Notes under the pieces: model-generated | The model's database searches: none | Told to the model about the DNA's origin: nothing | Seen by the model: only the letters and a program-made list of their open reading frames with translations | Translations under genes and position numbers: made by a program | Shown here: piece after piece, positions 1 through 64,000 of the stretch | Layout: each line of letters opens with the position of its first letter | How positions within the stretch are numbered: position 1 is the first letter of the stretch | NCBI GenBank assembly: GCA_030148725.1 | Contig: JASBSU010000046.1 | Coordinates: forward strand, 1-64,000 | DNA from: Hyphomicrobium sp. | Lineage (GTDB): Bacteria; Pseudomonadota; Alphaproteobacteria; Rhizobiales; Hyphomicrobiaceae | Direction: 5' to 3' | DNA: 64,000 nt

Positions 1-24
1 TCATGCTTGGCAAAAGGGGCGCTT

Positions 25-102
25 CGGAGCGTAGCGCAGCCTGGTTAGCGCACCAGTCTGGGGGACTGGGGGTCGGAGGTTCAAATCCTCTCGCTCCGAC
101 CA
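25..102 (+). tRNA. tRNA-Pro (anticodon GGG), CCA encoded
   Basis: A complete cloverleaf can be folded by eye. The 7-bp acceptor stem pairs CGGAGCG (25-31) with CGCTCCG (92-98). The D stem is GCGC/GCGC. The anticodon stem CCAGT/ACTGG encloses the loop CTGGGGG, giving anticodon GGG at 60-62. The T arm is GGAGG-TTCAAAT-CCTCT. Discriminator A99 is followed by an encoded CCA (100-102). It reads CCC proline codons. Debris of a recombinase gene lies downstream, a common arrangement at tRNA genes used as integration sites. Confidence 0.97.
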
Positions 103-399
103 ATCTTTTCAATGGGTTAGCGTGAGTAACCGAGACGGTCAGTCTTTGGGCAAACTCCTCTGGCAACCAGGTTTTCCGTAGCAGGCCGTAGCAAGCCTGC
201 CCACGTAGGTGGTCAACCACCTAAGGGATACGGAGAAATTTCATTGCGCAACGCTGCATCATGTGAGTGGTCGCGATTCTATTCCGCGTCATCAGGGGAC
301 GAGCCGATTTAGTCTTCGCCGGACTCGGACCGGAAGCTGATCGACGAGAGACGCGCTTGGCCATATCGCAATTGGTCAGTAGCGACTTGCACGCACCGA
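103..399. other. Non-coding scar downstream of tRNA-Pro with two hairpins
   Basis: No convincing gene is seen. Two adjacent perfect inverted repeats occur: GCAGGC/GCCTGC (181-186 with 195-200, 8-nt loop), and TAGGTGGT/ACCACCTA (206-213 with 216-223, 2-nt centre). They could terminate the tRNA transcript or be relics of a recombination site of the neighbouring recombinase remnant. There is no T-run after either. Confidence 0.45.
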
Positions 400-585
400 A
401 GTTTGTTTGCCGACGCGAGCGTCAGAAGGGCATGCGCTGCGAGAGGGTGACGTTCTTGTGGTTTGGAAGCTTGATCGGCTAGGGCGAAGCTTGGCTCATC
501 TCATTTCAATTATTGTTGCGCTCGAGCGTCGAGGTGTGGGCTCCGTTCGATCTCGGAAGCGATTGACACAACATCCGCGTCAGAT
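400..585 (+). pseudogene. Serine recombinase (resolvase/invertase) remnant, frameshifted
   Basis: Frame 2 encodes REGDVLVVWKLDRLGRSLAH followed by a leucine-rich stretch and ERRGVG. This is the conserved core of the resolvase catalytic domain around the DRLGR motif. At about 540 the frame shifts, and the expected continuation RSISEAIDTTSA appears in another frame up to about 583. The N-terminal catalytic-Ser segment (YxRVSTxxQ) and the DNA-binding C-terminus are not found. So this is a short internal fragment of a Tn3/Hin-family recombinase with a frameshift. It indicates past mobile-element activity beside the tRNA gene. Confidence 0.8.
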
Positions 586-1121
586 GCTCGGAAAGGCGAT
601 CGGCCAACTCAACGGGACTCATGTTCAGAAGCTCGCGGGGCCATACGTCGGCAATCTGCATAAGGACATCGTCGTGAACACGCACCTTGGCGATTTAGGT
701 AACATCGGCAATCCGGGGAGCCTCCGGCAATCCCGGTAGTCCAGCCGGGCAACCGTGGCACGGTCACCTTCGGGTATCCTGACGTGTTTAGCAAAATGCT
801 GGAGTAGAAGAAGCGCGCTTCAGCGCACATGCCCGATCGGGTCGACAACGAGGCGCACATCTATTTCCCTAAGTGGCAGTGCTTGTACGTCTTTCCGCCA
901 CCGCACGGGCATAGATCCACCCAATGATGAGCTGGCTTGGATCTTTGGCCCTTCGGTTTGGGTCACGCCAGCCACGCCATGAAGAGCACGCTCGGCAAAC
1001 GCCCTGCGATCATGGCCGATGACCAGTTCCTCAAGAACTACCCGAATTAATCTGCCCAACCGCGGCGCGTAAGATCGCGTCTCACCAAGAAGCGCCTGGA
1101 CAAATATGCAGACCCGCGCTA
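586..1121. other. Degenerate intergenic DNA with short protein remnants
   Basis: No intact gene is seen. On the minus strand around 555-690 a short open stretch reads like protein (VWPRELLNMSPVELADRL) but has no clear start or family. A SEC-C remnant lies at 861-962 and is listed separately. The rest looks like decayed accessory DNA between the tRNA and the mutagenesis cassette. Confidence 0.4.
861..962 (-). pseudogene. C-terminal SEC-C zinc-motif fragment
   Basis: Reading the minus strand into the stop at 861-863 gives DLCPCGGGKTYKHCHLGK. This fits the SEC-C zinc-binding pattern CxC-x8-C[CH], which lies at the very C-terminus of many small proteins and of SecA. The frame is closed by a stop at 963-965, leaving only about 33 codons, so this is the tail of a decayed gene. 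The parent protein cannot be identified. Confidence 0.5.
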
Positions 1122-1136
1122 GAACAAATAGCGAAC
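1122..1136. promoter_or_regulatory. LexA (SOS) box upstream of imuA
   Basis: The sequence is GAAC-AAATAGC-GAAC, an exact match to the alphaproteobacterial LexA operator GTTC-N7-GTTC read on the other strand. It ends 7 bases before the first possible imuA start at 1144. LexA repression of imuA-imuB-dnaE2 is well established in Caulobacter and rhizobia, so the cassette should be induced by DNA damage. Confidence 0.88.
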
Positions 1137-1143
1137 AAAGCGT

Positions 1144-1806
1144 ATGGTCCCACTCCTGGCAATGCGAACGGCCTGTAACATAAACGCGTATGTCACCCTT
1201 CTGCAGGAGGTGATCGCCGCCCCCGAAGATGCCGGTGCAGCCGTCGGGTTTGGTTTGGCTTTGGCCGCAGAAACACCCGCCGCAAAGACCGACGCTCCTG
1301 TCATCCTTTGGGTGCGCGAAGCCTCTGCCGCTGCCAGGACCGGATCCGCCTATGGACCGGGATTGATGAGCCTTGGGATCAATCCCGATGGCCTGATCGT
1401 CGTGACGGCGCACACCCACATCGCCGCTTTGCGGGCGGCGCTCGAAGGCGTGCGCTGCGCGGCTCTGTCCGCTGTCATGCTCGAAACCTGCAACGCCGTC
1501 GATCTAACGGCGAGCCGCAGATTGAAACTCGCGGCGGAGAAGTCCGGCGTATCCGTCGTGCTGATCCGGCTGACGAGCCGGATGATACCCAACGCTGCCC
1601 AGGTGCGCTGGCGCGTTGAGGCATCTCAAAAGGTGGATTGCGCCAGCACATCCCTCACGCCTTTCAAGGTCGAGGTGCTGAAGCATCCAGCAGGACTTAT
1701 CGGCAAGACCTGTATCATGGAGTGGGATCATGAACGCCGTGGCTTTGCCGAGGCGGTATGCCTGCCTTTGGCTTCCCTTCCTGACATCGGATCGCTGGCG
1801 GCGTGA
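1144..1806 (+). CDS. imuA: ImuA, SOS mutagenesis accessory protein (short N-terminus)
   Basis: The 220-residue protein matches the RecA-like ImuA family in its middle and end: LLQEVIAAPEDAGAAVGF (equivalent to the usual LHEV...GAA segment), VILWVREA, DLTASRRLKLAAEKSGV, then QVRWRVEASQ. ImuA helps ImuB recruit the error-prone polymerase DnaE2 to damaged DNA. The family normally has some 50-70 residues before the HEV motif. Here only about 20 unrelated residues precede it, because a stop at 1129-1131 and the LexA box close the frame. The gene therefore looks truncated at its 5' end, perhaps by the events that left the upstream scar. It overlaps imuB by 77 bases. Identity is firm; function without the N-terminus is uncertain, and the true start could lie inside this frame. 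Confidence 0.82.
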   Translation: MVPLLAMRTACNINAYVTLLQEVIAAPEDAGAAVGFGLALAAETPAAKTDAPVILWVREASAAARTGSAYGPGLMSLGINPDGLIVVTAHTHIAALRAALEGVRCAALSAVMLETCNAVDLTASRRLKLAAEKSGVSVVLIRLTSRMIPNAAQVRWRVEASQKVDCASTSLTPFKVEVLKHPAGLIGKTCIMEWDHERRGFAEAVCLPLASLPDIGSLAA

Positions 1807-3271
1807 GAATGCTGCCCAAGATCATCGGCCTCTGGTGTTCATAGAAAAAGTGCGCGGTGCATCGCGTCTCGCCGCGGTCGATCATCGCGGGAGGTCTATC
1901 GGATTGCGTCCTGGCATGGCCCTCGCGGATGCGCGTGCGTGCGTGCCGGACCTGCGTGCGATCTCAACCAGGCCCGCGGCGGATGCCGTTTATCTGGAGT
2001 GTCTGGCAGCTCTGGCGCAGGCGTTTACGCCATCCGTTGCGTTGGATCTCCCTGACGGTCTCGCCCTCGATATCACAGGATGCGCACACCTGTTTCAAGG
2101 TGAGGAGAGGATGGCCGCGCGGCTCGGCAACGCACTGCGCGAAGCTGGCGTGTCCGCTATGCGGATCGCCGTCGCGCCGACGCCCGACATGGCGCGCGCC
2201 CTCGCACGCTTCGCACGCCAGACACCGTGCTTCGCTGATGACGATGAACTGGCGCGCATGCTTCCCGTGGCGGCGCTCGAATGCGGACATGAAGACACCA
2301 TCGCTTTGAAGCGTGCCGGTCTGAAGACTCTGGCCGATATCGCCAACCGCCCGTCGGTGCTGTTCACCTCGCGCTTTACGCCCGCCTTCTCGGAAAAACT
2401 CGCACGCGTGCTCGGCGAAACCGACCGCCGCATCACGCCGTTGCGGACGCCTGCCCCATGTAGAGCCGAGCGGAGCTGTGCCGAGCCCGTCGCCAGTCAC
2501 GACGTCATTGCCGGCATCGTCAATGAGCTGGCGGAAGTCGTCAGCGAAAAATTGCACGAACGCGGTGAGGGCGGTCGTGCGTTCCTCGCAACATTCATGC
2601 GCACGGACGGAGCTATTTTCCGGGTCGGCGTCGAGACGAGCCGGCCGACCCGTGACCCCGCCGTGATCATGCGTCTTTATCGCGATCGCCTCGATACGCT
2701 CGCCGATCCTCTCGATCCCGGGTTCGGTTTCGACCTCATACGTTTCGAAGCTGTGCGGACGCAGAACCTCGCCGAGCGTCAGACAACCCTGGATGCGCGT
2801 GAGGAGAAAAGCGGAGAGCTGGCCCAGCTCATCGACCGCCTGACCATCATCCTCGGACCCGCCAACGTAACGCGCCTGCAGCCCGTCGACAGTCATATTC
2901 CCGAACGTGCCCAGACCATGATTCCCGCTGGCGCTGTTGCCGCATCGAACGCATGGGCGCGTGGCACGCAGCCCCCCAGCCAGAGCTTACGACCGCCTCT
3001 GATCTTTGCGCACCCGCACCCGATTGAAGTCGCCATCGATGACCGGAACGAAGCCCCATCGAGCCTCCGCTGGCGCCGCGACATCCATCGCCTTGCGCAC
3101 GCAACAGGCCCGGAGCGTATCGCGGACGAATGGTGGCGCACGCCATCAGGCTACGGCACTCGCGATTACTACCGCGTCGAGAGCACCACCGGTTCCCGCT
3201 TCTGGATCTTCCGTGCGGCTACGCAGACGCCGGAGCCACACAGGTGGTTTCTGCACGGGCTCTTCCCATGA
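1730..3271 (+). CDS. imuB: ImuB, non-catalytic Y-family polymerase homologue
   Basis: 513 residues. ImuB is a Y-family-like protein that lacks polymerase activity and bridges ImuA, DnaE2 and the beta clamp during translesion mutagenesis. The N-terminal palm begins YACLWLPFLTSDRW, where an active polymerase would carry the catalytic DxD motif. DLPDGLALDITGCAHLF is the ImuB version of the second metal site. A little-finger region follows near residues 230-330, and the ImuB C-terminal part ends GSRFWIFR near 490. The ATG at 1730 follows GGAG at 1720-1723 inside imuA. The stop shares the tetranucleotide ATGA with the dnaE2 start, indicating translational coupling. Confidence 0.93.
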   Translation: MNAVALPRRYACLWLPFLTSDRWRRENAAQDHRPLVFIEKVRGASRLAAVDHRGRSIGLRPGMALADARACVPDLRAISTRPAADAVYLECLAALAQAFTPSVALDLPDGLALDITGCAHLFQGEERMAARLGNALREAGVSAMRIAVAPTPDMARALARFARQTPCFADDDELARMLPVAALECGHEDTIALKRAGLKTLADIANRPSVLFTSRFTPAFSEKLARVLGETDRRITPLRTPAPCRAERSCAEPVASHDVIAGIVNELAEVVSEKLHERGEGGRAFLATFMRTDGAIFRVGVETSRPTRDPAVIMRLYRDRLDTLADPLDPGFGFDLIRFEAVRTQNLAERQTTLDAREEKSGELAQLIDRLTIILGPANVTRLQPVDSHIPERAQTMIPAGAVAASNAWARGTQPPSQSLRPPLIFAHPHPIEVAIDDRNEAPSSLRWRRDIHRLAHATGPERIADEWWRTPSGYGTRDYYRVESTTGSRFWIFRAATQTPEPHRWFLHGLFP

Positions 3272-6200
3272 CCGTTTATGCCGAGCTCGCGACGACGAGT
3301 AATTTCTCGTTCCTGCGGGGAGCATCGCATCCCGAGGACCTCGTAACGCGCGCCGTGCTGCTCGGACATTCCGGCATCGGCATCGCCGACCACAATACGA
3401 TGGCCGGAGTGGTCAGGGCCTATGGCGCGCTAGAGGATCTGCGTCGTGAGGGATTGCCCGCGCCGCAAAAAGTCCGCGAGGGCTCCGGCCCCGGCGAGTA
3501 CGCCTGGATGACCACCGCCAAAATCGACGATTACGCAGCTCTCGCCGATGCGATCAAGCAACGCGCCAAGGCGTTCAAGCTTGCTGTCGGCACGCGTCTC
3601 GTCTTTGCCGACGGGACACCCGACATCATCGCATATCCGCGCAACCGCGAAGGATGGGCGCGTCTCTGCCGCTTGCTGACGCAAGGTAAGCGCGCGGCGG
3701 ATAAGGGCGAATGTACGCTGCTGCGCGATGATCTGCTGTGCGATTGCGCGAGCCTGCTGCTGATCATCATGCCGGGAGAGGACTGCGATCGATTGGAAGC
3801 GCACGTCCGCGCCGTAGACGAGGCGGCTGCGGGTAATGCCTGGCTCGCAGCGAGCATCACGCTCAAAAGCGACGACCGGGAGCGGCTGCAAGACCGCATG
3901 TCCATGTCAGCGAGGACAGGGGTGCCGCTCATCGCCATCAACGATGTGCTTTACGATGTGCCGGAGCAGCGGCCTGTTCAGGATATCCTGACCTGCATTC
4001 GGGAAGGATTGCGGATCGAATCCGCAGGCCGGTGTCTCGAAGCCAACGCAGAAAGGCATCTAAAATCGAGTGCCGAGATGGCGCGGTTGTTCCGCGACTG
4101 CCCGGGCGCCCTCGCCGCAACGCAGGATCTCATCGACCGCGTGGCGTTCTCCCTCGGCGACCTCAAATACGAGTACCCCGAGGAGCCAGTTCCGGAAGGA
4201 TGGACGCCACAGGCTTGGCTCGAACACATCACCTGGATAGGAGCCAACGCGCACTATTCATCCGGCATACCGGAGAGAATTCGCCAGCAGCTGGAGATGG
4301 AGCTGAAGCTCATCGACCAGCTCAACTACGCTCCATACTTCCTCACGGTTTACGACGTCGTGCGTTATGCCAAGGAGAAGGGCATTCTCTGCCAGGGGCG
4401 CGGCTCGGCCGCAAACTCTGCCGTCTGTTTCGTGCTCGGCATTACGTCCGTCGATCCCGACCAGCACTCTTTGCTGTTCGCGCGCTTCATTTCCAGCGAA
4501 CGGCGCGAGCCGCCCGACATCGACGTCGATTTCGAGCATAGCCGGCGCGAGGAAGTGATCCAGTACATCTATGAGCGCTACGGTAGGGCGCGGGCAGGGC
4601 TCGTCGCCACGGTGATCCGTTACCGACCCCGCAGCGCCATTCGCGAAGTCGGCAAAGTGCTGGGCCTCAGCGAGGATATCACGGCGCGCATAGCCGGAAC
4701 CGTCTGGGGAAGCTGGGGCTCCGATATTCCGGAAGCGCATCTGCGTCAGGCCGGCCTCGATCACAACAATCCGGTCATCCGCCAGGCCGTCACGCTCGCG
4801 ACCCGTATCCTCGGGTTTCCGCGCCATTTATCCCAGCACGTTGGCGGATTCGTTCTGGCGCGCGGAAGGCTCGACGAGATCGTTCCAATCGGCAACGCCG
4901 CGATGGTGGATCGCACCTTCATCGAATGGGACAAGGACGACATCGACGTCCTCGGTCTGATGAAGGTCGACGTCCTCGCGCTCGGCATGCTGACCTGCAT
5001 TCACAAGGCATTCGATCTCATCAAGGTGCACGAGGGGGAGAGCTTCGAGCTCGCGACGCTGCCGCGCGAGCAGCCCGACGTTTATCGGATGCTGCAGAAG
5101 GGAGATTCGATCGGCGTCTTTCAGGTCGAGAGCCGCGCGCAGATCAATATGTTGCCGCGTCTCAAGCCCGTTGAATTCTACGATCTCGTCATACAGGTTG
5201 CGATCGTGCGACCGGGCCCCATTCAAGGCGATATGGTCCACCCTTATCTCCGCCGGCGCAAAAATCCCCAGGAGATAAACTATCCTTCTCCGGCGCCGCC
5301 TCATGATGCAGACGAACTGCGCAAAGTCCTGTCGCGCACTCTCGGGGTGCCGCTCTTTCAGGAGCAGGCCATGCAGATTGCCATGGTCGCCGCGCGCTTC
5401 ACCGACGCCGAGGCCAATCAGCTCCGGCGCGCGATGGCGACGTTCCGCAACGTCGGCACCATACACAAGTTCGAATCCCTTCTGGTCGAGCGCATGGTCG
5501 AGCGCGGTTATGAGCGCGCTTTTGCCCAACGCTGCTTCGATCAGATCAAAGGTTTCGGCGAATACGGCTTTCCAGAAAGCCACGCGGCATCGTTTGCAAA
5601 GCTTGTCTATGTCTCTGCGTTCATCAAATGCCGCTATCCGGCGGCCTTCGCGTGCGCGCTTCTCAACGCCCAGCCGATGGGATTTTATGCCCCGGCTCAG
5701 ATCGTACGCGATGCCCGCGAGCATGGCGTAACGGTCTACCCCGTCGATGTGAACGAGAGTGAATGGGACAACACGCTATGCCCCGGCCCGGACGGCAGGA
5801 CGGCTATGCGGCTGGGCTTCCGCCAGATTGCGGGAATGTCCGAGGAATGGATCAAGCGGCTGATCGAAATGCGCCGCAACGGCTATGCCGACGTCGATGC
5901 TCTCGCGCTGCGCACCCGCCTGCCGCAGCGGGCATTGCGGTTGCTCGCCGACGCCGATTGTTTCGGCTCGGTGGATATCGTGCGCCGCGACGCGCTATGG
6001 GCCGCGCGGCGTATCCCTGACGCTGATGAGTTGCCGCTGTTTGCCGCCGCGCGCGAAAGAGATATGGGCGATGAGCCGGAGGCCCGGCTTCCCGAGATGC
6101 CGCTCGGCGAGCACATCGCTGCCGACTATCAGACGGCCCGGCTGTCGCTCAAAGGTCATCCCATGCAATGCCTGCGCGGGCTCTTCCGCGGCGAGGGCAT

Positions 6201-6615
6201 CGCGTCCTGTGACGAGCTTGGTCGTCAAGCCGATGGAAGCTGGGGACGCGTTGCCGGCGTGGTTCTCGTGCGCCAGCGTCCCGGCAAGGGCAATGCGATT
6301 TTCATCACGCTCGAGGACGAGAGCGGGATCGTCAACGCGGTACTGTGGGCCCGTACGTTCGAGAAGTTTCGTCGTGAGGTGATGGGCGGACGTCTGCTCT
6401 TGATCGAAGGCAAGGTCCAGCGCAGCGCTGAGGACGTCGTGCATTTGATGGCGCATCGTATCGTCGATCGCACGGCCGAGCTTGGCCGTCTTTCCGAGGA
6501 TGTCCAAACCACCACCACCCTTTCGCGCGCCGACGAGTTCTTGCATCCCCAAGCGCCGCGCGCCCGCCATCCACGAAACGTGCGTATTCTGCCCGGCTCT
6601 CGCGACTTCCACTAA
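3268..6615 (+). CDS. dnaE2: Error-prone DNA polymerase III alpha subunit DnaE2
   Basis: 1115 residues, the usual DnaE2 length. The N-terminus is a PHP domain (TTSNFSFLRGASHPEDLV, IADHNTMAGVVRAY). The C-family polymerase core has CQGRGSAANSAVCFVLGI and the metal-binding PPDIDVDFEHSRREEV near residue 415. An OB-fold lies near 990-1070 (WGRVAGVVLVRQRPGKGN), and the tail HPRNVRILPGSRDFH is typical. DnaE2 performs damage-induced mutagenic translesion synthesis with ImuA and ImuB. The ATG at 3268 overlaps the imuB stop; an upstream in-frame ATG at 3130 lies deep inside imuB and is unlikely. It is the last gene of the LexA-controlled operon. Confidence 0.96.
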   Translation: MTVYAELATTSNFSFLRGASHPEDLVTRAVLLGHSGIGIADHNTMAGVVRAYGALEDLRREGLPAPQKVREGSGPGEYAWMTTAKIDDYAALADAIKQRAKAFKLAVGTRLVFADGTPDIIAYPRNREGWARLCRLLTQGKRAADKGECTLLRDDLLCDCASLLLIIMPGEDCDRLEAHVRAVDEAAAGNAWLAASITLKSDDRERLQDRMSMSARTGVPLIAINDVLYDVPEQRPVQDILTCIREGLRIESAGRCLEANAERHLKSSAEMARLFRDCPGALAATQDLIDRVAFSLGDLKYEYPEEPVPEGWTPQAWLEHITWIGANAHYSSGIPERIRQQLEMELKLIDQLNYAPYFLTVYDVVRYAKEKGILCQGRGSAANSAVCFVLGITSVDPDQHSLLFARFISSERREPPDIDVDFEHSRREEVIQYIYERYGRARAGLVATVIRYRPRSAIREVGKVLGLSEDITARIAGTVWGSWGSDIPEAHLRQAGLDHNNPVIRQAVTLATRILGFPRHLSQHVGGFVLARGRLDEIVPIGNAAMVDRTFIEWDKDDIDVLGLMKVDVLALGMLTCIHKAFDLIKVHEGESFELATLPREQPDVYRMLQKGDSIGVFQVESRAQINMLPRLKPVEFYDLVIQVAIVRPGPIQGDMVHPYLRRRKNPQEINYPSPAPPHDADELRKVLSRTLGVPLFQEQAMQIAMVAARFTDAEANQLRRAMATFRNVGTIHKFESLLVERMVERGYERAFAQRCFDQIKGFGEYGFPESHAASFAKLVYVSAFIKCRYPAAFACALLNAQPMGFYAPAQIVRDAREHGVTVYPVDVNESEWDNTLCPGPDGRTAMRLGFRQIAGMSEEWIKRLIEMRRNGYADVDALALRTRLPQRALRLLADADCFGSVDIVRRDALWAARRIPDADELPLFAAARERDMGDEPEARLPEMPLGEHIAADYQTARLSLKGHPMQCLRGLFRGEGIASCDELGRQADGSWGRVAGVVLVRQRPGKGNAIFITLEDESGIVNAVLWARTFEKFRREVMGGRLLLIEGKVQRSAEDVVHLMAHRIVDRTAELGRLSEDVQTTTTLSRADEFLHPQAPRARHPRNVRILPGSRDFH

Positions 6616-6632
6616 CCAACCGTGCTATCGGG

Positions 6633-6650
6633 GAGCCCCAAGATGGGCTC
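6633..6650 (+). terminator. Weak stem-loop after dnaE2
   Basis: GAGCCC (6633-6638) pairs with GGGCTC (6645-6650) around a 6-nt loop, 18 bases after the dnaE2 stop. A pyrimidine-rich stretch but no T-run follows, so it is only a possible terminator. Confidence 0.3.
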
Positions 6651-6687
6651 ATCTCCTATCTCCTGGGGCGGCGACTGAGCGGGAACA

Positions 6688-7626
6688 GTGAGCAACAACA
6701 CGTCGACTTTGCTGGTGACTGCGCGCGTACTTCCAGGGCGTGAAGCGGACTTTGCCGACTGGCAGGGCCGCTGGCAGAGCGCGCTCGTCGCATCGGGTGA
6801 TGTCGAAAGCGTCGAGCTCTGGCCTGCTACGCCGCCGGATCAGTTGGAGGTGGCCGCGGTGGCGCGCTTTCGCTCTGCCGACGCCCTGCGTCTGTGGCGG
6901 CGCAGCGATGCCAATCGAGAGCTGATCGAAGCGGCGGCGCCTCTGGTCGCAGGCGGCGTCGTAATGCAGCTCGTTGGTCAGGCGGCCACCGAATACGCGG
7001 TATCGCGCGGCGTGAGCCTCGTCATCGTCACACAGATCAAGCCGGGCAGGGAGGCACAGTATCGGGCTTGGGCCGACCGTATCCAGAAGGTGCAATCGAA
7101 GTTTCCCGGGTTCCTCGGCTCCTTCGTCTATCCGCCACAACGAGGCGAGACCGAATGGACGACGGTCCTGCGCTTCGACACCGGCGCGAACCTCGAGCGC
7201 TGGCTCAAGTCTGACGCGCGCGCGGCGATGATCAGAGAGGGTGAGGATCTCGTCGGCGGATACCAGCTGCAACGCATCGACACGTCTTTTCCCGGCTGGA
7301 TTCCAAACGACCCGGCGACCGGCAACGCGCCGAGCATCTGGAAGACGGCAGCGCTGGTGCTGCTGACGCTGTTCCCCGTCGTGATGCTCGAGCTGCTATT
7401 TCTCAATCCACAGCTCTCCGGGCTGAACCCCGCCGTGAGCACTTTCATCGGCAACATCATCAGCGTCGGGCTGACGACCTGGCCATTGATGCCGCTCGCC
7501 ATCTTCGCATTCCATGCGTGGCTCTATCCCGAGGGCTACCCGCGCTGGGTCAAATGGGCCATGCCCGCAATTCTCCTCGCAGCCTACGCATTCGAAATAA
7601 TCATCTTCTCGCGTCTGTTCTCTTAG
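6688..7626 (+). CDS. Membrane protein with two tandem ABM (antibiotic biosynthesis monooxygenase) domains
   Basis: 312 residues with a GTG start; the ribosome site before it is weak. Two copies of the dimeric alpha-beta barrel ABM fold can be seen: residues about 6-98 (LLVTARVLPGREADFADW, then WRRSDANRELIEAA) and about 108-200 (LVIVTQIKPGREAQYRAW, then WLKSDARAAMIREGEDL). Residues about 220-311 contain three hydrophobic segments, so the barrels would be anchored in the inner membrane. ABM domains act as small monooxygenases or haem-degrading enzymes, but most have unknown substrates. The gene is 130 bases upstream of a halogenase homologue on the same strand, hinting at a shared oxidative pathway. 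No specific function can be given. Confidence 0.8.
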   Translation: MSNNTSTLLVTARVLPGREADFADWQGRWQSALVASGDVESVELWPATPPDQLEVAAVARFRSADALRLWRRSDANRELIEAAAPLVAGGVVMQLVGQAATEYAVSRGVSLVIVTQIKPGREAQYRAWADRIQKVQSKFPGFLGSFVYPPQRGETEWTTVLRFDTGANLERWLKSDARAAMIREGEDLVGGYQLQRIDTSFPGWIPNDPATGNAPSIWKTAALVLLTLFPVVMLELLFLNPQLSGLNPAVSTFIGNIISVGLTTWPLMPLAIFAFHAWLYPEGYPRWVKWAMPAILLAAYAFEIIIFSRLFS

Positions 7627-7756
7627 CCACCCGCACACCGGCATCCCCCGGCCGCGACAGCAGCGTCATTCGGCGCCGATGCCCAGGTTCGCCTGCCGCT
7701 TGGCAGGCCTCGGCCGTAGGTCTAACGTCTCGCGAGCTCTTCGGGGGATGCAATCA

Positions 7757-9418
7757 ATGGGCGAACCGCTTCGCAGTATCACGATCGTAGGAGGTGGCTC
7801 GGCCGGCTGGCTTGCGGCCGCGTTCCTCAACCGCTTCGGCAAGGCGAAGGATGCCAAGCAAGGGCCCGAGATAACACTCATCGAGTCCCCCAATATCCCG
7901 ATCATCGGCGTTGGCGAGGCCAGTCTGCCGGGCATGGTGATGCTGTTGCATCAGCTCGGCATCTCCGAGTCGGAATTCTTCAAGCAGACCGACGCGACCT
8001 TCAAAGTGGCAGCGCATTTCATCAACTGGCACCACGACGAGAAGGGGCAGCCCGCAGAGTTCCTCAACATCCTCAATGCCCCGCCGTCGATCGATGGCCG
8101 TCAGATCGCGGACTACTTCGTCTCCTTCGATTCCGCGCGCGCAACCGCTTCCGCCGGCATGTCATATGTGAGGACGTTCTCGCCGGTCGTCGAGATCGTA
8201 CGCGGGAACCTCGCGCCACGTCGTCCCGGCCAGCCCGATTTCACCGGCGAGGTCGGGTACACATACCACTTCGACGCCACCAAACTCGCCGCCATGCTGA
8301 AGGACGTCGCGACCAGCCGCGGCGTCAAGCACATCCTCGATGACGTGGACAACGTCAATCTCGACGAGCGCGGGTTCGTGAAGTCGCTGAGCCTGCGCGG
8401 CCGGGGCGAGCACCCAGTCGACCTCGTCATCGACTGCACCGGATTCCGCGGCTCCATTCTCCAGCAGGCGCTGGGCGAGCCATTTGAATCCTACGCCGAC
8501 TATCTGCTCAACGACCGCGCCGCCGTCGTTCAGATTCCACACAAGGATCCGCGCGTCATCGCGCCAACGACGCGTGCAACCGGTTTCTCGGCCGGCTGGA
8601 ACTTTAACATCCCGCTGACCACGCGCGTTGGCACGGGATACGTGTTTTCCAGCAAGTTCATTTCCGACGATAAAGCCATCGAGGAACTGCTGGCATACTA
8701 CGGCGACCAGGCCAAGGGCTGCGAGCCGCGCATCATCCCGATCAAGACCGGGCGCGTGCGCAAAGCATGGGTCAAGAATTGCGTCGCGCTGGGTCTTTCG
8801 AGCGGCTTTATCGAACCCCTCGAAGCGACGGCCATCTTCATGTCCGATGTCGGCGTGCGTTGGCTGTATCACTTCATGCCAACGCGCGATTTCGAGCCCG
8901 AACTCGCAGCCGGCTATAACCGCCAGATCAGCCGTCTCTACGAAGAGGTGCGCAACTTCGTGCAGCTCCACTACCATCTGAACAATCGCCAGGACAGCGC
9001 CTACTGGAAGGCCGCGCGCGAGGACGTGAAGCTCTCCGATCGCTTCCGGGAAAACCTCGAAATCTGGCGGAACACGACTCCGCAGGACATCGACCTCGAC
9101 AGCACCGTTCTGTTCGGCGCTCCCGTCTATTCGCTCGTGCTGCTGGCGAAGGGCTTCTACAAGGATGCGCGGCTTGCGACGGCTTCATCGCTGAGCCGTT
9201 CAGCCTACGAGCGCTACCGCAACGAGGTGCACGATGCGCGGCCTAATCAGTTGAAGGGGCTGATCGGCCAGGCGGAGTTTCTGAAGAACGGCGGCAAGGC
9301 AGTCGGCGGGCTGCTTGGAGGTGGACGAGGTGTCGACCTGCCCTCGCTCGGCCCGACCAGCACGCAGATCAGGCTTCCGGCGCAGCCGCAATCACGCGGT
9401 CCTGCAAAGCGCCGGTAG
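7757..9418 (+). CDS. Flavin-dependent tryptophan halogenase family protein
   Basis: 553 residues. The N-terminal FAD site is GGGSAGW (12-18) and the second family motif is GVGEASLP (51-58). Lys83 in TFKVAAHF aligns with the catalytic lysine of PrnA/RebH, and Glu355 in EPLEATAIF aligns with the conserved glutamate of PLES (Ser replaced by Ala). The WxWxIP motif is altered to WNFNIP (281-286), so the second tryptophan is Phe. Characterised relatives use FADH2, chloride or bromide and oxygen to halogenate tryptophan or related aromatics; a flavin reductase is needed but none is adjacent. I chose the ATG at 7757 because GGGGG lies 9 bases before it; 7748 is an alternative. Substrate unknown. Confidence 0.85.
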   Translation: MGEPLRSITIVGGGSAGWLAAAFLNRFGKAKDAKQGPEITLIESPNIPIIGVGEASLPGMVMLLHQLGISESEFFKQTDATFKVAAHFINWHHDEKGQPAEFLNILNAPPSIDGRQIADYFVSFDSARATASAGMSYVRTFSPVVEIVRGNLAPRRPGQPDFTGEVGYTYHFDATKLAAMLKDVATSRGVKHILDDVDNVNLDERGFVKSLSLRGRGEHPVDLVIDCTGFRGSILQQALGEPFESYADYLLNDRAAVVQIPHKDPRVIAPTTRATGFSAGWNFNIPLTTRVGTGYVFSSKFISDDKAIEELLAYYGDQAKGCEPRIIPIKTGRVRKAWVKNCVALGLSSGFIEPLEATAIFMSDVGVRWLYHFMPTRDFEPELAAGYNRQISRLYEEVRNFVQLHYHLNNRQDSAYWKAAREDVKLSDRFRENLEIWRNTTPQDIDLDSTVLFGAPVYSLVLLAKGFYKDARLATASSLSRSAYERYRNEVHDARPNQLKGLIGQAEFLKNGGKAVGGLLGGGRGVDLPSLGPTSTQIRLPAQPQSRGPAKRR

Positions 9419-9444
9419 TGGCGGCCGCTTCCGTGCGCGACGCG

Positions 9445-9475
9445 CTGCATGGCCGTTGTTGAACCGGCCATGCAG
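9445..9475. terminator. Bidirectional stem-loop between converging genes
   Basis: CTGCATGGCCG (9445-9455) pairs perfectly over 11 bp with CGGCCATGCAG (9465-9475) around a 9-nt loop. It sits in the 76-base gap between the halogenase and thiolase stops and probably ends both transcripts. Confidence 0.65.
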
Positions 9476-9494
9476 AAGCGAGCGGCGGGTCGCG

Positions 9495-10682
9495 TCAAAT
9501 CCGCTCGATGGCGATCGCTGTCGCCTCGCCACCACCGATGCACGCCGATGCGACGCCGCGCCGCTGACCGTTGTGCTCGAGCGCATGCAGTAGCGTGACG
9601 ATGAGGCGAGCGCCGGTTGCTCCGATCGGATGGCCGAGAGCGCAGGCGCCGCCATTGACGTTCAGCTGATCGCGCGACAACCCGAGTTCCTTCTGAGCCG
9701 CCATGGCGACGACCGCGAACGCTTCGTTGATCTCATAGAGATCGACGTCGCTTGGCGCCCAGCCGGCCTTGTCCAGCAGCTTGCGAATTGCCGGAATGGG
9801 CGCCGTCGTGAACCACTGCGGCTCCTGACTGTGCGTCGCGTGCGCCTTGATGATGGCGCGAACCGGCAGCCCGCGCCGGTCGGCGACGGAGCGTCGCGTC
9901 ATCAGGAGTGCGGCCGCGCCATCCGCGTTTGCCGATGAGCTTGCGGGTGTAATGGTGCCGTCACGTCGGAACGCCGCCTTGAGCTGCGGAATTTTTTCCG
10001 GCGAAACCTTCATCGGGTTTTCGTCATCAGCGACGATCACGTCGCCGGCTTTTCCGCGTATGGACACGGGTGAAATCTCGGCCTGGAAGCGCCCGCTCTC
10101 GATGGCTGATCGCGCGCGCGTCAGTGTCTCGATGGCGAACGCATCCTGGTCGGCACGCGTGAACTGATAGCGTTCGGCGGTCGCCTCGCCGAAATCTCCC
10201 ATGCTGCGGCCCTGTTCGTAGGCATCCTCCAGGCCATCGAGCAGCATGTGGTCGAGTATCCGGTCGTGCCCGGCGCGATATCCGGCACGCGCCTTGGCGA
10301 GCAGGTATGGCGCGTTGCTCATCGACTCCATGCCGCCCGCCACCGCGATGCTGGCGCTCCCAGCCGCAATGAGATCGTGCGCCAGCATGGCCGCCTTCAT
10401 TCCGGAGCCGCACACCTTGTTGACCGTGGTCGCGCCGACGGCGTCCGGCAGTCCCGCCGCGCGCATGGCTTGCCGCGCCGGAGCCTGTCCCTGACCAGCC
10501 TGCAGCACATTCCCCATCAGGACTTCGTCGATTTCATCTGCGGCGACGCCGGCCCGCGCAACAGCAGCTTGGATGGCGTTTGCGCCGAGGGCCGAAGCCG
10601 AGAGACCTGCCAGCGCTCCTTGGAAGCGGCCAAGCGGTGTCCGTGCGGCTGAAACGATCACGATCGGATCTGTGGGCTCCAT
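9495..10682 (-). CDS. Acetyl-CoA C-acetyltransferase (thiolase)
   Basis: 395 residues from the ATG at 10682, preceded by a GGGAG ribosome site. All thiolase signatures are present: the nucleophilic cysteine in NKVCGSGMKA (Cys91), GGMESMSNAPY, INEAFA, and the C-terminal GGACALGHPIGATGAR with the catalytic His and second Cys. It condenses two acetyl-CoA or cleaves acetoacetyl-CoA in the cytoplasm; it resembles AtoB/PhaA biosynthetic thiolases, but beta-oxidation of short chains is also possible. It diverges from a thioesterase-tetR operon, and the intergenic region holds an operator-like site. Confidence 0.93.
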   Translation of the reverse strand: MEPTDPIVIVSAARTPLGRFQGALAGLSASALGANAIQAAVARAGVAADEIDEVLMGNVLQAGQGQAPARQAMRAAGLPDAVGATTVNKVCGSGMKAAMLAHDLIAAGSASIAVAGGMESMSNAPYLLAKARAGYRAGHDRILDHMLLDGLEDAYEQGRSMGDFGEATAERYQFTRADQDAFAIETLTRARSAIESGRFQAEISPVSIRGKAGDVIVADDENPMKVSPEKIPQLKAAFRRDGTITPASSSANADGAAALLMTRRSVADRRGLPVRAIIKAHATHSQEPQWFTTAPIPAIRKLLDKAGWAPSDVDLYEINEAFAVVAMAAQKELGLSRDQLNVNGGACALGHPIGATGARLIVTLLHALEHNGQRRGVASACIGGGEATAIAIERI

Positions 10683-10722
10683 ATCTTTACGCTCCCGGAG
10701 GGCGGCGGAATGCCGCCTTCTA

Positions 10723-10752
10723 TTCATGATGACCAGAATAATATATGATGAA
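10723..10752. promoter_or_regulatory. Putative TetR operator, site 1
   Basis: The sequence has the form TTCATGATGA-N12-ATGATGAA, with dyad symmetry at its ends (TTCATnAT / ATnATGAA). It lies between the divergent thiolase (start 10682) and thioesterase (start 10801). A closely similar 30-base site (20 of 30 identical, same length) precedes the SDR gene at 11922-11951. The tetR gene lies between the two sites. Confidence 0.55.
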
Positions 10753-10800
10753 CGTAATAAAAGGCAGTGTGGCCGGACGGCGCAGGAGTGGGATGGACGG

Positions 10801-11292
10801 ATGAACGACAGCCGACGATTGCCGACTTCGTCCGACGCGCGAGGCCTTGCGCGCAGTCTTTCAGGGATGGAGTTCTTGCGAGCCCTGATGGACGGCACGA
10901 TCCCCGCGCCGGCCTTCGCCTCGACCTGTCGCATTCGTCCCATAGAGGTGGCGCATGGGCGCGTCTTGTTTGAGGGTGAACCGAAAGGCGACTTCTACAA
11001 CCCGTTGGGCGTTGTCCACGGCGGATGGATTGCAACCTTGCTCGATACTGGCATGGCGTCTGCCGTTCACTCGGCGCTCAAGCCCGGCGAGACGTTCACG
11101 ACGCTCTCCATGACCACAACCTTCGTGAAGCAGGTTCTGGAGCAAAGCGGAGCGCTACGCTGTGAAGGGACGATGCTGCACGGCGGCGGAAGAGTCGCCA
11201 GCGCCGAGGGCAAGGTCTACGATGCGAACGGCAACCTGGTTGCCCATGGCACCGAAGCGTGCCTGATCATAAAAGCTGCACGGGGCCCGTAA
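10801..11292 (+). CDS. PaaI-family hotdog thioesterase
   Basis: 163 residues. The hotdog core shows NPLGVVHGGWIATLLDTGMA (acid/His-Gly-Gly motif) and LSMTTTFVKQV, as in PaaI/YbgC-like acyl-CoA thioesterases that release free acids from acyl- or phenylacetyl-CoA. ATG 10801 is chosen because GGAG lies at 10785-10788 and the conserved domain starts soon after. It is 10 bases upstream of a tetR gene and so is probably in one operon with it. The thiolase, thioesterase and SDR together suggest metabolism of acyl-CoA intermediates. Confidence 0.85.
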   Translation: MNDSRRLPTSSDARGLARSLSGMEFLRALMDGTIPAPAFASTCRIRPIEVAHGRVLFEGEPKGDFYNPLGVVHGGWIATLLDTGMASAVHSALKPGETFTTLSMTTTFVKQVLEQSGALRCEGTMLHGGGRVASAEGKVYDANGNLVAHGTEACLIIKAARGP

Positions 11293-11302
11293 GAGAGGAC
11301 GC

Positions 11303-11890
11303 ATGCCGAGAGTTTCCAGAAAGCAGGCAGCGGAGAACCATGCCGCCGTGATCGAAGCCGCAGCGCGTCTGTTCAAGACGCACGGCATCAACGGCGTGAG
11401 CGTCCCCGAGCTGATGGCCGAGGCAGGGCTGACCCACGGCGCCTTCTACGGTCACTTCAAGTCGAAGGAGGAGTTGGCGGTCGCAGCGTGCGAGCAGGCA
11501 TTCGCGGAGAAGAAACAGCTCTATGCCGACATCATCGAACGCAACAAGGGCGACAAGCGCGCCGCGCTGACCGAGTTCGTCAACCGCTACACCGCCCGCG
11601 CCCACCGCGACCAGCCGGGCCCCGGATGCCCTGTTGCAGCGTTCGCTGACGACGCCGCGCGCGAGGAGTTCAAGGGATCTGTCCGCAAAGCCTTCGCGAC
11701 CGGCGTCGAGGGAATGATCGAGGGTGTAGAGGCCATGCTGGGTGGTCGCGGCAAGGTTGCCAAACGCGAGCAGGCCATCGCCGATGTCGCGCTTCTCGTC
11801 GGATCGTTGATGCTGGCACGCGCGACCAAAGGCCAGCCGATCTCGGACGAATTTTTGCTGGCGGCGCGGGAAGCCCTCGCCGCCGAGTAG
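11303..11890 (+). CDS. TetR/AcrR-family transcriptional regulator
   Basis: 195 residues. The N-terminal helix-turn-helix is clear (AARLFKTHGINGVSVPELMA, then AGLTHGAFYGHFKSKEEL). The C-terminal ligand domain is close to the subgroup that often sits beside SDR and aldo/keto reductase genes. Its position between two near-identical operator-like sites suggests it represses its own operon, the divergent thiolase and the downstream SDR. The inducer cannot be read from the sequence. Confidence 0.9.
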   Translation: MPRVSRKQAAENHAAVIEAAARLFKTHGINGVSVPELMAEAGLTHGAFYGHFKSKEELAVAACEQAFAEKKQLYADIIERNKGDKRAALTEFVNRYTARAHRDQPGPGCPVAAFADDAAREEFKGSVRKAFATGVEGMIEGVEAMLGGRGKVAKREQAIADVALLVGSLMLARATKGQPISDEFLLAAREALAAE

Positions 11891-11921
11891 CCGCTCCAAC
11901 GCCAGGACCTGAGGGGACTGG

Positions 11922-11951
11922 CATGTCATAAAACATTATAATCATCATGAA
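11922..11951. promoter_or_regulatory. Putative TetR operator, site 2
   Basis: On the minus strand it reads TTCATGATGA-N12-ATGACATG, matching site 1 at 10723-10752 in its first 10 bases, in the ATGA after the 12-base spacer, and in 20 of 30 positions overall. It ends just before the AAGGAGA ribosome site of the SDR gene. Confidence 0.55.
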
Positions 11952-11963
11952 AAGGAGACGATC

Positions 11964-12773
11964 ATGGCCTCGACCACAAAAGGCAAAGCCCTCATCACCG
12001 GAGCCTCCACGGGTATCGGCGCGGTGTACGCCGACCGGCTGGCGCGCCGGGGATACGACCTCGTCATTGTCGCGCGCAACGACAAGCAGCTTCAGGAGCT
12101 GGCGAACCGCCTCAAGGCCAATACCGGACGCAGCATCGAGCTTCTGCAAGCCGACCTGACAAATGCCAGCGACCTGAAGCGTGTCGAGAGCAAGCTGGCG
12201 AGCGATCCTGAGATCACGCTGCTCGTCAACAACGCCGGTATCTACGCCAACGCCAAGCTTGCCGACCACGAGCTGAAATCGATCGACGACATGGTGCAGC
12301 TGAACATCGTCGCGGTGACGCACCTCGCCTCGATCGCCGCGAAGGCGTTCTCTGCGCGCCGCAAAGGCACGATCATCAACATCGCCTCGGTGCTGGCGCT
12401 GGCGCCTGAAATCTCCAACGCCACCTACGCGGGAACCAAGGCCTACGTACTGGCTCTGACCCAGGCCATGAAGGTCGAGCTCGCGGACACCGGCGTGAGA
12501 GTGCAGGCTGTGTTGCCGGGGGCGACGCGCACCGAGATCTGGGAGCGTTCCGGCGGCGACATCAACGCCTTGCCGGCCGAGATGGTCATGGACGCAGGTG
12601 AGATGGTCGACGCGGCGCTCGCGGGCCTCGATCAGGGAGAGGTCGTGACCATTCCCGCGCTGCCGGACGCCGGGGACTGGAAGCGTTTCGAGGAAGCACG
12701 CGGCGCGCTCGGCCCGAACCTGTCGCGGCAGCACGCGGCAACGCGCTTCAAGCAGGCGCGCCCCGCAGCCTGA
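11964..12773 (+). CDS. SDR-family oxidoreductase
   Basis: 269 residues. A Rossmann fold with the classical short-chain dehydrogenase motifs is visible: ITGASTGIGAVYA (cofactor glycine motif), NNAGIYANA, the catalytic Ser in IASVLALAPE, and YAGTK (YxxxK catalytic pair). An Arg follows the second beta strand (VIVARNDKQ), which favours NADPH. It reduces or oxidises an unknown carbonyl/alcohol substrate. AAGGAGA precedes the ATG. A repressor-like site sits immediately upstream. Confidence 0.9.
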   Translation: MASTTKGKALITGASTGIGAVYADRLARRGYDLVIVARNDKQLQELANRLKANTGRSIELLQADLTNASDLKRVESKLASDPEITLLVNNAGIYANAKLADHELKSIDDMVQLNIVAVTHLASIAAKAFSARRKGTIINIASVLALAPEISNATYAGTKAYVLALTQAMKVELADTGVRVQAVLPGATRTEIWERSGGDINALPAEMVMDAGEMVDAALAGLDQGEVVTIPALPDAGDWKRFEEARGALGPNLSRQHAATRFKQARPAA

Positions 12774-12784
12774 GCATCGAAGAA

Positions 12785-12813
12785 AGAAGGAGCGCGGCGA
12801 CCGCGCTCCTTCT
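12785..12813. terminator. Bidirectional stem-loop between SDR and aldo/keto reductase
   Basis: AGAAGGAGCGCGG (12785-12797) pairs perfectly with CCGCGCTCCTTCT (12801-12813) around CGA. This 13-bp stem sits in the 48-base gap between two converging genes. Confidence 0.75.
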
Positions 12814-12821
12814 CGTTAAAA

Positions 12822-13850
12822 TCACACCGGAGCCGGATTGCGTTCGAGGAACGTGCCGCGCTGGTGCCAATAGGGATACGTCAGCGGCACCTCGCTCGCC
12901 CTGTCGAGCTTGGCGATCTGCTCAGCGGTGAGGCTCCAACCGACCGCGCCGAGGTTCTGTTTCAGCTGCTCCTCGTTGCGTGCCCCGATGACAACCGTCG
13001 CAACAGTCGGGCGCTGCAGCAGCCAGTTGAGCGCGATCTGCGGGACGGACTTGCCGGTCTCCTTCGCCACCTCGTCGAGCGCATCGACAACCTTGAACAG
13101 ATATTGGTCGTCGACCTGCGGCCCAAACTCTGCCGAGCCATGCAGACGGCTCTCCTTCGGGATTCCCGTGCCGCGCCGGATCTTGCCGGTGAGGCGCCCC
13201 CAGCCGAGAGGGCTCCACACGACAGCGCCAAGCCCTTCCTCGAGGCCGAGCGGCATCAGCTCCCACTCATACTCGCGCCCGATCAGCGAGTAGTAGGTCT
13301 GGTTGGCGACATAGCGCGGATAGCCGTACCTATCGGCCACCGAGAGCGCCTTCATGATGTGCCAGCCGGAGAAATTCGACACACCGACATAACGGATCTT
13401 CCCGGCGCGCGTCAGCGTATCGAGCGTCGACAACACCTCCTCCGGCGGGGTCATGGCGTCGTAGGCGTGCAGTTGAAAAAGATCGATATGGTCGGTCTGC
13501 AGCCGCTTCAGCTGTTCATCGACGCTCTTCAGGAGATGCGAACGCGACGATCCGACGTTGTTGGGCTCATCGTCGAAGCGGAACGTTGCCTTGGTGGAGA
13601 TGATGGCCTTGTCGCGTTTGCCCTTCAGCGCCTCGCCGAGGATCCGCTCGGATTCTCCCGCTGAGTAGATGTCAGCTGTGTCGAACATCGAGACGCCGGC
13701 ATCGAGGCATATGTCGAGCAGTCGCCGCGCCTCGGCGACATCCGTGGAGCCCCATGCGGCGAACAGCTTGCCCTTGCCGCCGAACGTGCCTGCCCCAAAG
13801 CTCAATACGGGCACGGTGAGACCAGATCGCCCGAGACGCCGGTGTTCCAT
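12822..13850 (-). CDS. Aldo/keto reductase
   Basis: 342 residues. The AKR catalytic tetrad is visible: Asp57 (MFDTADIY), Tyr62, Lys87 (ISTKATF) and His128 (LFQLHAYD). Other family landmarks are VGVSNFSGWH and the NADPH-binding tail (VVIGARNEEQLKQNL). It catalyses NADPH-linked reduction of aldehydes or ketones; the substrate is unknown. It resembles the YajO/Tas-like subgroup of bacterial AKRs. Confidence 0.92.
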   Translation of the reverse strand: MEHRRLGRSGLTVPVLSFGAGTFGGKGKLFAAWGSTDVAEARRLLDICLDAGVSMFDTADIYSAGESERILGEALKGKRDKAIISTKATFRFDDEPNNVGSSRSHLLKSVDEQLKRLQTDHIDLFQLHAYDAMTPPEEVLSTLDTLTRAGKIRYVGVSNFSGWHIMKALSVADRYGYPRYVANQTYYSLIGREYEWELMPLGLEEGLGAVVWSPLGWGRLTGKIRRGTGIPKESRLHGSAEFGPQVDDQYLFKVVDALDEVAKETGKSVPQIALNWLLQRPTVATVVIGARNEEQLKQNLGAVGWSLTAEQIAKLDRASEVPLTYPYWHQRGTFLERNPAPV

Positions 13851-14149
13851 AGTCCTGATCCTGTTTGCTGGGTGCTGCGCAATGATGCCAGATAGAGATA
13901 TCCCGCCGGCCGCTGCAAGGGAGGGTGCCCCGCCCGGTGGCCCGGCCCAAGGGCCTCCTCCAACGGGGAAATAGCCCTCTGGTCGCCAAGAATCGCCCCC
14001 AAAAGGCGTTGTGGCCGGCTGGAAGCATCTTCACGCTACGATTTGCCGCTTCTATCCGCTAAGACACCGAGCCGAGAAGTGAGTTTTGTGATGGGTGCAC
14101 CTCACTCCAAAGACCGTGCACTCGCCCTACGATGCATTGGAGAATACGC
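13851..14149. other. Intergenic region between divergent AKR and tal
   Basis: I see no gene, repeat or clear terminator here. It must contain the promoters of the divergent aldo/keto reductase and transaldolase genes, but no consensus promoter stands out. Confidence 0.4.
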
Positions 14150-15226
14150 GTGAAGGCGACGCAACACCTGCACGACGCCGGCCAGAGCCTGTGGATTGAC
14201 GACATCACGCGCGACATGCTCGACAGCGGTCGTCTGGCCACGATGATAGCGGAGCTTTCGGTCACCGGACTGACCTCCAACCCGACCATTTTCGAAAAGG
14301 CGATCGGGAAGGGTACGGCCTACGACGCTGCCGTCGAAAAGCTGGCGCGCCAGGGACTGAGCGATGAGGCGCTGTTCTTCGAACTCGCCCTCGACGACCT
14401 GTCGCGGGCTGCTGATCTCTTCCGTCCAATCTATGATCGCACCGCAGGCGTCGACGGTTTCGTTTCGCTCGAGGTCTCGCCGCTCCTTGCCTACGACGCC
14501 AATGCAACCATCGCAGAGGCGAAGCATCTCTTCGCGAAGGCCGGCAAGCCCAATCTCTTTATAAAGATCCCCGGCACCAAGGAAGGTCTCCAGGCCATCG
14601 AGGCCGCGACGTTTGCCGGCGTTCCCGTCAACGTCACGCTGCTCTTCTCCACCACGGACTATCTCGCTGCCGCTAAGGCATACATCCGCGGCCTGGAGCG
14701 CCGCGTCGAGGCCGGACTGGACCCTGACGTGCGCTCGGTCGCATCGGTGTTCATCAGCCGCTGGGATCGCGCCATCGTCGAGGACGTGCCCGACGAGTTG
14801 AAGAACAAGCTCGGCATCGCCATCGGTCAGCAGGCTTACCGTGCCTACCGTGAGCTGATCGCATCCGACCGCTGGCAGCGCCTCGAGAATGCAGGTGCTC
14901 GCCCGCAGCGTCTGCTGTTTGCGAGCACGTCCAGCAAGGACAAGCGCGCGCACGATACTCTGTACGTCGAAGCACTTGCCGCGCCGAACACGGTGAACAC
15001 CATGCCGGAGGATACGCTGCGCGCCTTCGCCGACCACGGCCGCTTGGATGGCCTGCTGCAGGCCAACGGAGGCGATTGCGACGCCATTCTTGCGGCCCAC
15101 ACCAAGGCAGGTGTCGATGTGGATGCGTTGGCGCAGAAGCTGCAGTCCGACGGTGCCAAGGCGTTTGTCGCGTCCTGGCAGGACCTCCTGAAGTCCATCG
15201 GAGCCAAGAGCAAAGCGCTCACCTAG
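14150..15226 (+). CDS. tal: Transaldolase
   Basis: 358 residues from the GTG at 14150, preceded by GGAG at 14139-14142; the ATG at 14132 has no ribosome site. The motifs [13 protein letters not shown] and [12 protein letters not shown] (Schiff-base lysine) identify transaldolase, which moves a dihydroxyacetone unit between sedoheptulose-7-phosphate and glyceraldehyde-3-phosphate in the pentose phosphate pathway. The length fits the TalB-like long form. It is 10 bases upstream of pgi, so the two sugar-phosphate enzymes are probably co-transcribed. Confidence 0.93.
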
Positions 15227-15236
15227 AGGTCAACCT

Positions 15237-16880
15237 ATGAGCCGATCTGAAGCAACGCCGCTCACATCCAGCGCGACGTGGCAGGCGCTTGCCGCACATC
15301 ACGCCAGCATCAAGGGCAAACACCTGCGCGAGCTTTTTGCGGACGACCCGCAGCGCGCAGCCCGGTTCACCGTCGAGGGCGGCGGTCTTGTTCTTGACTA
15401 CTCCAAAAACCGCATCACGCCCGAGACGATGAATTTGCTCGCACGGCTCGCCGAGGAGCGCGGCGTCGCCGCGCAGCGCGATGCGATGTTCCGCGGCGAC
15501 AAGATCAACGTCACGGAAAAGCGCGCCGTGCTGCATACGGCGTTGCGTGCCCCGCGCGACGCCGTCATCGAGGTCGACGGAAAGAATGTCGTGCCCGACG
15601 TCCACGCGGTGCTCGATCGCATGGCGGACTTCGCTGGCCGCGTTCGGTCGGGAGCCTGGAAGGGCTACACCGGAAAGCCCATCCGCAATGTCGTCAACCT
15701 CGGCATCGGCGGCTCATACCTCGGCCCCGAGATGGCGTACCTCGCGCTGCGTTCCTTCAGCGATCGCAATCTCCGTTTCCGCTTCGTCTCCAATGTTGAC
15801 GGCGCAGCGTTCACCGAGGCAACGCGCGACCTCGACGCCGCTGAGACGTTGTTCGTCGTGTCGTCGAAGACCTTCACGACCCTCGAGACGATGAGCAATG
15901 CCGACGTCGCACGCGCGTGGCTTGTCGGTAAGCTCGGCAGCGCCGACGCCGTCGCCCGCCACTTCGTCGCCGTATCGACCAACGCCAAGGCCGTCACCGA
16001 ATTCGGCATCGACACCGCCAACATGTTAGAGTTCTGGGACTGGGTCGGCGGCCGCTACTCGATGGATTCCGCGATCGGCCTCTCGACGATGCTCGCCATC
16101 GGACCGGAAGGATTTGCCGAGCTGCTGGCCGGCTTCCGCGACATGGACGAGCATTTCCGCTCGGCGCCGGCCGACAAGAACCTCCCCGTCCTGCTGGCAC
16201 TGCTCACCGTCTGGTACGCGGACTTCTTCGGTTCCGAGTCTCAGGCCGTGCTGCCTTACGCGCAGAACCTCGCGCGCTTTCCCGCCTACCTGCAACAGCT
16301 GTTGATGGAGAGCATCGGCAAAAGTGTCGACCTTGAGCGTCGCCGCGTCGACTACGCCACCGGAACCATCATCTGGGGCGAGCCCGGCACCGATGGCCAG
16401 CACTCGTTCTACCAGCTGCTGCACCAGGGCACGCGCCTCGTGCCGGTCGACTTCATCGGCTTCCTCGCGCCCTTGAGCCCGCTGAAGGAAACGCACGACC
16501 TGCTGATGGCGAACCTGTTTGCGCAGGCAGAAGGGCTGGCGTTCGGAAAGACGCTTGAGGAAGTCCAGGCCGAGGGTGTTGCTGCCACCGACGCGCCATT
16601 CCGTGTCATGGAAGGCAACCGGCCGAGCAACATGATCATCGCCGATCGCCTGTCGCCCCGCACTCTGGGCGCTCTCGTATCCCTCTACGAGCACAGCGTG
16701 TTCGTCCAGGCGGCCATATGGGGCATAGGCCCCTTCGACCAGTGGGGCGTCGAGCTCGGTAAGGTTCTGGCCAAGAAGATCATCGCCGAACTGCGCGACG
16801 GCGCGGAGCCTAAGCTCGCCCATGACGCATCGACCAACGCGCTCGTCACCCGTTACCGCAAGTTTAACGGGCTCGTCTGA
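15237..16880 (+). CDS. pgi: Glucose-6-phosphate isomerase
   Basis: 547 residues. Phosphoglucose isomerase signatures are intact: [16 protein letters not shown] (phosphate-binding loop), [11 protein letters not shown], and [13 protein letters not shown]. It interconverts glucose-6-phosphate and fructose-6-phosphate. It follows tal with a 10-base gap, consistent with an operon joining glycolysis/gluconeogenesis with the pentose phosphate pathway. Confidence 0.97.
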
Positions 16881-16992
16881 CGGAGTGTCTTAGGGCAATC
16901 GATAAAATTCGATCGGTTGGCCGCACGGCACCGAAAGCAAGCTCTGGTACTCGCTTAAGCGAACATTGCAAGTTCGCCCAGGAGCTGCTGTC

Positions 16993-18138
16993 ATGAAACG
17001 CCGCACGAACACACGCGCCTCGAAGCTTTTCCGCGGCATCGCCGCCGTTGCAGCTTTTGCTTTCGTGACGGCCCAATCCGCCGCCGCCTGCACCGGCATA
17101 CTTCTGCACAACGCCGATGGCTCCATAGTCCATGGCCGCACGGTCGAATTCGGCATTCAGCTCGACATCACGTACGCGGTACTGGCGCGCAATTACGAGT
17201 TCACCGGCCTCACACCGCTCGGCGACGGCAAGAAGTGGACGACCAAATACGGGGTCCTGGGCGCCATCGTGTTTGGCAACCTCGGCGTCATGGACGGCAT
17301 CAACGAGAAGGGCCTGGCCATGGGTACCTTCTATTTCCCCACCATGGCCGAGTACACGCCGACGACCGCAGAGAACCAGTCGAAGTCGATGTCCTCGATC
17401 GACTTCTCGACCTGGCTTCTGACGCAGTTCGCGACGGTCGATGAGGTGAAGGCGGCCGTCGAGTCCGGCGAAGTCGTTGTCGCGCCGACCATGCTTCCCG
17501 GCTGGCCGCCCGCGGTACAGCCATTTCATTGGATCGTCTACGACAAGAGCGGCAAGAGCATCGTCATCGAGCCGCTGAAGGGTAAGCTCGTCGTCAGCGA
17601 CAACCCGCTCGGCGTGCTCACCAACTCGCCCAGCTTCGATTGGCATATGACGAACCTGCGCAACTACATCACGCTCAGCCCGCGCGATGTCCCGCCCGTG
17701 AAGATCGACGGAACGACTTTCCAGTCGTTCGGGATGGGTGCCGGTATGTTCGGCCTGCCAGGCGACTTCACGCCGCCCTCGCGCTTCGTTCGCGCCGCGG
17801 CCTTCAGCGCGACCGCCCTCAAGGCTCCGGACGCCACAGCCGGCATCTTCAGCGGCTTCCACATCCTCAACAACTTCGACATCCCTTACGGCGCGGCGCG
17901 CGAGGACGTGAACGGCACCGTGCACGCCGACCAGACGATTTTCACCACCATGCGCGACCCGCAGAATCTCAAGATCTACTTCAAGAGCTATGACGATCAG
18001 ACGATCCGCATGGTCGACATGAAGCGCTTCGACCTCGACGCCAAGGACGTGATGAAACTGCCGAGCGCCACTGGCCAGCAGTCCGTCGTGGACATGACGG
18101 GACAGTTCATCGCCAAGAAGACCGCGAACGCCGAATAA
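16993..18138 (+). CDS. Secreted linear amide C-N hydrolase (choloylglycine hydrolase family)
   Basis: 381 residues. A signal peptide (basic start, then a hydrophobic run ending AQSAAA) is followed directly by Cys33 in CTGILLHN. In this Ntn-hydrolase family, which includes bile salt hydrolase and penicillin V acylase, the N-terminal cysteine exposed by processing is the nucleophile. Thus signal cleavage before Cys33 would both export and activate the enzyme. GRTVEFG supplies the expected Arg near position 20 of the mature chain. The likely activity is hydrolysis of an amide such as an N-acyl amino acid, acyl-homoserine lactone or penicillin side chain. ATG 16993 has AGGAG upstream. Confidence 0.85.
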   Translation: MKRRTNTRASKLFRGIAAVAAFAFVTAQSAAACTGILLHNADGSIVHGRTVEFGIQLDITYAVLARNYEFTGLTPLGDGKKWTTKYGVLGAIVFGNLGVMDGINEKGLAMGTFYFPTMAEYTPTTAENQSKSMSSIDFSTWLLTQFATVDEVKAAVESGEVVVAPTMLPGWPPAVQPFHWIVYDKSGKSIVIEPLKGKLVVSDNPLGVLTNSPSFDWHMTNLRNYITLSPRDVPPVKIDGTTFQSFGMGAGMFGLPGDFTPPSRFVRAAAFSATALKAPDATAGIFSGFHILNNFDIPYGAAREDVNGTVHADQTIFTTMRDPQNLKIYFKSYDDQTIRMVDMKRFDLDAKDVMKLPSATGQQSVVDMTGQFIAKKTANAE

Positions 18139-18173
18139 GGATATGGGTCGGCAGCCTTGAGGTTGACGACCCA

Positions 18174-19283
18174 TCAATCTCCGTCGAGAGAGTTGAACCC
18201 GAGCGTCTGCCCGGTCAGCGTGCCGAGCGAGCCGCGACCCAACTCTTCGGCATTCTTGAGCGACAGCAGCATTGGCGCGAGGCGCTCGCGTGCCTTGGCA
18301 TCGGACAGCGGGTCGTCGGCGATAGCGACTGCGGCTTCGCCGGCGCGTAAAGCGAAGCCGAGGTCGGTCGCCACGCTTTCCAGCATCGCGACCGCGTCGC
18401 GCTCTTTATCCGTTTGAGCAAGATCGGGCGCAGTGAAGCCGTTATCGCCCAGAAGGCTGCGCTCCCCTTCAATGCCGGCCAGGACGAACGGCAATGCAAG
18501 CCCACCGTGCGGCAGCAGCGGACCGGTCTGCTTGGCGTCAGGCCCGTTGAGCGTAGCCAGCCGCTGAGTCAGGATAATTTCGAGCTGCGTGACATAGGCG
18601 CGATAGAGCGCCTGCGTCGTCTCCTTGTTGGTGAGATACGTCTTGTTTTCGGCGTCTCCGGCATGAAGCCACAGCTGACCGTAGTCGCCCATCCAAGCCG
18701 CATGCGTCTCCGAGGCAATCTGGGCGATGTCCGCCGCCAACGCCTTGACATAGCGACACCGGAACGCCGCTTCCGGCGCAGCATCGGCGAGCTGCTCCGA
18801 GTGCAGCCCGAAAAGTGCAACATCGAGGGCACCGAAGCCCTGCACCGCGACACTCGCGCCAGCGAGCTTCGCCGGGTCTATATCCGCATCGTCGTGCTTT
18901 GCCAGCAGCTTTGCTGTCTGCTTCCCGACGATGCCGTGTGTGTCGGGGTAGAACAGAAGCCGATCGAGCCTCTGCATTTGTGAGATCGGGCCAAAGCGGA
19001 CGAACTCGATGCGCCCGAAGGCGAGGAGAGCCGTGCGGGCAGCGTCCCGCGCCGCAGCCAAGGCTGCGGCCGACGGGCGTGCGCACAATGCTTCGGAGCG
19101 TTCCGCCAACGCCCGTGCTGCGTCGTCGAACGCGGCATAGCCCGGCAGGATGATCTTCTCGTAGCTCTGCCGCCCAAGCGCCGCGTCGTCGAACGCTGCG
19201 GCTGCCGTTGCCCCGGCAGCACCGAGCATCGTCACGCACGCGAGTAGCAGACACGCGCGTTTCAAAGCATCAATTGCGCTCAC
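18174..19283 (-). CDS. Imelysin-like periplasmic protein (divergent)
   Basis: 369 residues from a GTG whose bases overlap the stop of the upstream di-haem gene (GTGA, 19280-19283). A signal peptide is present (LLLACVTMLGAAGATAAAA). The body resembles the imelysin fold but has VQGFGALDVALFG where canonical members have GxHxxE. It is clearly paralogous to the protein at 22329-23426: both have VEF/IEF-R-GP-SQ, an AVQG segment and the ending GFNxLDGD. Such proteins occur with imelysins and DUF1513 in iron-regulated clusters. It may bind metal or act as a partner of the imelysin encoded two genes upstream. Confidence 0.78.
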   Translation of the reverse strand: MSAIDALKRACLLLACVTMLGAAGATAAAAFDDAALGRQSYEKIILPGYAAFDDAARALAERSEALCARPSAAALAAARDAARTALLAFGRIEFVRFGPISQMQRLDRLLFYPDTHGIVGKQTAKLLAKHDDADIDPAKLAGASVAVQGFGALDVALFGLHSEQLADAAPEAAFRCRYVKALAADIAQIASETHAAWMGDYGQLWLHAGDAENKTYLTNKETTQALYRAYVTQLEIILTQRLATLNGPDAKQTGPLLPHGGLALPFVLAGIEGERSLLGDNGFTAPDLAQTDKERDAVAMLESVATDLGFALRAGEAAVAIADDPLSDAKARERLAPMLLSLKNAEELGRGSLGTLTGQTLGFNSLDGD

Positions 19284-20767
19284 AGCGACTCCACGAAACG
19301 TATCAGCGCCGCGCGCTCTTTCGCCGACAACGCCCGATAGCCATCGCGCGCCCGTTGCGCCTCGCCGCCATGCCATAGAATAGCTTCCTCGATGTTACGC
19401 GCCCGCCCGTCGTGCAGGAATCGGGTATGTCCGCTAACGAGCTGGGTCAGGCCGATACCCCAAAGCGGTGCGGTGCGCCACTCGCGACCATCGGCGGCGC
19501 CCTCCGGACGATGGTCAGCCAACCCCTCGCCCATGTCGTGCAAGAGCATGTCCGTATAAGGCCATATTTTCTGACGGCTGATCTGCGGCTGCCCGTTGAT
19601 TTCCCCGGTCACGAACGAAGGGCGGTGACAGCCCTGGCAGCCAAGAGCGTGGAAGACCTCTTGGCCCTGCCGCACCGAGGCATCGTCGATGTCGCGCCGA
19701 GGCGGTACGGCGAGGTTTTGTGCATAGAAGGCGAGGGCGTCGAACGCCTTCTCGCCCACCTCCAGTCCGCCGTCGCGATCCGTATTGCCGTTCGGTGCAT
19801 CGAGGCAGGTTGGCTGCGCCTTCGTGCAATCGCCCGATGCGCGCCCATCGATGGGGTTTGAGAGCCCCATGTCCAGCGTGAGCGCATTCGCCGACTGCTC
19901 CCTTACCGACGGCATGACCGCCTTCCAGCCGAAGCGCCCGAGCGTCACGCGATCGAGCTGCGACGACCAAACCTCGCTGACGCGCCCGGATATGCCGTCT
20001 CTGTCGGCGTCGTTCGGGTCCGCGCCGGCGCGAATGACGTCCTCTGGTATCGCCTCCAGCAGCCCGAGGCCGATCATCTGCGGAGCAACGCGCGCCGACA
20101 GCATTGTGCCGGCATGCAGTGGCCCATACTTGAGAGCATCCACCCCGTACGTCGGGCGGCGCAGCGTCACGACCGTGCCGTCGCCAAGCGTGACCCGCTC
20201 GTTCGAATAGTCGATCCGCACATGGCCTTCGTTGTCGAGCCCACGGGCAGCATCGTTCTGAAGTTGCGCGCCATACTTCGGCTCTTCGATGCTGGCAATC
20301 CGCCGAGCGGCAAGAAGCTGGCGCTGCGCGTCGTTCTGCGGCGGCACGGAAAGTCGCAGCACCATCGACACCGCGCGATCCGCCGGGAAGTTGCCGGCGG
20401 GTGGGTGTCCGCGCCCGTCGTTGAGGTGGCAGCTCTGGCAGGAGCGAGCGTTATGGAGCGGCCCGAGGCCGTCGGAGGCCGTTGTCGACGATGGCGCTGA
20501 CACCCACAGCTTGCGGAATATCGCGTTGCCGATCTTGAATCGCTCCTCGCCCTCAGCGGCCAAACCGTTAGAGGCATGTGAGAAAGCCGCCGGCCCCGCA
20601 ATGCTCTCGCGCGTGGTCGCGCCCCCGCCGGGACTCTCCTCGCCCAGCTCTGCGATCATTGCGGCGCTGTTCCCGTACGATGCGCCGCCCGCAGCGAGCA
20701 TGGCAACAGCGCCCGGCGCGAGGAGCGCCAGGCGGTAGCGAGACGGCCATATCGGATCGCGGCGCAT
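19280..20767 (-). CDS. Di-haem cytochrome (DUF1111 family, so-called thiol oxidoreductase)
   Basis: 495 residues. Two c-type haem sites are visible: CQSCH (residues 110-114) and CQGCH in the last quarter. The sequence between is typical of the DUF1111 di-haem family, related to the MauG/cytochrome c peroxidase fold. An N-terminal hydrophobic segment sends it to the periplasm, where haem is attached. These genes accompany imelysins in bacterial iron-uptake loci, where a redox role in releasing or oxidising iron is suspected but unproven. It lies between two imelysin-family genes and overlaps the downstream one by 4 bases. Confidence 0.88.
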   Translation of the reverse strand: MRRDPIWPSRYRLALLAPGAVAMLAAGGASYGNSAAMIAELGEESPGGGATTRESIAGPAAFSHASNGLAAEGEERFKIGNAIFRKLWVSAPSSTTASDGLGPLHNARSCQSCHLNDGRGHPPAGNFPADRAVSMVLRLSVPPQNDAQRQLLAARRIASIEEPKYGAQLQNDAARGLDNEGHVRIDYSNERVTLGDGTVVTLRRPTYGVDALKYGPLHAGTMLSARVAPQMIGLGLLEAIPEDVIRAGADPNDADRDGISGRVSEVWSSQLDRVTLGRFGWKAVMPSVREQSANALTLDMGLSNPIDGRASGDCTKAQPTCLDAPNGNTDRDGGLEVGEKAFDALAFYAQNLAVPPRRDIDDASVRQGQEVFHALGCQGCHRPSFVTGEINGQPQISRQKIWPYTDMLLHDMGEGLADHRPEGAADGREWRTAPLWGIGLTQLVSGHTRFLHDGRARNIEEAILWHGGEAQRARDGYRALSAKERAALIRFVESL

Positions 20768-20799
20768 AGCGAATTAACGGCAGAGCGCCGCAGCGGAAA

Positions 20800-22071
20800 T
20801 CATCGCACCGCGCCCGGCTGATCGAGGCTATCGGAGCCCTCGAACTCGATGGCTTTCAGCTCCAGCGCGGCGATATCTCGCTCGAATTCCTTCGACTGCG
20901 CGATGAGCGCCTGGATGGCCTGATCGACGAGCGCGTTCCCGGCTTCGTTCCCTTCGCCGATCATCTGGTCGTAGGCTTCCCCGCCATTGGCACGATCGAC
21001 GATGGCCTGCATGCGCTTCATTGTTTCCGCGATCGCCGCGCGCGTCCGCTGGTCTGCCTCCGGAGATTTTGCTTTGACGAGATCCGCAGCGCTGGGACCC
21101 GATACGGTCGATCCGTCGATACGCTTGTAGCTGCCGAGATAGACGTTCTGGATGCCGAGCGCGTCGTAGTAGTGCGAGTTGTGCGTATTGTCGGAGAAGC
21201 AGTCCTGCTCTTCTTCCGGATCATGGATGAGCAGGCCAAGCTTCATGCGCTCGCCGGCAAGTTCACCGTACGACAGGCTACCGAGCCCCTTGAACAGCGC
21301 AACGAGTCCCGCGCGCCCGTCATCCGCCATGACCGCCTTGCGGGCGGCGCCTTCCGCGCCCCACTGCGCCGTCATGAACGTCAAATCGTCGATCAGCAGA
21401 TCGGTGGCAGCCTGGAGGTACTGTGCGCGGCGATCACAATTCCCGCCGGTGCACCTCGCGGTGTCGTAGTCGCTCGCCGGGCGTGCGCCAGCGCCGGGGC
21501 CGGTCCCGTTGAGATCCTGTCCCCACAAGAGGAACTCGATGGCGTGATAGCCGGTGGCCACGTTGGTTTCGACGCCGCCTGCATCGCGCAGCTTGTCGGA
21601 CAGCAACTCCTTGGTGATCTTCGAGGTGTCGACAGTCTCGCCGCCGATCTTGAGGGACGTGTTTGCGATGACGTTGGCGGCGTAGAGCTCGTTGCTCTCG
21701 CTCGTCTGGTCGACGTAGTCCTGCGAGACGTAGTCGATGAGGCCCTCATCGAGGGGCCACGCGTTGACGCGCCCTTCCCAGTCATCGACGATTTTGTTGC
21801 CGAAACGGAACGCTTCCGTCTGCATGTATGGCACCCGTGCCGCGATCCACGCCTTGCGTGCAGCGATGAGGTTTTCCTCGGTCGGCGATTTGACGAGCGT
21901 GTCGACGGCAGCCTTGAGTTTCTGCGCCTCGGCCAGCGAGTCGGCATAGGCAGCTTCTGCGATATCGGCGTAGTTCTTCGCGACAGCGGAGATCGCCGGT
22001 GCATCGGCTGCCGCGCTCGGTAGGGCGCCCAGGAAGACCAGCGCGGCCATTGCGGCGAAGATTCTCAGCAT
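20800..22071 (-). CDS. Imelysin family protein (canonical, IrpA-like)
   Basis: 423 residues with a signal peptide (LRIFAAMAALVFLGALPSAAA). The diagnostic imelysin motif GxHxxE is present in GYHAIEFLLWGQD, preceded by INAW-type WEGRVNAWPLDEGLIDYV. Imelysins such as IrpA and AlgP7-like proteins are periplasmic, probably iron-binding, helical proteins. First gene of the minus-strand operon imelysin, di-haem cytochrome, imelysin-like; it diverges from another imelysin-like gene, suggesting one iron-responsive control region between 22072 and 22328. The long upstream in-frame extension was discarded because the signal peptide starts at the ATG at 22071. Confidence 0.9.
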   Translation of the reverse strand: MLRIFAAMAALVFLGALPSAAADAPAISAVAKNYADIAEAAYADSLAEAQKLKAAVDTLVKSPTEENLIAARKAWIAARVPYMQTEAFRFGNKIVDDWEGRVNAWPLDEGLIDYVSQDYVDQTSESNELYAANVIANTSLKIGGETVDTSKITKELLSDKLRDAGGVETNVATGYHAIEFLLWGQDLNGTGPGAGARPASDYDTARCTGGNCDRRAQYLQAATDLLIDDLTFMTAQWGAEGAARKAVMADDGRAGLVALFKGLGSLSYGELAGERMKLGLLIHDPEEEQDCFSDNTHNSHYYDALGIQNVYLGSYKRIDGSTVSGPSAADLVKAKSPEADQRTRAAIAETMKRMQAIVDRANGGEAYDQMIGEGNEAGNALVDQAIQALIAQSKEFERDIAALELKAIEFEGSDSLDQPGAVR

Positions 22072-22159
22072 GACGTGTGGGCCTCTGTTTGGTTTACTGG
22101 CATTGGAAACGCGCGTTTGAGCGCCGCCGCAGATCAGCGGGCGCCCCCGCGCCGAGCGA

Positions 22160-22188
22160 TGTGAATAAATACCGACTGTCGAAGTCAA
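22160..22188 (-). promoter_or_regulatory. Possible promoter of the minus-strand imelysin operon
   Basis: On the minus strand a TTGACT hexamer (22183-22188) sits in an AT-rich context in an otherwise GC-rich gap. A -10 element 17 bases downstream would be TTCACA, which is poor; TATTCA at 15 bases is the alternative. I could not recognise a clear Fur, Irr or RirA box here. Confidence 0.3.
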
Positions 22189-22328
22189 GATTATTTTTCC
22201 CTCCCGCCAGACTAAAGACAGCGCCCTACGAACGTCACCGCAGCACGTAACTGTGGCGGCCATGTCTGCTAGGATAGCGGGCATCGTGGGCGACGGCGAT
22301 TCTTGGGGCGGCGCTGGACTGTGAAACG

Positions 22329-23426
22329 ATGAACGGGACACTCGGGCGCATCCTCGCCGCAGTATTTGTGCTCGGTATGGCGAGCATTTCGACTGGAGTG
22401 GGTGCCGCACCTGCGGCGCCATCGTTCTCCAAGCTGAACGCCCGTGTCATCGACAAATACGTTATGCCGCGCTTTACCGCTCTTTCCGACACGACGGCAA
22501 AGCTGGCATCGACGCTCGACCGCACCTGCGCGGGCGATGAAAAAGCCGCAGCCAATGTCACCAAGGATTACGCGGACGCCGTTCTCGCTTGGGGCGCCGT
22601 CGAATTCCTGAGAGTGGGCCCCTTGTCGCAGGTGGGGAGGCCGGAACGCTTCGACTTCTGGCCCGATCCGCGCGGCGTCACGCAGCGGCAGGTTGCAGCG
22701 CTCGCTTACAAGCGCGACGCCACGGCGCTTGACCCTTCGGCGCTGTCCAAGAAAAGCGCTGCCGTGCAGGGCCTGTCGGCGCTCGAAGTTCTGCTTTACA
22801 ACGACCAGCATCCCATCACCGGCGACAACGAGGCGGCGCGCTACCGCTGCGGGCTGGCGCGCGCGATGGCGCAATCTACCCACGCGCTGGCGGCGGAAAT
22901 ACTTACCGAATGGCAAGGTGACGCCGGGTGGCGCCAGCGTATGGTGTCGCCCAAGCCCGATGATGAGCGCTACAAAAGCGCGGAGGAGCCCGCCGCCGAT
23001 TTCGCCAGAGCTTTGATCACCGGGCTTCAGATGATCCAGGATCGCGAGATCGCGCCGATGATCGCAGCCCTGCAGACGCCCGATAAGTCGCCGCGCCTCC
23101 CGTTCTCGCGCTCCGGTCTGTCGGCACGCTATGCCGCCGCCGGCGTTGCATCGGCCAAGGCGCTGTACGACACAATGGACCTCGCGCGCCGCATGCCGAG
23201 CGACAAGGCGTGGATGCCGCGCTGGATCAACTCGGCATTTCAACGGCTGTCGCGAGATGCGCCGAGTGCGATAGAAGGAATACCGGACGCAAAGAACAAC
23301 CCGGAGCGCGCGCGTGACCTTCGCATGGTGCGCTTCCACATCGAAGGCATCCGCAAGCTGGTCGGCCGCGAGATCGCGCCGCTGGCAGGACTGACGATAG
23401 GATTCAATGAGCTCGATGGCGATTGA
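22329..23426 (+). CDS. Imelysin-like periplasmic protein (divergent)
   Basis: 365 residues with a signal peptide ending near GVGAAPA. It is paralogous to the protein at 18174-19283: VEFLRVGPLSQ, SAAVQGLSALEVLLY and the C-terminus GFNELDGD match segment by segment. The GxHxxE motif is absent. The 3' end overlaps the start of the DUF1513 gene by 20 bases, so they are coupled. In other bacteria one such second imelysin usually stands between the di-haem protein and DUF1513; here it appears on both sides, suggesting a local duplication. Confidence 0.78.
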   Translation: MNGTLGRILAAVFVLGMASISTGVGAAPAAPSFSKLNARVIDKYVMPRFTALSDTTAKLASTLDRTCAGDEKAAANVTKDYADAVLAWGAVEFLRVGPLSQVGRPERFDFWPDPRGVTQRQVAALAYKRDATALDPSALSKKSAAVQGLSALEVLLYNDQHPITGDNEAARYRCGLARAMAQSTHALAAEILTEWQGDAGWRQRMVSPKPDDERYKSAEEPAADFARALITGLQMIQDREIAPMIAALQTPDKSPRLPFSRSGLSARYAAAGVASAKALYDTMDLARRMPSDKAWMPRWINSAFQRLSRDAPSAIEGIPDAKNNPERARDLRMVRFHIEGIRKLVGREIAPLAGLTIGFNELDGD

Positions 23427-24552
23427 CAGGCGGCAATTCCTGGTCGGAACGGCACTGACGCTGGCGACGGCCAGCGCATCCAAAGCGTTCGCCGGCATGC
23501 TGGGCGACGAAGTGGATACCGGTGTGAGGGCAGGCGATCTCGTCGCCGCCTGCCGCCGTCCCGACGGCACGTATTCGGTTGTCGTTCTGTCGATCGACGG
23601 CACGATATTGCGTGAAGTTCCGCTCAATGGCCGCGGCCACGACATCGCTCTCAACGGCACAACGGGCGAAGCCGTCGTTTTCGCGCGTCGCCCCGGATCT
23701 TTCGCGCTCGCCTTCGACGTGCACGGACGCCGCGATCCGGTCCTCTTCACCACGCCCGCAAACCGGCATTTCTACGGTCACGGCACCTTCTCTCGCGACG
23801 GACGGCTACTCTATGCCACCGAGCACGACAACGACACGCGCAACGGTCTCATCGGGGTTTACGACGCGAGCGGCGGATACAAACGCGTCGGCGAATTTCC
23901 GACCTACGGCATCGGCCCGCACGAGGCGATCCTCCTGGCGGACGGCAAGACGCTGGCGGTTGCCAACGGCGGCATCGAAACGCACATCGAGCCGGGGATG
24001 ACCGGCCGCGAGAAGCTCAATGTCGAGAGCATGCAGCCATCGCTCGCCTTCGTTGACGCCGCGACCGGAAGGCTGCTCGCTCAGCACACGCAGAGCGGCG
24101 GCCTGCACAAACTCTCGATCCGTCATCTCGCGCAGGACGCGAGCGGCTCCGTGTGGTTCGGTTGCCAATGGGAGGGCGCCAACACCGATACGCCGGAACT
24201 CGTCGGCTGCGCCGGCATCGACAGGCCGCTGCGCATTATCGAGCCGTCAAAGCCGATGGGCGCCAAACTGTCGGGCTATATCGGCGCCGTTGCGATCAGC
24301 GGCAATGGCCGGCTGCTTGCAGCATCCGCCCCGCGCGCCGGGCGCATCATGTACGTCGATACGGAACGCTTCGCGGTCGTCGGCGAAACGCTGCTCATGG
24401 ACAGCTGCGGCGTCACCGCCGCGTCAGACGATCGCTTCGCCATGACGTCAGGCATGGGCGTGGTGCAGCTCGACGCGCCCGATCACACGCACCTTGCGAC
24501 GACGACCTTTCCGGGCCGCTCGTTCGACAACCACCTGCGCATCATCGGGTAG
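23407..24552 (+). CDS. DUF1513 protein, Tat-exported beta-propeller
   Basis: 381 residues. The start MSSMAIDRRQFLVGTAL is a twin-arginine signal (RRxFL), so the folded protein is exported by Tat. The body is rich in repeated strands of the kind GHGTFSRDGRLLYATEHD and GPHEAILLADGKTLAVANGG, consistent with a seven-bladed propeller as in the DUF1513 family. The family co-occurs with imelysins and di-haem DUF1111 proteins; its function is unknown. Start 23407 overlaps the upstream gene; 23416 is an alternative. It converges with the O-antigen ligase-like gene with only 9 bases between stops. Confidence 0.87.
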   Translation: MSSMAIDRRQFLVGTALTLATASASKAFAGMLGDEVDTGVRAGDLVAACRRPDGTYSVVVLSIDGTILREVPLNGRGHDIALNGTTGEAVVFARRPGSFALAFDVHGRRDPVLFTTPANRHFYGHGTFSRDGRLLYATEHDNDTRNGLIGVYDASGGYKRVGEFPTYGIGPHEAILLADGKTLAVANGGIETHIEPGMTGREKLNVESMQPSLAFVDAATGRLLAQHTQSGGLHKLSIRHLAQDASGSVWFGCQWEGANTDTPELVGCAGIDRPLRIIEPSKPMGAKLSGYIGAVAISGNGRLLAASAPRAGRIMYVDTERFAVVGETLLMDSCGVTAASDDRFAMTSGMGVVQLDAPDHTHLATTTFPGRSFDNHLRIIG

Positions 24553-24561
24553 GCGCGGCGC

Positions 24562-25932
24562 TCAGGCCGGATGCGGAGCCGTGCCGACGAGCCGACCGCG
24601 ACGACCGCCGATAAACTCGGGACGGCGGTCGCCGACGATGCGAGGCGCGCGCCGCTGCTGCGGCATGGCGACGGCGCCATCAGACGCCGTCATCATTCCC
24701 CAGATGAGCGCCATCAGCACGTAGAAGTGCCGCCAGTGGTCGCTGTCGATGATGATGCCCTCGAACGCCGTCGCGGCGAAGACCGCATAGACGGCGATGA
24801 ACAGCAGGCGCAGCTCGCCTGCTCTCATCGCGTGACGCAGGCCCAGAACCAGCGTCAGCCCGACGAGGATCCAATAGATCCCCCCACCCAGCCAGCCTGC
24901 GCTGAGCATGATCGTGAGGTACACGTTGTGCACCTCCTCGTGGTGATAGCGCGCCGTGAACTCCTGCGCGCCGATGCCGAGTGGATGCTCCAAGATGAGG
25001 TCGATCGCCTTCGCCTGCCCACCGAACCGGCCATCGGAGCCGGTGTCGTAGGATTGGTCCAGACTGGCGCGCTGCGAGACGAGCTCGCGCACCTGATCAT
25101 TGCTGAGCGCAGCCAGCACGACGGTGGCCGCCATGATCCCACCGAGCGCCAGAAGCGCGATGATTTTCAGGCGCACGATGGATTGGCGCGACGTCGCCAT
25201 CGCCAGATATCCGAAGATCGCGAGCGTCACGACGAGATTGATCCACGCGCCGCGCGAGAAGCTGAGGAACACCGCCAGCATCAGGAAGCCGGCGATGCCG
25301 AGCGGAACGATCATCCGGCGGAACGGCAGCTCCAGCGCCGCGCTCAGCAGATAGACGATAGGTACGATCAGAAACGGCCCAAGAACGTTCGGGTCCTTGA
25401 ACGTGCCAGTGGCGCGATCGTAGCGGGTGAACAGCTCGCTCGCGCCGGGAAGCAGGCCGAAGTAGCCGATGAGGGCAGCCGCCGCCGCGATAAGCGCCGC
25501 CACCGTCCAGGCATTGAGTATCAGCTTGGCGTGCGCGCGCGGGGCGTAGGCGACGAAGCCCGCGAGCACGAAGCACGCAGCGTAGAGATAGATCGTCACC
25601 GCAACGTGGATGTTCGTCGGCTGCGGTGAATGCGAGAACGTTGCGGCGATCATCGCGCCGGCGCCTGCAACGAGCCACAACGCGCCGAATGCCAGGAGAC
25701 CACGATTGAAAGCGACAAGCCCGATGGTCGGCAGCAGCACGATCAGCCCGATCGTTAGCGCATCGACGGGGGCCGGCTCGGAGAAAACGATGCCGCTGGT
25801 GGCAAAGGTGATCGCCACCGCTGCGAGCGCCAGCCACGTGACGATGCCGCGCTTCTTGGCGGGCACTACGCCATCGCCGGCGTTAGCGCCGAAGGGATGG
25901 ATCCCGGCTGAAGTGCTCGCGATTGCGGCCAT
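24562..25932 (-). CDS. O-antigen ligase / polymerase family membrane protein (Wzy_C)
   Basis: 456 residues with about ten hydrophobic segments. The Wzy/WaaL signature FLSFSRGAWINL lies at about residue 235, and a large periplasmic loop follows (GFGGQAKAIDLILEHPLGIG, then HNVYL). This family polymerises or ligates undecaprenyl-linked sugar repeats at the outer face of the inner membrane. With the priming transferase, GT4, Wza-like and Wzc-like genes beside it, the likely role is polymerisation of an exopolysaccharide. It is the last gene of the minus-strand run and ends in a basic, proline-rich tail. Confidence 0.85.
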   Translation of the reverse strand: MAAIASTSAGIHPFGANAGDGVVPAKKRGIVTWLALAAVAITFATSGIVFSEPAPVDALTIGLIVLLPTIGLVAFNRGLLAFGALWLVAGAGAMIAATFSHSPQPTNIHVAVTIYLYAACFVLAGFVAYAPRAHAKLILNAWTVAALIAAAAALIGYFGLLPGASELFTRYDRATGTFKDPNVLGPFLIVPIVYLLSAALELPFRRMIVPLGIAGFLMLAVFLSFSRGAWINLVVTLAIFGYLAMATSRQSIVRLKIIALLALGGIMAATVVLAALSNDQVRELVSQRASLDQSYDTGSDGRFGGQAKAIDLILEHPLGIGAQEFTARYHHEEVHNVYLTIMLSAGWLGGGIYWILVGLTLVLGLRHAMRAGELRLLFIAVYAVFAATAFEGIIIDSDHWRHFYVLMALIWGMMTASDGAVAMPQQRRAPRIVGDRRPEFIGGRRGRLVGTAPHPA

Positions 25933-25956
25933 GCCCTGTTCCTGCGCGCGCCGACC

Positions 25957-27465
25957 TCAGTAGGCGTTCTCGGATTTCAGCAGCGCGAAGGGCGTCTTTA
26001 GCAGGATGTAGACGTCGAGCAGCAGCGACCAGTTCTCGATATAGTAAATGTCGTGTTCAACGCGCTTCAGAATCTTCTCGGGCGTATCTGTCTCGCCGCG
26101 CCAGCCGTTGATCTGCGCCCAGCCCGTAATGCCCGGCTTCACCTTGTGACGCGCGAAGTAGCCATCGACGACCTTGTCATAGAGGCTGCCTGCCGCTTTG
26201 GCCTCGAGCGCATGCGGACGCGGCCCGACCAGCGACAGGTTGCCGAGGATGACGTTGAAGAGCTGCGGCAACTCATCGATGCTCGTCTTGCGGATGAAGC
26301 GGCCGACGCGCGTCACGCGCGGATCGTCTTTGGTGACGAGCTTCGCGGCATTGACGTCGCAACGGTCGGTATACATCGAGCGGAACTTGAACACCTCGAC
26401 GAGCTGGTTGTTGTAACCGTAGCGCTTCTGACGGAACAGAACCGGTCCACGGCTGTCGAGCTTGATGGCGGCAGCAACGACCAGCATCAGCGGTGCCAGC
26501 GCCAGCAAGGCGAGTCCGCCGACGATCTTGTCGAACATCCACTTGGCAACCGAACCCCAATCGGCGATCGGCTTCTCCAACAGATCGATCATCGCCACGT
26601 TGCCGACGCGGGAGTAGGTGTCGGCAGTGAAACGCAGCTCCGTCGAGCGGGCAGGGAGCTTCACCTCGGCAGGCAGCACGGCGAGTGCACGCGTCACCTC
26701 GTTGACGCGCTGCTCGGCTGTGATCGGCAGGGCAACGATGACCATGTCGAGACGCGAGCTGCGCGCGAAGGCTTCCAGCTCCTTGAGGCCGCCGAGATGC
26801 GGATAGCCGGCAACGATACGCGCCACGCGATCATCGCCGCGATCGTCGAAAATGCCGGTAATGCGGATATCGGCGTCGACATCGTCTTCCAGCTCATGCA
26901 GCAGCTTTTCCGAGATCGTGCCGCTTCCGTAGATCGCAGCGCGACGATAGATGCGGCCCTGGCGCGTCCAGCGGCGTACGAAGCTGGCCACCACGAGGCG
27001 GTCAATCAGCAGCACCGCCGCGCCGACCGCATACCAGGTCGCAAACCAGACGCGCGAGAACTCGTGCCCGACCTTGAAGAAGAACACGGCAGCCAGCAGC
27101 AGTGCGAACGCCGCCGTCCAGGCGAGCAGCAGGCGCGGCGCCTGGCGGATGAATGACGTGAAGCAGGCCTGGGAATAAAGGCCGAGCATGTCGAACGCGG
27201 CCACGGTGACGACCGCGGTCATGACGATCGCTGCCATGTAGTAGGTATTGCCGGCGATCGTAGGCTCATCGACGTAGAACGCTGCGACGGCGAAGCCGAG
27301 GATGAAGATCAGCGCGATATCGAAGACGCGGACCGCGCCGCGGATCACCACCATCGACATCAGCCGCGTCTTGTCGTCGGTGCGGAAATCGGCGAGCCGC
27401 GGCGTATGGCGCGCACGGTCGCTGGCACCGATGTGCGTGAAGGGGGGGCGGCCAACGTCGAGCAT
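25957..27465 (-). CDS. Undecaprenyl-phosphate glucose phosphotransferase (exopolysaccharide priming enzyme)
   Basis: 502 residues from the ATG at 27465. Four or five N-terminal membrane segments are followed by a CoA-binding-like Rossmann region ([17 protein letters not shown]). The C-terminal sugar transferase domain has [42 protein letters not shown] and [10 protein letters not shown]. This is the WcaJ/PssY architecture; the enzyme loads the first sugar phosphate onto undecaprenyl phosphate. It sits 24 bases upstream of the polymerase gene. The reading frame extends to 27543, but the ribosome site there is no better. Confidence 0.93.
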
Positions 27466-27567
27466 TCTTGTTACCTGTGCCGGTGACGACTTTGGCTTAG
27501 GTAAAGCAGGCTTCGTGCCACACGCCCTCGCGAAGCGCGGCACCGCTGGTAAGCCTGTCGATTAAGG

Positions 27568-28704
27568 TTAGCGTCGGACGCGCTTGGCGTAGAATTCCAG
27601 CACGGCTTCCGCCGCTCGGTCGACCGTGAAGCGCTCGCTGACGGCCGTCCGCAGCCGCTCGGCACGAGCTTTCGCAGTTTCGGGCTCAGCGAGATACCCG
27701 AGCATCGCTTCACGTAGCACGTTAACGTCTCCAGGCGGCAGCAACGTCGTGTCGGTGCCTTCGACGACCTCGGGCACGCCGCCGACGCTTGTGGCGAGCA
27801 TCGGAATCCCAGCCGCGGCCGCTTCCAGGACAATGTAGGGCATGCTCTCGGCCCGCGACGGGACAACGAGACAGCGCCCCAACAGGAAGGCGGCCTGTGC
27901 CGGCATGGCGCCGGGGAACGTCACCGAGCCGCCGATCCCGAGCGTAGTGGCCAGTTCACGGAAGGCTGCCGCGTCCGGTCCGCCCCCGACGATGACCGCG
28001 CGGACCGGGCGCTCAGCGCCGATAGCGGCCAGAGCCTCCAAGAGGACATCGACACCCTTCAACTGCCGCAGTTCGCCGATGAACAGGAAGTCGGCGGCGT
28101 CAGGGTTGGGTGGATGGGGGACGAAGTCGCCCGGCTGCAGCGCGTTGGGCACCACCCTGCGCGGCACGCTCAAGGCGCCGATGCGCGCGTCGAAAACCCG
28201 GCGGATGAAATCGCATTCGAAAATCAGTCCATCGGTGAAGCGCGCGAGATATCTCTCGATGAAAGTGTAAAGCAGCCCCTGCGGCGAGGTCGGCGGATAG
28301 TGCAGGCTGCCGCCGTGCGGCGTGTAGAAGACGCCGAAGGACGTTGAGCGTCGGGGAAGGTCCCGCTTTGCGAGCCGCGCGAATGCGCCACCCTTAGCGC
28401 CATGCCCATGCAACACATCGACGCGAGCGTTGATGGCAACGTCGCGCACGGCCCGGCTGGTCTTGAGGTCGCGCGGTCCCGGCAGCCGACCCATGGGAAT
28501 GCGTGCGATGCCGAGCGTCAGATGCTGCGCGGCCTTCGCGAGCCGGCGCTCCGTGAGCGCATCTGCAACTGTTGAATCTATGATGTAACCGACGTCGTGG
28601 CCGCGTTCAGCCTGCGCGCTGCTCAGATCGAGCACGTGCCGGAACAGACCTCCAACGGGAGCGCGAAAACAATGGATGATACGCAAGCGCCCACTCACAC
28701 GCAC
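27568..28704 (-). CDS. Glycosyltransferase family 4
   Basis: 378 residues with a GTG start. GT-B fold: N-terminal PVGGLFRHVLDLSSAQAERG, and the C-terminal nucleotide-sugar site FIGELRQLKGVDVLLEAL, then SRAESMPYIVLEAAAAGIP (the E-x7-E signature) and GGVPEVVEG. It should add a sugar to the lipid-linked repeat on the cytoplasmic side. It lies between the export lipoprotein and priming transferase genes on the same strand, so it belongs to the exopolysaccharide operon. Sugar donor unknown. Confidence 0.9.
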   Translation of the reverse strand: MRVSGRLRIIHCFRAPVGGLFRHVLDLSSAQAERGHDVGYIIDSTVADALTERRLAKAAQHLTLGIARIPMGRLPGPRDLKTSRAVRDVAINARVDVLHGHGAKGGAFARLAKRDLPRRSTSFGVFYTPHGGSLHYPPTSPQGLLYTFIERYLARFTDGLIFECDFIRRVFDARIGALSVPRRVVPNALQPGDFVPHPPNPDAADFLFIGELRQLKGVDVLLEALAAIGAERPVRAVIVGGGPDAAAFRELATTLGIGGSVTFPGAMPAQAAFLLGRCLVVPSRAESMPYIVLEAAAAGIPMLATSVGGVPEVVEGTDTTLLPPGDVNVLREAMLGYLAEPETAKARAERLRTAVSERFTVDRAAEAVLEFYAKRVRR

Positions 28705-28735
28705 TCTTAACTGTCATCGGCAACTTGATCGCCAA

Positions 28736-29707
28736 TTAGAAGAACCGTTCGAAGACGTACACGGTGTCCCCTGGACACAATGGGTAGTCTGCAGGTGCTT
28801 CGATTTGGTCAACGAGGGCGCCGAGCTTGCGGGTGATTCGATAGGAACGCTTACTAGCGCGTTCAGTGTATCCGCCACCAATCGCGACGGCCTGCTCGAC
28901 TGTCATCCCCGAGACGAACGGATACTGCCCCGGCAGGCGGACCTCCCCAAGGATGAAGAAGGGGCGGTTCTGCGCGATGTCGATCGTCACCTGCGGATCC
29001 TTGACGAACTCGCGGCCGAGCCGTGCGGCGATCACGCGTTCGAGGTCGACCGTCGTGCGCCCACGTGCCTGCACCGAGCCGATGAGGGGCACAGCGATAT
29101 TCCCCACTTGGTCGACGGTATAGAGGCGCGACAGGTTCGGCTGCCCGTAGACGAAGACGCGCAGCCTGTCGCCGGTGTCGAGAATGTAAGGCTCATGCCC
29201 GGTCGGGCCGCCCGTGATCGCGGCTTGTACGACGACACCAGGCCCCCAAACGACAGGAGCAGGCGCGCCCCGGACCGCCACCATGGGCGGACCTACCGGA
29301 ACCGGAGAGACCATACGGCGCGTGTCAGGCTGCCATCCATCTGCAACCTTGATGGGAGCGTTCGCTTTGCCAGCCGCTGATCCGTCGGCGACGGGCGGGA
29401 GCGAGCCCTTGCTCACGGTCGTGTCGCCCCAGCCGGAAACCTTCTCCGCTGCGGGACGGGCTTCCGTCTGCCCCCACGCGGCGGCCTTGATGGGCTTGGC
29501 GGGATCGCTTGCAGCCTCAGCCTTGTCATAGATGACGTCGACCGGACCGTTATTGGCAGCAGAGACATTGGCAGGAGCTGCACCCTTGGCGGCGTCCAGA
29601 TCGGCGATCGAGGAGAGGTCAGATGCCATCTGGCCGAGATGCGACTGCGCGCACCCACCGAGCAGCAGGGCCGAAGCAAGCAGCAGGGTTGTCAACCGCA
29701 GGGACAT
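28736..29707 (-). CDS. Polysaccharide export outer-membrane lipoprotein (Wza-like)
   Basis: 323 residues. Start 29707 is preferred because it gives a compact lipoprotein signal, MSLRLTTLLLASALLLGGC, with lipobox LGGC. After a long proline/alanine-rich linker come the export domain (DTGDRLRVFVYGQPNLSRLY, then DQVGNIAVPLIGSVQARGRT) and SLBB-like parts (PFFILGEVRLPGQYPFVSG). Wza-type proteins form the outer-membrane channel for polysaccharide export. It is divergent from the Wzc/GumC-like gene, its expected partner, and shares with it a 165-base control region. An upstream ATG at 29734 is possible. Confidence 0.88.
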   Translation of the reverse strand: MSLRLTTLLLASALLLGGCAQSHLGQMASDLSSIADLDAAKGAAPANVSAANNGPVDVIYDKAEAASDPAKPIKAAAWGQTEARPAAEKVSGWGDTTVSKGSLPPVADGSAAGKANAPIKVADGWQPDTRRMVSPVPVGPPMVAVRGAPAPVVWGPGVVVQAAITGGPTGHEPYILDTGDRLRVFVYGQPNLSRLYTVDQVGNIAVPLIGSVQARGRTTVDLERVIAARLGREFVKDPQVTIDIAQNRPFFILGEVRLPGQYPFVSGMTVEQAVAIGGGYTERASKRSYRITRKLGALVDQIEAPADYPLCPGDTVYVFERFF

Positions 29708-29872
29708 TTGGGAGCCAGGAAGGGATAGGACCATCGCAGGCTCACTCTGCCGGGCAGCGGTTAACAAAAGCTGAGCGCGCGTCTTATCTTCGGACGCTTA
29801 ATGAAATCGCAACCGAGCAGCGCTCTAATTTGAGCCAACCATTAGCTCTTCATTGGATGCGGCCGCTTACCC

Positions 29873-31987
29873 ATGTCCACCGCCACACCTGACGATATCG
29901 ACATCGGCGCCGTCTGGCGCTCGCTCCGCCGCGCTGCGCCGAAGCTGGTTCTGCTGAGCATGCTCGTCGGTGGCGCCACCTACGCGGCGCTGTCACAGTT
30001 CCCGCCGCTCTATACGTCCGAGGCGCAAATTCAGATCGTAGCCCCAAAGGGCGGCAACGATCAGTCTTTCGCGGACGTCGCCTCGCGCCTCGATAAGGAA
30101 GCGGTCAACACGCATCTGCGCGGTCTGCTGGCGCCCGATCTCGCTCTGCAGATCATCGCCGAGGAAAAGCTCGACAAGTCCCCCGAGTTCAACGACGCGC
30201 TGCGCGAGCCCGGCCCGATTGATAGCGTGCTCAAAGAGCTGGGCATCGATCGGGGTAGCGGCGAGAGCGAGCAGGATCGCGTGTTGAAGGCTTTCAACAA
30301 GCGGCTCGAGATTTACTCGCCCAAGGAGAGCCGCATCATCGGCATCCGCTTCACGTCCAGCGATCCCAAGCTCGCTGCCGAGGTCGCGAATAAAATTGCC
30401 GAGACCTATCGCGCTCAGCTCGCAACGAGATCGCTTTCGGAGACGGACGCGGTGCAGCAGGCACTGCAGCCGAAGATCGACAAGCTGGTGAAAGAGGTCG
30501 CGGAAGCCGAGGCCAGCGTCGAGCACTTCCGCGCCCAGGCCAACATTTTCAAGGCCGGCCCGAACAACACCGGACTGAACCAGCAGCAGCTTGGCGATAT
30601 TAATGCCGAGCTGACCCGCGCCCAGGCCGCACGTAGCGAAGCAGACGCGCGTGCTCAGTCGGTGCGCGAAATGGTCCGCGCCGGCAATGCCGAGGCTCTG
30701 CCCGACGTGCAGCGCTCGCCGCTCATCCAGAACCTCGTGCAGCAGCGCGTGCGCGTCGAGCGCCAGCTTGCCGAGCTTTCCGCGACGCTTCTGCCGGCGC
30801 ATCCGCGTATGCGCCAGTTGCGCGCCGATCTCGAAGGTCTGCAACGGCAGATCAAAAGCGAGGTCGGCAAAATCGTAGAGGGCGTGGAAAAGAACGCTTC
30901 GATTGCCGCCTCGCGCGAAGCTTCCGTTCGCCAGAGCCTCGAGCAGATGAAGAAGCAGGTCGTCGGAACGGGCGACGACGAGGTGCAGCTCCGCCAGCTC
31001 GAAGCTGTTGCCAAGTCCAAGCGTGCCGAGCTCGACCGTCTGCAAGCGCGTTACGAGGCCAACCGCATCGCCGCCGACCGGCGCGCCGTGCCGGTCGAAG
31101 CTCAGATCATCTCGCTCGCGCGGCCGACGAGCGTGCCGAGCTTCCCCAAGCCGTTGCCGTATTCGGTCCTCGCGGCGATGGCGACCCTGCTGTTCGGCGT
31201 TGCAGTTGTCATAACGCGAGCATTGTTCACCGCAGCGCGTGGCGGGAGCATCGGCGTGACCAGCAAATCCCCGAGCAGCATCGCGACGGCGCGCACCACG
31301 AAGGCGCCTGAGCTTGCGCCCGACGCCATCGGTGTGCAGCTCGTGCCATCGATCGCTGACCTCGCGCAGCAACTCGCCGCACATCCACAGGACATTGGCG
31401 GCTTCCGCGCCCTGATGACCGGAGCAAACGACCCGATCGACGTCGGCGCCGAGGCTGTCGAGCTGGCAAAGGCGATTTCGGATGCAGGATCGGACGTCAT
31501 CCTCATCGATTGGAGTCCCGAAGGCCAGGGCATCGCCGATGGCCTGGGCATCGAGCCGCGCGCCGGCTTCAACGAGCTGCTGCAAGGCAAGGCGACGTTC
31601 GAGGACGTCGTGACCCGCATTCCCGCTAGCGGCGGGCATTTCATCGCCGCCGGTTCTCCCGTGCGCGACCGCGACACGGTCCTCGATCCCGACCGCGTCA
31701 ACCTCACGCTCGACGCGCTCGATACCGCGTACGACTACATTCTCATCGCCGCCCGCAAGGACGTTGCGCGCGCGCTGTTCGAGTCCATCCTCGGACGCTT
31801 CGATGCCGGCATTGTCGTCAGCGAGCCCCGGCGCCGCGGAACGCTCCCCGAGGCGCCAGGAACCTTCCTGGGATTCGAGGTCGCAGACATCCAGCTCTAT
31901 CGGATCGAGCGTGCCAAATCGAACCAGCTCGCCCGCGAGCGGCTTCTCCGCGTCAGCGCCAAGGACACGGTTCCGGTGACTGCCTGA
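29873..31987 (+). CDS. Wzc/GumC-like polysaccharide co-polymerase with degenerate tyrosine-kinase domain
   Basis: 704 residues. The Wzz domain lies between two membrane segments (about 24-42 and 425-446), with a long coiled-coil region (about 190-400) in the periplasm and the PxxP-type segment SVPSFPKPLPYS before the second helix. The cytoplasmic C-terminus keeps the fold of a bacterial tyrosine kinase (VILIDWSPEGQGIADGLGI, GFNELLQGKATFEDVV), but the Walker A loop is missing: the expected GxxxxGKS/T is replaced by MTGANDPIDVGAEA near 510. The Walker A' aspartates are also reduced. It probably regulates chain length and export without kinase activity. Confidence 0.88.
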   Translation: MSTATPDDIDIGAVWRSLRRAAPKLVLLSMLVGGATYAALSQFPPLYTSEAQIQIVAPKGGNDQSFADVASRLDKEAVNTHLRGLLAPDLALQIIAEEKLDKSPEFNDALREPGPIDSVLKELGIDRGSGESEQDRVLKAFNKRLEIYSPKESRIIGIRFTSSDPKLAAEVANKIAETYRAQLATRSLSETDAVQQALQPKIDKLVKEVAEAEASVEHFRAQANIFKAGPNNTGLNQQQLGDINAELTRAQAARSEADARAQSVREMVRAGNAEALPDVQRSPLIQNLVQQRVRVERQLAELSATLLPAHPRMRQLRADLEGLQRQIKSEVGKIVEGVEKNASIAASREASVRQSLEQMKKQVVGTGDDEVQLRQLEAVAKSKRAELDRLQARYEANRIAADRRAVPVEAQIISLARPTSVPSFPKPLPYSVLAAMATLLFGVAVVITRALFTAARGGSIGVTSKSPSSIATARTTKAPELAPDAIGVQLVPSIADLAQQLAAHPQDIGGFRALMTGANDPIDVGAEAVELAKAISDAGSDVILIDWSPEGQGIADGLGIEPRAGFNELLQGKATFEDVVTRIPASGGHFIAAGSPVRDRDTVLDPDRVNLTLDALDTAYDYILIAARKDVARALFESILGRFDAGIVVSEPRRRGTLPEAPGTFLGFEVADIQLYRIERAKSNQLARERLLRVSAKDTVPVTA

Positions 31988-32007
31988 CGAGCCGGGCTCG
32001 CGTGTCG

Positions 32008-32022
32008 TTAACGCGTCGTTAG
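32008..32022. promoter_or_regulatory. CtrA-box-like sequence upstream of polysaccharide deacetylase
   Basis: TTAA-CGCGTCG-TTAG differs by one base from the alphaproteobacterial CtrA consensus TTAA-N7-TTAA. It lies 106 bases upstream of the deacetylase start. One such near-match can occur by chance. Confidence 0.25.
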
Positions 32023-32127
32023 CCAAGCTTATGTGTTGCCGTGCCTCGGCCCCCACTCTCGGGATGCGGCAGCACGATTATTGCTGGATGCTCATCGAAA
32101 CCGTGACACAAACGGACGAGGGCAGGC

Positions 32128-33195
32128 ATGAGCAGGCGATCGACGGCGCTTTTCAAGACAGCGCTGGCCGCAGTTCACTATAGCGGCGCCGGCAGCCTTC
32201 TGGCGCCCTATACGCGCGGCACCGGCGTGATCTTCATGCTGCATCACGTCGATCCGACGCCCCCGCGCGAGTTCGAGCCCAACCGGATCTTGAAGGTTAC
32301 GCCGAGCTTTCTCGACGCCGTCTTGAACGAAGTTGCCGACGCTGGGTTCGACATCGTCTCGCTCGACCAAGTAAAAGAGCGGCTGGAGCAGGGTGACGAC
32401 GCACGCCCGTTTGCGTGCTTCACGCTCGATGATGGCTACCGCGACAACCGCGACTTCGCCTATCCCATCTTCCGTCGCCACTGCGCGCCTTTCACCATTT
32501 ACGTGCCGAGTGACTTCGCCGACGGCCGCGGCGACTTCTGGTGGCTGACGCTCGAGGAAGTGCTGCGCGCCGCACCTGCGATCACACTGTCCATGCGCGG
32601 AGAGACGCGTCACTTCCCGCTCGCGACATCGAGCGACAAGTACGCAGCGCACCACGAGATCTACTGGTGGCTGCGCACGCTCCCTGAAGTGCAGGCCCGC
32701 GCCGTCGTGGCCGAGCTGGCCGCCGCATACGACATCGATCCTCAGGCTCGGCACCGGAACCTCGTCATGTCCTGGGATGAGCTGCGTGAGCTGAGCGAGG
32801 ATCCGCTCGTCACGATCGGCGCTCACACCCGCGGCCACTACGCGCTCGCAAAACTCGACGAGGAGACGGCGCGCGCCGAAATGGCGGAGAGCATCGCGCG
32901 CATTGAAAAGGAGCTTGGCCGACCCTGCCGGCACTTCAGCTATCCATACGGCTGTGAACGCAGTGCGGGCGAACGCGAATTCCGGCTCGCCGAGGAACTG
33001 GGCATGGAGACCGCGGTCACTACGCAGAAAGGGCTGCTCTACGCGGACCAGGCTCACGAGCTGACCGCCCTTCCGAGGCTTTCGCTCAACGGCGATTATC
33101 AGGACCTCCGCTACGTGCGCGCGTTGCTGACCGGGGTTCCGTTTGCGGTGATGAACACCTTCAAGCGGTATGCCGGCGCACGCCATTCCGCCTGA
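32128..33195 (+). CDS. Polysaccharide deacetylase (NodB-like, CE4) family protein
   Basis: 355 residues. The NodB metal motif appears as FTLDDGYRDNRDFAYPIF near residue 95-112, and SYPYGCERSAGERE matches motif 3 (RxPY/SYPYG). No clear signal peptide is seen. CE4 enzymes remove acetyl groups from N-acetylated sugars; in polysaccharide loci they modify the repeat unit or polymer. It follows the Wzc-like gene by 140 bases on the same strand, so a role in exopolysaccharide modification is likely. Confidence 0.87.
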   Translation: MSRRSTALFKTALAAVHYSGAGSLLAPYTRGTGVIFMLHHVDPTPPREFEPNRILKVTPSFLDAVLNEVADAGFDIVSLDQVKERLEQGDDARPFACFTLDDGYRDNRDFAYPIFRRHCAPFTIYVPSDFADGRGDFWWLTLEEVLRAAPAITLSMRGETRHFPLATSSDKYAAHHEIYWWLRTLPEVQARAVVAELAAAYDIDPQARHRNLVMSWDELRELSEDPLVTIGAHTRGHYALAKLDEETARAEMAESIARIEKELGRPCRHFSYPYGCERSAGEREFRLAEELGMETAVTTQKGLLYADQAHELTALPRLSLNGDYQDLRYVRALLTGVPFAVMNTFKRYAGARHSA

Positions 33196-33295
33196 TCGGC
33201 TGCGCTGCAGCATCGGTCCGCGGCGTTGGCGACCTTGAACGTCACCCCTCTGCCCATTATCACGCCCCCAGGCTTGAGTAGGGGATAGGTGCCTT

Positions 33296-34369
33296 TTGGT
33301 CGTCCAGCTTTCACACCGCGCCGGCGCGGCGTCCGGCACGCCCGAGAGTAGCGCGGTACGCCTCTGGCTGCTGTTTGTCGCGGCGCTCGTGTTCGCCATG
33401 ATCGTCGTCGGCGGCGCCACGCGCCTCACCGTAAGCGGCCTATCGATCACCGAATGGCAGCCGCTACTCGGCGCCATACCCCCGCTCACTGAGGCGCATT
33501 GGCTCGAGGCGTTCGAGAAGTACAAGGCGATCCCGCAGTATTCGATCCTCAACCAGGGCATGTCGCTCGAGGATTTCAAATTCATCTACTGGTGGGAGTG
33601 GTCGCACCGTTTTCTAGGGCGCTTCATAGGCGTCGCATTTGCCGTCCCCTTCGCCTTCTTCTGGATCACCGGCCGGCTTCGCGGCGCGTTCGCGTTGAAG
33701 TGCCTCGGCGTGCTGGCACTCGGCGGCATGCAGGGTGCGATCGGCTGGTACATGGTGAAGTCCGGCCTCGTCGAACGCATCGACGTCAGCCAATACCGGC
33801 TTGCGCTGCACCTTTTGACGGCCTTCGCGATCCTGGCGCTGCTGGTCTGGCTGGCGCTGGAAGCCGGGCCGCGATCCGATCGGGTGCGCCTGCACACCGT
33901 CACGCGCGGCCAGTACCGTGCCGCCACCGCGCTGTTCTTGCTGATCTTCCTGCAATCGGGACTGGGCGCGCTTGTCGCTGGCCTGAAGGCGGGCCTCACT
34001 TACAACACCTGGCCCCTGATGGACGGCAAGGTGATTCCCGATGGGTTGCTCACCCATCAGCCCTGGTATGTGAACTTCTTTGAGAACGTCACGACCGTGC
34101 AGTTCGATCACCGCATGACCGCTTATGCCGTCGTGATCCTCGCACTCGTCCACCTGTGGACGCTCGTGCGTTCGGCGGACGATGAGCATGTCATACGCAG
34201 CGCTGCACTCGTTGCCGCTTGCGTCGTGCTGCAAATGATCATCGGCATCTGGACGTTGGTGGCGGGCGTGCCGCTGACATTGGGGCTGGTACACCAGGGC
34301 GGAGCGGCGATCGTTGTCGCCGCAGCCACCCTGCATCTCAATACGATCCGGCGCGCCGCCGCAGGCTAG
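33296..34369 (+). CDS. ctaA: Haem A synthase (CtaA/Cox15, type 2)
   Basis: 357 residues, TTG start with GGGGATAGG upstream. About eight membrane helices; the four haem-ligand histidines are visible in EWSHRFLGR, ALHLLTAF, QFDHRMTAYA and LVHQGGAA. WPLMDGKVIPDG is a type-2 hallmark. The enzyme oxidises the C8 methyl group of haem O to give haem A for cytochrome aa3 oxidase. No other cytochrome oxidase assembly genes are adjacent. It converges with argC. Confidence 0.95.
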   Translation: MVVQLSHRAGAASGTPESSAVRLWLLFVAALVFAMIVVGGATRLTVSGLSITEWQPLLGAIPPLTEAHWLEAFEKYKAIPQYSILNQGMSLEDFKFIYWWEWSHRFLGRFIGVAFAVPFAFFWITGRLRGAFALKCLGVLALGGMQGAIGWYMVKSGLVERIDVSQYRLALHLLTAFAILALLVWLALEAGPRSDRVRLHTVTRGQYRAATALFLLIFLQSGLGALVAGLKAGLTYNTWPLMDGKVIPDGLLTHQPWYVNFFENVTTVQFDHRMTAYAVVILALVHLWTLVRSADDEHVIRSAALVAACVVLQMIIGIWTLVAGVPLTLGLVHQGGAAIVVAAATLHLNTIRRAAAG

Positions 34370-34409
34370 GCGCACGAACGCTTGGCGGCGCCCATCAGGG
34401 CCGCCACCG

Positions 34410-35354
34410 TCACAGCAGCATCAGCCGGATGTTCTGCACGGCAGCGCCCGCCGCACCCTTGCCGAGGTTGTCCAGCCGCGCGACGAGCACCGCCTGATTG
34501 AGCGCCGCCTTCCCGAATACGAACAGCTCCAGCCGGTCGGTGCCGTTGAGATCCTCAGCGCCGATGCGCGCTGCCTTTGCTGTCGGCTCAGGCACCACCG
34601 TGACGAGCTCCTGGCCGCGATAGTGCGCGTCGAGCGCCAGCTCGATATCGCGCAGGCAAGGTTTGCCGGGCAGCGTGTCGAGGTGCAGCGGGATCGACAC
34701 CAGCATGCCCTGCCGGAAGTTGCCGACGGATGGCACGAAGATCGGCCGCCGCGTCAGACCGCCGTAGCGCATCAGCTCTGGAACGTGCTTGTGCTCCAGC
34801 CCGAGCGCGTAAAGCTCGAACGAAGGCGCGGTCCCGGCCTCATAGGCTTCGATCATGCTGCGCCCGCCGCCCGAATATCCGGACACGGCATTGACGGTGA
34901 TCGGATGGTCCGGCGGAACGAGGCCCGCATCGACAAGCGGCCGGATCAGCGCAATAGCGCCGGTCGGATAGCAGCCTGGATTTGCGACGCGCTGGGCGCT
35001 GCGCACCTTCTCCGCCTGCGCCGCGTCAAGTTCGGGAAAACCGTAAACCCAACCCGGTGCCACGCGATGCGCCGTCGAAGCATCGAGGATGCGCGGCGCA
35101 TCTGACCCGAGTTCGTTGGCGAGGGCGACCGTTTCCTTCGCGGCATCGTCCGGCAGGCAAAGCACCACAAGGTCGACGTCAGCGAGCATGGCCTTGCGCG
35201 CCGCCGCATCCTTGCGCAGCGCCGGATCGATGCTCTTCACCGTGACCTCCGGCACGCGCGCCAGTCGCTCGCGGATTTCAAGGCCGGTCGTCCCGACCTC
35301 GCCGTCGATGAAAATGCTGGGCTGTTGCGAAGTGCTCACGGCGTTGGATCCCAT
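34410..35354 (-). CDS. argC: N-acetyl-gamma-glutamyl-phosphate reductase (short type)
   Basis: 314 residues. The N-terminal IFIDGEVGTTGLEIRERL is the NADP site of the short ArgC form; the catalytic cysteine lies in ANPGCYPTGA and the partner His in LGLEHKHVPEL. It makes N-acetylglutamate semialdehyde in arginine synthesis. The start at 35354 follows AGGAGC. It is downstream of rplM, rpsI and a TerC gene on the same strand; the rpsI-argC neighbourhood is common in alphaproteobacteria, with terC as an insertion here. Confidence 0.96.
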   Translation of the reverse strand: MGSNAVSTSQQPSIFIDGEVGTTGLEIRERLARVPEVTVKSIDPALRKDAAARKAMLADVDLVVLCLPDDAAKETVALANELGSDAPRILDASTAHRVAPGWVYGFPELDAAQAEKVRSAQRVANPGCYPTGAIALIRPLVDAGLVPPDHPITVNAVSGYSGGGRSMIEAYEAGTAPSFELYALGLEHKHVPELMRYGGLTRRPIFVPSVGNFRQGMLVSIPLHLDTLPGKPCLRDIELALDAHYRGQELVTVVPEPTAKAARIGAEDLNGTDRLELFVFGKAALNQAVLVARLDNLGKGAAGAAVQNIRLMLL

Positions 35355-35429
35355 TCTGCTCCTGATGCGGAAAGAGCGCGGCTTATGCACCGCGCCCTCC
35401 AAATTGTAACGCGTACGGGCGGTGCCGAT

Positions 35430-36185
35430 CTACGGTACGGCCGGCGCCACCCCGAAGCCCAATCGGTGCTTGATGCCCTGCCAGAGCGTCTCCGAGCAGC
35501 CGAAGTCGAAGGCCTTGCACGTTACCTCATGCGAGCCCTTGTAGATCATCTCCAGTGCCACCCAGAGGATGATCAGGAGGCCGACCCAGGTGATCCAAGG
35601 GTACTTCACGAGCAGCGAGGCGATGTAATGCGACGCTACGGCCATCAGGATGATTGCCACCGCGAGGCCGATCACCAGCACCAGGATCGAGCCCTTTGAG
35701 GCGCCGGCAACGGCCAGGACGTTGTCGAGCGACATCGAAACGTCCGCGATCGTAATCAGGCCAACCGCGTGCCAGAAGCTGAGATCGCCGTTTTGTTGGC
35801 CCTGTCCAGGCTCGGCATCGGCGTGGTGCGTGCCGGTCGTGATCTGCAGGTACATTTTCCAGCAGACCCAGAGCAGCAGTATGCCACCCGCTAGCGTCAG
35901 GCCGATGATCGCCAAGAGCTGCACGGTGATAGCGGCAAAGAATATGCGCAGCAGAACCGCTGCGGCGATGCCCCAGAAGATGACCTTGCTTCTGATTTCT
36001 TTTTGAACGCGCGACGCAGCCAGACCCACGATGATGGCGTTGTCTCCCGCCAGCACCAAGTCGATCATGATGATGTTGACGAGTGCTACGGCGTTCTGGC
36101 GATACCAGTCTATGGAAACGAGATGTTGCGCTTCTTCAGCGATCAGCCCGAGCAGATAGCTCAGGTCCTGCAGTAGCCAGTCCAT
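35430..36185 (-). CDS. TerC-family integral membrane protein
   Basis: 251 residues with about seven hydrophobic helices. The two TerC signatures are present: IDLVLAGDNAIIVGLAAS and ADVSMSLDNVLAVAGAS, acidic/Asn-rich helices thought to bind metal. Members include manganese exporters (Alx, MntX-like) and proteins that metallate exported enzymes. The annotation by similarity to tellurite resistance is historical. Start 36185 is chosen at the first helix; upstream Met at 36260 would add a polar stretch crossing the region after the rpsI terminator. It lies between rpsI and argC. Confidence 0.87.
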   Translation of the reverse strand: MDWLLQDLSYLLGLIAEEAQHLVSIDWYRQNAVALVNIIMIDLVLAGDNAIIVGLAASRVQKEIRSKVIFWGIAAAVLLRIFFAAITVQLLAIIGLTLAGGILLLWVCWKMYLQITTGTHHADAEPGQGQQNGDLSFWHAVGLITIADVSMSLDNVLAVAGASKGSILVLVIGLAVAIILMAVASHYIASLLVKYPWITWVGLLIILWVALEMIYKGSHEVTCKAFDFGCSETLWQGIKHRLGFGVAPAVP

Positions 36186-36300
36186 CCAACCCTGCCTATC
36201 GAGGCACAATCCGGCATTCGCGCCGTGTGCCAAATCCCCCACACCGGGCGTATGTGGCATCCCCTCTCTGCGCGGGCAAGTCTCCTGAGGGGCAAAAAGG

Positions 36301-36330
36301 CGAAAGGCCGCCCCGGGGGACGGCCTTTCG
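36301..36330 (-). terminator. Intrinsic terminator after rplM-rpsI
   Basis: On the minus strand CGAAAGGCCG (36321-36330) pairs perfectly with CGGCCTTTCG (36301-36310). The 10-nt centre is GC-rich and partly self-complementary. The stem is followed after a few bases by CCTTTTTGCC, a short T-run. It lies 32 bases after the rpsI stop. Confidence 0.85.
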
Positions 36331-36361
36331 GAACTTTGAACCGCGGCAACAAGCCTGGCGC

Positions 36362-36841
36362 TTAGCGCTTCGAGAACTGGAAGCTGCGGCGAGCCTTCAT
36401 GCGGCCGTACTTCTTACGCTCGACGACGCGGCTGTCGCGCGTGAGGAAGCCGCCCTTCTTCAGCACCGAGCGAAGGTCGGGCTCGAAGTAGGTCAGGGCC
36501 TTGGAGATGCCGTGGCGCACGGCGCCAGCCTGGCCGGAAAGGCCGCCGCCAGCCACCGTCACGTTGATGTCGTACTGCGCCGAACGGTTGGTTACCGACA
36601 GCGGCTGCTGGAGCAGCATCTGCAGAACCGGGCGGGCGAAATACTTGGTGTAGTCCTTGGCGTTGACCGTGATCATGCCTTTGCCGGGCTTGATCCAGAC
36701 GCGGGCAACCGCGTTCTTGCGCTTGCCGGTCGCGTAGGCGCGGCCGAGGCTGTCGAGCTTCTGGACGTGAACCGGAGCGCCGGCCGGAGCGGCACCTTTG
36801 AGATCGCCGAGGGCGTCCAAAGACTTGGTTTCCTGAGCCAT
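36362..36841 (-). CDS. rpsI: 30S ribosomal protein S9
   Basis: 159 residues. The S9 core is plain: [21 protein letters not shown], then [19 protein letters not shown], and the basic tail ending [11 protein letters not shown] that reaches the P-site tRNA. An alanine-rich N-terminal extension of about 30 residues is usual in alphaproteobacteria. It starts 5 bases after the rplM stop, forming the universal rplM-rpsI operon. Confidence 0.98.
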
Positions 36842-36846
36842 TGTCC

Positions 36847-37308
36847 TTAGACCCTCGCGTTCTTACGGTTGAGCTTCGCCACGTCGAGCTTCTCGGGGCT
36901 CTGTGCCGCGTGCGGGTGCTCGCTACCCTTGTAGATCTTGAGATTGCGCATCAGCTGGCGCTGCAGCGGGCCGCGCTTCAGCATGCGCTCGACGGCCAGC
37001 TCGACGACGCGCTCTGGAAACTTGCCCTCGAGGATGCGGCGCGGGGTCGTCTCCTTCACGCCGCCGGGATGACCGGTGTGGCGGTAGTAGACCTTGTCTT
37101 CATGCTTATCGCCCGAGAAGATCACCTTCTCGGCGTTGATGACGACGATATTGTCGCCGCAATCGACATGCGGGGTATAGATGGGCTTGTGCTTGCCCTT
37201 GAGGCGCGTGGCGATGAGAGCGGCCAGGCGACCGACGACGAGACCGTCAGCGTCGATCAGGATCCACTTCTTCTCCACCTCGCCCGGCTTGGCGACGTAG
37301 GTCGTCAT
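36847..37308 (-). CDS. rplM: 50S ribosomal protein L13
   Basis: 153 residues. Typical L13 motifs: [41 protein letters not shown] and [19 protein letters not shown]13 is an early assembly protein of the large subunit. First gene of the operon; a near-consensus promoter lies 70-98 bases upstream. Confidence 0.98.
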
Positions 37309-37377
37309 AGTCGGCTCCGATGCTGGAATCGCCAGCCTTCATGCGCGCAACACCGCGCCGCTGGCGAAAGAGCCGCC

Positions 37378-37406
37378 TTAAGACCAGATCGCCCGAATCC
37401 TGTCAA
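37378..37406 (-). promoter_or_regulatory. Sigma-70 type promoter for rplM-rpsI
   Basis: On the minus strand TTGACA (37401-37406) is followed after exactly 17 bases by TCTTAA (37378-37383). The -35 hexamer is perfect and the spacing ideal. It lies about 70 bases upstream of the rplM start. Confidence 0.65.
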
Positions 37407-37675
37407 CAAGAACTCATCACAAAATTGCAAAAGCGTTGTCTAACAATGGCTTACATGATGTGGTATCTAAATACCGCAAATGATTGCTTTCAAGGCGCCG
37501 ACTCCGGGAGACGGCACCCCTCGGCCTTGCCGCCGCAAGCGACTTGCAGCAATTCGCAAATCGGCGTGAGAGTGCCACCGCATCTTTTGATGCTGGCGCG
37601 AAAAAGTCGGAAAACGATGCGCGCGATGGATTGGATCCGCGACGGGCGGAAATGAGGACTTGGAGGGACGACCAA
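37407..37675. other. Intergenic region upstream of the hypothetical periplasmic gene
   Basis: Part of a 367-base gap. It is richer in A+T than its surroundings near 37410-37490 and contains the perfect inverted repeat GGTAT-ctaa-ATACC (37462-37475), which may be an operator. No gene is supported here. Confidence 0.4.
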
Positions 37676-38209
37676 ATGCGGCAGGCTTTGAATTGTGTAA
37701 CTCCCTGGCTGGCAGCGATCATGGCTGTTGTCATCGCGTGCACCGGGGCCTCCGCGCAGGAGCCCTCCAAGGACGCCCCGATCAAGCAGATCAAACTGAC
37801 CGACGACCAGGTGAAGAGCTTCATCGCGGCGCAGCCTGACCTCGCGACCGTCGCCCCGAAGCTGCAGGAGGCCGGCGACAACATCGAGCCGGCGCTGCAA
37901 ACGGAGCTCGATGGGATCGCGAAGAAGCATGGGTTTGCCGACTTCGCCGAGTTGGACGACGTTGCGGCCAACATCTCGATCGTGATGGCCGGCCTCGATT
38001 CCAAGTCCGGTGATTTCACCGAGCCGGTCGAGGCGCTGAAGAAAGAGCTGGCCGACGTGACGGCCGACGCCTCCATCCCTGACGACGATAAGAAGCAGCT
38101 TGTCGAGGAATTGAACGAGGCGATCAAGACGACGCCGCACATCGAGCACCCGGAGAACGTTGAGATCGTCAAGACGCACCGCGCCGAGATAGAGAAGGCG
38201 CTGCAATGA
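37676..38209 (+). CDS. Hypothetical secreted helical protein
   Basis: 177 residues. ATG 37676 is preceded by GGAGGG at 37662-37667. A signal peptide is clear (LAAIMAVVIACTGASAQ). The mature part is acidic and predicted to be helical, with TDDQVKSFIAAQPDLATVAP, KHGFADFAELDDVAANISIV, and a C-terminal Asp/Glu-rich region. I do not recognise the family by name; similar small periplasmic proteins occur in Hyphomicrobiales. It is 24 bases upstream of the enoyl-CoA hydratase homologue and on the same strand, with no functional hint from that. Confidence 0.75.
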   Translation: MRQALNCVTPWLAAIMAVVIACTGASAQEPSKDAPIKQIKLTDDQVKSFIAAQPDLATVAPKLQEAGDNIEPALQTELDGIAKKHGFADFAELDDVAANISIVMAGLDSKSGDFTEPVEALKKELADVTADASIPDDDKKQLVEELNEAIKTTPHIEHPENVEIVKTHRAEIEKALQ

Positions 38210-38233
38210 CGCCATCGGCGTCGAGGAGAGGTC

Positions 38234-39067
38234 ATGTCGAATCATGTCGCACGCGCGTCGGCGAATAGCGCAGACGGTCCGCTGCTCCTCACCGAGCGAC
38301 CTTGCGACGGCGTCACCCTTCTCACGCTGAACCGTCCTTCTGCCCGCAACGCGCTCTCGCTGGCGATGATCGCGGAGCTGCACACCGCAATCGAAGGGTG
38401 CGGCTCCGATCCCGAGACGTTGGCCGTGGTCATCTCTGCAAATGGCTCTGTGTTCTCCTCCGGTCATGATCTGAAGGAGCTTACGGCACACCGGGTCGAC
38501 GCAGACAAAGGGCTGGCGTTCTATTCCGAAACGATGGCTGCTTGCTCGGCGATGATGCAGGCGATCGTCGCGTGCCCCAAGCCGGTGATCGCCGCCGTCG
38601 AGGGCACCGCCACCGCAGCAGGATGCCAGCTCGTCGCCACCTGTGACCTCGCCGTTGCGGGCGAGAATGCGAAGTTCTGCACCCCGGGTGTCAACATCGG
38701 TCTCTTCTGTTCGACACCCATGGTCGCACTGTCGCGGAACATCGCCCGCAAGCGCGCCATGCAGATGCTGTTGACCGGCGAGATGGTCTCGGCCGCCGAA
38801 GCCGTCGACTGGGGTTTGGTCAACAGCGCAGCGCCCGCTGGAGAGGCGTTGCGCGACGCTCTTGGACTTGCGCGCGATATCGCAGCAAAGTCTCCGCTCA
38901 CTGTCGCAATCGGCAAGTCCGCTTTCTATGCGCAGGCGGAAATGAGCCTCAAGGATGCTTACGATTATGCCGCCCGCGTCATGGTCGAGAACATGATGGC
39001 GCACGACGCCGAGGAAGGCATCGGAGCATTCCTCAGCAAGCGTAAGCCTGAGTGGAAAGGCTGCTGA
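38234..39067 (+). CDS. Enoyl-CoA hydratase/isomerase family protein lacking both catalytic glutamates
   Basis: 277 residues. Crotonase-fold landmarks are present: NRPSARNALSLAMIAEL, VFSSGHDLKEL (CoA and oxyanion-hole region), and GTATAAGCQLVATCDLAVA. The first catalytic Glu of hydratases (GCE) is Gln here (GCQL), and the second (PE) is Gly (CTPGVNIGLF). This fits the ECHDC3-like subgroup, whose reaction is unknown. A different crotonase reaction using only the oxyanion hole is possible. Followed on the same strand by a CoA-binding protein, a pairing common in alphaproteobacteria. Confidence 0.87.
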   Translation: MSNHVARASANSADGPLLLTERPCDGVTLLTLNRPSARNALSLAMIAELHTAIEGCGSDPETLAVVISANGSVFSSGHDLKELTAHRVDADKGLAFYSETMAACSAMMQAIVACPKPVIAAVEGTATAAGCQLVATCDLAVAGENAKFCTPGVNIGLFCSTPMVALSRNIARKRAMQMLLTGEMVSAAEAVDWGLVNSAAPAGEALRDALGLARDIAAKSPLTVAIGKSAFYAQAEMSLKDAYDYAARVMVENMMAHDAEEGIGAFLSKRKPEWKGC

Positions 39068-39138
39068 TCACTTCGTCGCGCCCAGACACTCGCACCGCCC
39101 GCTATCGCCGTTCTGCGCAACCGTCGTATGTTCCCGCC

Positions 39139-39672
39139 ATGAGCCATGACAGCTATAGCGATGACCACATCGCAGATATTCTGCGCGCCTCGCGCGTCTT
39201 CGCCTTCGTCGGAGCTTCCGCCAATACCAGTCGCCCGAGCTACTTCGCCATGAAGTATCTGCTCGGCAAAGGCTACAAGGTGCATCCGGTCAATCCGGGG
39301 CTGGCAGGTCAGCAGGTGCTCGGCCAGGACGTGTACGCGACCCTCGCCGACGTCCCCGCACCGGTCGATGTCGTCGACATCTTCCGCAACTCTGAGGCGG
39401 CGCTCGCCATTACGCGTGAGGCAATCGCGCTCAGGGACCGACTGGGCATCAAGGTTGTGTGGATGCAGTTGGGGGTGCGCAACGATGCTGCCGCTGCCGA
39501 GGCCGAAGCTGCCGGGCTGACAGTCGTGATGAACCGCTGTCCCAAAATCGAGTACGGCCGCCTGTCCGGGGAGATCGGATGGGCAGGCGTCAACGCGGGC
39601 TTGGTATCCAGCCAGCGGCCCAAGTTGTCGCCACAGGGCGTGCAGGGCCTGCACATTGCCGACAAGAGGTAA
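39139..39672 (+). CDS. CoA-binding domain protein (YccU family)
   Basis: 177 residues. Rossmann-type CoA-binding fold: VFAFVGASANTSRPSYFAMK, GYKVHPVNPG, DVVDIFRNSE, KVVWMQLGVRN, and the ending MNRCPKIEYGRL with the family's conserved Cys. Proteins of this family bind CoA or dephospho-CoA; the function is not settled. The longer frame from 39052 would overlap the upstream gene and has no support, so the ATG at 39139 before the domain is chosen. Confidence 0.88.
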   Translation: MSHDSYSDDHIADILRASRVFAFVGASANTSRPSYFAMKYLLGKGYKVHPVNPGLAGQQVLGQDVYATLADVPAPVDVVDIFRNSEAALAITREAIALRDRLGIKVVWMQLGVRNDAAAAEAEAAGLTVVMNRCPKIEYGRLSGEIGWAGVNAGLVSSQRPKLSPQGVQGLHIADKR

Positions 39673-39805
39673 ATGCGCGAGGCCGCGGGCGGCGGGGCGC
39701 CATCACTGCCGCCGGCCCGCACCACTTCCAAACATTGCCGCCACACTTGCCGGACGAAGAACGCGCCCTACCTAGCTTGGGAAAGAAATCGCTAGGGAGC
39801 CCCAC

Positions 39806-40639
39806 ATGATTGATGCGACGCGGATTCTGGACATGCTGGTCGGAGGTGGCGCTGGCGCCAACCCCAATCAGGCACCAGGGCAATTCCCCGCGCCGGCACA
39901 AGCGCAACCCGGCAGCGGCGCTGGCGATCTGATGGAGCGCGCGCGTGGCATGCTGGGCGGAGCCATGGGCAACCTGCCCGGTGGTCTCGGCGGCGGCGTT
40001 GCCGGCGGCGTGGCCGCAGGTGCGATCACATCGCTTCTGCTCGGCTCCAAGGCCGGCCGTGAGTTCGCAGGCGAAGCGCTCAAGCTTGGAGCCGCGGCTG
40101 CGCTCGGCGGTCTCGCGTACCGCGCCTATTCCAACTACAAGACCGGCCAGCCAGTCGGCGCCAACACATCGTCACAGAGCGTGCCGTCCGTCACGCCGAG
40201 CCCGCTCCCTGCTGCAACGCCCGCCAATGATCACGCTCTGCTGCTGGTGCGGGCCATGATCGCCGCCGCCCTTTCCGATGGCGTGCTCGACGAAACCGAG
40301 CGCAACACGATTATCGGTCGTCTTTCCGCAGTGGGCATAAACGCCGAGGAGCAGCACTTCCTGGATACTGAGATCGGCCGTCCGTTCTCGCCAGCGCAGT
40401 TCGCTGCCGCCGCCAGGACGCCTGAGCAGCGCGCCGAGGTTTATCTTGCATCGGCGCTCGCCATCGATGCAGACACCGACGCCGAGCGGACTTACCTCAA
40501 GTACCTCGCCGCGACGTTGTCGCTCGACGATAAGCTCATTGCTCATCTCGAGGACGCGGTGCGCAATGCCAAGACCGATGTCGGTCCCGTTCCGGCGCCC
40601 GCCATCAACACCACGCCCCAGCAACGTATCGCGGGCTAG
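39806..40639 (+). CDS. TerB-like protein (DUF533, YebE family)
   Basis: 277 residues. N-terminal Gly/Ala/Pro-rich part with two glycine-rich hydrophobic stretches (LPGGLGGGVAGGVAAGAIT, LKLGAAAALGGLAYRAY), then a helical TerB-like domain from about 145 (LLVRAMIAAALSDGVLDETE, AEVYLASALAIDADTDAE). DUF533 proteins are inner-membrane associated and of unknown function. It precedes the encapsulin operon by 176 bases on the same strand; no link is established. Confidence 0.85.
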   Translation: MIDATRILDMLVGGGAGANPNQAPGQFPAPAQAQPGSGAGDLMERARGMLGGAMGNLPGGLGGGVAGGVAAGAITSLLLGSKAGREFAGEALKLGAAAALGGLAYRAYSNYKTGQPVGANTSSQSVPSVTPSPLPAATPANDHALLLVRAMIAAALSDGVLDETERNTIIGRLSAVGINAEEQHFLDTEIGRPFSPAQFAAAARTPEQRAEVYLASALAIDADTDAERTYLKYLAATLSLDDKLIAHLEDAVRNAKTDVGPVPAPAINTTPQQRIAG

Positions 40640-40815
40640 CAGCCCGTAGAAGGGCGCGCTTGCAGAACGGGCGCGCCCCTACAGCCTTGCGAACCGCCCC
40701 GCTCAGTGGCTGACACAACCCGATAGCGCCCACTTTCCTTTGCAAAGCGGCGATGCGAAAACGAATGTAGATTCGTCTTTCAGCGTCGCCGCAGACGCTT
40801 GGGGAAACGCCGCCG

Positions 40816-41886
40816 ATGACGGCTGCCAGCGCAAGTGCAAACAGCACCATCGTCCCACAGCCGGTCACAGCGCCCCTGACGCGCTCGGCCATCTTCCTCG
40901 TCCTGTCCATCAATCCCGGTCAAGAAAGCTGTGCGGCAGTTCGCAGCTTCTGCTCGGATCTTCCCGGCCTGTTTCGCGCCGTCGAGTTTCGCAACATCGA
41001 GGCCGGCCTCAGCTGTGTCATGGGCATCGGGTCTGACGCGTGGGACCGGATGTTCGGCAGCCAGCGCCCCGCCGAGCTGCATCCGTTCCGCGAAATCCGT
41101 GCCGGCGCGCGCCACGCCGTATCAACGCCCGGCGATCTGCTGTTTCACATTCGTGCCAAGCGCATGGACCTCTGTTTCGAGCTCGCGACGCGCATCATGG
41201 AAAGCCTCGGCGACTCTGTCTCGGCTGTCGATGAGGTGCATGGTTTCCGCTACTTCGATGATCGCGACCTGTTGGGTTTCGTGGATGGAACGGAGAACCC
41301 GCGCGGGCAGGAGATCGCGGAAGCCGCGCTCATCGGAGACGAGGATCCGCTATTCGCTGGCGGCAGCTATGTCATCGTGCAGAAATACCTGCACGACATG
41401 GCCGGCTGGAACGCGCTTTCCACCGAAGCGCAGGAGCGCATCATCGGCCGCAAGAAGCTTTCCGATATCGAGCTTGCCGAAAACGTAAAGCCGACGTCCG
41501 CCCACAATGCGCTGACCACCATCACCGAGGACGGCAAAGAGTTCAAAATCCTGCGCGATAACATGCCGTTCGGAAGCGTCGCTGCCGGGGAGTTCGGCAC
41601 ATATTTCATCGGCTACTGTCGAACCCCGCGCACCACCGAACAGATGATCGAGAACATGTTCGTCGGCCGCCCGCCCGGCAATTACGACCGGCTGCTGGAT
41701 TTCAGCCGCGCCGTCACTGGTTCTCTGTTCTTCGTACCATCGTCGACGCTGCTTGAATCCCTCGCTGACGATCCTGCACCAGCAGCACCTGCGGCGCCCA
41801 CCACCGAAACCCCAGCAATCGTGACAGCAGCGCCGGATGGCTCGCTCGGCATCGGCTCGCTCAAGGGAGAGGAAAGCTATGAATAA
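40816..41886 (+). CDS. DyP-type haem peroxidase with encapsulin targeting peptide
   Basis: 356 residues. The DyP signature GFVDG (residues 154-158, catalytic Asp157), the proximal haem ligand His230 (SAHNALTT) and the distal Arg247 (LRDNMPFG) are all present. After residue 315 comes a flexible Pro/Ala/Thr-rich linker, then DGSLGIGSLKG at 341-351. This is almost identical to the cargo-loading peptide that binds the inner face of family-1 encapsulins, as known for the Brevibacterium linens DyP. The gene overlaps the shell gene by 8 bases, so cargo and container are translated together. The physiological substrate of encapsulated DyPs is not known; dyes and aromatics are oxidised in vitro. Confidence 0.97.
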   Translation: MTAASASANSTIVPQPVTAPLTRSAIFLVLSINPGQESCAAVRSFCSDLPGLFRAVEFRNIEAGLSCVMGIGSDAWDRMFGSQRPAELHPFREIRAGARHAVSTPGDLLFHIRAKRMDLCFELATRIMESLGDSVSAVDEVHGFRYFDDRDLLGFVDGTENPRGQEIAEAALIGDEDPLFAGGSYVIVQKYLHDMAGWNALSTEAQERIIGRKKLSDIELAENVKPTSAHNALTTITEDGKEFKILRDNMPFGSVAAGEFGTYFIGYCRTPRTTEQMIENMFVGRPPGNYDRLLDFSRAVTGSLFFVPSSTLLESLADDPAPAAPAAPTTETPAIVTAAPDGSLGIGSLKGEESYE

Positions 41887-42688
41887 TCTTCATCGCGAGC
41901 TTGCGCCGATTTCCGACGCCGCTTGGGCGGACATCGAGCAGGAGACGAAGCGCACCTTGAAGCGCAACATGGCTGGTCGGCGCGTTGTCGATGTGGCGGC
42001 GTCCGGCGGCGTGGCTCTCTCAGCCGTTGGCACCGGCCACCTCGAGACGATTGCCGCACCTGCCGCGGGCATCCTCGCGCGCCAGCGTGAAGTAAAGCCG
42101 CTGGTCGAGTTTCGTGTCCCCTTCGAACTCGACCGCGAGCAGATCGATGACGTCGAGCGCGGGGCGGAGGATTCCGATTGGCAACCCGCCAAGGACGCTG
42201 CGCAAAAAATCGCCTTCGCCGAGGACCGCGCCATTTTCGAGGGTTACGCGGCTGCAGGCATTGTGGGCATCCGCCAAGGCACCAGCAATCCCGTGATGAC
42301 CCTGCCGACAGACGTCCGGCAGTATCCGGACGCCATCTCACAAGCCCTGAGCCAGTTGCGCCTTGTTGGCGTCAACGGACCTTACGCCGTGGTCCTCGGC
42401 GCCGATGCCTACACCGCGCTCGCCGAGGTGAGTGACAACGGATACCCGGTGCTGGAGCACATCCGGAAGCTGGTCAAGGATGAGATCATCTGGGCGCCCG
42501 CCATCAGCGGCGCATTCGTGCTGACGAAGCGCGGCGGCGACTTCGGGCTGCACATCGGACAGGACATATCGATCGGCTATCTGAGCCACACCGACACCAA
42601 GGTGCGCCTCTACCTGCAGGAGACGCTGACGTTCCTACTTCTCACAACGGAAGCCGCCGTCGCCCTCTCGCGTCCCAAAAGCAAATAG
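41879..42688 (+). CDS. Encapsulin shell protein (family 1)
   Basis: 269 residues. HK97-fold encapsulin: start MNNLHRELAPISDAAWADI, then GTGHLETIAAPAAG, LVEFRVPFELDREQIDDVER, AFAEDRAIFEGYAAAGI, NGPYAVVLGADAYTALAE, and the end QETLTFLLLTTEAAVAL. Sixty copies normally build a 24-nm T=1 shell around the cargo. GGGAGAGG in the end of the DyP gene serves as ribosome site. No second cargo gene (ferritin-like protein) is next to it; the peroxiredoxin downstream on the opposite strand has a signal peptide instead of a targeting tail. Confidence 0.97.
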   Translation: MNNLHRELAPISDAAWADIEQETKRTLKRNMAGRRVVDVAASGGVALSAVGTGHLETIAAPAAGILARQREVKPLVEFRVPFELDREQIDDVERGAEDSDWQPAKDAAQKIAFAEDRAIFEGYAAAGIVGIRQGTSNPVMTLPTDVRQYPDAISQALSQLRLVGVNGPYAVVLGADAYTALAEVSDNGYPVLEHIRKLVKDEIIWAPAISGAFVLTKRGGDFGLHIGQDISIGYLSHTDTKVRLYLQETLTFLLLTTEAAVALSRPKSK

Positions 42689-42768
42689 CTGCATCGCAGC
42701 GTGGGCCCGTGGCTCTGCACGGCGTGCCGCGTGCGGGCTCGCCGCTCTCGTCGCGTTTGCGGAGACTT

Positions 42769-42913
42769 GCGTGGGTGCCGGCCTTCGCCGGCATGACGTA
42801 AGTGCGGATCCCGAATGTGGATGCCGAACTACTTAGCGGCGCGCCGCGCGGGCAGCTCTGACGCTCCATGGCCGCTAAGCAAACGTCATCCCGACGAAGG
42901 TCGGGATCCACGC
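42769..42913. repeat. Nested inverted-repeat element (MITE-like or RNA structure)
   Basis: Two 30-base arms face each other: GCGTGGGTGCCGGCC... at 42769-42798 and its imperfect complement ending ...GGGATCCACGC at 42884-42913. Each arm is itself a small palindrome (CCGGCcttcGCCGG; CCCGAcgaaggTCGGG). Inside lies a second perfect inverted repeat, CTTAGCGGC (42832-42840) with GCCGCTAAG (42871-42879). Short repeats of the 'GTCATcCCGGC...' type are dispersed in many alphaproteobacterial genomes. It fills the gap between the encapsulin gene and the converging peroxiredoxin gene. Confidence 0.7.
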
Positions 42914-42982
42914 CAGCGTCAGCAGGCTCTCGTCACTCAGACGACCGCGACACTGCCGCTCGTGCGACGCTCCAAGACGCGC

Positions 42983-43510
42983 CTACTTCGCGCCCTTCTT
43001 CCACTTCTCGAGCGCGGCGAGCGTGTTCTCGACGTGCTGGCTGTGGTCGAGCGCCGTGTACTCGTAGATGATCTCGCCGTTCGGCGCGATGACGTACGAG
43101 GTCCGATTGGCGTAGCCGAATGCCAGCGCCGCATCGTAGGCGCGCATGATGTCCTTGTCGGCATCGGCGGCCACAGGGAACTTGCTCCGGCATTCGCTCA
43201 CCGAGAACTTGTTGAGCGTTTCGATGTCATCGGAGCTGACACCGATTACGCTGGCGCCGAGCGCCGCGAACTTATCCGTCGCCTCGGCGAAGTCGTGTGC
43301 CTCGGCCGTGCAGCCGGGCGTGAAGGCCGCCGGGTAGAAGTACAGCACCACCGGCCCCTTCTTCAGCGCATCGGCGAGCGAATAGGTGAACTCCTTGCCA
43401 CCGAGGGTCGCGCGGGCGGTGAATTCGGGCGCCATCACGCCGGTCTTCAGCGCCGCCAGCGTGGGCGCGGCGAATAGCATTGCGGCGATCAGGGCTGCGA
43501 CGACGCGCAT
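42983..43510 (-). CDS. Periplasmic peroxiredoxin (Bcp/PrxQ type)
   Basis: 175 residues from the ATG at 43510, after AGAGGAAG. A signal peptide (RVVAALIAAMLFAAPTLA) sends it to the periplasm, unlike the usual cytosolic Bcp. The peroxidatic cysteine is in FTPGCTAEAHDF; a second cysteine in VSECRSKF lies too far on to be the classical PrxQ partner at +5. It should reduce hydroperoxides; its periplasmic reductant is unknown. It lies 51 bases downstream of the hemolysin III gene on the same strand. Confidence 0.88.
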   Translation of the reverse strand: MRVVAALIAAMLFAAPTLAALKTGVMAPEFTARATLGGKEFTYSLADALKKGPVVLYFYPAAFTPGCTAEAHDFAEATDKFAALGASVIGVSSDDIETLNKFSVSECRSKFPVAADADKDIMRAYDAALAFGYANRTSYVIAPNGEIIYEYTALDHSQHVENTLAALEKWKKGAK

Positions 43511-43561
43511 GGTGGTCTTCCTCTCGAGCACGACGGTCTCTTCAGTCTAGCCGTATTGGGG

Positions 43562-44209
43562 TCATCCCGCGAGTGCCACCGCATCGACCACCGCCGCGAA
43601 GTGGCAGACCGAGGCGCTGAGCACGAACACGTGCCAGATCGCGTTGTTGTACGGCAGCTTCTCCCACAAATGGAAGATGACCCCGACCGTATAAAGTATG
43701 CCCCCGATGAGCAGCAGCGCGAACGCCGTGCCTGACAATGCCTCGAACATCGACGGCAGCGTGAATACCGCCGCCCAACCCTGCGCGAGATAGAGCACGT
43801 ATGCTGTCCGGACGAACTGAGCTGGCGCGATGAGCTTTGCTGAAGCGCCGACCACCGCGATCAACCACACCGCAACCAGCAGCCCAATACCGACGGGGCC
43901 GCCAAGTTTGATGGCGGCGAACGGCGTGTAGGTGGCGGCAATCTTTACGTAGATCGCCGCGTGGTCGAGGCGCCGAAGCAGCCACCGCCATTGTCCGCGA
44001 TTGAGATTGTAAGCCGCCGAGCAGACGAACACCGCCAGCATCCCGCAGCCGTAGATCAAAACAGCCGTCGAGGCAGCCGCGTCGAGCCGCGTTACGGAAA
44101 GCGCGATCAGCGCCGCGATGCCGCCGATGCCGAACAAGATTCCGATCGCGTGCACGATCCCGTCCGCAATCTCCTCGGATCGTGTGTACGTAGGAAAGAT
44201 CGTGCTCAT
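43562..44209 (-). CDS. Hemolysin III / PAQR family membrane protein
   Basis: 215 residues with seven hydrophobic segments. Family landmarks: an early EEIADGIVHAIGILFGIGG with its His, AIYVKIAATYTPFAAI, and a late FHLWEKLPYNNAIWHVFVLS and VCHFAAV, providing the conserved histidines of the predicted zinc site. Members are related to YqfA and eukaryotic adiponectin receptors; the bacterial role is unclear, with membrane lipid homeostasis proposed. Confidence 0.9.
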   Translation of the reverse strand: MSTIFPTYTRSEEIADGIVHAIGILFGIGGIAALIALSVTRLDAAASTAVLIYGCGMLAVFVCSAAYNLNRGQWRWLLRRLDHAAIYVKIAATYTPFAAIKLGGPVGIGLLVAVWLIAVVGASAKLIAPAQFVRTAYVLYLAQGWAAVFTLPSMFEALSGTAFALLLIGGILYTVGVIFHLWEKLPYNNAIWHVFVLSASVCHFAAVVDAVALAG

Positions 44210-44385
44210 CGGCGCAACGCAACTCTACTCATCAGATATCGAATTTCCGCAGTCAGTGGGAATAAGCCTCATCCGCACTTAGGACGCCGCCGGGACAAAA
44301 CAAGGATTTCGTCGCATCCGGAACGGTCCGGCTTTTATCCCGTTATGCCTAACTATCCATATTGGCCAGAGCGAGTGGCACCCTT

Positions 44386-44952
44386 ATGAAGGCTATGCTT
44401 AACCGGCTCGGCGCGTTCGCACGGGGCATTACCCGCCCGACAGTGGCGGCTGCGCTGTTCGTGGCATTGTGCGCTGCGGTCGGACCGGCCGCTGCCCAGG
44501 ACGCGCCGACGCTCGCCTATCTCGGCACGTTTCTTCAGAATGACAACGAGGGCCTGGAGCCCACGACTGACGCCGAGCGTGCGCGGCTAGTGCGCACCGG
44601 CGAGGAGATGACGCAACTCTTGGGTGACAGCGGCCAGTTCCGCATCGTTCCGGTCAGCGCCGAGGAGCGGAAGAGCATCGCAGGCGGCCAGGCGCCCGGC
44701 GAGTGCGGCGGCTGCGAAATCGACCACGGCAAGGCGAGCGGCGCTCAGCTCGTCGCCTGGATCCGGGTGCAGAAGGTGTCGAATCTGATCCTCAACATGA
44801 ACGCCTACATCACCGATGTGTCGACCGGGCGCCCCTTGCTGACCAAGAGCGTCGATTTGCGGGGCAACACCGACGACAGCTGGTCCCGCAGCGTCAAATA
44901 TCTGGTGAAAAACCTGGTGCTGCCTGCCAACATCAAGCCCGCCGCGAGCTGA
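44386..44952 (+). CDS. Secreted DUF2380-like protein
   Basis: 188 residues. Signal peptide with cleavage after AAVGPAAAQ. The mature part reads LAYLGTFLQNDNEGLEPTTDAE, then CGGCEIDHGKASGAQLVAWIRVQKVSNLILNMNAYI split into short strands, and ends LVKNLVLPANIKP. This resembles the DUF2380 group of small periplasmic proteins, which have no known function. The CGGC pair could form a disulfide or bind metal. ATG 44386 is chosen because the signal peptide begins there. Confidence 0.7.
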   Translation: MKAMLNRLGAFARGITRPTVAAALFVALCAAVGPAAAQDAPTLAYLGTFLQNDNEGLEPTTDAERARLVRTGEEMTQLLGDSGQFRIVPVSAEERKSIAGGQAPGECGGCEIDHGKASGAQLVAWIRVQKVSNLILNMNAYITDVSTGRPLLTKSVDLRGNTDDSWSRSVKYLVKNLVLPANIKPAAS

Positions 44953-45012
44953 AAGCGCGGACCCGCGTGGGCCGAACGGTTGCGGGACGCCGCGGCCACG
45001 GCGGTGATCCGC

Positions 45013-45040
45013 CCTGTGTCACCGAACCTGTGTCACCGAA
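45013..45040. repeat. Perfect tandem 14-base repeat, two copies
   Basis: CCTGTGTCACCGAA occurs twice head to tail (45013-45026, 45027-45040), 60 bases upstream of parC. It may be a slippage product or a pair of binding sites. Confidence 0.8.
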
Positions 45041-45100
45041 GCACCATGCATAGCCAACCTGGGGCTTGCAGAGCGCCTCGATGGGCAGTAGCCCATCGCC

Positions 45101-47356
<2,256 letters not shown>

Positions 47357-47360
47357 CGAC

Positions 47361-47390
47361 GTGACGCGCAGTTGATTTTCTGCGCGTCAC
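47361..47390 (+). terminator. Stem-loop after parC
   Basis: GTGACGCGCA (47361-47370) pairs perfectly with TGCGCGTCAC (47381-47390) around a 10-nt loop rich in T. It begins 5 bases after the parC stop. No T-run follows, so efficiency is uncertain. Confidence 0.6.
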
Positions 47391-47511
47391 CGCATCGCGT
47401 TCGAACAAGCGCAAAACTCGTGTCACCGTCTCAACGAGTTAGGCCGGATTCGTGCAATCCCGGCTTGGCCGAAATGGGTAGTTGCGTTGACATGGTCTGA
47501 TGTAAAGTTGG

Positions 47512-49257
47512 GTGCCAGCGGGATCACTCAGGCAATCGGACGGCATCGTGTTCAAGGATGAGATCGACGTCCTTCGGGATCGCATCAAGGCGCTCGAAGA
47601 AGAGAATGCACGGCTCCAGTTGGACGCGGTCGCAGGCCGCCACCGCGCCGAGACCGCCCTCGCGGTGCGCGAGAGACAGTACCAGACTCTCTTCAATTCC
47701 ATCGATGAAGGGTTCTGCATCATCGAGTTCATCGACAGCGAGCATGGTCCGCTGAGCGATTATATCCACATCGAGGCGAACCCGGCTTACACGCGCCACG
47801 CCGGCATCCCGAACGTCGTCGGGCAGAAGGTCCGCGAAATGGTGCCCGGCGAGGCCGAGGGCTGGGTGCAGCTTTATCGAGACGTGCTCCTGACCGGCAA
47901 CGCGATCCGTTTTGAACGCGAGTTGATCGCCACCGGCCGCTATCTCGAGTTGGCGGCGTTCCGTATCGAGCCGGCGACGCAGCGTCAGGTCGCCGTGCTG
48001 TTCCAGGACATCACCGCGCGCAAACGCGCCGAGGCGAACCTGCAGCAGCTCAACGAAACGCTGGAGGCGCGCGTCGTCGAGGCGCTCGCCGAGCGCAAGG
48101 TGGCAGAAGATGCGCTCCGCCAGTCGCAGAAGATGGAAGCAGTCGGCCGGCTGACCGGCGGCATCGCACACGACTTCAACAACATGCTGGCGATCATCAT
48201 CAGCAGCCTGCGGCTAGCTGAACGCAAGGTCGAACGCGGCGATTTCACCATTCGCAAGTACCTCGACAGCGCGCTCCACGGCGCACAGCGGGCCGCCACT
48301 CTTGTTGCCCGACTGCTCGCGTTTTCGCGCCAGCAGCCGCTCTCGCCGCAGCGTGTTGAAGCAAACCGTTTGGTGAGCGGGATGGAGGAAGTCCTCCGCC
48401 GCACAATACCTGAGAGCATCCAGATCGAGCTCGTACAAGCGGGCGGGCTGTGGAGCCTGCTCGCCGATCCGCATGGCCTCGAGAGTGCAATTCTCAACCT
48501 CGCGGTGAATGCCCGCGACGCGATGCCGGACGGCGGCAGGCTCACCCTCGAAACGGCCAATGCCTATCTCGACGAAGCCTATGCAGACGCGCACGCCGAT
48601 GTCGCCGCCGGCCAGTACGTGTTGATTGCCGTCACCGACACCGGCTGCGGCATGACCCCGAATGTCATTGCGCACGCCTTCGAGCCGTTCTTCACGACAA
48701 AGGAAGTCGGTGCGGGCACGGGGCTGGGGCTCAGCCAGGTCTACGGCTTCATCAAGCAGTCCGGCGGGCACGTCAAAATCTACAGCGAGGTCGGCGTGGG
48801 CACGACCGTCAAGCTGTACTTCCCGCGCCTAAGCCAACCGAAAGGCTCGACAAGCCCCGAGCCAGCGCCGAGCACTGCCCTGATGCCGAACGGCAAAGGC
48901 CAGCTCGTGCTGGTCGTCGAGGACGACGATGACGTACGGCGATTGACGGTCGACATACTGACGGAGCTGGGGTTCACCGTAGTGCCGGCGAACGGAGCGG
49001 AAGAGGCCCTGCGCCTGCTGCCGCAGCACCCCGAAACGGTTCTGCTGATGACCGACGTCGTGATGCCCGGCATGAACGGCCGCAAGCTCGCTGAAAAAGT
49101 TCGCGCGCAGCGGCCGAACATCAAAGTGCTCTTCACGACCGGATACACGCGCAACGCCATCGTGCACAACGGCATCCTCGACGAAGATGTCGAGCTGATC
49201 ATCAAGCCTTATTCGCTCGAAGCGCTCGCGGCGAAGCTCGCACGCATCTTGGCCTGA
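47512..49257 (+). CDS. Cytosolic hybrid histidine kinase with PAS and C-terminal receiver domains
   Basis: 581 residues from a GTG; a second GTG at 47548 is equally possible as neither has a good ribosome site. Domains: short coiled coil (15-55), PAS (about 55-170), coiled coil (172-205), dimerisation/phosphoacceptor helix with His220 (GRLTGGIAHDFNN), ATPase domain (NLAVNARDAMPDGG, DTGCGMTPN, GTGLGLSQVYGF), and a receiver (VVEDDDDVRRL, acceptor Asp in LLMTDVVMPGMNG, KPYS). No membrane segment, so it senses a cytoplasmic signal. The terminal receiver likely feeds back or passes phosphate on; no partner regulator gene is adjacent. Confidence 0.9.
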   Translation: MPAGSLRQSDGIVFKDEIDVLRDRIKALEEENARLQLDAVAGRHRAETALAVRERQYQTLFNSIDEGFCIIEFIDSEHGPLSDYIHIEANPAYTRHAGIPNVVGQKVREMVPGEAEGWVQLYRDVLLTGNAIRFERELIATGRYLELAAFRIEPATQRQVAVLFQDITARKRAEANLQQLNETLEARVVEALAERKVAEDALRQSQKMEAVGRLTGGIAHDFNNMLAIIISSLRLAERKVERGDFTIRKYLDSALHGAQRAATLVARLLAFSRQQPLSPQRVEANRLVSGMEEVLRRTIPESIQIELVQAGGLWSLLADPHGLESAILNLAVNARDAMPDGGRLTLETANAYLDEAYADAHADVAAGQYVLIAVTDTGCGMTPNVIAHAFEPFFTTKEVGAGTGLGLSQVYGFIKQSGGHVKIYSEVGVGTTVKLYFPRLSQPKGSTSPEPAPSTALMPNGKGQLVLVVEDDDDVRRLTVDILTELGFTVVPANGAEEALRLLPQHPETVLLMTDVVMPGMNGRKLAEKVRAQRPNIKVLFTTGYTRNAIVHNGILDEDVELIIKPYSLEALAAKLARILA

Positions 49258-49303
49258 GGCGCCGCGCGGCGCTGCGTTACGTCGAGCGTGTGCGCCCGCC
49301 AAT

Positions 49304-50038
49304 TTAGTGTCCCGAGCCGAGCTTGTAGACGACGCCGGTCGTCGCGGTGCCGACGAACGGATCGAAGTTGAGCTGGAACACCGGAGAGATGCCGGTCTCG
49401 CGGCGCACGTCCTTGCTGTAGTCCGCATACCGGACCTCGCTACGCCAGAACCAGCCATCGTGCATGGCGACTTCGAGCCCGCTGCCGACGAACCAGCCGC
49501 TGGCGCTGTAGCTCTCCAGGTAGCCGTTCGGCAGCGGCGCGCCGGTGTAGCTGTTGCGCAACCCGCCGCCGGAGAAGTTCGTTTGCGTGTAGCCGACGCT
49601 CCAGTAGTTGAGAATGTCCGGCGTCATCAGCCACCCGGCGCGAGCACCGATGAACCAAGTGCTGTCGTTGCTCGTCTCCGCGGTCGTGAAGACGGCATCG
49701 CTGGTCCGGCCGGTGATATCCGCGAAGTTATAGTTGAACAGCACGCCGCCGACGATCCGCGAGCTGAACTGGTAGTCATAGCCAAAGCCGACCTCACCGA
49801 GCCATCCCTTGCCCGCATGATCGGTTTTCGCGCACGACACGCAGCGTCCCGGCGCGTCCGTGGTCGTCGAAGCGCTCCACATCCCGTAGCCGACGCCGGC
49901 GTTCGCGTAGAGGCCGGTCCAGATAGGGATCTGCGCCGTGACCGGCGCTCGCGCCGGCTCGTAACCATCGGCGACCGCTGTACCCGCGGCACATATCAGA
50001 AGCGACGCGACAACGACTGCAGAGGAAGGCCGGCGCAT
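49304..50038 (-). CDS. Outer-membrane beta-barrel protein (Omp25/Omp31-like)
   Basis: 244 residues from the ATG at 50038, with AGGAG 7 bases upstream. Signal peptide (AVVVASLLICAAGTAVA). The mature chain alternates polar and aromatic residues as expected of an eight-stranded barrel: WTGLYANAGVGYGMWSAS, GEVGFGYDYQFSSRIVGGV, STWFIGARAGWLMTPDIL, GWFVGSGLEVAMHDGWFW. The last strand ends GVVYKLGSGH. Such proteins are structural major outer-membrane proteins in Rhizobiales. Confidence 0.88.
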   Translation of the reverse strand: MRRPSSAVVVASLLICAAGTAVADGYEPARAPVTAQIPIWTGLYANAGVGYGMWSASTTTDAPGRCVSCAKTDHAGKGWLGEVGFGYDYQFSSRIVGGVLFNYNFADITGRTSDAVFTTAETSNDSTWFIGARAGWLMTPDILNYWSVGYTQTNFSGGGLRNSYTGAPLPNGYLESYSASGWFVGSGLEVAMHDGWFWRSEVRYADYSKDVRRETGISPVFQLNFDPFVGTATTGVVYKLGSGH

Positions 50039-50163
50039 CGATATCTCCTGATAAAGATCAAAGCTCCCGATACAAGCTGCTGTCGTCGGATTCGCAGTGC
50101 TGCGTCCTGCGAAGGTTGCGAGACCTCCACCGCTTGCCCACAGGAAATTCACAAGGCGACCGG

Positions 50164-50787
50164 TCAGGGCCAGCGCGAAAAGCACTGCACGAAGTAGGTG
50201 CAGTCCGCGAAGAAACACGACCCGTTGGCAACGCCGACACCGATGTGATTCATCTCCGTGCCGACAAGATGTTTCCGGTGCCCTGGCGAGCCGAGCCACA
50301 TCTTGAGTGCGCTCTCGGGCGTCGTCCCGTTCCCCCGCGCGATGTTCTCCGTCACGCGGATCACGCGCTGCCCGCTTATGTTGCGGCGCTTGTAACGGCT
50401 CGTCGGAGAGCTGCCATCCGGCCCGAAGTGGTTGAAGTACCCGCGCTTTGCCATATCCCGAGCATGGTCGAAGGCGGCCGCCGAGCAGACCGCATCTTCC
50501 TTGAACTCCGGCAGTCCGTTGCGCCGGCGAAAATCGTTGGTGATCTTGATTGTCTCCGCCGCCTGCTGCTGGAGTACGCTGAGTTGCCGCGGTGGCGCAG
50601 CTGGCGCAGCTTGCGCGGGCGGGTGCGGTGGTGGGCTCTGGGGCGTGGTCTGCGTCTGCCACTCACCGGCGAGCGCGGCAGGAGCCAACGACGCGAGCAG
50701 GGCCAGAGCGCGCAGAGCAACGGCAACGCTGGATATCAGAGGCTGAAGCCGTGCGCGCCGCTGCCTGGGCGCAGGTCTGGACACCAC
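50164..50787 (-). CDS. Secreted CAP-domain (SCP/PR-1) protein
   Basis: About 207 residues if started at the GTG at 50787; the frame stays open to 50943 but the hydrophobic signal segment (VALRALALLASLAPAALA) lies soon after 50787. A Pro/Ala/Gln-rich linker precedes the CAP domain: FDHARDMAKRGYFNHFGPDG and VTENIARGNGTTPESALKMW, then SPGHRKHLVGTEMNHIGVGV. The His and Glu residues of the CAP cavity are kept. Two late cysteines may form a disulfide. Bacterial CAP proteins are secreted and of unknown role. Start uncertain. Confidence 0.85.
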   Translation of the reverse strand: MVSRPAPRQRRARLQPLISSVAVALRALALLASLAPAALAGEWQTQTTPQSPPPHPPAQAAPAAPPRQLSVLQQQAAETIKITNDFRRRNGLPEFKEDAVCSAAAFDHARDMAKRGYFNHFGPDGSSPTSRYKRRNISGQRVIRVTENIARGNGTTPESALKMWLGSPGHRKHLVGTEMNHIGVGVANGSCFFADCTYFVQCFSRWP

Positions 50788-50941
50788 GTTTTCCCGACGG
50801 GCGATGTGCCGCAATCCGAATCTCTCCTCGAACGCGTCACCGTATCGAGCAGGATTGTCGCCAATTAGGGGCGCGCCGATACGATGGATACGTTGCGCCG
50901 CCACAGGCGTTTGAAACTCACAAACTGAGGAGAAAGCGCTC

Positions 50942-51532
50942 ATGAAGCTCTACTACGCCCCTGGCGCCTGCAGTCTGGCCGACCACATTGCCCTTCACGA
51001 AGCAGACATTCCCTTCTCGCTCGTGCGCGTCGATCTGAAGACGCACAAGCTGGAGGATGGCCGCGCCTATACCGAGATCAATCCGAAAGGCTCGGTGCCC
51101 GCGTTGCAGTTCGACGATGGCGAAGTGCTCACCGAAAACCTCGCCATCCTCGCCTATATCGCCGACCAGAAGCCCGAGCTGGCGCCGCATGGTCCACTGG
51201 CGCGCTACCGGCTGCTCGAGATGCTCTCTTACCTCGCGTCGGAGCTGCACAAGGCGTTTCATCCGCTGTTCGTGCCGCGCTCGACGCCTGACGAGAAGAA
51301 GCAGGCAGCCGCCGCCGTTGAGCAGAAGCTTGGCTACCTCGCGGACAAACTAGACGGCCCCTACCTTCTTGGCACGCATATGACGGTCGCCGATCCGTAC
51401 CTCTACGTCATGCTGACGTGGGCGGACGACATGAAGATCAAAGTGCCCGACAAGCTCGCAAGCTTCAGCCAGCGGATGGCCGAGCGGCCCGCGGTCAAGC
51501 GCGCCCTCGCTCACGAAGGTCTCTCCGGCTGA
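50942..51532 (+). CDS. Glutathione S-transferase (beta class)
   Basis: 196 residues. Thioredoxin-like N-terminal domain MKLYYAPGACSLADHIALHE, with Cys10 as the beta-class active residue, the cis-Pro in GSVPALQF, and ENLAILAYIAD for glutathione binding. The all-helical C-terminal domain includes YLLGTHMTVADPYLYVML. It conjugates glutathione to electrophiles or reduces peroxides. GAGGAGAAAG lies before the ATG. It is divergent from the CAP gene. Confidence 0.93.
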   Translation: MKLYYAPGACSLADHIALHEADIPFSLVRVDLKTHKLEDGRAYTEINPKGSVPALQFDDGEVLTENLAILAYIADQKPELAPHGPLARYRLLEMLSYLASELHKAFHPLFVPRSTPDEKKQAAAAVEQKLGYLADKLDGPYLLGTHMTVADPYLYVMLTWADDMKIKVPDKLASFSQRMAERPAVKRALAHEGLSG

Positions 51533-51635
51533 TAAGGCCGCCACGGCAGCCGTGCAATGTGGGCAATGCGCGTTGCACGGAATTTGCTGCTTTCAATATC
51601 GGGGCCATTTCGAATTAGAACAACGCAAAACTACC

Positions 51636-51866
51636 GTGCCCGAAAAGCATATTCGTCACGACGAAAAGGGTGTGACGCAAGATCGTATTGCCATTGAACC
51701 TGCTGTGGAAAACGGTCAAGTCAAATATCGTTTCTCGGTAGTTGCGGCGCCCGAGCAGGCAATCAAAAGCTGGCGCCGTTCCCACGGCGCACCAAAGAAA
51801 AGCATTAAAGAACAATGTGTTGTGGCGGCGAGGCGGGCGCGTAATCAGGGGGTTCTGCATATATAA
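51636..51866 (+). CDS. Possible small hypothetical protein
   Basis: 76 residues from a GTG with no clear ribosome site. The sequence RIAIEPAVENGQVKYRFSVV followed by a basic segment (SWRRSHGAPKKSIKEQ) has balanced composition and reads like a real protein, yet the region is less GC-rich than its neighbours and codon use differs. No family is recognised. It may be acquired or non-coding. Confidence 0.3.
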   Translation: MPEKHIRHDEKGVTQDRIAIEPAVENGQVKYRFSVVAAPEQAIKSWRRSHGAPKKSIKEQCVVAARRARNQGVLHI

Positions 51867-52158
51867 ATATCGAACAAAGATATAACAAAAACAATTCTAA
51901 CTGCGCCTGACGAGAATTTGATTTTCGAAATGCGAGAAAAAGAAAAGCAGAAATAATTATGATGCCGCATCTGGAAATCGGAAGCGACTTCTGACAAATA
52001 AGGGCGGTCCGCAATTCAGCCATTCAGGGTTTGCGGGAAATGGCGGCCGAATAGATTTGGTTTGCCAAATGAGCGCCCGCGCTTATTGCGCGCGCATTGG
52101 ACGGAGGCGCGAGGCGCACACCACCAACGCAAAGCAGAACCCCCACAGGAGAGTTACG
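51867..52158. other. AT-rich intergenic region upstream of the Gly/Gln-rich protein
   Basis: A marked drop in G+C is visible, especially 51860-51975, with A- and T-tracts absent elsewhere in the window. No gene is supported. The region could hold the promoter of the 52159 gene or be a transferred or silenced stretch. Confidence 0.45.
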
Positions 52159-52878
52159 ATGTCCCACAACGAGTACATCCCGTTCCAGCAGAACCAGCAG
52201 CCCGGCCAAGGCTGGGGTTTCGGCGGCGGCCAGGGCCAGGGTTGGGGTCAGGGCCAGGGCTGGGGTCAAGGCTTCGGCCACGGTTTAGGTCAGGCGGCAT
52301 TCGGACAGCAGGGCTTCGGCCAACAGGGCTTCGGCGGCTGGCAACAGGGTTCAGGTTGGGGCGGTGCGCCCTGGCAGCGCTCGGTATCGCAGCAGGACGT
52401 GGGTGAGATCATCCGCCATCTCGTTCCTCTGCTGCCTCACATCGTCAATCAGGCGCAGCAGCCGCATGCCGCGTTCGGTTACGGTTCCGGCTTCGGCGGC
52501 GGTGGTTTCGGCCAGCAGGGTTGGGGCCAGTCTCAGCAGGGCTGGGGCCAGGGACCGCGGTACCTTTCGCAGCAGGACGTGCATGAGGTCGTACGTCAGA
52601 TACTCCCCGCGCTTCCGCAGATCGTGAACGCGCTTCAGGGACAGCAGCAGGGCGGTTTCGGTAGCGCCATCTATGGTGGCCAGGGCGGCGGCGGCCAGGG
52701 CGGCGGCTGGGGCGGCCTCGGACAGGCAGCCTTTGGCAACGCCGGAAACGGGTATGGCGGACAGCGCCAGCTGAACCAGATCGACGTTGGCGAGGTCGTG
52801 CGCCAGCTCTCGTCCGTACTTCCGCAGGTCATCAGCAACCTACAGGCATTCAATCAGCAGCAGCAGCGCGGGGCCTGA
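52159..52878 (+). CDS. Low-complexity Gly/Gln/Trp/Phe-rich protein with three helical repeats
   Basis: 239 residues; AGGAGA precedes the ATG. Residues 14-72 are prion-like, built from GQGWGQG, FGQQGFG and similar units. Three copies of a 27-residue motif follow at 75-101, 135-161 and 204-230, with the core SQQDVGEIIRHLVPLLPHIV, SQQDVHEVVRQILPALPQIV and NQIDVGEVVRQLSSVLPQVI. These are amphipathic helices separated by more low-complexity linkers (105-133, 163-203). No signal peptide or membrane segment, so it should be cytoplasmic. The pattern of sticky helices joined by Gly/aromatic linkers suggests self-assembly or condensate formation, which is inference. The family is not known to me. It is followed by a gene whose product seems to share the helical motif. 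Confidence 0.88.
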   Translation: MSHNEYIPFQQNQQPGQGWGFGGGQGQGWGQGQGWGQGFGHGLGQAAFGQQGFGQQGFGGWQQGSGWGGAPWQRSVSQQDVGEIIRHLVPLLPHIVNQAQQPHAAFGYGSGFGGGGFGQQGWGQSQQGWGQGPRYLSQQDVHEVVRQILPALPQIVNALQGQQQGGFGSAIYGGQGGGGQGGGWGGLGQAAFGNAGNGYGGQRQLNQIDVGEVVRQLSSVLPQVISNLQAFNQQQQRGA

Positions 52879-52906
52879 ACCAAGGCGCCCCATCGCCAGA
52901 ACGACA

Positions 52907-52931
52907 GGAGGCCGCCAGCCCGGCGGCCTCC
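52907..52931 (+). terminator. Stem-loop after the Gly/Gln-rich gene
   Basis: GGAGGCCGCC (52907-52916) pairs perfectly with GGCGGCCTCC (52922-52931) around 5 bases, 28 bases after the stop at 52878. No T-run follows, so it may only attenuate read-through into the next gene. Confidence 0.5.
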
Positions 52932-52933
52932 GA

Positions 52934-52975
52934 CCTGACTGCTACCGTCCAACTGCTACCGCCTGACTGCTACCG
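52934..52975. repeat. Three tandem 14-base repeats
   Basis: Units CCTGACTGCTACCG (52934-52947), TCCAACTGCTACCG (52948-52961) and CCTGACTGCTACCG (52962-52975) stand head to tail between the stem-loop and the next gene's ribosome site. Copies 1 and 3 are identical. Confidence 0.85.
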
Positions 52976-52992
52976 ATTGAATGGAGCTACCC

Positions 52993-53469
52993 ATGTCGAA
53001 TTCACAGAATGCCGGCGGCTCGCGCGCAGGTGACACGCGCAACGCTGGCGCCCCCGATACGCAGGCGCTCGTCGGGCTGCTTGAAAACCTCGTCCCTTTG
53101 CTGCTGCACTTCCAGACCCAGTCTATCGGGCAGCTGGGACCCCTCGGCCCAGAGGGCGCGCGCTCGGCAAAGCTGGAGCAGGAGGCAGCGGTCGCCTTCA
53201 CCGAGGACATCATCCTCGACGCGCTGCGTAACCTGTCGACCTATGTGCAGAAGAACGCCAGCCGCTATCCCGGGCTCGACAGCTATGCGGGCATCCTCGC
53301 TGATGCGCGCCGCGCGCTCATTGCACGCGACTATCAGCGCGCGCTCTCCCAGATATTCGACGCCTACCGCGCGATCGCCGTTCTGCGCGCCATTCGGCCC
53401 GAGTTGCCACCCGTGCGGCAGCGTGCCTCGGACGAGCTATCGGGCAGCGGAGGCGACGCCGTGCACTGA
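52993..53469 (+). CDS. Hypothetical helical partner of the Gly/Gln-rich protein
   Basis: 158 residues; ATG 52993 is chosen because GGAG lies at 52983-52986 (52981 is an upstream alternative). After a disordered, Gly/Asn/Ser-rich N-terminus, residues 23-45 (DTQALVGLLENLVPLLLHFQ) match the helical motif of the preceding protein, sharing LVPLL-x-H with its first repeat. The rest is helical: FTEDIILDALRNLSTYVQ, ILADARRALIARDYQRALSQ, IFDAYRAIAVLRAIRPE. The tail is polar. Probably co-expressed with the 52159 gene and possibly binding it through the shared helix. No known family recognised. Confidence 0.75.
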   Translation: MSNSQNAGGSRAGDTRNAGAPDTQALVGLLENLVPLLLHFQTQSIGQLGPLGPEGARSAKLEQEAAVAFTEDIILDALRNLSTYVQKNASRYPGLDSYAGILADARRALIARDYQRALSQIFDAYRAIAVLRAIRPELPPVRQRASDELSGSGGDAVH

Positions 53470-53660
53470 CGCCGCGCCCGTTGCCAATAACGACGGCCGA
53501 TGAGCCGCCGCCACGCGGCAGGTGAGGAGCGCGCCACCACCGCTCCTCCACCTGTTGCCGAATGGTCGCGTGCCGCTGCTGATTTGCATTTCGGCCGATG
53601 CGAAACGCGCTGCGCTCCTGTTACGCTCCCTGACGATCGATCGGGAGTCGGCGGGGCAGC

Positions 53661-54680
53661 GTGGGCTGTATCGGGGACATCGGCAGGCGAGGTGGCCGGG
53701 CTTGGCATCCGGCTGACCAGCGTCGGCCGTACGGCGGCTGCGCTGAAACCGCGTTATCGGCAGCTCTCGATCTCGCGGCGATCGTCGGGCAGCGCGCCTT
53801 TACAGCCCAGGACCTGCGCCGCTCCTGCTCCGCTTGGATCGATGCGCAACTTCCCGCCGACGTGCGCCGACATCTGCATCGCGCCGTGAACGAGCGCCGA
53901 TCCGGACGAGCGATTGCAGGTCTCACGGTTTTGTCGGCTCTGTGTGGTTGGATCAACGGCGGCGATGAGGGTGCGCGCCTCGCTGTCACCAGCGCCATGC
54001 CCGAGCTTGCTGCCGCGCTCGCGCCGAGCGAGGCGATGCGCCGTCGCCACGACGCGCGAAGGCTGCACCCCGCCGATGCTCCGGAACTGTTTGCGGTTGT
54101 GTACGATGTCTGCCGTCGGGCCGGACTGCGTCGCATGCCGCAGGTCTACCTGCTGCCGGGCGAGCACGCGATGAACGCCTTCGCGCTGGGATCGCCGGAC
54201 GACCCGGTCATCACACTGACGCGCGGCCTTCTCGATGGCATGACGCGCAGCGAGGTTGCGGCAATCATCGCGCACGAGATCGCGCACATTTGCAACGGCG
54301 ACGCGTCGATCATGGCACTCGCTGGCGGTCTGCATCGCTCGATCCGCCTCGTGTCAGCGGCGAGCCTCGCCGGTATGCCGCGTCGTATGGCTGTGGCGCC
54401 CGAGACTGCGACGCTGATCTGGCTGCTGCAGGCCGCGCCCGCCATTGCCGAGCTGCTTTGCCTCGCGCTGTCTCGCATCCGAGAGCTTGCCGCAGATGCT
54501 TTCGCGCTCGATCTCATCGCAGAGCCCCACACGCTCGCCTCGGCGTTAGAGAAGCTCGAGCGTCACCACAGAGGGCTCGGCCACTCGCGTGCCGATGCCG
54601 AGGAGGGCGAGCTGTACGGCTATCTCCACAGCCATCCCTCGACCGATCAGCGCGTCAGCTTCGTGCACGTCCTCGCCTGA
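53661..54680 (+). CDS. M48-family zinc metalloprotease (HtpX-like)
   Basis: 339 residues if started at the GTG at 53661; a GTG at 53887 is an alternative, and the frame is closed by a stop at 53631-53633. The catalytic HEIAH motif lies at 205-209, with the third zinc ligand in the later ELAADAFALDL. MPQVYLLPGEHAMNAFALG and ITLTRGLLDGMTRSEVAAII match HtpX/M48B peptidases. Only weak hydrophobic segments are seen at 84-98 and about 245-265, so the usual membrane anchoring is less sure. HtpX-like enzymes degrade misfolded membrane proteins. It lies 190 bases after the helical protein gene. Confidence 0.87.
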   Translation: MGCIGDIGRRGGRAWHPADQRRPYGGCAETALSAALDLAAIVGQRAFTAQDLRRSCSAWIDAQLPADVRRHLHRAVNERRSGRAIAGLTVLSALCGWINGGDEGARLAVTSAMPELAAALAPSEAMRRRHDARRLHPADAPELFAVVYDVCRRAGLRRMPQVYLLPGEHAMNAFALGSPDDPVITLTRGLLDGMTRSEVAAIIAHEIAHICNGDASIMALAGGLHRSIRLVSAASLAGMPRRMAVAPETATLIWLLQAAPAIAELLCLALSRIRELAADAFALDLIAEPHTLASALEKLERHHRGLGHSRADAEEGELYGYLHSHPSTDQRVSFVHVLA

Positions 54681-54746
54681 GACGAGAGGAACGGGGCAGT
54701 CCCTCGCCAGCGCAGTGTTGCCGGTGAAGGAGCGCCCCGTGTCGGC

Positions 54747-55037
54747 TCAGGTGGCAACCCTCGATTTCAGATATCCAAGGACGAGCGCCGTCAGGCCGCC
54801 CGAAACGCCGCCCGTGGCAAACGCGGAGACGATCGAGCCGACATCCAGCCCGCTGGCCGCAGCCGTGCCGCCAAGTCCGAGCAGCGCGGTGAGGATCTGG
54901 CCGCCGATGCCGCCGCCGAGTGCTCCGGCGATCGTATTTCCGAGCGGGCTGAGCCCTGTGTCCTTGTTGTAGGCGCCGGCAGCATTGCCGCCGAGTGCGC
55001 CGCTGACGAGTTGGATGAGAAGAGACGCAATATCCAT
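54747..55037 (-). CDS. Small Gly/Ala-rich membrane protein
   Basis: 96 residues from the ATG at 55037. Sequence begins MDIASLLIQLVSGALGGNAA and contains two long glycine-zipper-like hydrophobic stretches (LGNTIAGALGGGIGGQILTA, then SGGLTALVLGYLKSR). Small proteins of this composition, starting with a similar segment, are widespread in Rhizobiales but uncharacterised. It converges with the M48 protease gene. Confidence 0.7.
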   Translation of the reverse strand: MDIASLLIQLVSGALGGNAAGAYNKDTGLSPLGNTIAGALGGGIGGQILTALLGLGGTAAASGLDVGSIVSAFATGGVSGGLTALVLGYLKSRVAT

Positions 55038-55392
55038 GGAGCGGAGCCTTGTGCACGGCCGCAAAAACCGACCCGATGGTGCAATCCTCGTGGCCGCCGG
55101 CGGCGCGGCCCCCATCTCGCCGGTCGCACGATCCTAGGCGGGATGCCTTCGCCGCGACTTAAGCCTCACCTGGCAAATCAACCTTGTGACATTTGCCTAG
55201 AAGGAGACGCGTTGACCTGCCAAATCTCGCGGCGGGAAAAAGTCGCCGCTCGGCCGCAGATGCAACAAGGTCGACGGCCAAAAATCGGCCTCGCCCGCTG
55301 GCGTTACCGGGAGACAACGTGGCTGTAGCTCGAACCTCTGCACGCTGCTCGCGCGCTTGCCCGCCGACCGGGCGCCAGCTAGGACTTGTCCG
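55038..55392. other. Intergenic region between two divergent small genes
   Basis: 355 bases with no supported gene. Short open frames here lack ribosome sites and family features. The region must hold the promoters of the divergent 54747-55037 and 55393-56001 genes. Confidence 0.4.
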
Positions 55393-56001
55393 ATGAACGG
55401 GGTGGGACCAACAAGCATTCTGGCGGCGTTGCTGCTGGCCTTCGGTGTCGTGGCGGGAAGCCCCCTCGCGCGCGCCCAGGATGCTGCGCCGGACAACTCG
55501 TGGGATCCGATCGCGCCGGCCCCGGCCGCACCGCCGACCAAACCAGCCGAACAATTGCCGAAGGATCCGGCGACCAAGTCATGGGCGCCGCCGAACCTCG
55601 GCGCGCCATCGGACGCCACGCCAAAGCAAGTCTGCCAGAAGGCCGATTTCGAAGCGGTCGTCGACGATGCCGCGGGCGCGTTGCGCGACCTCAACCTGCA
55701 GAACAAGCCGGCGTTCCAGGAGAAGCTGCGTCAGCTCAAGGACAAGCGCGGCTGGAGCCACGACGCCTTCCTGAAGGAGGCCGCTCCGTACGTGCGCGAT
55801 GAAAAGATCGCCGTCTACGATCAGGAATCGGAGCGGCTGCTGGCTGACATCTCAACGCTTGGTCAGGAAGGTGCCGACGCGCCGACGCCAGACTGTGCGC
55901 TCCTTGCAGGTCTCAAGGATCGCATGAAGACGCTCGTCGATACCCAGACCGAGAAGTGGACCTACATGTTCCAGAAGCTGGAAGCCGCTCTGCAGCAGTA
56001 G
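55393..56001 (+). CDS. Hypothetical periplasmic protein
   Basis: 202 residues; AGGAC lies 8 bases before the ATG. Signal peptide ends at SPLARAQ. A Pro/Ala-rich linker (about 35-75) is followed by a helical domain with two cysteines that could pair (KQVCQKADFEAVVDDAAGAL and TPDCALLAGLKDRM). I do not recognise the family. It converges with bpt, 13 bases between stops. Confidence 0.72.
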   Translation: MNGVGPTSILAALLLAFGVVAGSPLARAQDAAPDNSWDPIAPAPAAPPTKPAEQLPKDPATKSWAPPNLGAPSDATPKQVCQKADFEAVVDDAAGALRDLNLQNKPAFQEKLRQLKDKRGWSHDAFLKEAAPYVRDEKIAVYDQESERLLADISTLGQEGADAPTPDCALLAGLKDRMKTLVDTQTEKWTYMFQKLEAALQQ

Positions 56002-56014
56002 CGCCCGCGGTAAC

Positions 56015-56761
56015 TCACTTCGTCGGCGTCCAGCCGTTCGGGCCGAGGTGCTCTTGCGGCTGGAAGCGCATCTTGTAGTTCATCTTGCGCGAGCCGTTGA
56101 TCCAGTAGCCGAGATAGAGATACGGCAGCCCGAGCGTGCGCGCATACTCGACATGCTCCAGGATCATGAAGGTGCCGAGGCTCATCTGCTCGACGTGCGG
56201 ATCATAGAAGCTGTAGACCATCGAGATCCCGTCCGAGAGCAGATCGCAGAGCGATACCGCCTTCAGCGGCCAGCTGTCGGGATCGCTGTCGAGCGGGTTC
56301 TCCGGCTTCTCGCGGTATTCGGTGACGAAGGTGTTGATGACGCTGTCCTCGACCATCATCGCATAGTCGAGCACCGTCATGTCCGCCATGCCGCCATCGG
56401 AGTGGCGCGCATCGATGTAGCGCCGAAAGAGTCCGAACTGCTCCGACGTAGGCTCTGGCGGCACGCGCCGCGCCTCGAGGTGCCTTGCGCTGTCGAGCGT
56501 GCGACGCATCGAGCGCGTCATCTCGAAACCGTCAACGACGATGCGCACCGAAACGCACGCCTGGCATCCCTCGCAGTAAGGCATGTAGGCGATGTTCTGG
56601 CTGCGACGGAAACCGCCGCGCAGCAGATTGTCGATCAGCGTCGTCGGTTTCTCTTGCGTCAGATGCGTGAAAAGTTTGCGCTCCTGCCGACCGGGCAGGT
56701 AGGGGCAAGGCTGTGGAGCAGTGACGTAGAATTCCGGAAAGTGCTTCTGCTGCTCCGTCAT
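56015..56761 (-). CDS. bpt: Aspartate/glutamate leucyltransferase (Bpt, arginyltransferase-like)
   Basis: 248 residues. Signatures: CPYLPGRQERKLFTHLT, the cysteine cluster YMPYCEGCQACVSVRIVVDG, and the GNAT-like C-terminus HVEYARTLGLPYLYLGYW and KMNYKMRFQPQEHLGPNGW. Bpt transfers Leu from its tRNA to N-terminal Asp or Glu, tagging proteins for ClpAP/ClpS degradation in the bacterial N-end rule pathway. Older annotation as arginyltransferase reflects homology to Ate1. rimK lies upstream on the same strand. Confidence 0.94.
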   Translation of the reverse strand: MTEQQKHFPEFYVTAPQPCPYLPGRQERKLFTHLTQEKPTTLIDNLLRGGFRRSQNIAYMPYCEGCQACVSVRIVVDGFEMTRSMRRTLDSARHLEARRVPPEPTSEQFGLFRRYIDARHSDGGMADMTVLDYAMMVEDSVINTFVTEYREKPENPLDSDPDSWPLKAVSLCDLLSDGISMVYSFYDPHVEQMSLGTFMILEHVEYARTLGLPYLYLGYWINGSRKMNYKMRFQPQEHLGPNGWTPTK

Positions 56762-56927
56762 TCACCGACATCCCTCGACTGGCGTTGAGGCGCCAAGGGC
56801 GCCATCGACCGTAAGCCGATGATATGTTGGCGGTTAGGGCTGGATCAAGGCACCTTGCGCAGCGCGGCCAGGGGCATGGCCACAAGCCTAACAACAAGTT
56901 TTGGGCCGTTACCAGGGTCTCGGCAAC

Positions 56928-57833
56928 TCAGCCGACGCCCTTGGTCTCGGTCCGGCCGTAGCAGGCATTGGCCTCCAGGAAGTCGATGATCCGGCTCGCG
57001 ATATCTATTCCGGTCGCCCCCTCGATGCCTTCCAGACCCGGCGAGGAGTTGACCTCCATGACCAGCGGGCCGCGGCTCGACCGCACGATATCGACGCCCG
57101 AAACATTGAGGCCGAGCGCCGTGGCGGCACGCACAGCGATGCGCCGTTCCTCATTGGTCAGGTCGACCTGCATCGCCGATCCGCCTCGGTGAACATTCGA
57201 CCGGAACTCGCCCGGTCGCCCAACGCGCTTGGTTGCGGCAACCACCTCTCCGCCGATCACCAGGGCCCGGATGTCGGTGCCGCTCGCCTCGCGGATGAAC
57301 TCCTGCACCATGATGTTGACGTTCGCCGCGCTGAAAGCCTCGATGATCGACTTCGCCGACCCTTCCGTCTCGGCAAGGATGACACCCATGCCCTGCGTGC
57401 CTTCCAGCAGCTTGATGACCACCGGGACGCCGCCGACTTCCTTGATCACGTCCTCGGCGCGGCGCGGCCCGTGCGCGAATGCCGTCACCGGCAGGCCGAT
57501 GCCCTCGCGGGCCAGGAGCTGCAACGCACGCAGCTTGTCGCGCGATCGGCCGATGGCGACGCTCTCGTTCAGCGGATAGACGCCCTGCATCTCGAACTGG
57601 CGCAGAACCGCGAGCCCGTAGTGGGTGATCGATGCGCCGATACGCGGGATCACCGCGTCGAAGATCGGAAGCCGCTGCCCATTGTAGCGCAGCACTGGCT
57701 GGTTCGACGTGATGTTCATGTGGACGTGGAGCGTATTCACCACGTCGATGGTGTGTCCGCGCGCGCGGGCCGCTTCGCACAGGCGAACGTGCGAATAGAG
57801 CTGCGGATTGCGGGCGAGCATCACGAAGCGCAT
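56928..57833 (-). CDS. rimK: RimK-family ATP-grasp ligase (ribosomal protein S6 modification)
   Basis: 301 residues from the ATG at 57833. ATP-grasp signatures: [51 protein letters not shown] and [14 protein letters not shown] (metal-binding Glu/Asn). The N-terminal [19 protein letters not shown] is RimK-like. RimK adds glutamates to the C-terminus of ribosomal protein S6. In many bacteria a retropepsin-like RimB gene is adjacent; none is seen here. Confidence 0.93.
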
Positions 57834-58100
57834 CGCGCACCCCGCGGCGAGGGCCTGGCTGCACAACTGTACTGGGCTCTCGGTCGAGATCGCACCGGGA
57901 TCATGACCTGACGGCTATCCTTGTGATCGCGAAGTTCATTCGATCTTGCCGGAGGCGGCGAGGAGATTCGCGATCAGGAAATCAGTCTCCCTAACCGGAA
58001 ATGAACCACGACGCGGGTTGGCCCACGTAGTGGATCATAGCCAATTGGGAGAAAAGTGAGGCTATGGAAGTGCGCCGCTTTGGCCCACCACCCATATTCA

Positions 58101-58373
58101 CTAGATGTGGCGGGCCGAGCGCATGAGCTGTTCGGGAGCCGGAGCCCCGGAATACGCCGGATCAGCGGTCGCGGCTGGAGTGGAATACAGCGGCGCGCCC
58201 GATTCCTGCTCGGGCTCGATCGAAGCATAGAGCAGGGTCGCGGCCGTTGCGATCGTCACGAAGAGAATGACGAGGCCAAGCAGCGTCCGCTTTAGTGCCC
58301 ATTGCAGCGTCGGCGCCTGAAGCATCACAACATTCGTACCCTCAACGCGCTCCGGCGTCGTGGTCGTCGGCAT
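58101..58373 (-). CDS. Small single-pass membrane protein
   Basis: 90 residues from the ATG at 58373; a GTG at 58385 would add four residues and neither has a strong ribosome site. One membrane helix at about 30-50 (LLGLVILFVTIATAATLLYA) with a short cytoplasmic start and a Pro/Ala-rich periplasmic tail. No family recognised. Confidence 0.55.
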   Translation of the reverse strand: MPTTTTPERVEGTNVVMLQAPTLQWALKRTLLGLVILFVTIATAATLLYASIEPEQESGAPLYSTPAATADPAYSGAPAPEQLMRSARHI

Positions 58374-58594
58374 GGCTTTTCGCACTCTGATTAAAGGTGG
58401 AAAATCTGGCGTCCCTCGGCGGATTGTTGTTACACCCCGCCTTTATCCACAACATCCATGAAAGACCTGAGGCGTCCGGTCAAGACCAGTCCTGACCCCA
58501 TTCGCGTTCTGGCGGCTGCACGTGGTGGCGGCGCCACGCCCACTTGCGCAGAGCAGGAATCTCGGCATGCCGAAACCGCGGTTTGCACTGCAGC

Positions 58595-60178
58595 TTAGAG
58601 GCTCGGACGGGTCTGTCGCGCCATCTCGGTTGTGGCCTGCAAGTCGACTTTTCCGCTGGCGAGCAAAGGCACCTCGGGCACCACCAGAATGGACTTCGGC
58701 ACCCACAGCTCGGGGAAGCCCTCCTTGCGCGCGTAGGCGAGAAGCTCGTCCTTGTTCGCCGCCGCTTTGTCCGTGACGAGCAGCAGTTGTTCCCCCTTGC
58801 GAGGATCGGGGAAGCTGAGGACGACGTGCTGCGCGTCGTCCCATAGTCCGCAGGCCAGTGTCTCGATGGCGCCGAGCGAGACCATCTCGCCGCCGAGCTT
58901 GGCGAAACGTTTTGCGCGCCCGCAAATGCGCACGAAGCCATCCTCGATCGTGACGATGTCGCCGGTGTCGTGCCAGCCACCCTGCGGCGGAACGACGACC
59001 CCTGGCTTATCGGCGAACATATAGCCGGCCATGACGTTGGGGCCGCGGATGAACAACCGCTTGCCTTCGCTGAGACCGGGCACATCGTCGAGACGCGCTT
59101 CGATGCCGGGCAGCAGACGGCCGACTGTTCCGTCGCGGTTATCGTCGGGCGTGTTGACGGCGAGCACGGGCGACGTCTCGGTTACCCCATAGCCCTCGAG
59201 CAGCACCGAGCCGGAGTTCGCCCATAAATCGCGCGTCGGCTGCTTCACCCTCTCGGCACCGGCCACCGCGAAGCGCAGCGTGCTCAGTTGCCCCGGTTCG
59301 GCCGAGCGCGCGTAGCCCCCGAGGAACGTGTCCGTCGAAACGATCCACGTCGCCTTCACTTTCTCGATGAACTTCGGGATCTGCTTGTAGTGTAGCGGGC
59401 TCGGATAGAGGGCGCATTTGACGCCGGCGAGCAGCGGCACAAACGTGCCGGCCGTGAGCCCGAACGAATGGAACATCGGCAGCGGGTTGACCAGAACTTC
59501 GCCGGGCACCAGCACCTTGCTGAGTTGCGCGATCGACTGCTGCGCGTTGGACACGAGGTTGGCGTTGCTCAGCACCACACCCTTCGGCGCGCCTTCCGTG
59601 CCGGACGTGAAGAGAATGACGGCGGTGTTGTCGGCTTTGCTCGGCGCATCGCGGAAAGCGAGCTTGGCAAGCTGCGCCCGCGCGACCCCAGCGAGCTTGT
59701 CGACGATGCCGATGCTGGCGCGGACGTCCTCCAGGTAAACGATCTTCGTCTTCTGTCCTGGCGCGTACTCGGTCTCGCCCAGAGCTGCGATCAGCTCCTG
59801 GAAGTTGCCGGCCTCGACGAAGCGCCGGGAGGTGAGGACCGTGCGCAGTTGCGCGGTGCCGATCGCCGACGCGAGCGCCTTTCTGCCGGCCGAGAAGTTG
59901 AGAAGCACCGCGACACGGTCATAGGCATTGAGACCGAGCACCGTGACGACGAGGCCGATGGCATTGGGGAGCAGCACCCCGACGTTCTCGCCGGCACGGG
60001 CGAACTGGCGGAGCTTTCCACCGAGCACGAGGCTGGCAAGCGTCAGAGCGCGATACGTGAGCGCGGTCCCATCCGCATCCTCGATGATCACGCGGTCCCG
60101 GCCGTGCTTTTCCGCCGCATCGAGGAGGCTGCGGAACAGGGTCGTGCGGGCGCTGGCCGGGTCGAATGTCTGCGTCAT
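58595..60178 (-). CDS. Acyl-CoA/acyl-ACP synthetase (AMP-forming)
   Basis: 527 residues. ANL-superfamily motifs: AVILFTSGTEGAPKGVVLSN (P-loop), LPMFHSFGLT, LLEGYGVTETSPVLAVN, GWHDTGDI and GRAKRFAKLGGEMVSLGAIE. The GEMVSL segment and overall size resemble the synthetase half of Aas, which activates fatty acids for lysophospholipid reacylation, without the acyltransferase half. The C-terminal catalytic lysine is in ASGKVDL. Start 60178 chosen because the conserved sequence starts nearby; the ribosome site is weak. Confidence 0.88.
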   Translation of the reverse strand: MTQTFDPASARTTLFRSLLDAAEKHGRDRVIIEDADGTALTYRALTLASLVLGGKLRQFARAGENVGVLLPNAIGLVVTVLGLNAYDRVAVLLNFSAGRKALASAIGTAQLRTVLTSRRFVEAGNFQELIAALGETEYAPGQKTKIVYLEDVRASIGIVDKLAGVARAQLAKLAFRDAPSKADNTAVILFTSGTEGAPKGVVLSNANLVSNAQQSIAQLSKVLVPGEVLVNPLPMFHSFGLTAGTFVPLLAGVKCALYPSPLHYKQIPKFIEKVKATWIVSTDTFLGGYARSAEPGQLSTLRFAVAGAERVKQPTRDLWANSGSVLLEGYGVTETSPVLAVNTPDDNRDGTVGRLLPGIEARLDDVPGLSEGKRLFIRGPNVMAGYMFADKPGVVVPPQGGWHDTGDIVTIEDGFVRICGRAKRFAKLGGEMVSLGAIETLACGLWDDAQHVVLSFPDPRKGEQLLLVTDKAAANKDELLAYARKEGFPELWVPKSILVVPEVPLLASGKVDLQATTEMARQTRPSL

Positions 60179-60616
60179 TGAAATGAATTGAAAACCATCA
60201 GGGCCTTTGCCGGATCGTGCCGGCCGCATTGTTTGTAGCTGGTGGGCGGCATCGTGCAATCAAGTTTGATCGCGGGACCCCAGAAAGACCGGCAGTCGCA
60301 AATTGTGCGCCGCAACAAAACATGCCGGAAAACAGGGCATGCTGAATGTCAGTGCAAAGCCCTAAAAGTCGCACTGTGGCAATGCTTGATCATATATATG
60401 CCTTATAAATCAATGCAGTGCAGAGCATGATGCGCTATTGCCACAAATTCCCGGATTGGCCGGGAATTGGGCACTTTCTGCTCATGAATGAAACTTGAGT
60501 GCTAGTCGATTCGGACCTACGCTCTTTTGTAACGACAGAAGAAACGGCGAGGACGCGACCAGGGTGGATCCGGCTCTCTTGCGAGGGCGTTTTCGGCAGG
60601 AACCTTGGGGTGTCAC
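60179..60616. other. Intergenic region with a long hairpin
   Basis: 437 bases without a supported gene, AT-rich at 60360-60440. A perfect inverted repeat AATTCCCGG (60446-60454) / CCGGGAATT (60460-60468) is extended by flanking TGCC/GGCA pairs. It could be an operator, a terminator or a structured leader for the small gene at 60617. Confidence 0.45.
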
Positions 60617-60823
60617 ATGATCGAAGTCGTCGCTATGGTCTGCTCCATCCAAGTCCCGAACCGGTGCAAGGACGTGCATCTGTCCTTTGCCGCGGAGTCC
60701 GTAACTCCGCAGCAATGCATGATGTACGGCCAGGCCGAGCTCGCGAAGTGGACGATCGGCAATCCTGAATGGCAGATCCGCAAATTCACTTGCGGACGTG
60801 CCGGGCGCTTCGCAAAGGCTTAG
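60617..60823 (+). CDS. Small conserved hypothetical protein
   Basis: 68 residues. The sequence contains four cysteines (VCSIQ, NRCKD, QQCMMYG, FTCGR) and the pattern CxxxGQAELAKWTIGNPEWQI. It resembles a group of 60-75-residue proteins common in Rhizobiales with the same C...GQ...W...P.W...C layout. Function unknown; a redox or metal role is possible from the cysteines. ATG 60617 has GGGG 6-10 bases upstream. Confidence 0.7.
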   Translation: MIEVVAMVCSIQVPNRCKDVHLSFAAESVTPQQCMMYGQAELAKWTIGNPEWQIRKFTCGRAGRFAKA

Positions 60824-61042
60824 CGCAGATCGAAAAAGGCCCTGTTGCCAGGCTGGACAGCTGGCAATCGCCCGCCTTATTGGCTCCAGCCGTTCTCGCA
60901 AGGCCAACGAGAACGGACGAGCTGCATGGAATTACGATCCAAACTTTTTGCTGCTGCGGCAACCTCCGGGCTTTGCCGTTGACTCGGCCGCCTTCCATAC
61001 CCTCCCTAGGCGCCATCAGCGTCGCGGCGAAGGGAGAAGACG

Positions 61043-62329
61043 ATGTCCGAGCACGCCCCCAAGTTCGATACACTCGCGGTCCATGCCGGTGCCGCACCGG
61101 ATGCAGCGACCGGCGCCCGCGCGACGCCGATCTACCAGACGACGTCGTTCGTGTTCAACGATGCCGATCACGCTGCCGCGCTGTTCGGCCTCGAAGCGTT
61201 CGGCAACGTCTATACCCGCATCACCAACCCGACCCAGGCCGTGCTCGAGTCCCGCATCGCCGCGCTCGAGGGTGGCACGGCAGCGCTTGCGGTTGCTTCG
61301 GGTCACGCTGCCCAGTTCCTCGTGTTCCACACGCTGCTGGAGCCGGGCGATGAGTTCATAGCCGGTCGCCAGCTCTACGGCGGCTCGATCAACCAGTACA
61401 ATCACTCCTTCAAGAAGTTCTCCTGGAACGTCGTGTGGGCGGATTCGACAGACCCGGCGAGTTTCGAAAAGGCGATCACGCCCAAGACCCGCGCCATCTT
61501 CGTTGAGTCGATTGCTAATCCGGGCGGTGTCGTCGTCGACATCCCCGCCATCGCCGCCATCGCAAAGAAGGCTGGCATTCCGCTCATCGTCGACAACACG
61601 TTGGCAACGCCCTACCTCGTGCGCCCGAAGGAGTTCGGCGCCGACATCGTCGTGCATTCGCTGACCAAGTTCATCGGCGGCCACGGCAACTCCATCGGCG
61701 GAGCCATCGTCGACAGCGGCACGTTCGATTGGCTTGGCGCCAAGCACCGCTACAAGACGCTGGTCGAACCGAACGCTTCCTATAACGGTCTCGTCATTGC
61801 GGAGACCTTCGGCAACTTTGCCTTCGCGATCGCCGCGCGTGTGATGGGGTTGCGCGACCTCGGCCCGGCAATCTCGCCGTTCAACGCCTTCCTTATTCTG
61901 ACCGGCGCCGAAACGCTCCCGCTGCGCATGCAGCGCCAGAGCGACAACGCGCTCGCGGTCGCCGAATGGCTGGAGAAGCATCCGAAGGTCGCGTGGGTCA
62001 GCTACGCCGGCCTGCCGTCGAGCAAATTCCACGACCTCGCCAAGCGGATCACGCCGAAGGGCGCAGGCGCCGTATTCACGTTCGGTCTGAAGGGCGGCTA
62101 CGACGCGGGCGTCAAGCTGGTGTCGAGCTTGAAGCTGTTCAGCCTGCTCGCCAACATCGGCGACACGCGCAGCCTCGTCATTCACCCGGCGTCCACAACG
62201 CACCGCCAGCTCACCGACGAGCAGAAGACTGCCGCCGGAGCCGGCCCGGACGTCGTGCGCCTGTCGATTGGCATCGAGGACAAGTCCGACATCATCGCCG
62301 ACTTGGAGCAGGCACTGGCCCAGCTCTGA
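61043..62329 (+). CDS. metY: O-acetylhomoserine sulfhydrylase
   Basis: 428 residues, PLP-dependent Cys/Met metabolism family. The PLP lysine is Lys209 in [31 protein letters not shown] and SGHAAQF are typical. The length above 420 and the C-terminal region ([16 protein letters not shown]) favour MetY over MetZ or MetC. It makes homocysteine directly from O-acetylhomoserine and sulfide. GGGAGAAG precedes the ATG. I looked for a SAM-II riboswitch upstream and did not find one. Confidence 0.94.
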
Positions 62330-62342
62330 GCGGCGACGGCGG

Positions 62343-63362
62343 CTATTCGACCTTCTTGGAGAGCCGCGACAGGCCAACCGTTTGGCGGTGCCAGTCCTTG
62401 ATTGGCATCGCCGGGAAACCGCCCATGACGGCCTTAGCCGGCACATCGCGCATCACGCCGCTCTTGGCAGCGATCTGAGCGCCGCGTCCGATCGTGAGGT
62501 GGTCGGCAACGCCGGTCTGCCCGCCCATCATGACGCCATCGCCGACCACGGTGCTACCCGCGATCCCGACTTGCGCGCAGATCACGCAATGCCGTCCGAG
62601 CCGCACGTTGTGCGCAATGTGCACGAGGTTATCGAGAACGCTGCCGGCGCCGATGATCGTATCCTGCGTCGCCCCGCGATCGATGGCGCAGTTGGCGCCG
62701 ATCTTCACGCTTTCCTCGATGATGACCCGGCCGAGCTGCAGCATGCGCTCGAGGCCTGCCGGACCAGGCACGAATCCGAAGCCCTGCGAGCCGATAGTGA
62801 CGCACGTCTCGATCTCGACGCGATGGCCGAGGAGGGCATGGCTGATCGAGCAATTGGCGCCGATGCGGCAATCGTCGCCGATCAGCACGCCATCGCCGAT
62901 CACGACATTCGCACCGATGTGGCATCGCTCGCCGATGTCGACGTCGCGTCCGATGACGGCACCGGGATCGACTTGCGTGCCGCGACCGATGCAGGCGCTG
63001 GGATGCACGCGCGCGCTGTCGTGGATGCCGGCATTCAGTGTCTGCGGCGGATAGAACAGGCGGCCCACCTGCGCGTAGGCGCGCCGCGGGTCCGCAACGT
63101 AGATGAGACGCGCCGTTGCCGGGGCATGGTGCGCGAGCTTGCGGCTGATGAGGATCGCGCCGGCTTGCGTTGGCAGCAAAGCATCGAGATAGCGCACGTC
63201 GGAAAAGACGCTGATATGCCCGGGGCCGGCAGCCTCCAGATCAGCGATATCCTCGATGGATGTTTGCTCGTCGTCCGCGCTCAGCGGCTCGGCGCCGATC
63301 ATCGCCGCGATCTCTGACAACAGGAACGGACCGGCGCGATGAAAAAAGCGGGCGTCGGCCAT
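62343..63362 (-). CDS. lpxD: UDP-3-O-acylglucosamine N-acyltransferase
   Basis: 339 residues. N-terminal uridine-binding part (ISVFSDVRYLDALLPTQAGA), then about nine left-handed beta-helix hexapeptide repeats (HPSACIGRGTQVDPGAVIGR and on), the His-containing catalytic loop near LDNLVHIAHNVRLG, and a C-terminal helix. LpxD adds the N-linked hydroxyacyl chain in lipid A synthesis. It is not next to bamA, fabZ or lpxA, where alphaproteobacteria usually keep this gene, so this may be a second copy. It converges with metY. Confidence 0.93.
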   Translation of the reverse strand: MADARFFHRAGPFLLSEIAAMIGAEPLSADDEQTSIEDIADLEAAGPGHISVFSDVRYLDALLPTQAGAILISRKLAHHAPATARLIYVADPRRAYAQVGRLFYPPQTLNAGIHDSARVHPSACIGRGTQVDPGAVIGRDVDIGERCHIGANVVIGDGVLIGDDCRIGANCSISHALLGHRVEIETCVTIGSQGFGFVPGPAGLERMLQLGRVIIEESVKIGANCAIDRGATQDTIIGAGSVLDNLVHIAHNVRLGRHCVICAQVGIAGSTVVGDGVMMGGQTGVADHLTIGRGAQIAAKSGVMRDVPAKAVMGGFPAMPIKDWHRQTVGLSRLSKKVE

Positions 63363-63626
63363 TGTGTCACCTGTCTACGCTTGACGGACGATAGGAGATC
63401 ATAAGCAATCGGGGCCCCCACACGAGCGCCCCTTCGCAGTGCATCATACGCTATAGGCTGAGCCAGCGCATCAGGCCGCATATAATAATCTTGACTGTCG
63501 GCGCGCGGAAAGGGTGTAGCCGCATCGGAAGCTGCGGCTAGCGGCGGCCTTTCAATGCCGCGCCGGGCTGCGCATTGTTCGGGAGGGCTGCGTCGTCGAG
63601 CGGCCTGCTGACAAGGGAAAGACCAA

Positions 63627-64000
63627 GTGCCCGAACTGCAAGCCGTCGTCGACGAAATCGCCGAAGAGATGCGCGCGACGCCCCTGCGCGGCGAGGTCGC
63701 AACCTACATCCCCGAGCTGGCCCGCGTCGACCCGAGGTACTTCGCGATCGCGATCGTCGACGCCCGGGGCGAGATCTTTACCGGTGGCGACGCCGATGTC
63801 CCTTTCTCGATTCAGAGCATCTCCAAGGTGTTCACCTTGATGCTCGCGCTGGGCAAGATCGGCGATCGCTTGTGGCAGCGCGTCGGCCGCGAGCCGTCAG
63901 GTAGTCGCTTCAACTCGATCGTGCAGCTTGAAGCCGAGCGCGGCATCCCGCGCAATCCGTTCATCAACGCGGGCGCCATTGCAGTCACGGACGCAATCCT
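63627..64000 (+). CDS. glsA: Glutaminase, 5' part (runs off the window)
   Basis: 124 codons are present, starting at a GTG after AAGGGAAAG. The serine-dependent glutaminase motif [11 protein letters not shown] holds the SxxK pair Ser64-Lys67; [14 protein letters not shown] and [15 protein letters not shown] are substrate-binding segments. It hydrolyses glutamine to glutamate and ammonia. The 3' end lies beyond position 64000. Confidence 0.95.

Follow-up and report, generated by a model that had tools for sequence, protein, structure and literature searches.

A three-gene locus in Hyphomicrobium

Within the window, a 64,000-nucleotide stretch of a Hyphomicrobium sp. contig, we analysed three consecutive forward-strand genes, referred to here as A, B and C (Table 1), which encode a repeat protein, a small helical protein and a metalloprotease, respectively. 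The preliminary description of this DNA had proposed a two-gene system. A and B do occur together in all three genomes with a strong B match, but the third gene, C, had been missed. The adjacency of B to A was described correctly, with 52993 (GGAG upstream, six bases between) being a better start for B than 52981.

Table 1 Features of the locus, in window coordinates; gene symbols A–C are ours.
Feature	Coordinates	Strand	Description
Gene A	52159..52878	+	239 aa; three helix copies of 27 residues set in Gly/Gln/aromatic linkers; largely disordered by prediction
Helix copy 1 of A	52378..52458	+	Residues 74-100; helix profile E 9.8e-15 (profile includes this copy as a row)
Helix copy 2 of A	52558..52638	+	Residues 134-160; helix profile E 6.2e-16 (profile includes this copy as a row)
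Helix copy 3 of A	52765..52845	+	Residues 203-229; helix profile E 8.5e-15 (profile includes this copy as a row)
Hairpin in the A-B gap	52907..52931	+	10 pairs; the two other genomes have hairpins of 9 and 13 pairs at the matching position
Gene B	52993..53469	+	158 aa; no family; predicted helices 23-45, 53-88, 97-110, 114-134 and, at low confidence, 142-150
Gene C	about 53661..54680	+	Zinc metalloprotease of the M48 family (HtpX-like), HEIAH present; uncertain start codon

The three genes share the same order and strand in every genome having B (3/3), namely the window's genome, Hyphomicrobium sp. NDB2Meth4 (G006) and a member of another genus of the same family (G115), which together make up 3 of the 103 family genomes searched with a two-row B profile. 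Over aligned columns, the proteins of NDB2Meth4 are 77% (A), 70% (B) and 63% (C) identical to those of the window, and those of G115 60%, 63% and 47%, respectively. Between the window and NDB2Meth4, dN/dS amounted to 0.191/1.222 for A, 0.245/1.36 for B and 0.292/1.074 for C (Nei-Gojobori count; silent sites are near saturation, and saturated in one B pair). Non-silent change was rarer than silent change in all nine pairs (A, B and C in three genomes); A, B and C are therefore real genes, and all three are under purifying selection.

Distribution of the trio

Gene B was searched for with its own sequence in 100 relatives, with a two-row profile in the 103 genomes of the family, with a three-row profile in 397 genomes of the order and 385 of the class (the latter at E ≤ 0.001), and with short peptide patterns across 84,980 species. 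Beyond the three carriers, these relatives and the family, order and class genomes yielded nothing except weak matches at E 0.005-0.007, one in G029 (B alone, recovered by neither the two-row nor the three-row profile) and two in G189 and G415 (three-row profile). The pattern scan returned nothing with B alone and only NDB2Meth4 with the three-row profile; as G115 was not returned, either the 84,980-species collection or the scan is not exhaustive. Viral contigs scanned for peptide patterns of B and of A gave no match either, and a title search of the open-access literature found no publication on the trio.

A profile search with the helix motif had been suggested in the preliminary description as a check on whether the pair is conserved together. 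Across 102 family genomes it gave nine strong matches, three in each carrier genome (these repeats are rows of the profile); among 347 order genomes (E ≤ 0.001), only the window's own genome was matched. Ten weak matches at E 0.009-0.095, nine of them in nine other family genomes and one in the window's genome, were treated as noise. Searching with A as a single sequence additionally matched G080 (E 6.5e-5) and G075 (E 0.006), which we would guess to be low-complexity matching.

Gene A encodes a three-copy helix repeat protein with low-complexity linkers

When the 27-residue copies of the window protein were compared with one another, they scored 79, 71 and 65 (BLOSUM62), against a best 27-mer pair averaging 39.6 ± 5.5, and at most 56, when this protein was shuffled 200 times. 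Since the copy scores exceed the best pair of every shuffle, the copies are true repeats. The gene and the three helix copies reported in the preliminary description are borne out.

The three-copy layout is kept in each of the three orthologues, at spacings of 60/69, 61/55 and 50/114 residues. Pairwise alignments of the orthologues contained no gap columns in the repeats in any of the three pairs, as opposed to 40, 89 and 105 in the linkers. Copies 2 and 3 found their own counterpart as the best match in each of the other genomes (21 and 20 of 27 positions, respectively, between the window and G115). The same held for copy 1 between the window and NDB2Meth4 (19/27), whereas copy 1 of G115 shares only 14/27 positions with its counterpart in the window and is closer to copy 3 of the window (18/27). 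The copies are amphipathic, with an Eisenberg moment of 0.50-0.62 (two segments computed per copy, without a control), and each includes one to three prolines.

The linkers of the window protein consist of 39% G, 23% Q, 8% F and 6% W, and hold two charged residues in 158; the corresponding counts are 2/140 in NDB2Meth4 and 2/197 in G115, the latter having less Gly (23%) and more Asn (13%) than the window's linkers. Lysine is absent from A in all three orthologues. The term "prion-like", applied earlier to this protein, is a loose label for linkers rich in Gly, Gln and aromatic residues, while the multivalent-scaffold layout proposed alongside it is supported.

An AlphaFold2 (AF2) model of A, built from a two-sequence alignment, placed helices at the three copies with a mean pLDDT of 38, and pLDDT was below 50 at 227 of 239 residues. 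Such low confidence fits disorder, but the thin alignment could also cause it; as only two sequences entered the model and pLDDT is an indirect measure, the low values in A need not mean disorder. The N-terminus of A is not hydrophobic (within residues 1-40, the highest mean hydropathy of any 11-residue stretch is -0.72, -0.48 and 0.04 in the three orthologues), from which we infer that the protein is probably cytoplasmic.

Neither A nor B passes the cut-off of any Pfam or NCBIfam model, in agreement with the earlier view that the layout fits no known family, and neither finds anything at E ≤ 0.1 in PADLOC or PHROGs. The Pfam model Keratin_2_head matched A below its cut-off (E 0.00086, 19.9 versus 28.2 bits) and was taken as low-complexity noise. 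The closest PDB sequences to the helix profile, Npl4 (E 2.6) and DHR14 (E 7.3), were not significant.

Gene B encodes a predicted helical protein, and the fourth copy proposed at its N-terminus is not supported

The AF2 model of B, a weak one built from two sequences, comprises four principal helices plus a short fifth of low confidence, with a mean pLDDT of 63, a pTM of 0.51 and pLDDT values of 70-90 at 63 of 158 residues. A Foldseek search with this model found nothing at E ≤ 0.001 (best 0.18), and the protein is without a strong hydrophobic segment. Several candidate matches were not significant: the NCBIfam acylphosphatase model (E 0.17, 12.1 versus 103 bits), SGTA among PDB sequences for the B profile (E 0.91), and four PDB chains at E ≥ 0.18 for B alone, three of which are named alphaRep.

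A fourth copy of the A helix had been proposed at the N-terminal LVPLL(LH) site of B, which was paired with copy 1. This claim did not survive column shuffling, as 418 of 1000 shuffled B alignments reached the three-sequence score; in the window protein, the helix profile scored 9.56 bits at the LVPLL site, below the mean best score of 300 B shuffles (10.87). Both profile-versus-shuffle scoring and hhalign picked another site, VLRAIRPELPPV, near the C-terminus (residues 130-141). This second candidate is borderline: its score was reached by 44 of 1000 column shuffles and, for the three B sequences taken singly, by 85, 87 and 10 of 300 shuffles, and hhalign of the helix against B gave it a probability of 13%.

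Gene C belongs to a distinct clade of M48 proteases

Protein C resembles M48/HtpX proteases in its match to Pfam PF01435 (98.2 bits against a cut-off of 20.3, E 6.6e-28 for the window protein) and in the HExxH zinc motif, present as HEIAH in all three C proteins. It differs from HtpX in falling below the cut-off of all eight HtpX equivalog models listed (NCBIfam; best 109.2 versus 422 bits) and in the absence of N-terminal hydrophobic segments. In a tree of 25 proteins, the C proteins of the trio are set apart from all others by a branch with 100/100 support. The tree draws on the 30 best-scoring loci of a longer family match list, five of which yielded no reading frame that passed the filter, and excludes the second, lower-scoring M48 matches of most genomes. 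By a crude test, none of these three has a 19-residue segment with a hydropathy of at least 1.6 before the HExxH motif, in contrast to all 22 others in the tree; after HEIAH, two of the three have one such segment. Because C is without a hydrophobic segment before HEIAH, unlike its 22 relatives in the tree, it may be soluble or only loosely membrane-bound.

A single-sequence search with the window's C across 102 family genomes scored 396 bits in NDB2Meth4, 234 in G115 and 129 in the next genome. With a three-row C profile, the best score outside the window's genome was 155 bits among 377 genomes of the order; the 620 bits of the window's own protein are inflated, this protein being a row of the profile. 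Separately, positions 53661-54677 of the window match phrog_23242, a phage protein family of function unknown (E 1.2e-34), at 121 bits, above the 98 bits of the Pfam match, and M48 relatives therefore sit within a phage protein family.

Intergenic features and genomic surroundings

The gaps between A and B contain hairpins with stems of 10 (window), 9 (NDB2Meth4) and 13 (G115) pairs, unlike in sequence, with z-scores against shuffles of -2.66, -1.17 and -2.64, respectively; the hairpin of NDB2Meth4 is not significant, with 26 of 200 shuffles folding equally well. A possible role of this element is that of an mRNA end, a stabiliser or an attenuator setting the A:B ratio; it is absent from the predicted terminators of the region. 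No sigma-70-type promoter was found in the trio region, and 191 bases separate the end of B from the assumed start of C. Given the A-B hairpins and this B-C gap, a single A-B-C transcript is unproven. The A-B gap of the window also holds three copies of CTGCTACCG (52939-52975), not seen in the A-B gaps of NDB2Meth4 and G115.

Twelve of the 14 window genes tested have matches in a 19.5-kb stretch of NDB2Meth4, and three of the 14, namely A, B and C only, in the 17-kb surroundings of the trio in G115. In the sibling genomes G002 and G001, the distance between the gene for topoisomerase IV subunit A and the gene matching 54747-55115 is 388 and 505 bases, respectively; in sibling G004, 175 bases separate the topoisomerase gene from the one matching 55357-55998. 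No match to A, B or C occurs in any of these stretches. In G003 and G005, no match to A, B or C was found in the stretches read, which stop short of the topoisomerase gene. The close flanks in the trio-less G001, G002 and G004 suggest that the trio was gained or lost in a variable spot.

In the window, this spot (47354-54746) lies between the topoisomerase IV subunit A gene and genes that are presumably Bpt and RimK. It is compact in G001, G002 and G004, whereas other genes fill 7 kb of it in the window and the set found in NDB2Meth4 is a different one. Two genes adjoining the trio, 54747-55115 (-) and 55357-55998 (+), encode small proteins without a significant family match, and both have matches in G001, G002 and G003, whose stretches are trio-free. 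Neighbours with an assigned family are a glutathione transferase gene, a CAP-domain gene and an outer-membrane-barrel gene.

Elsewhere in the window (40771-42685), an encapsulin shell gene (Linocin_M18, 6.2e-97) follows a gene for a DyP-type peroxidase (Dyp_perox_C, 1.2e-60), an arrangement that suggests an encapsulin compartment carrying peroxidase as its cargo. An encapsulin gene also lies ~3 kb from gene A in NDB2Meth4; as the 17-kb stretch of G115 has no match to it, encapsulin was dropped as a part of the set.

Comparison with known linker proteins

Pyrenoid linkers of the EPYC1 type have been sought as largely disordered proteins with repeating structured elements 20-120 residues apart (PMC11570498). 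EPYC1 and CsLinker, condensers of algal Rubisco, resemble A in having a largely disordered chain with repeated structured elements at such spacings and in being conserved only in close relatives (PMC11570498). The layout of A agrees with all three search properties: the low pLDDT along nearly all of A, an indirect measure from a two-sequence alignment, is consistent with a largely disordered chain, and all six repeat spacings in the three orthologues fall within the 20-120 range, with the helices themselves placed by a low-confidence model. A differs from EPYC1 in being bacterial, lysine-free and rich in Gly, Gln and aromatic residues in its linkers, and the genes beside it encode a protease and a helical orphan, not Rubisco. 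The trio may work like EPYC1, with no claim of sequence kinship.

The FAT domain of FAK is a four-helix bundle. The binding of Paxillin LD motifs to it offers a second likeness, that of several short helical motifs in a disordered chain binding a folded partner (PMC2572193, PMC12175908). For A and B this likeness is by analogy only, the B model having no significant structural match.

A possible linker, client and protease

Orphan genes are common; what lifts the trio above an ordinary orphan pair is its fixed linkage to a derived protease clade, together with the preserved three-copy layout of A. We tentatively propose, as a reading that is possible though short of probable, that the three genes work as a single functional set in which A is a multivalent linker clustering B, and C limits or dissolves the cluster. 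A would be an intrinsically disordered linker bearing three short amphipathic helices at spaced intervals, and these helices would dock onto the surface of B, itself helical, and perhaps onto A as well. Several B molecules would thereby be cross-linked into a cytoplasmic, condensate-like cluster, with the Gly/Gln/aromatic linkers assisting, and cutting of A or B by C would limit or dissolve it. As the conserved helical neighbour, B would be the obvious candidate for the client, and turnover would most naturally fall to C.

The nearest rival to this linker-client model is self-assembly of A, whereby the copies would pack together into filaments or a gel, with B as a cap or regulator rather than a bound client. 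Amphipathic copies (the moments being without a control) and aromatic/Gly linkers, which are of a self-associating type, would suit such packing, while prolines in every copy disfavour long coiled coils, and the sequence gives nothing to separate self-binding from B-binding; we regard self-assembly as somewhat unlikely.

Known HtpX members act in membrane protein quality control, and the HtpX models are the nearest to C within the M48 family. With C in fixed linkage to A and B, the trio might then be a quality-control set, in which C is the protease, B its adaptor and A a stress sensor or decoy, aggregated or soluble, and no cluster is formed for its own sake. Since C is without the hydrophobic segments that the remaining 22 tree proteins have at their N-termini, membrane quality control fits it less well, and we consider this explanation unlikely.

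We strongly doubt that A is an exported adhesin or matrix protein with B as its chaperone and C as its processing enzyme: Gly-rich repeat proteins are often exported and C is a protease, but A is without a hydrophobic N-terminal stretch and B without a strong hydrophobic segment, features with which signal-peptide-free export would remain compatible. The patchy presence of the trio and the adjoining flanks in the three trio-less siblings would fit a defence or toxin-antitoxin set at a site where genes come and go. This reading is nevertheless very improbable, as A, B and C match no PADLOC family at E ≤ 0.1, a tblastn search with B against 50,697 phage and 72,556 plasmid records gave no hit, and the family-bearing neighbours are of the three kinds listed above.

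Taken furthest, the linker-client model would make the three-gene cassette a bacterial membraneless compartment, with B as the client, A as a dedicated linker and C as a dedicated, largely de-membraned protease controlling assembly, an extension that we hold to be somewhat doubtful. If A does cluster B, the trio would be a compact bacterial counterpart of the pyrenoid linker-plus-client layout, with its own protease alongside. It would then provide a three-gene model for the building and clearing of a condensate, of a size that could be transferred to a laboratory strain.
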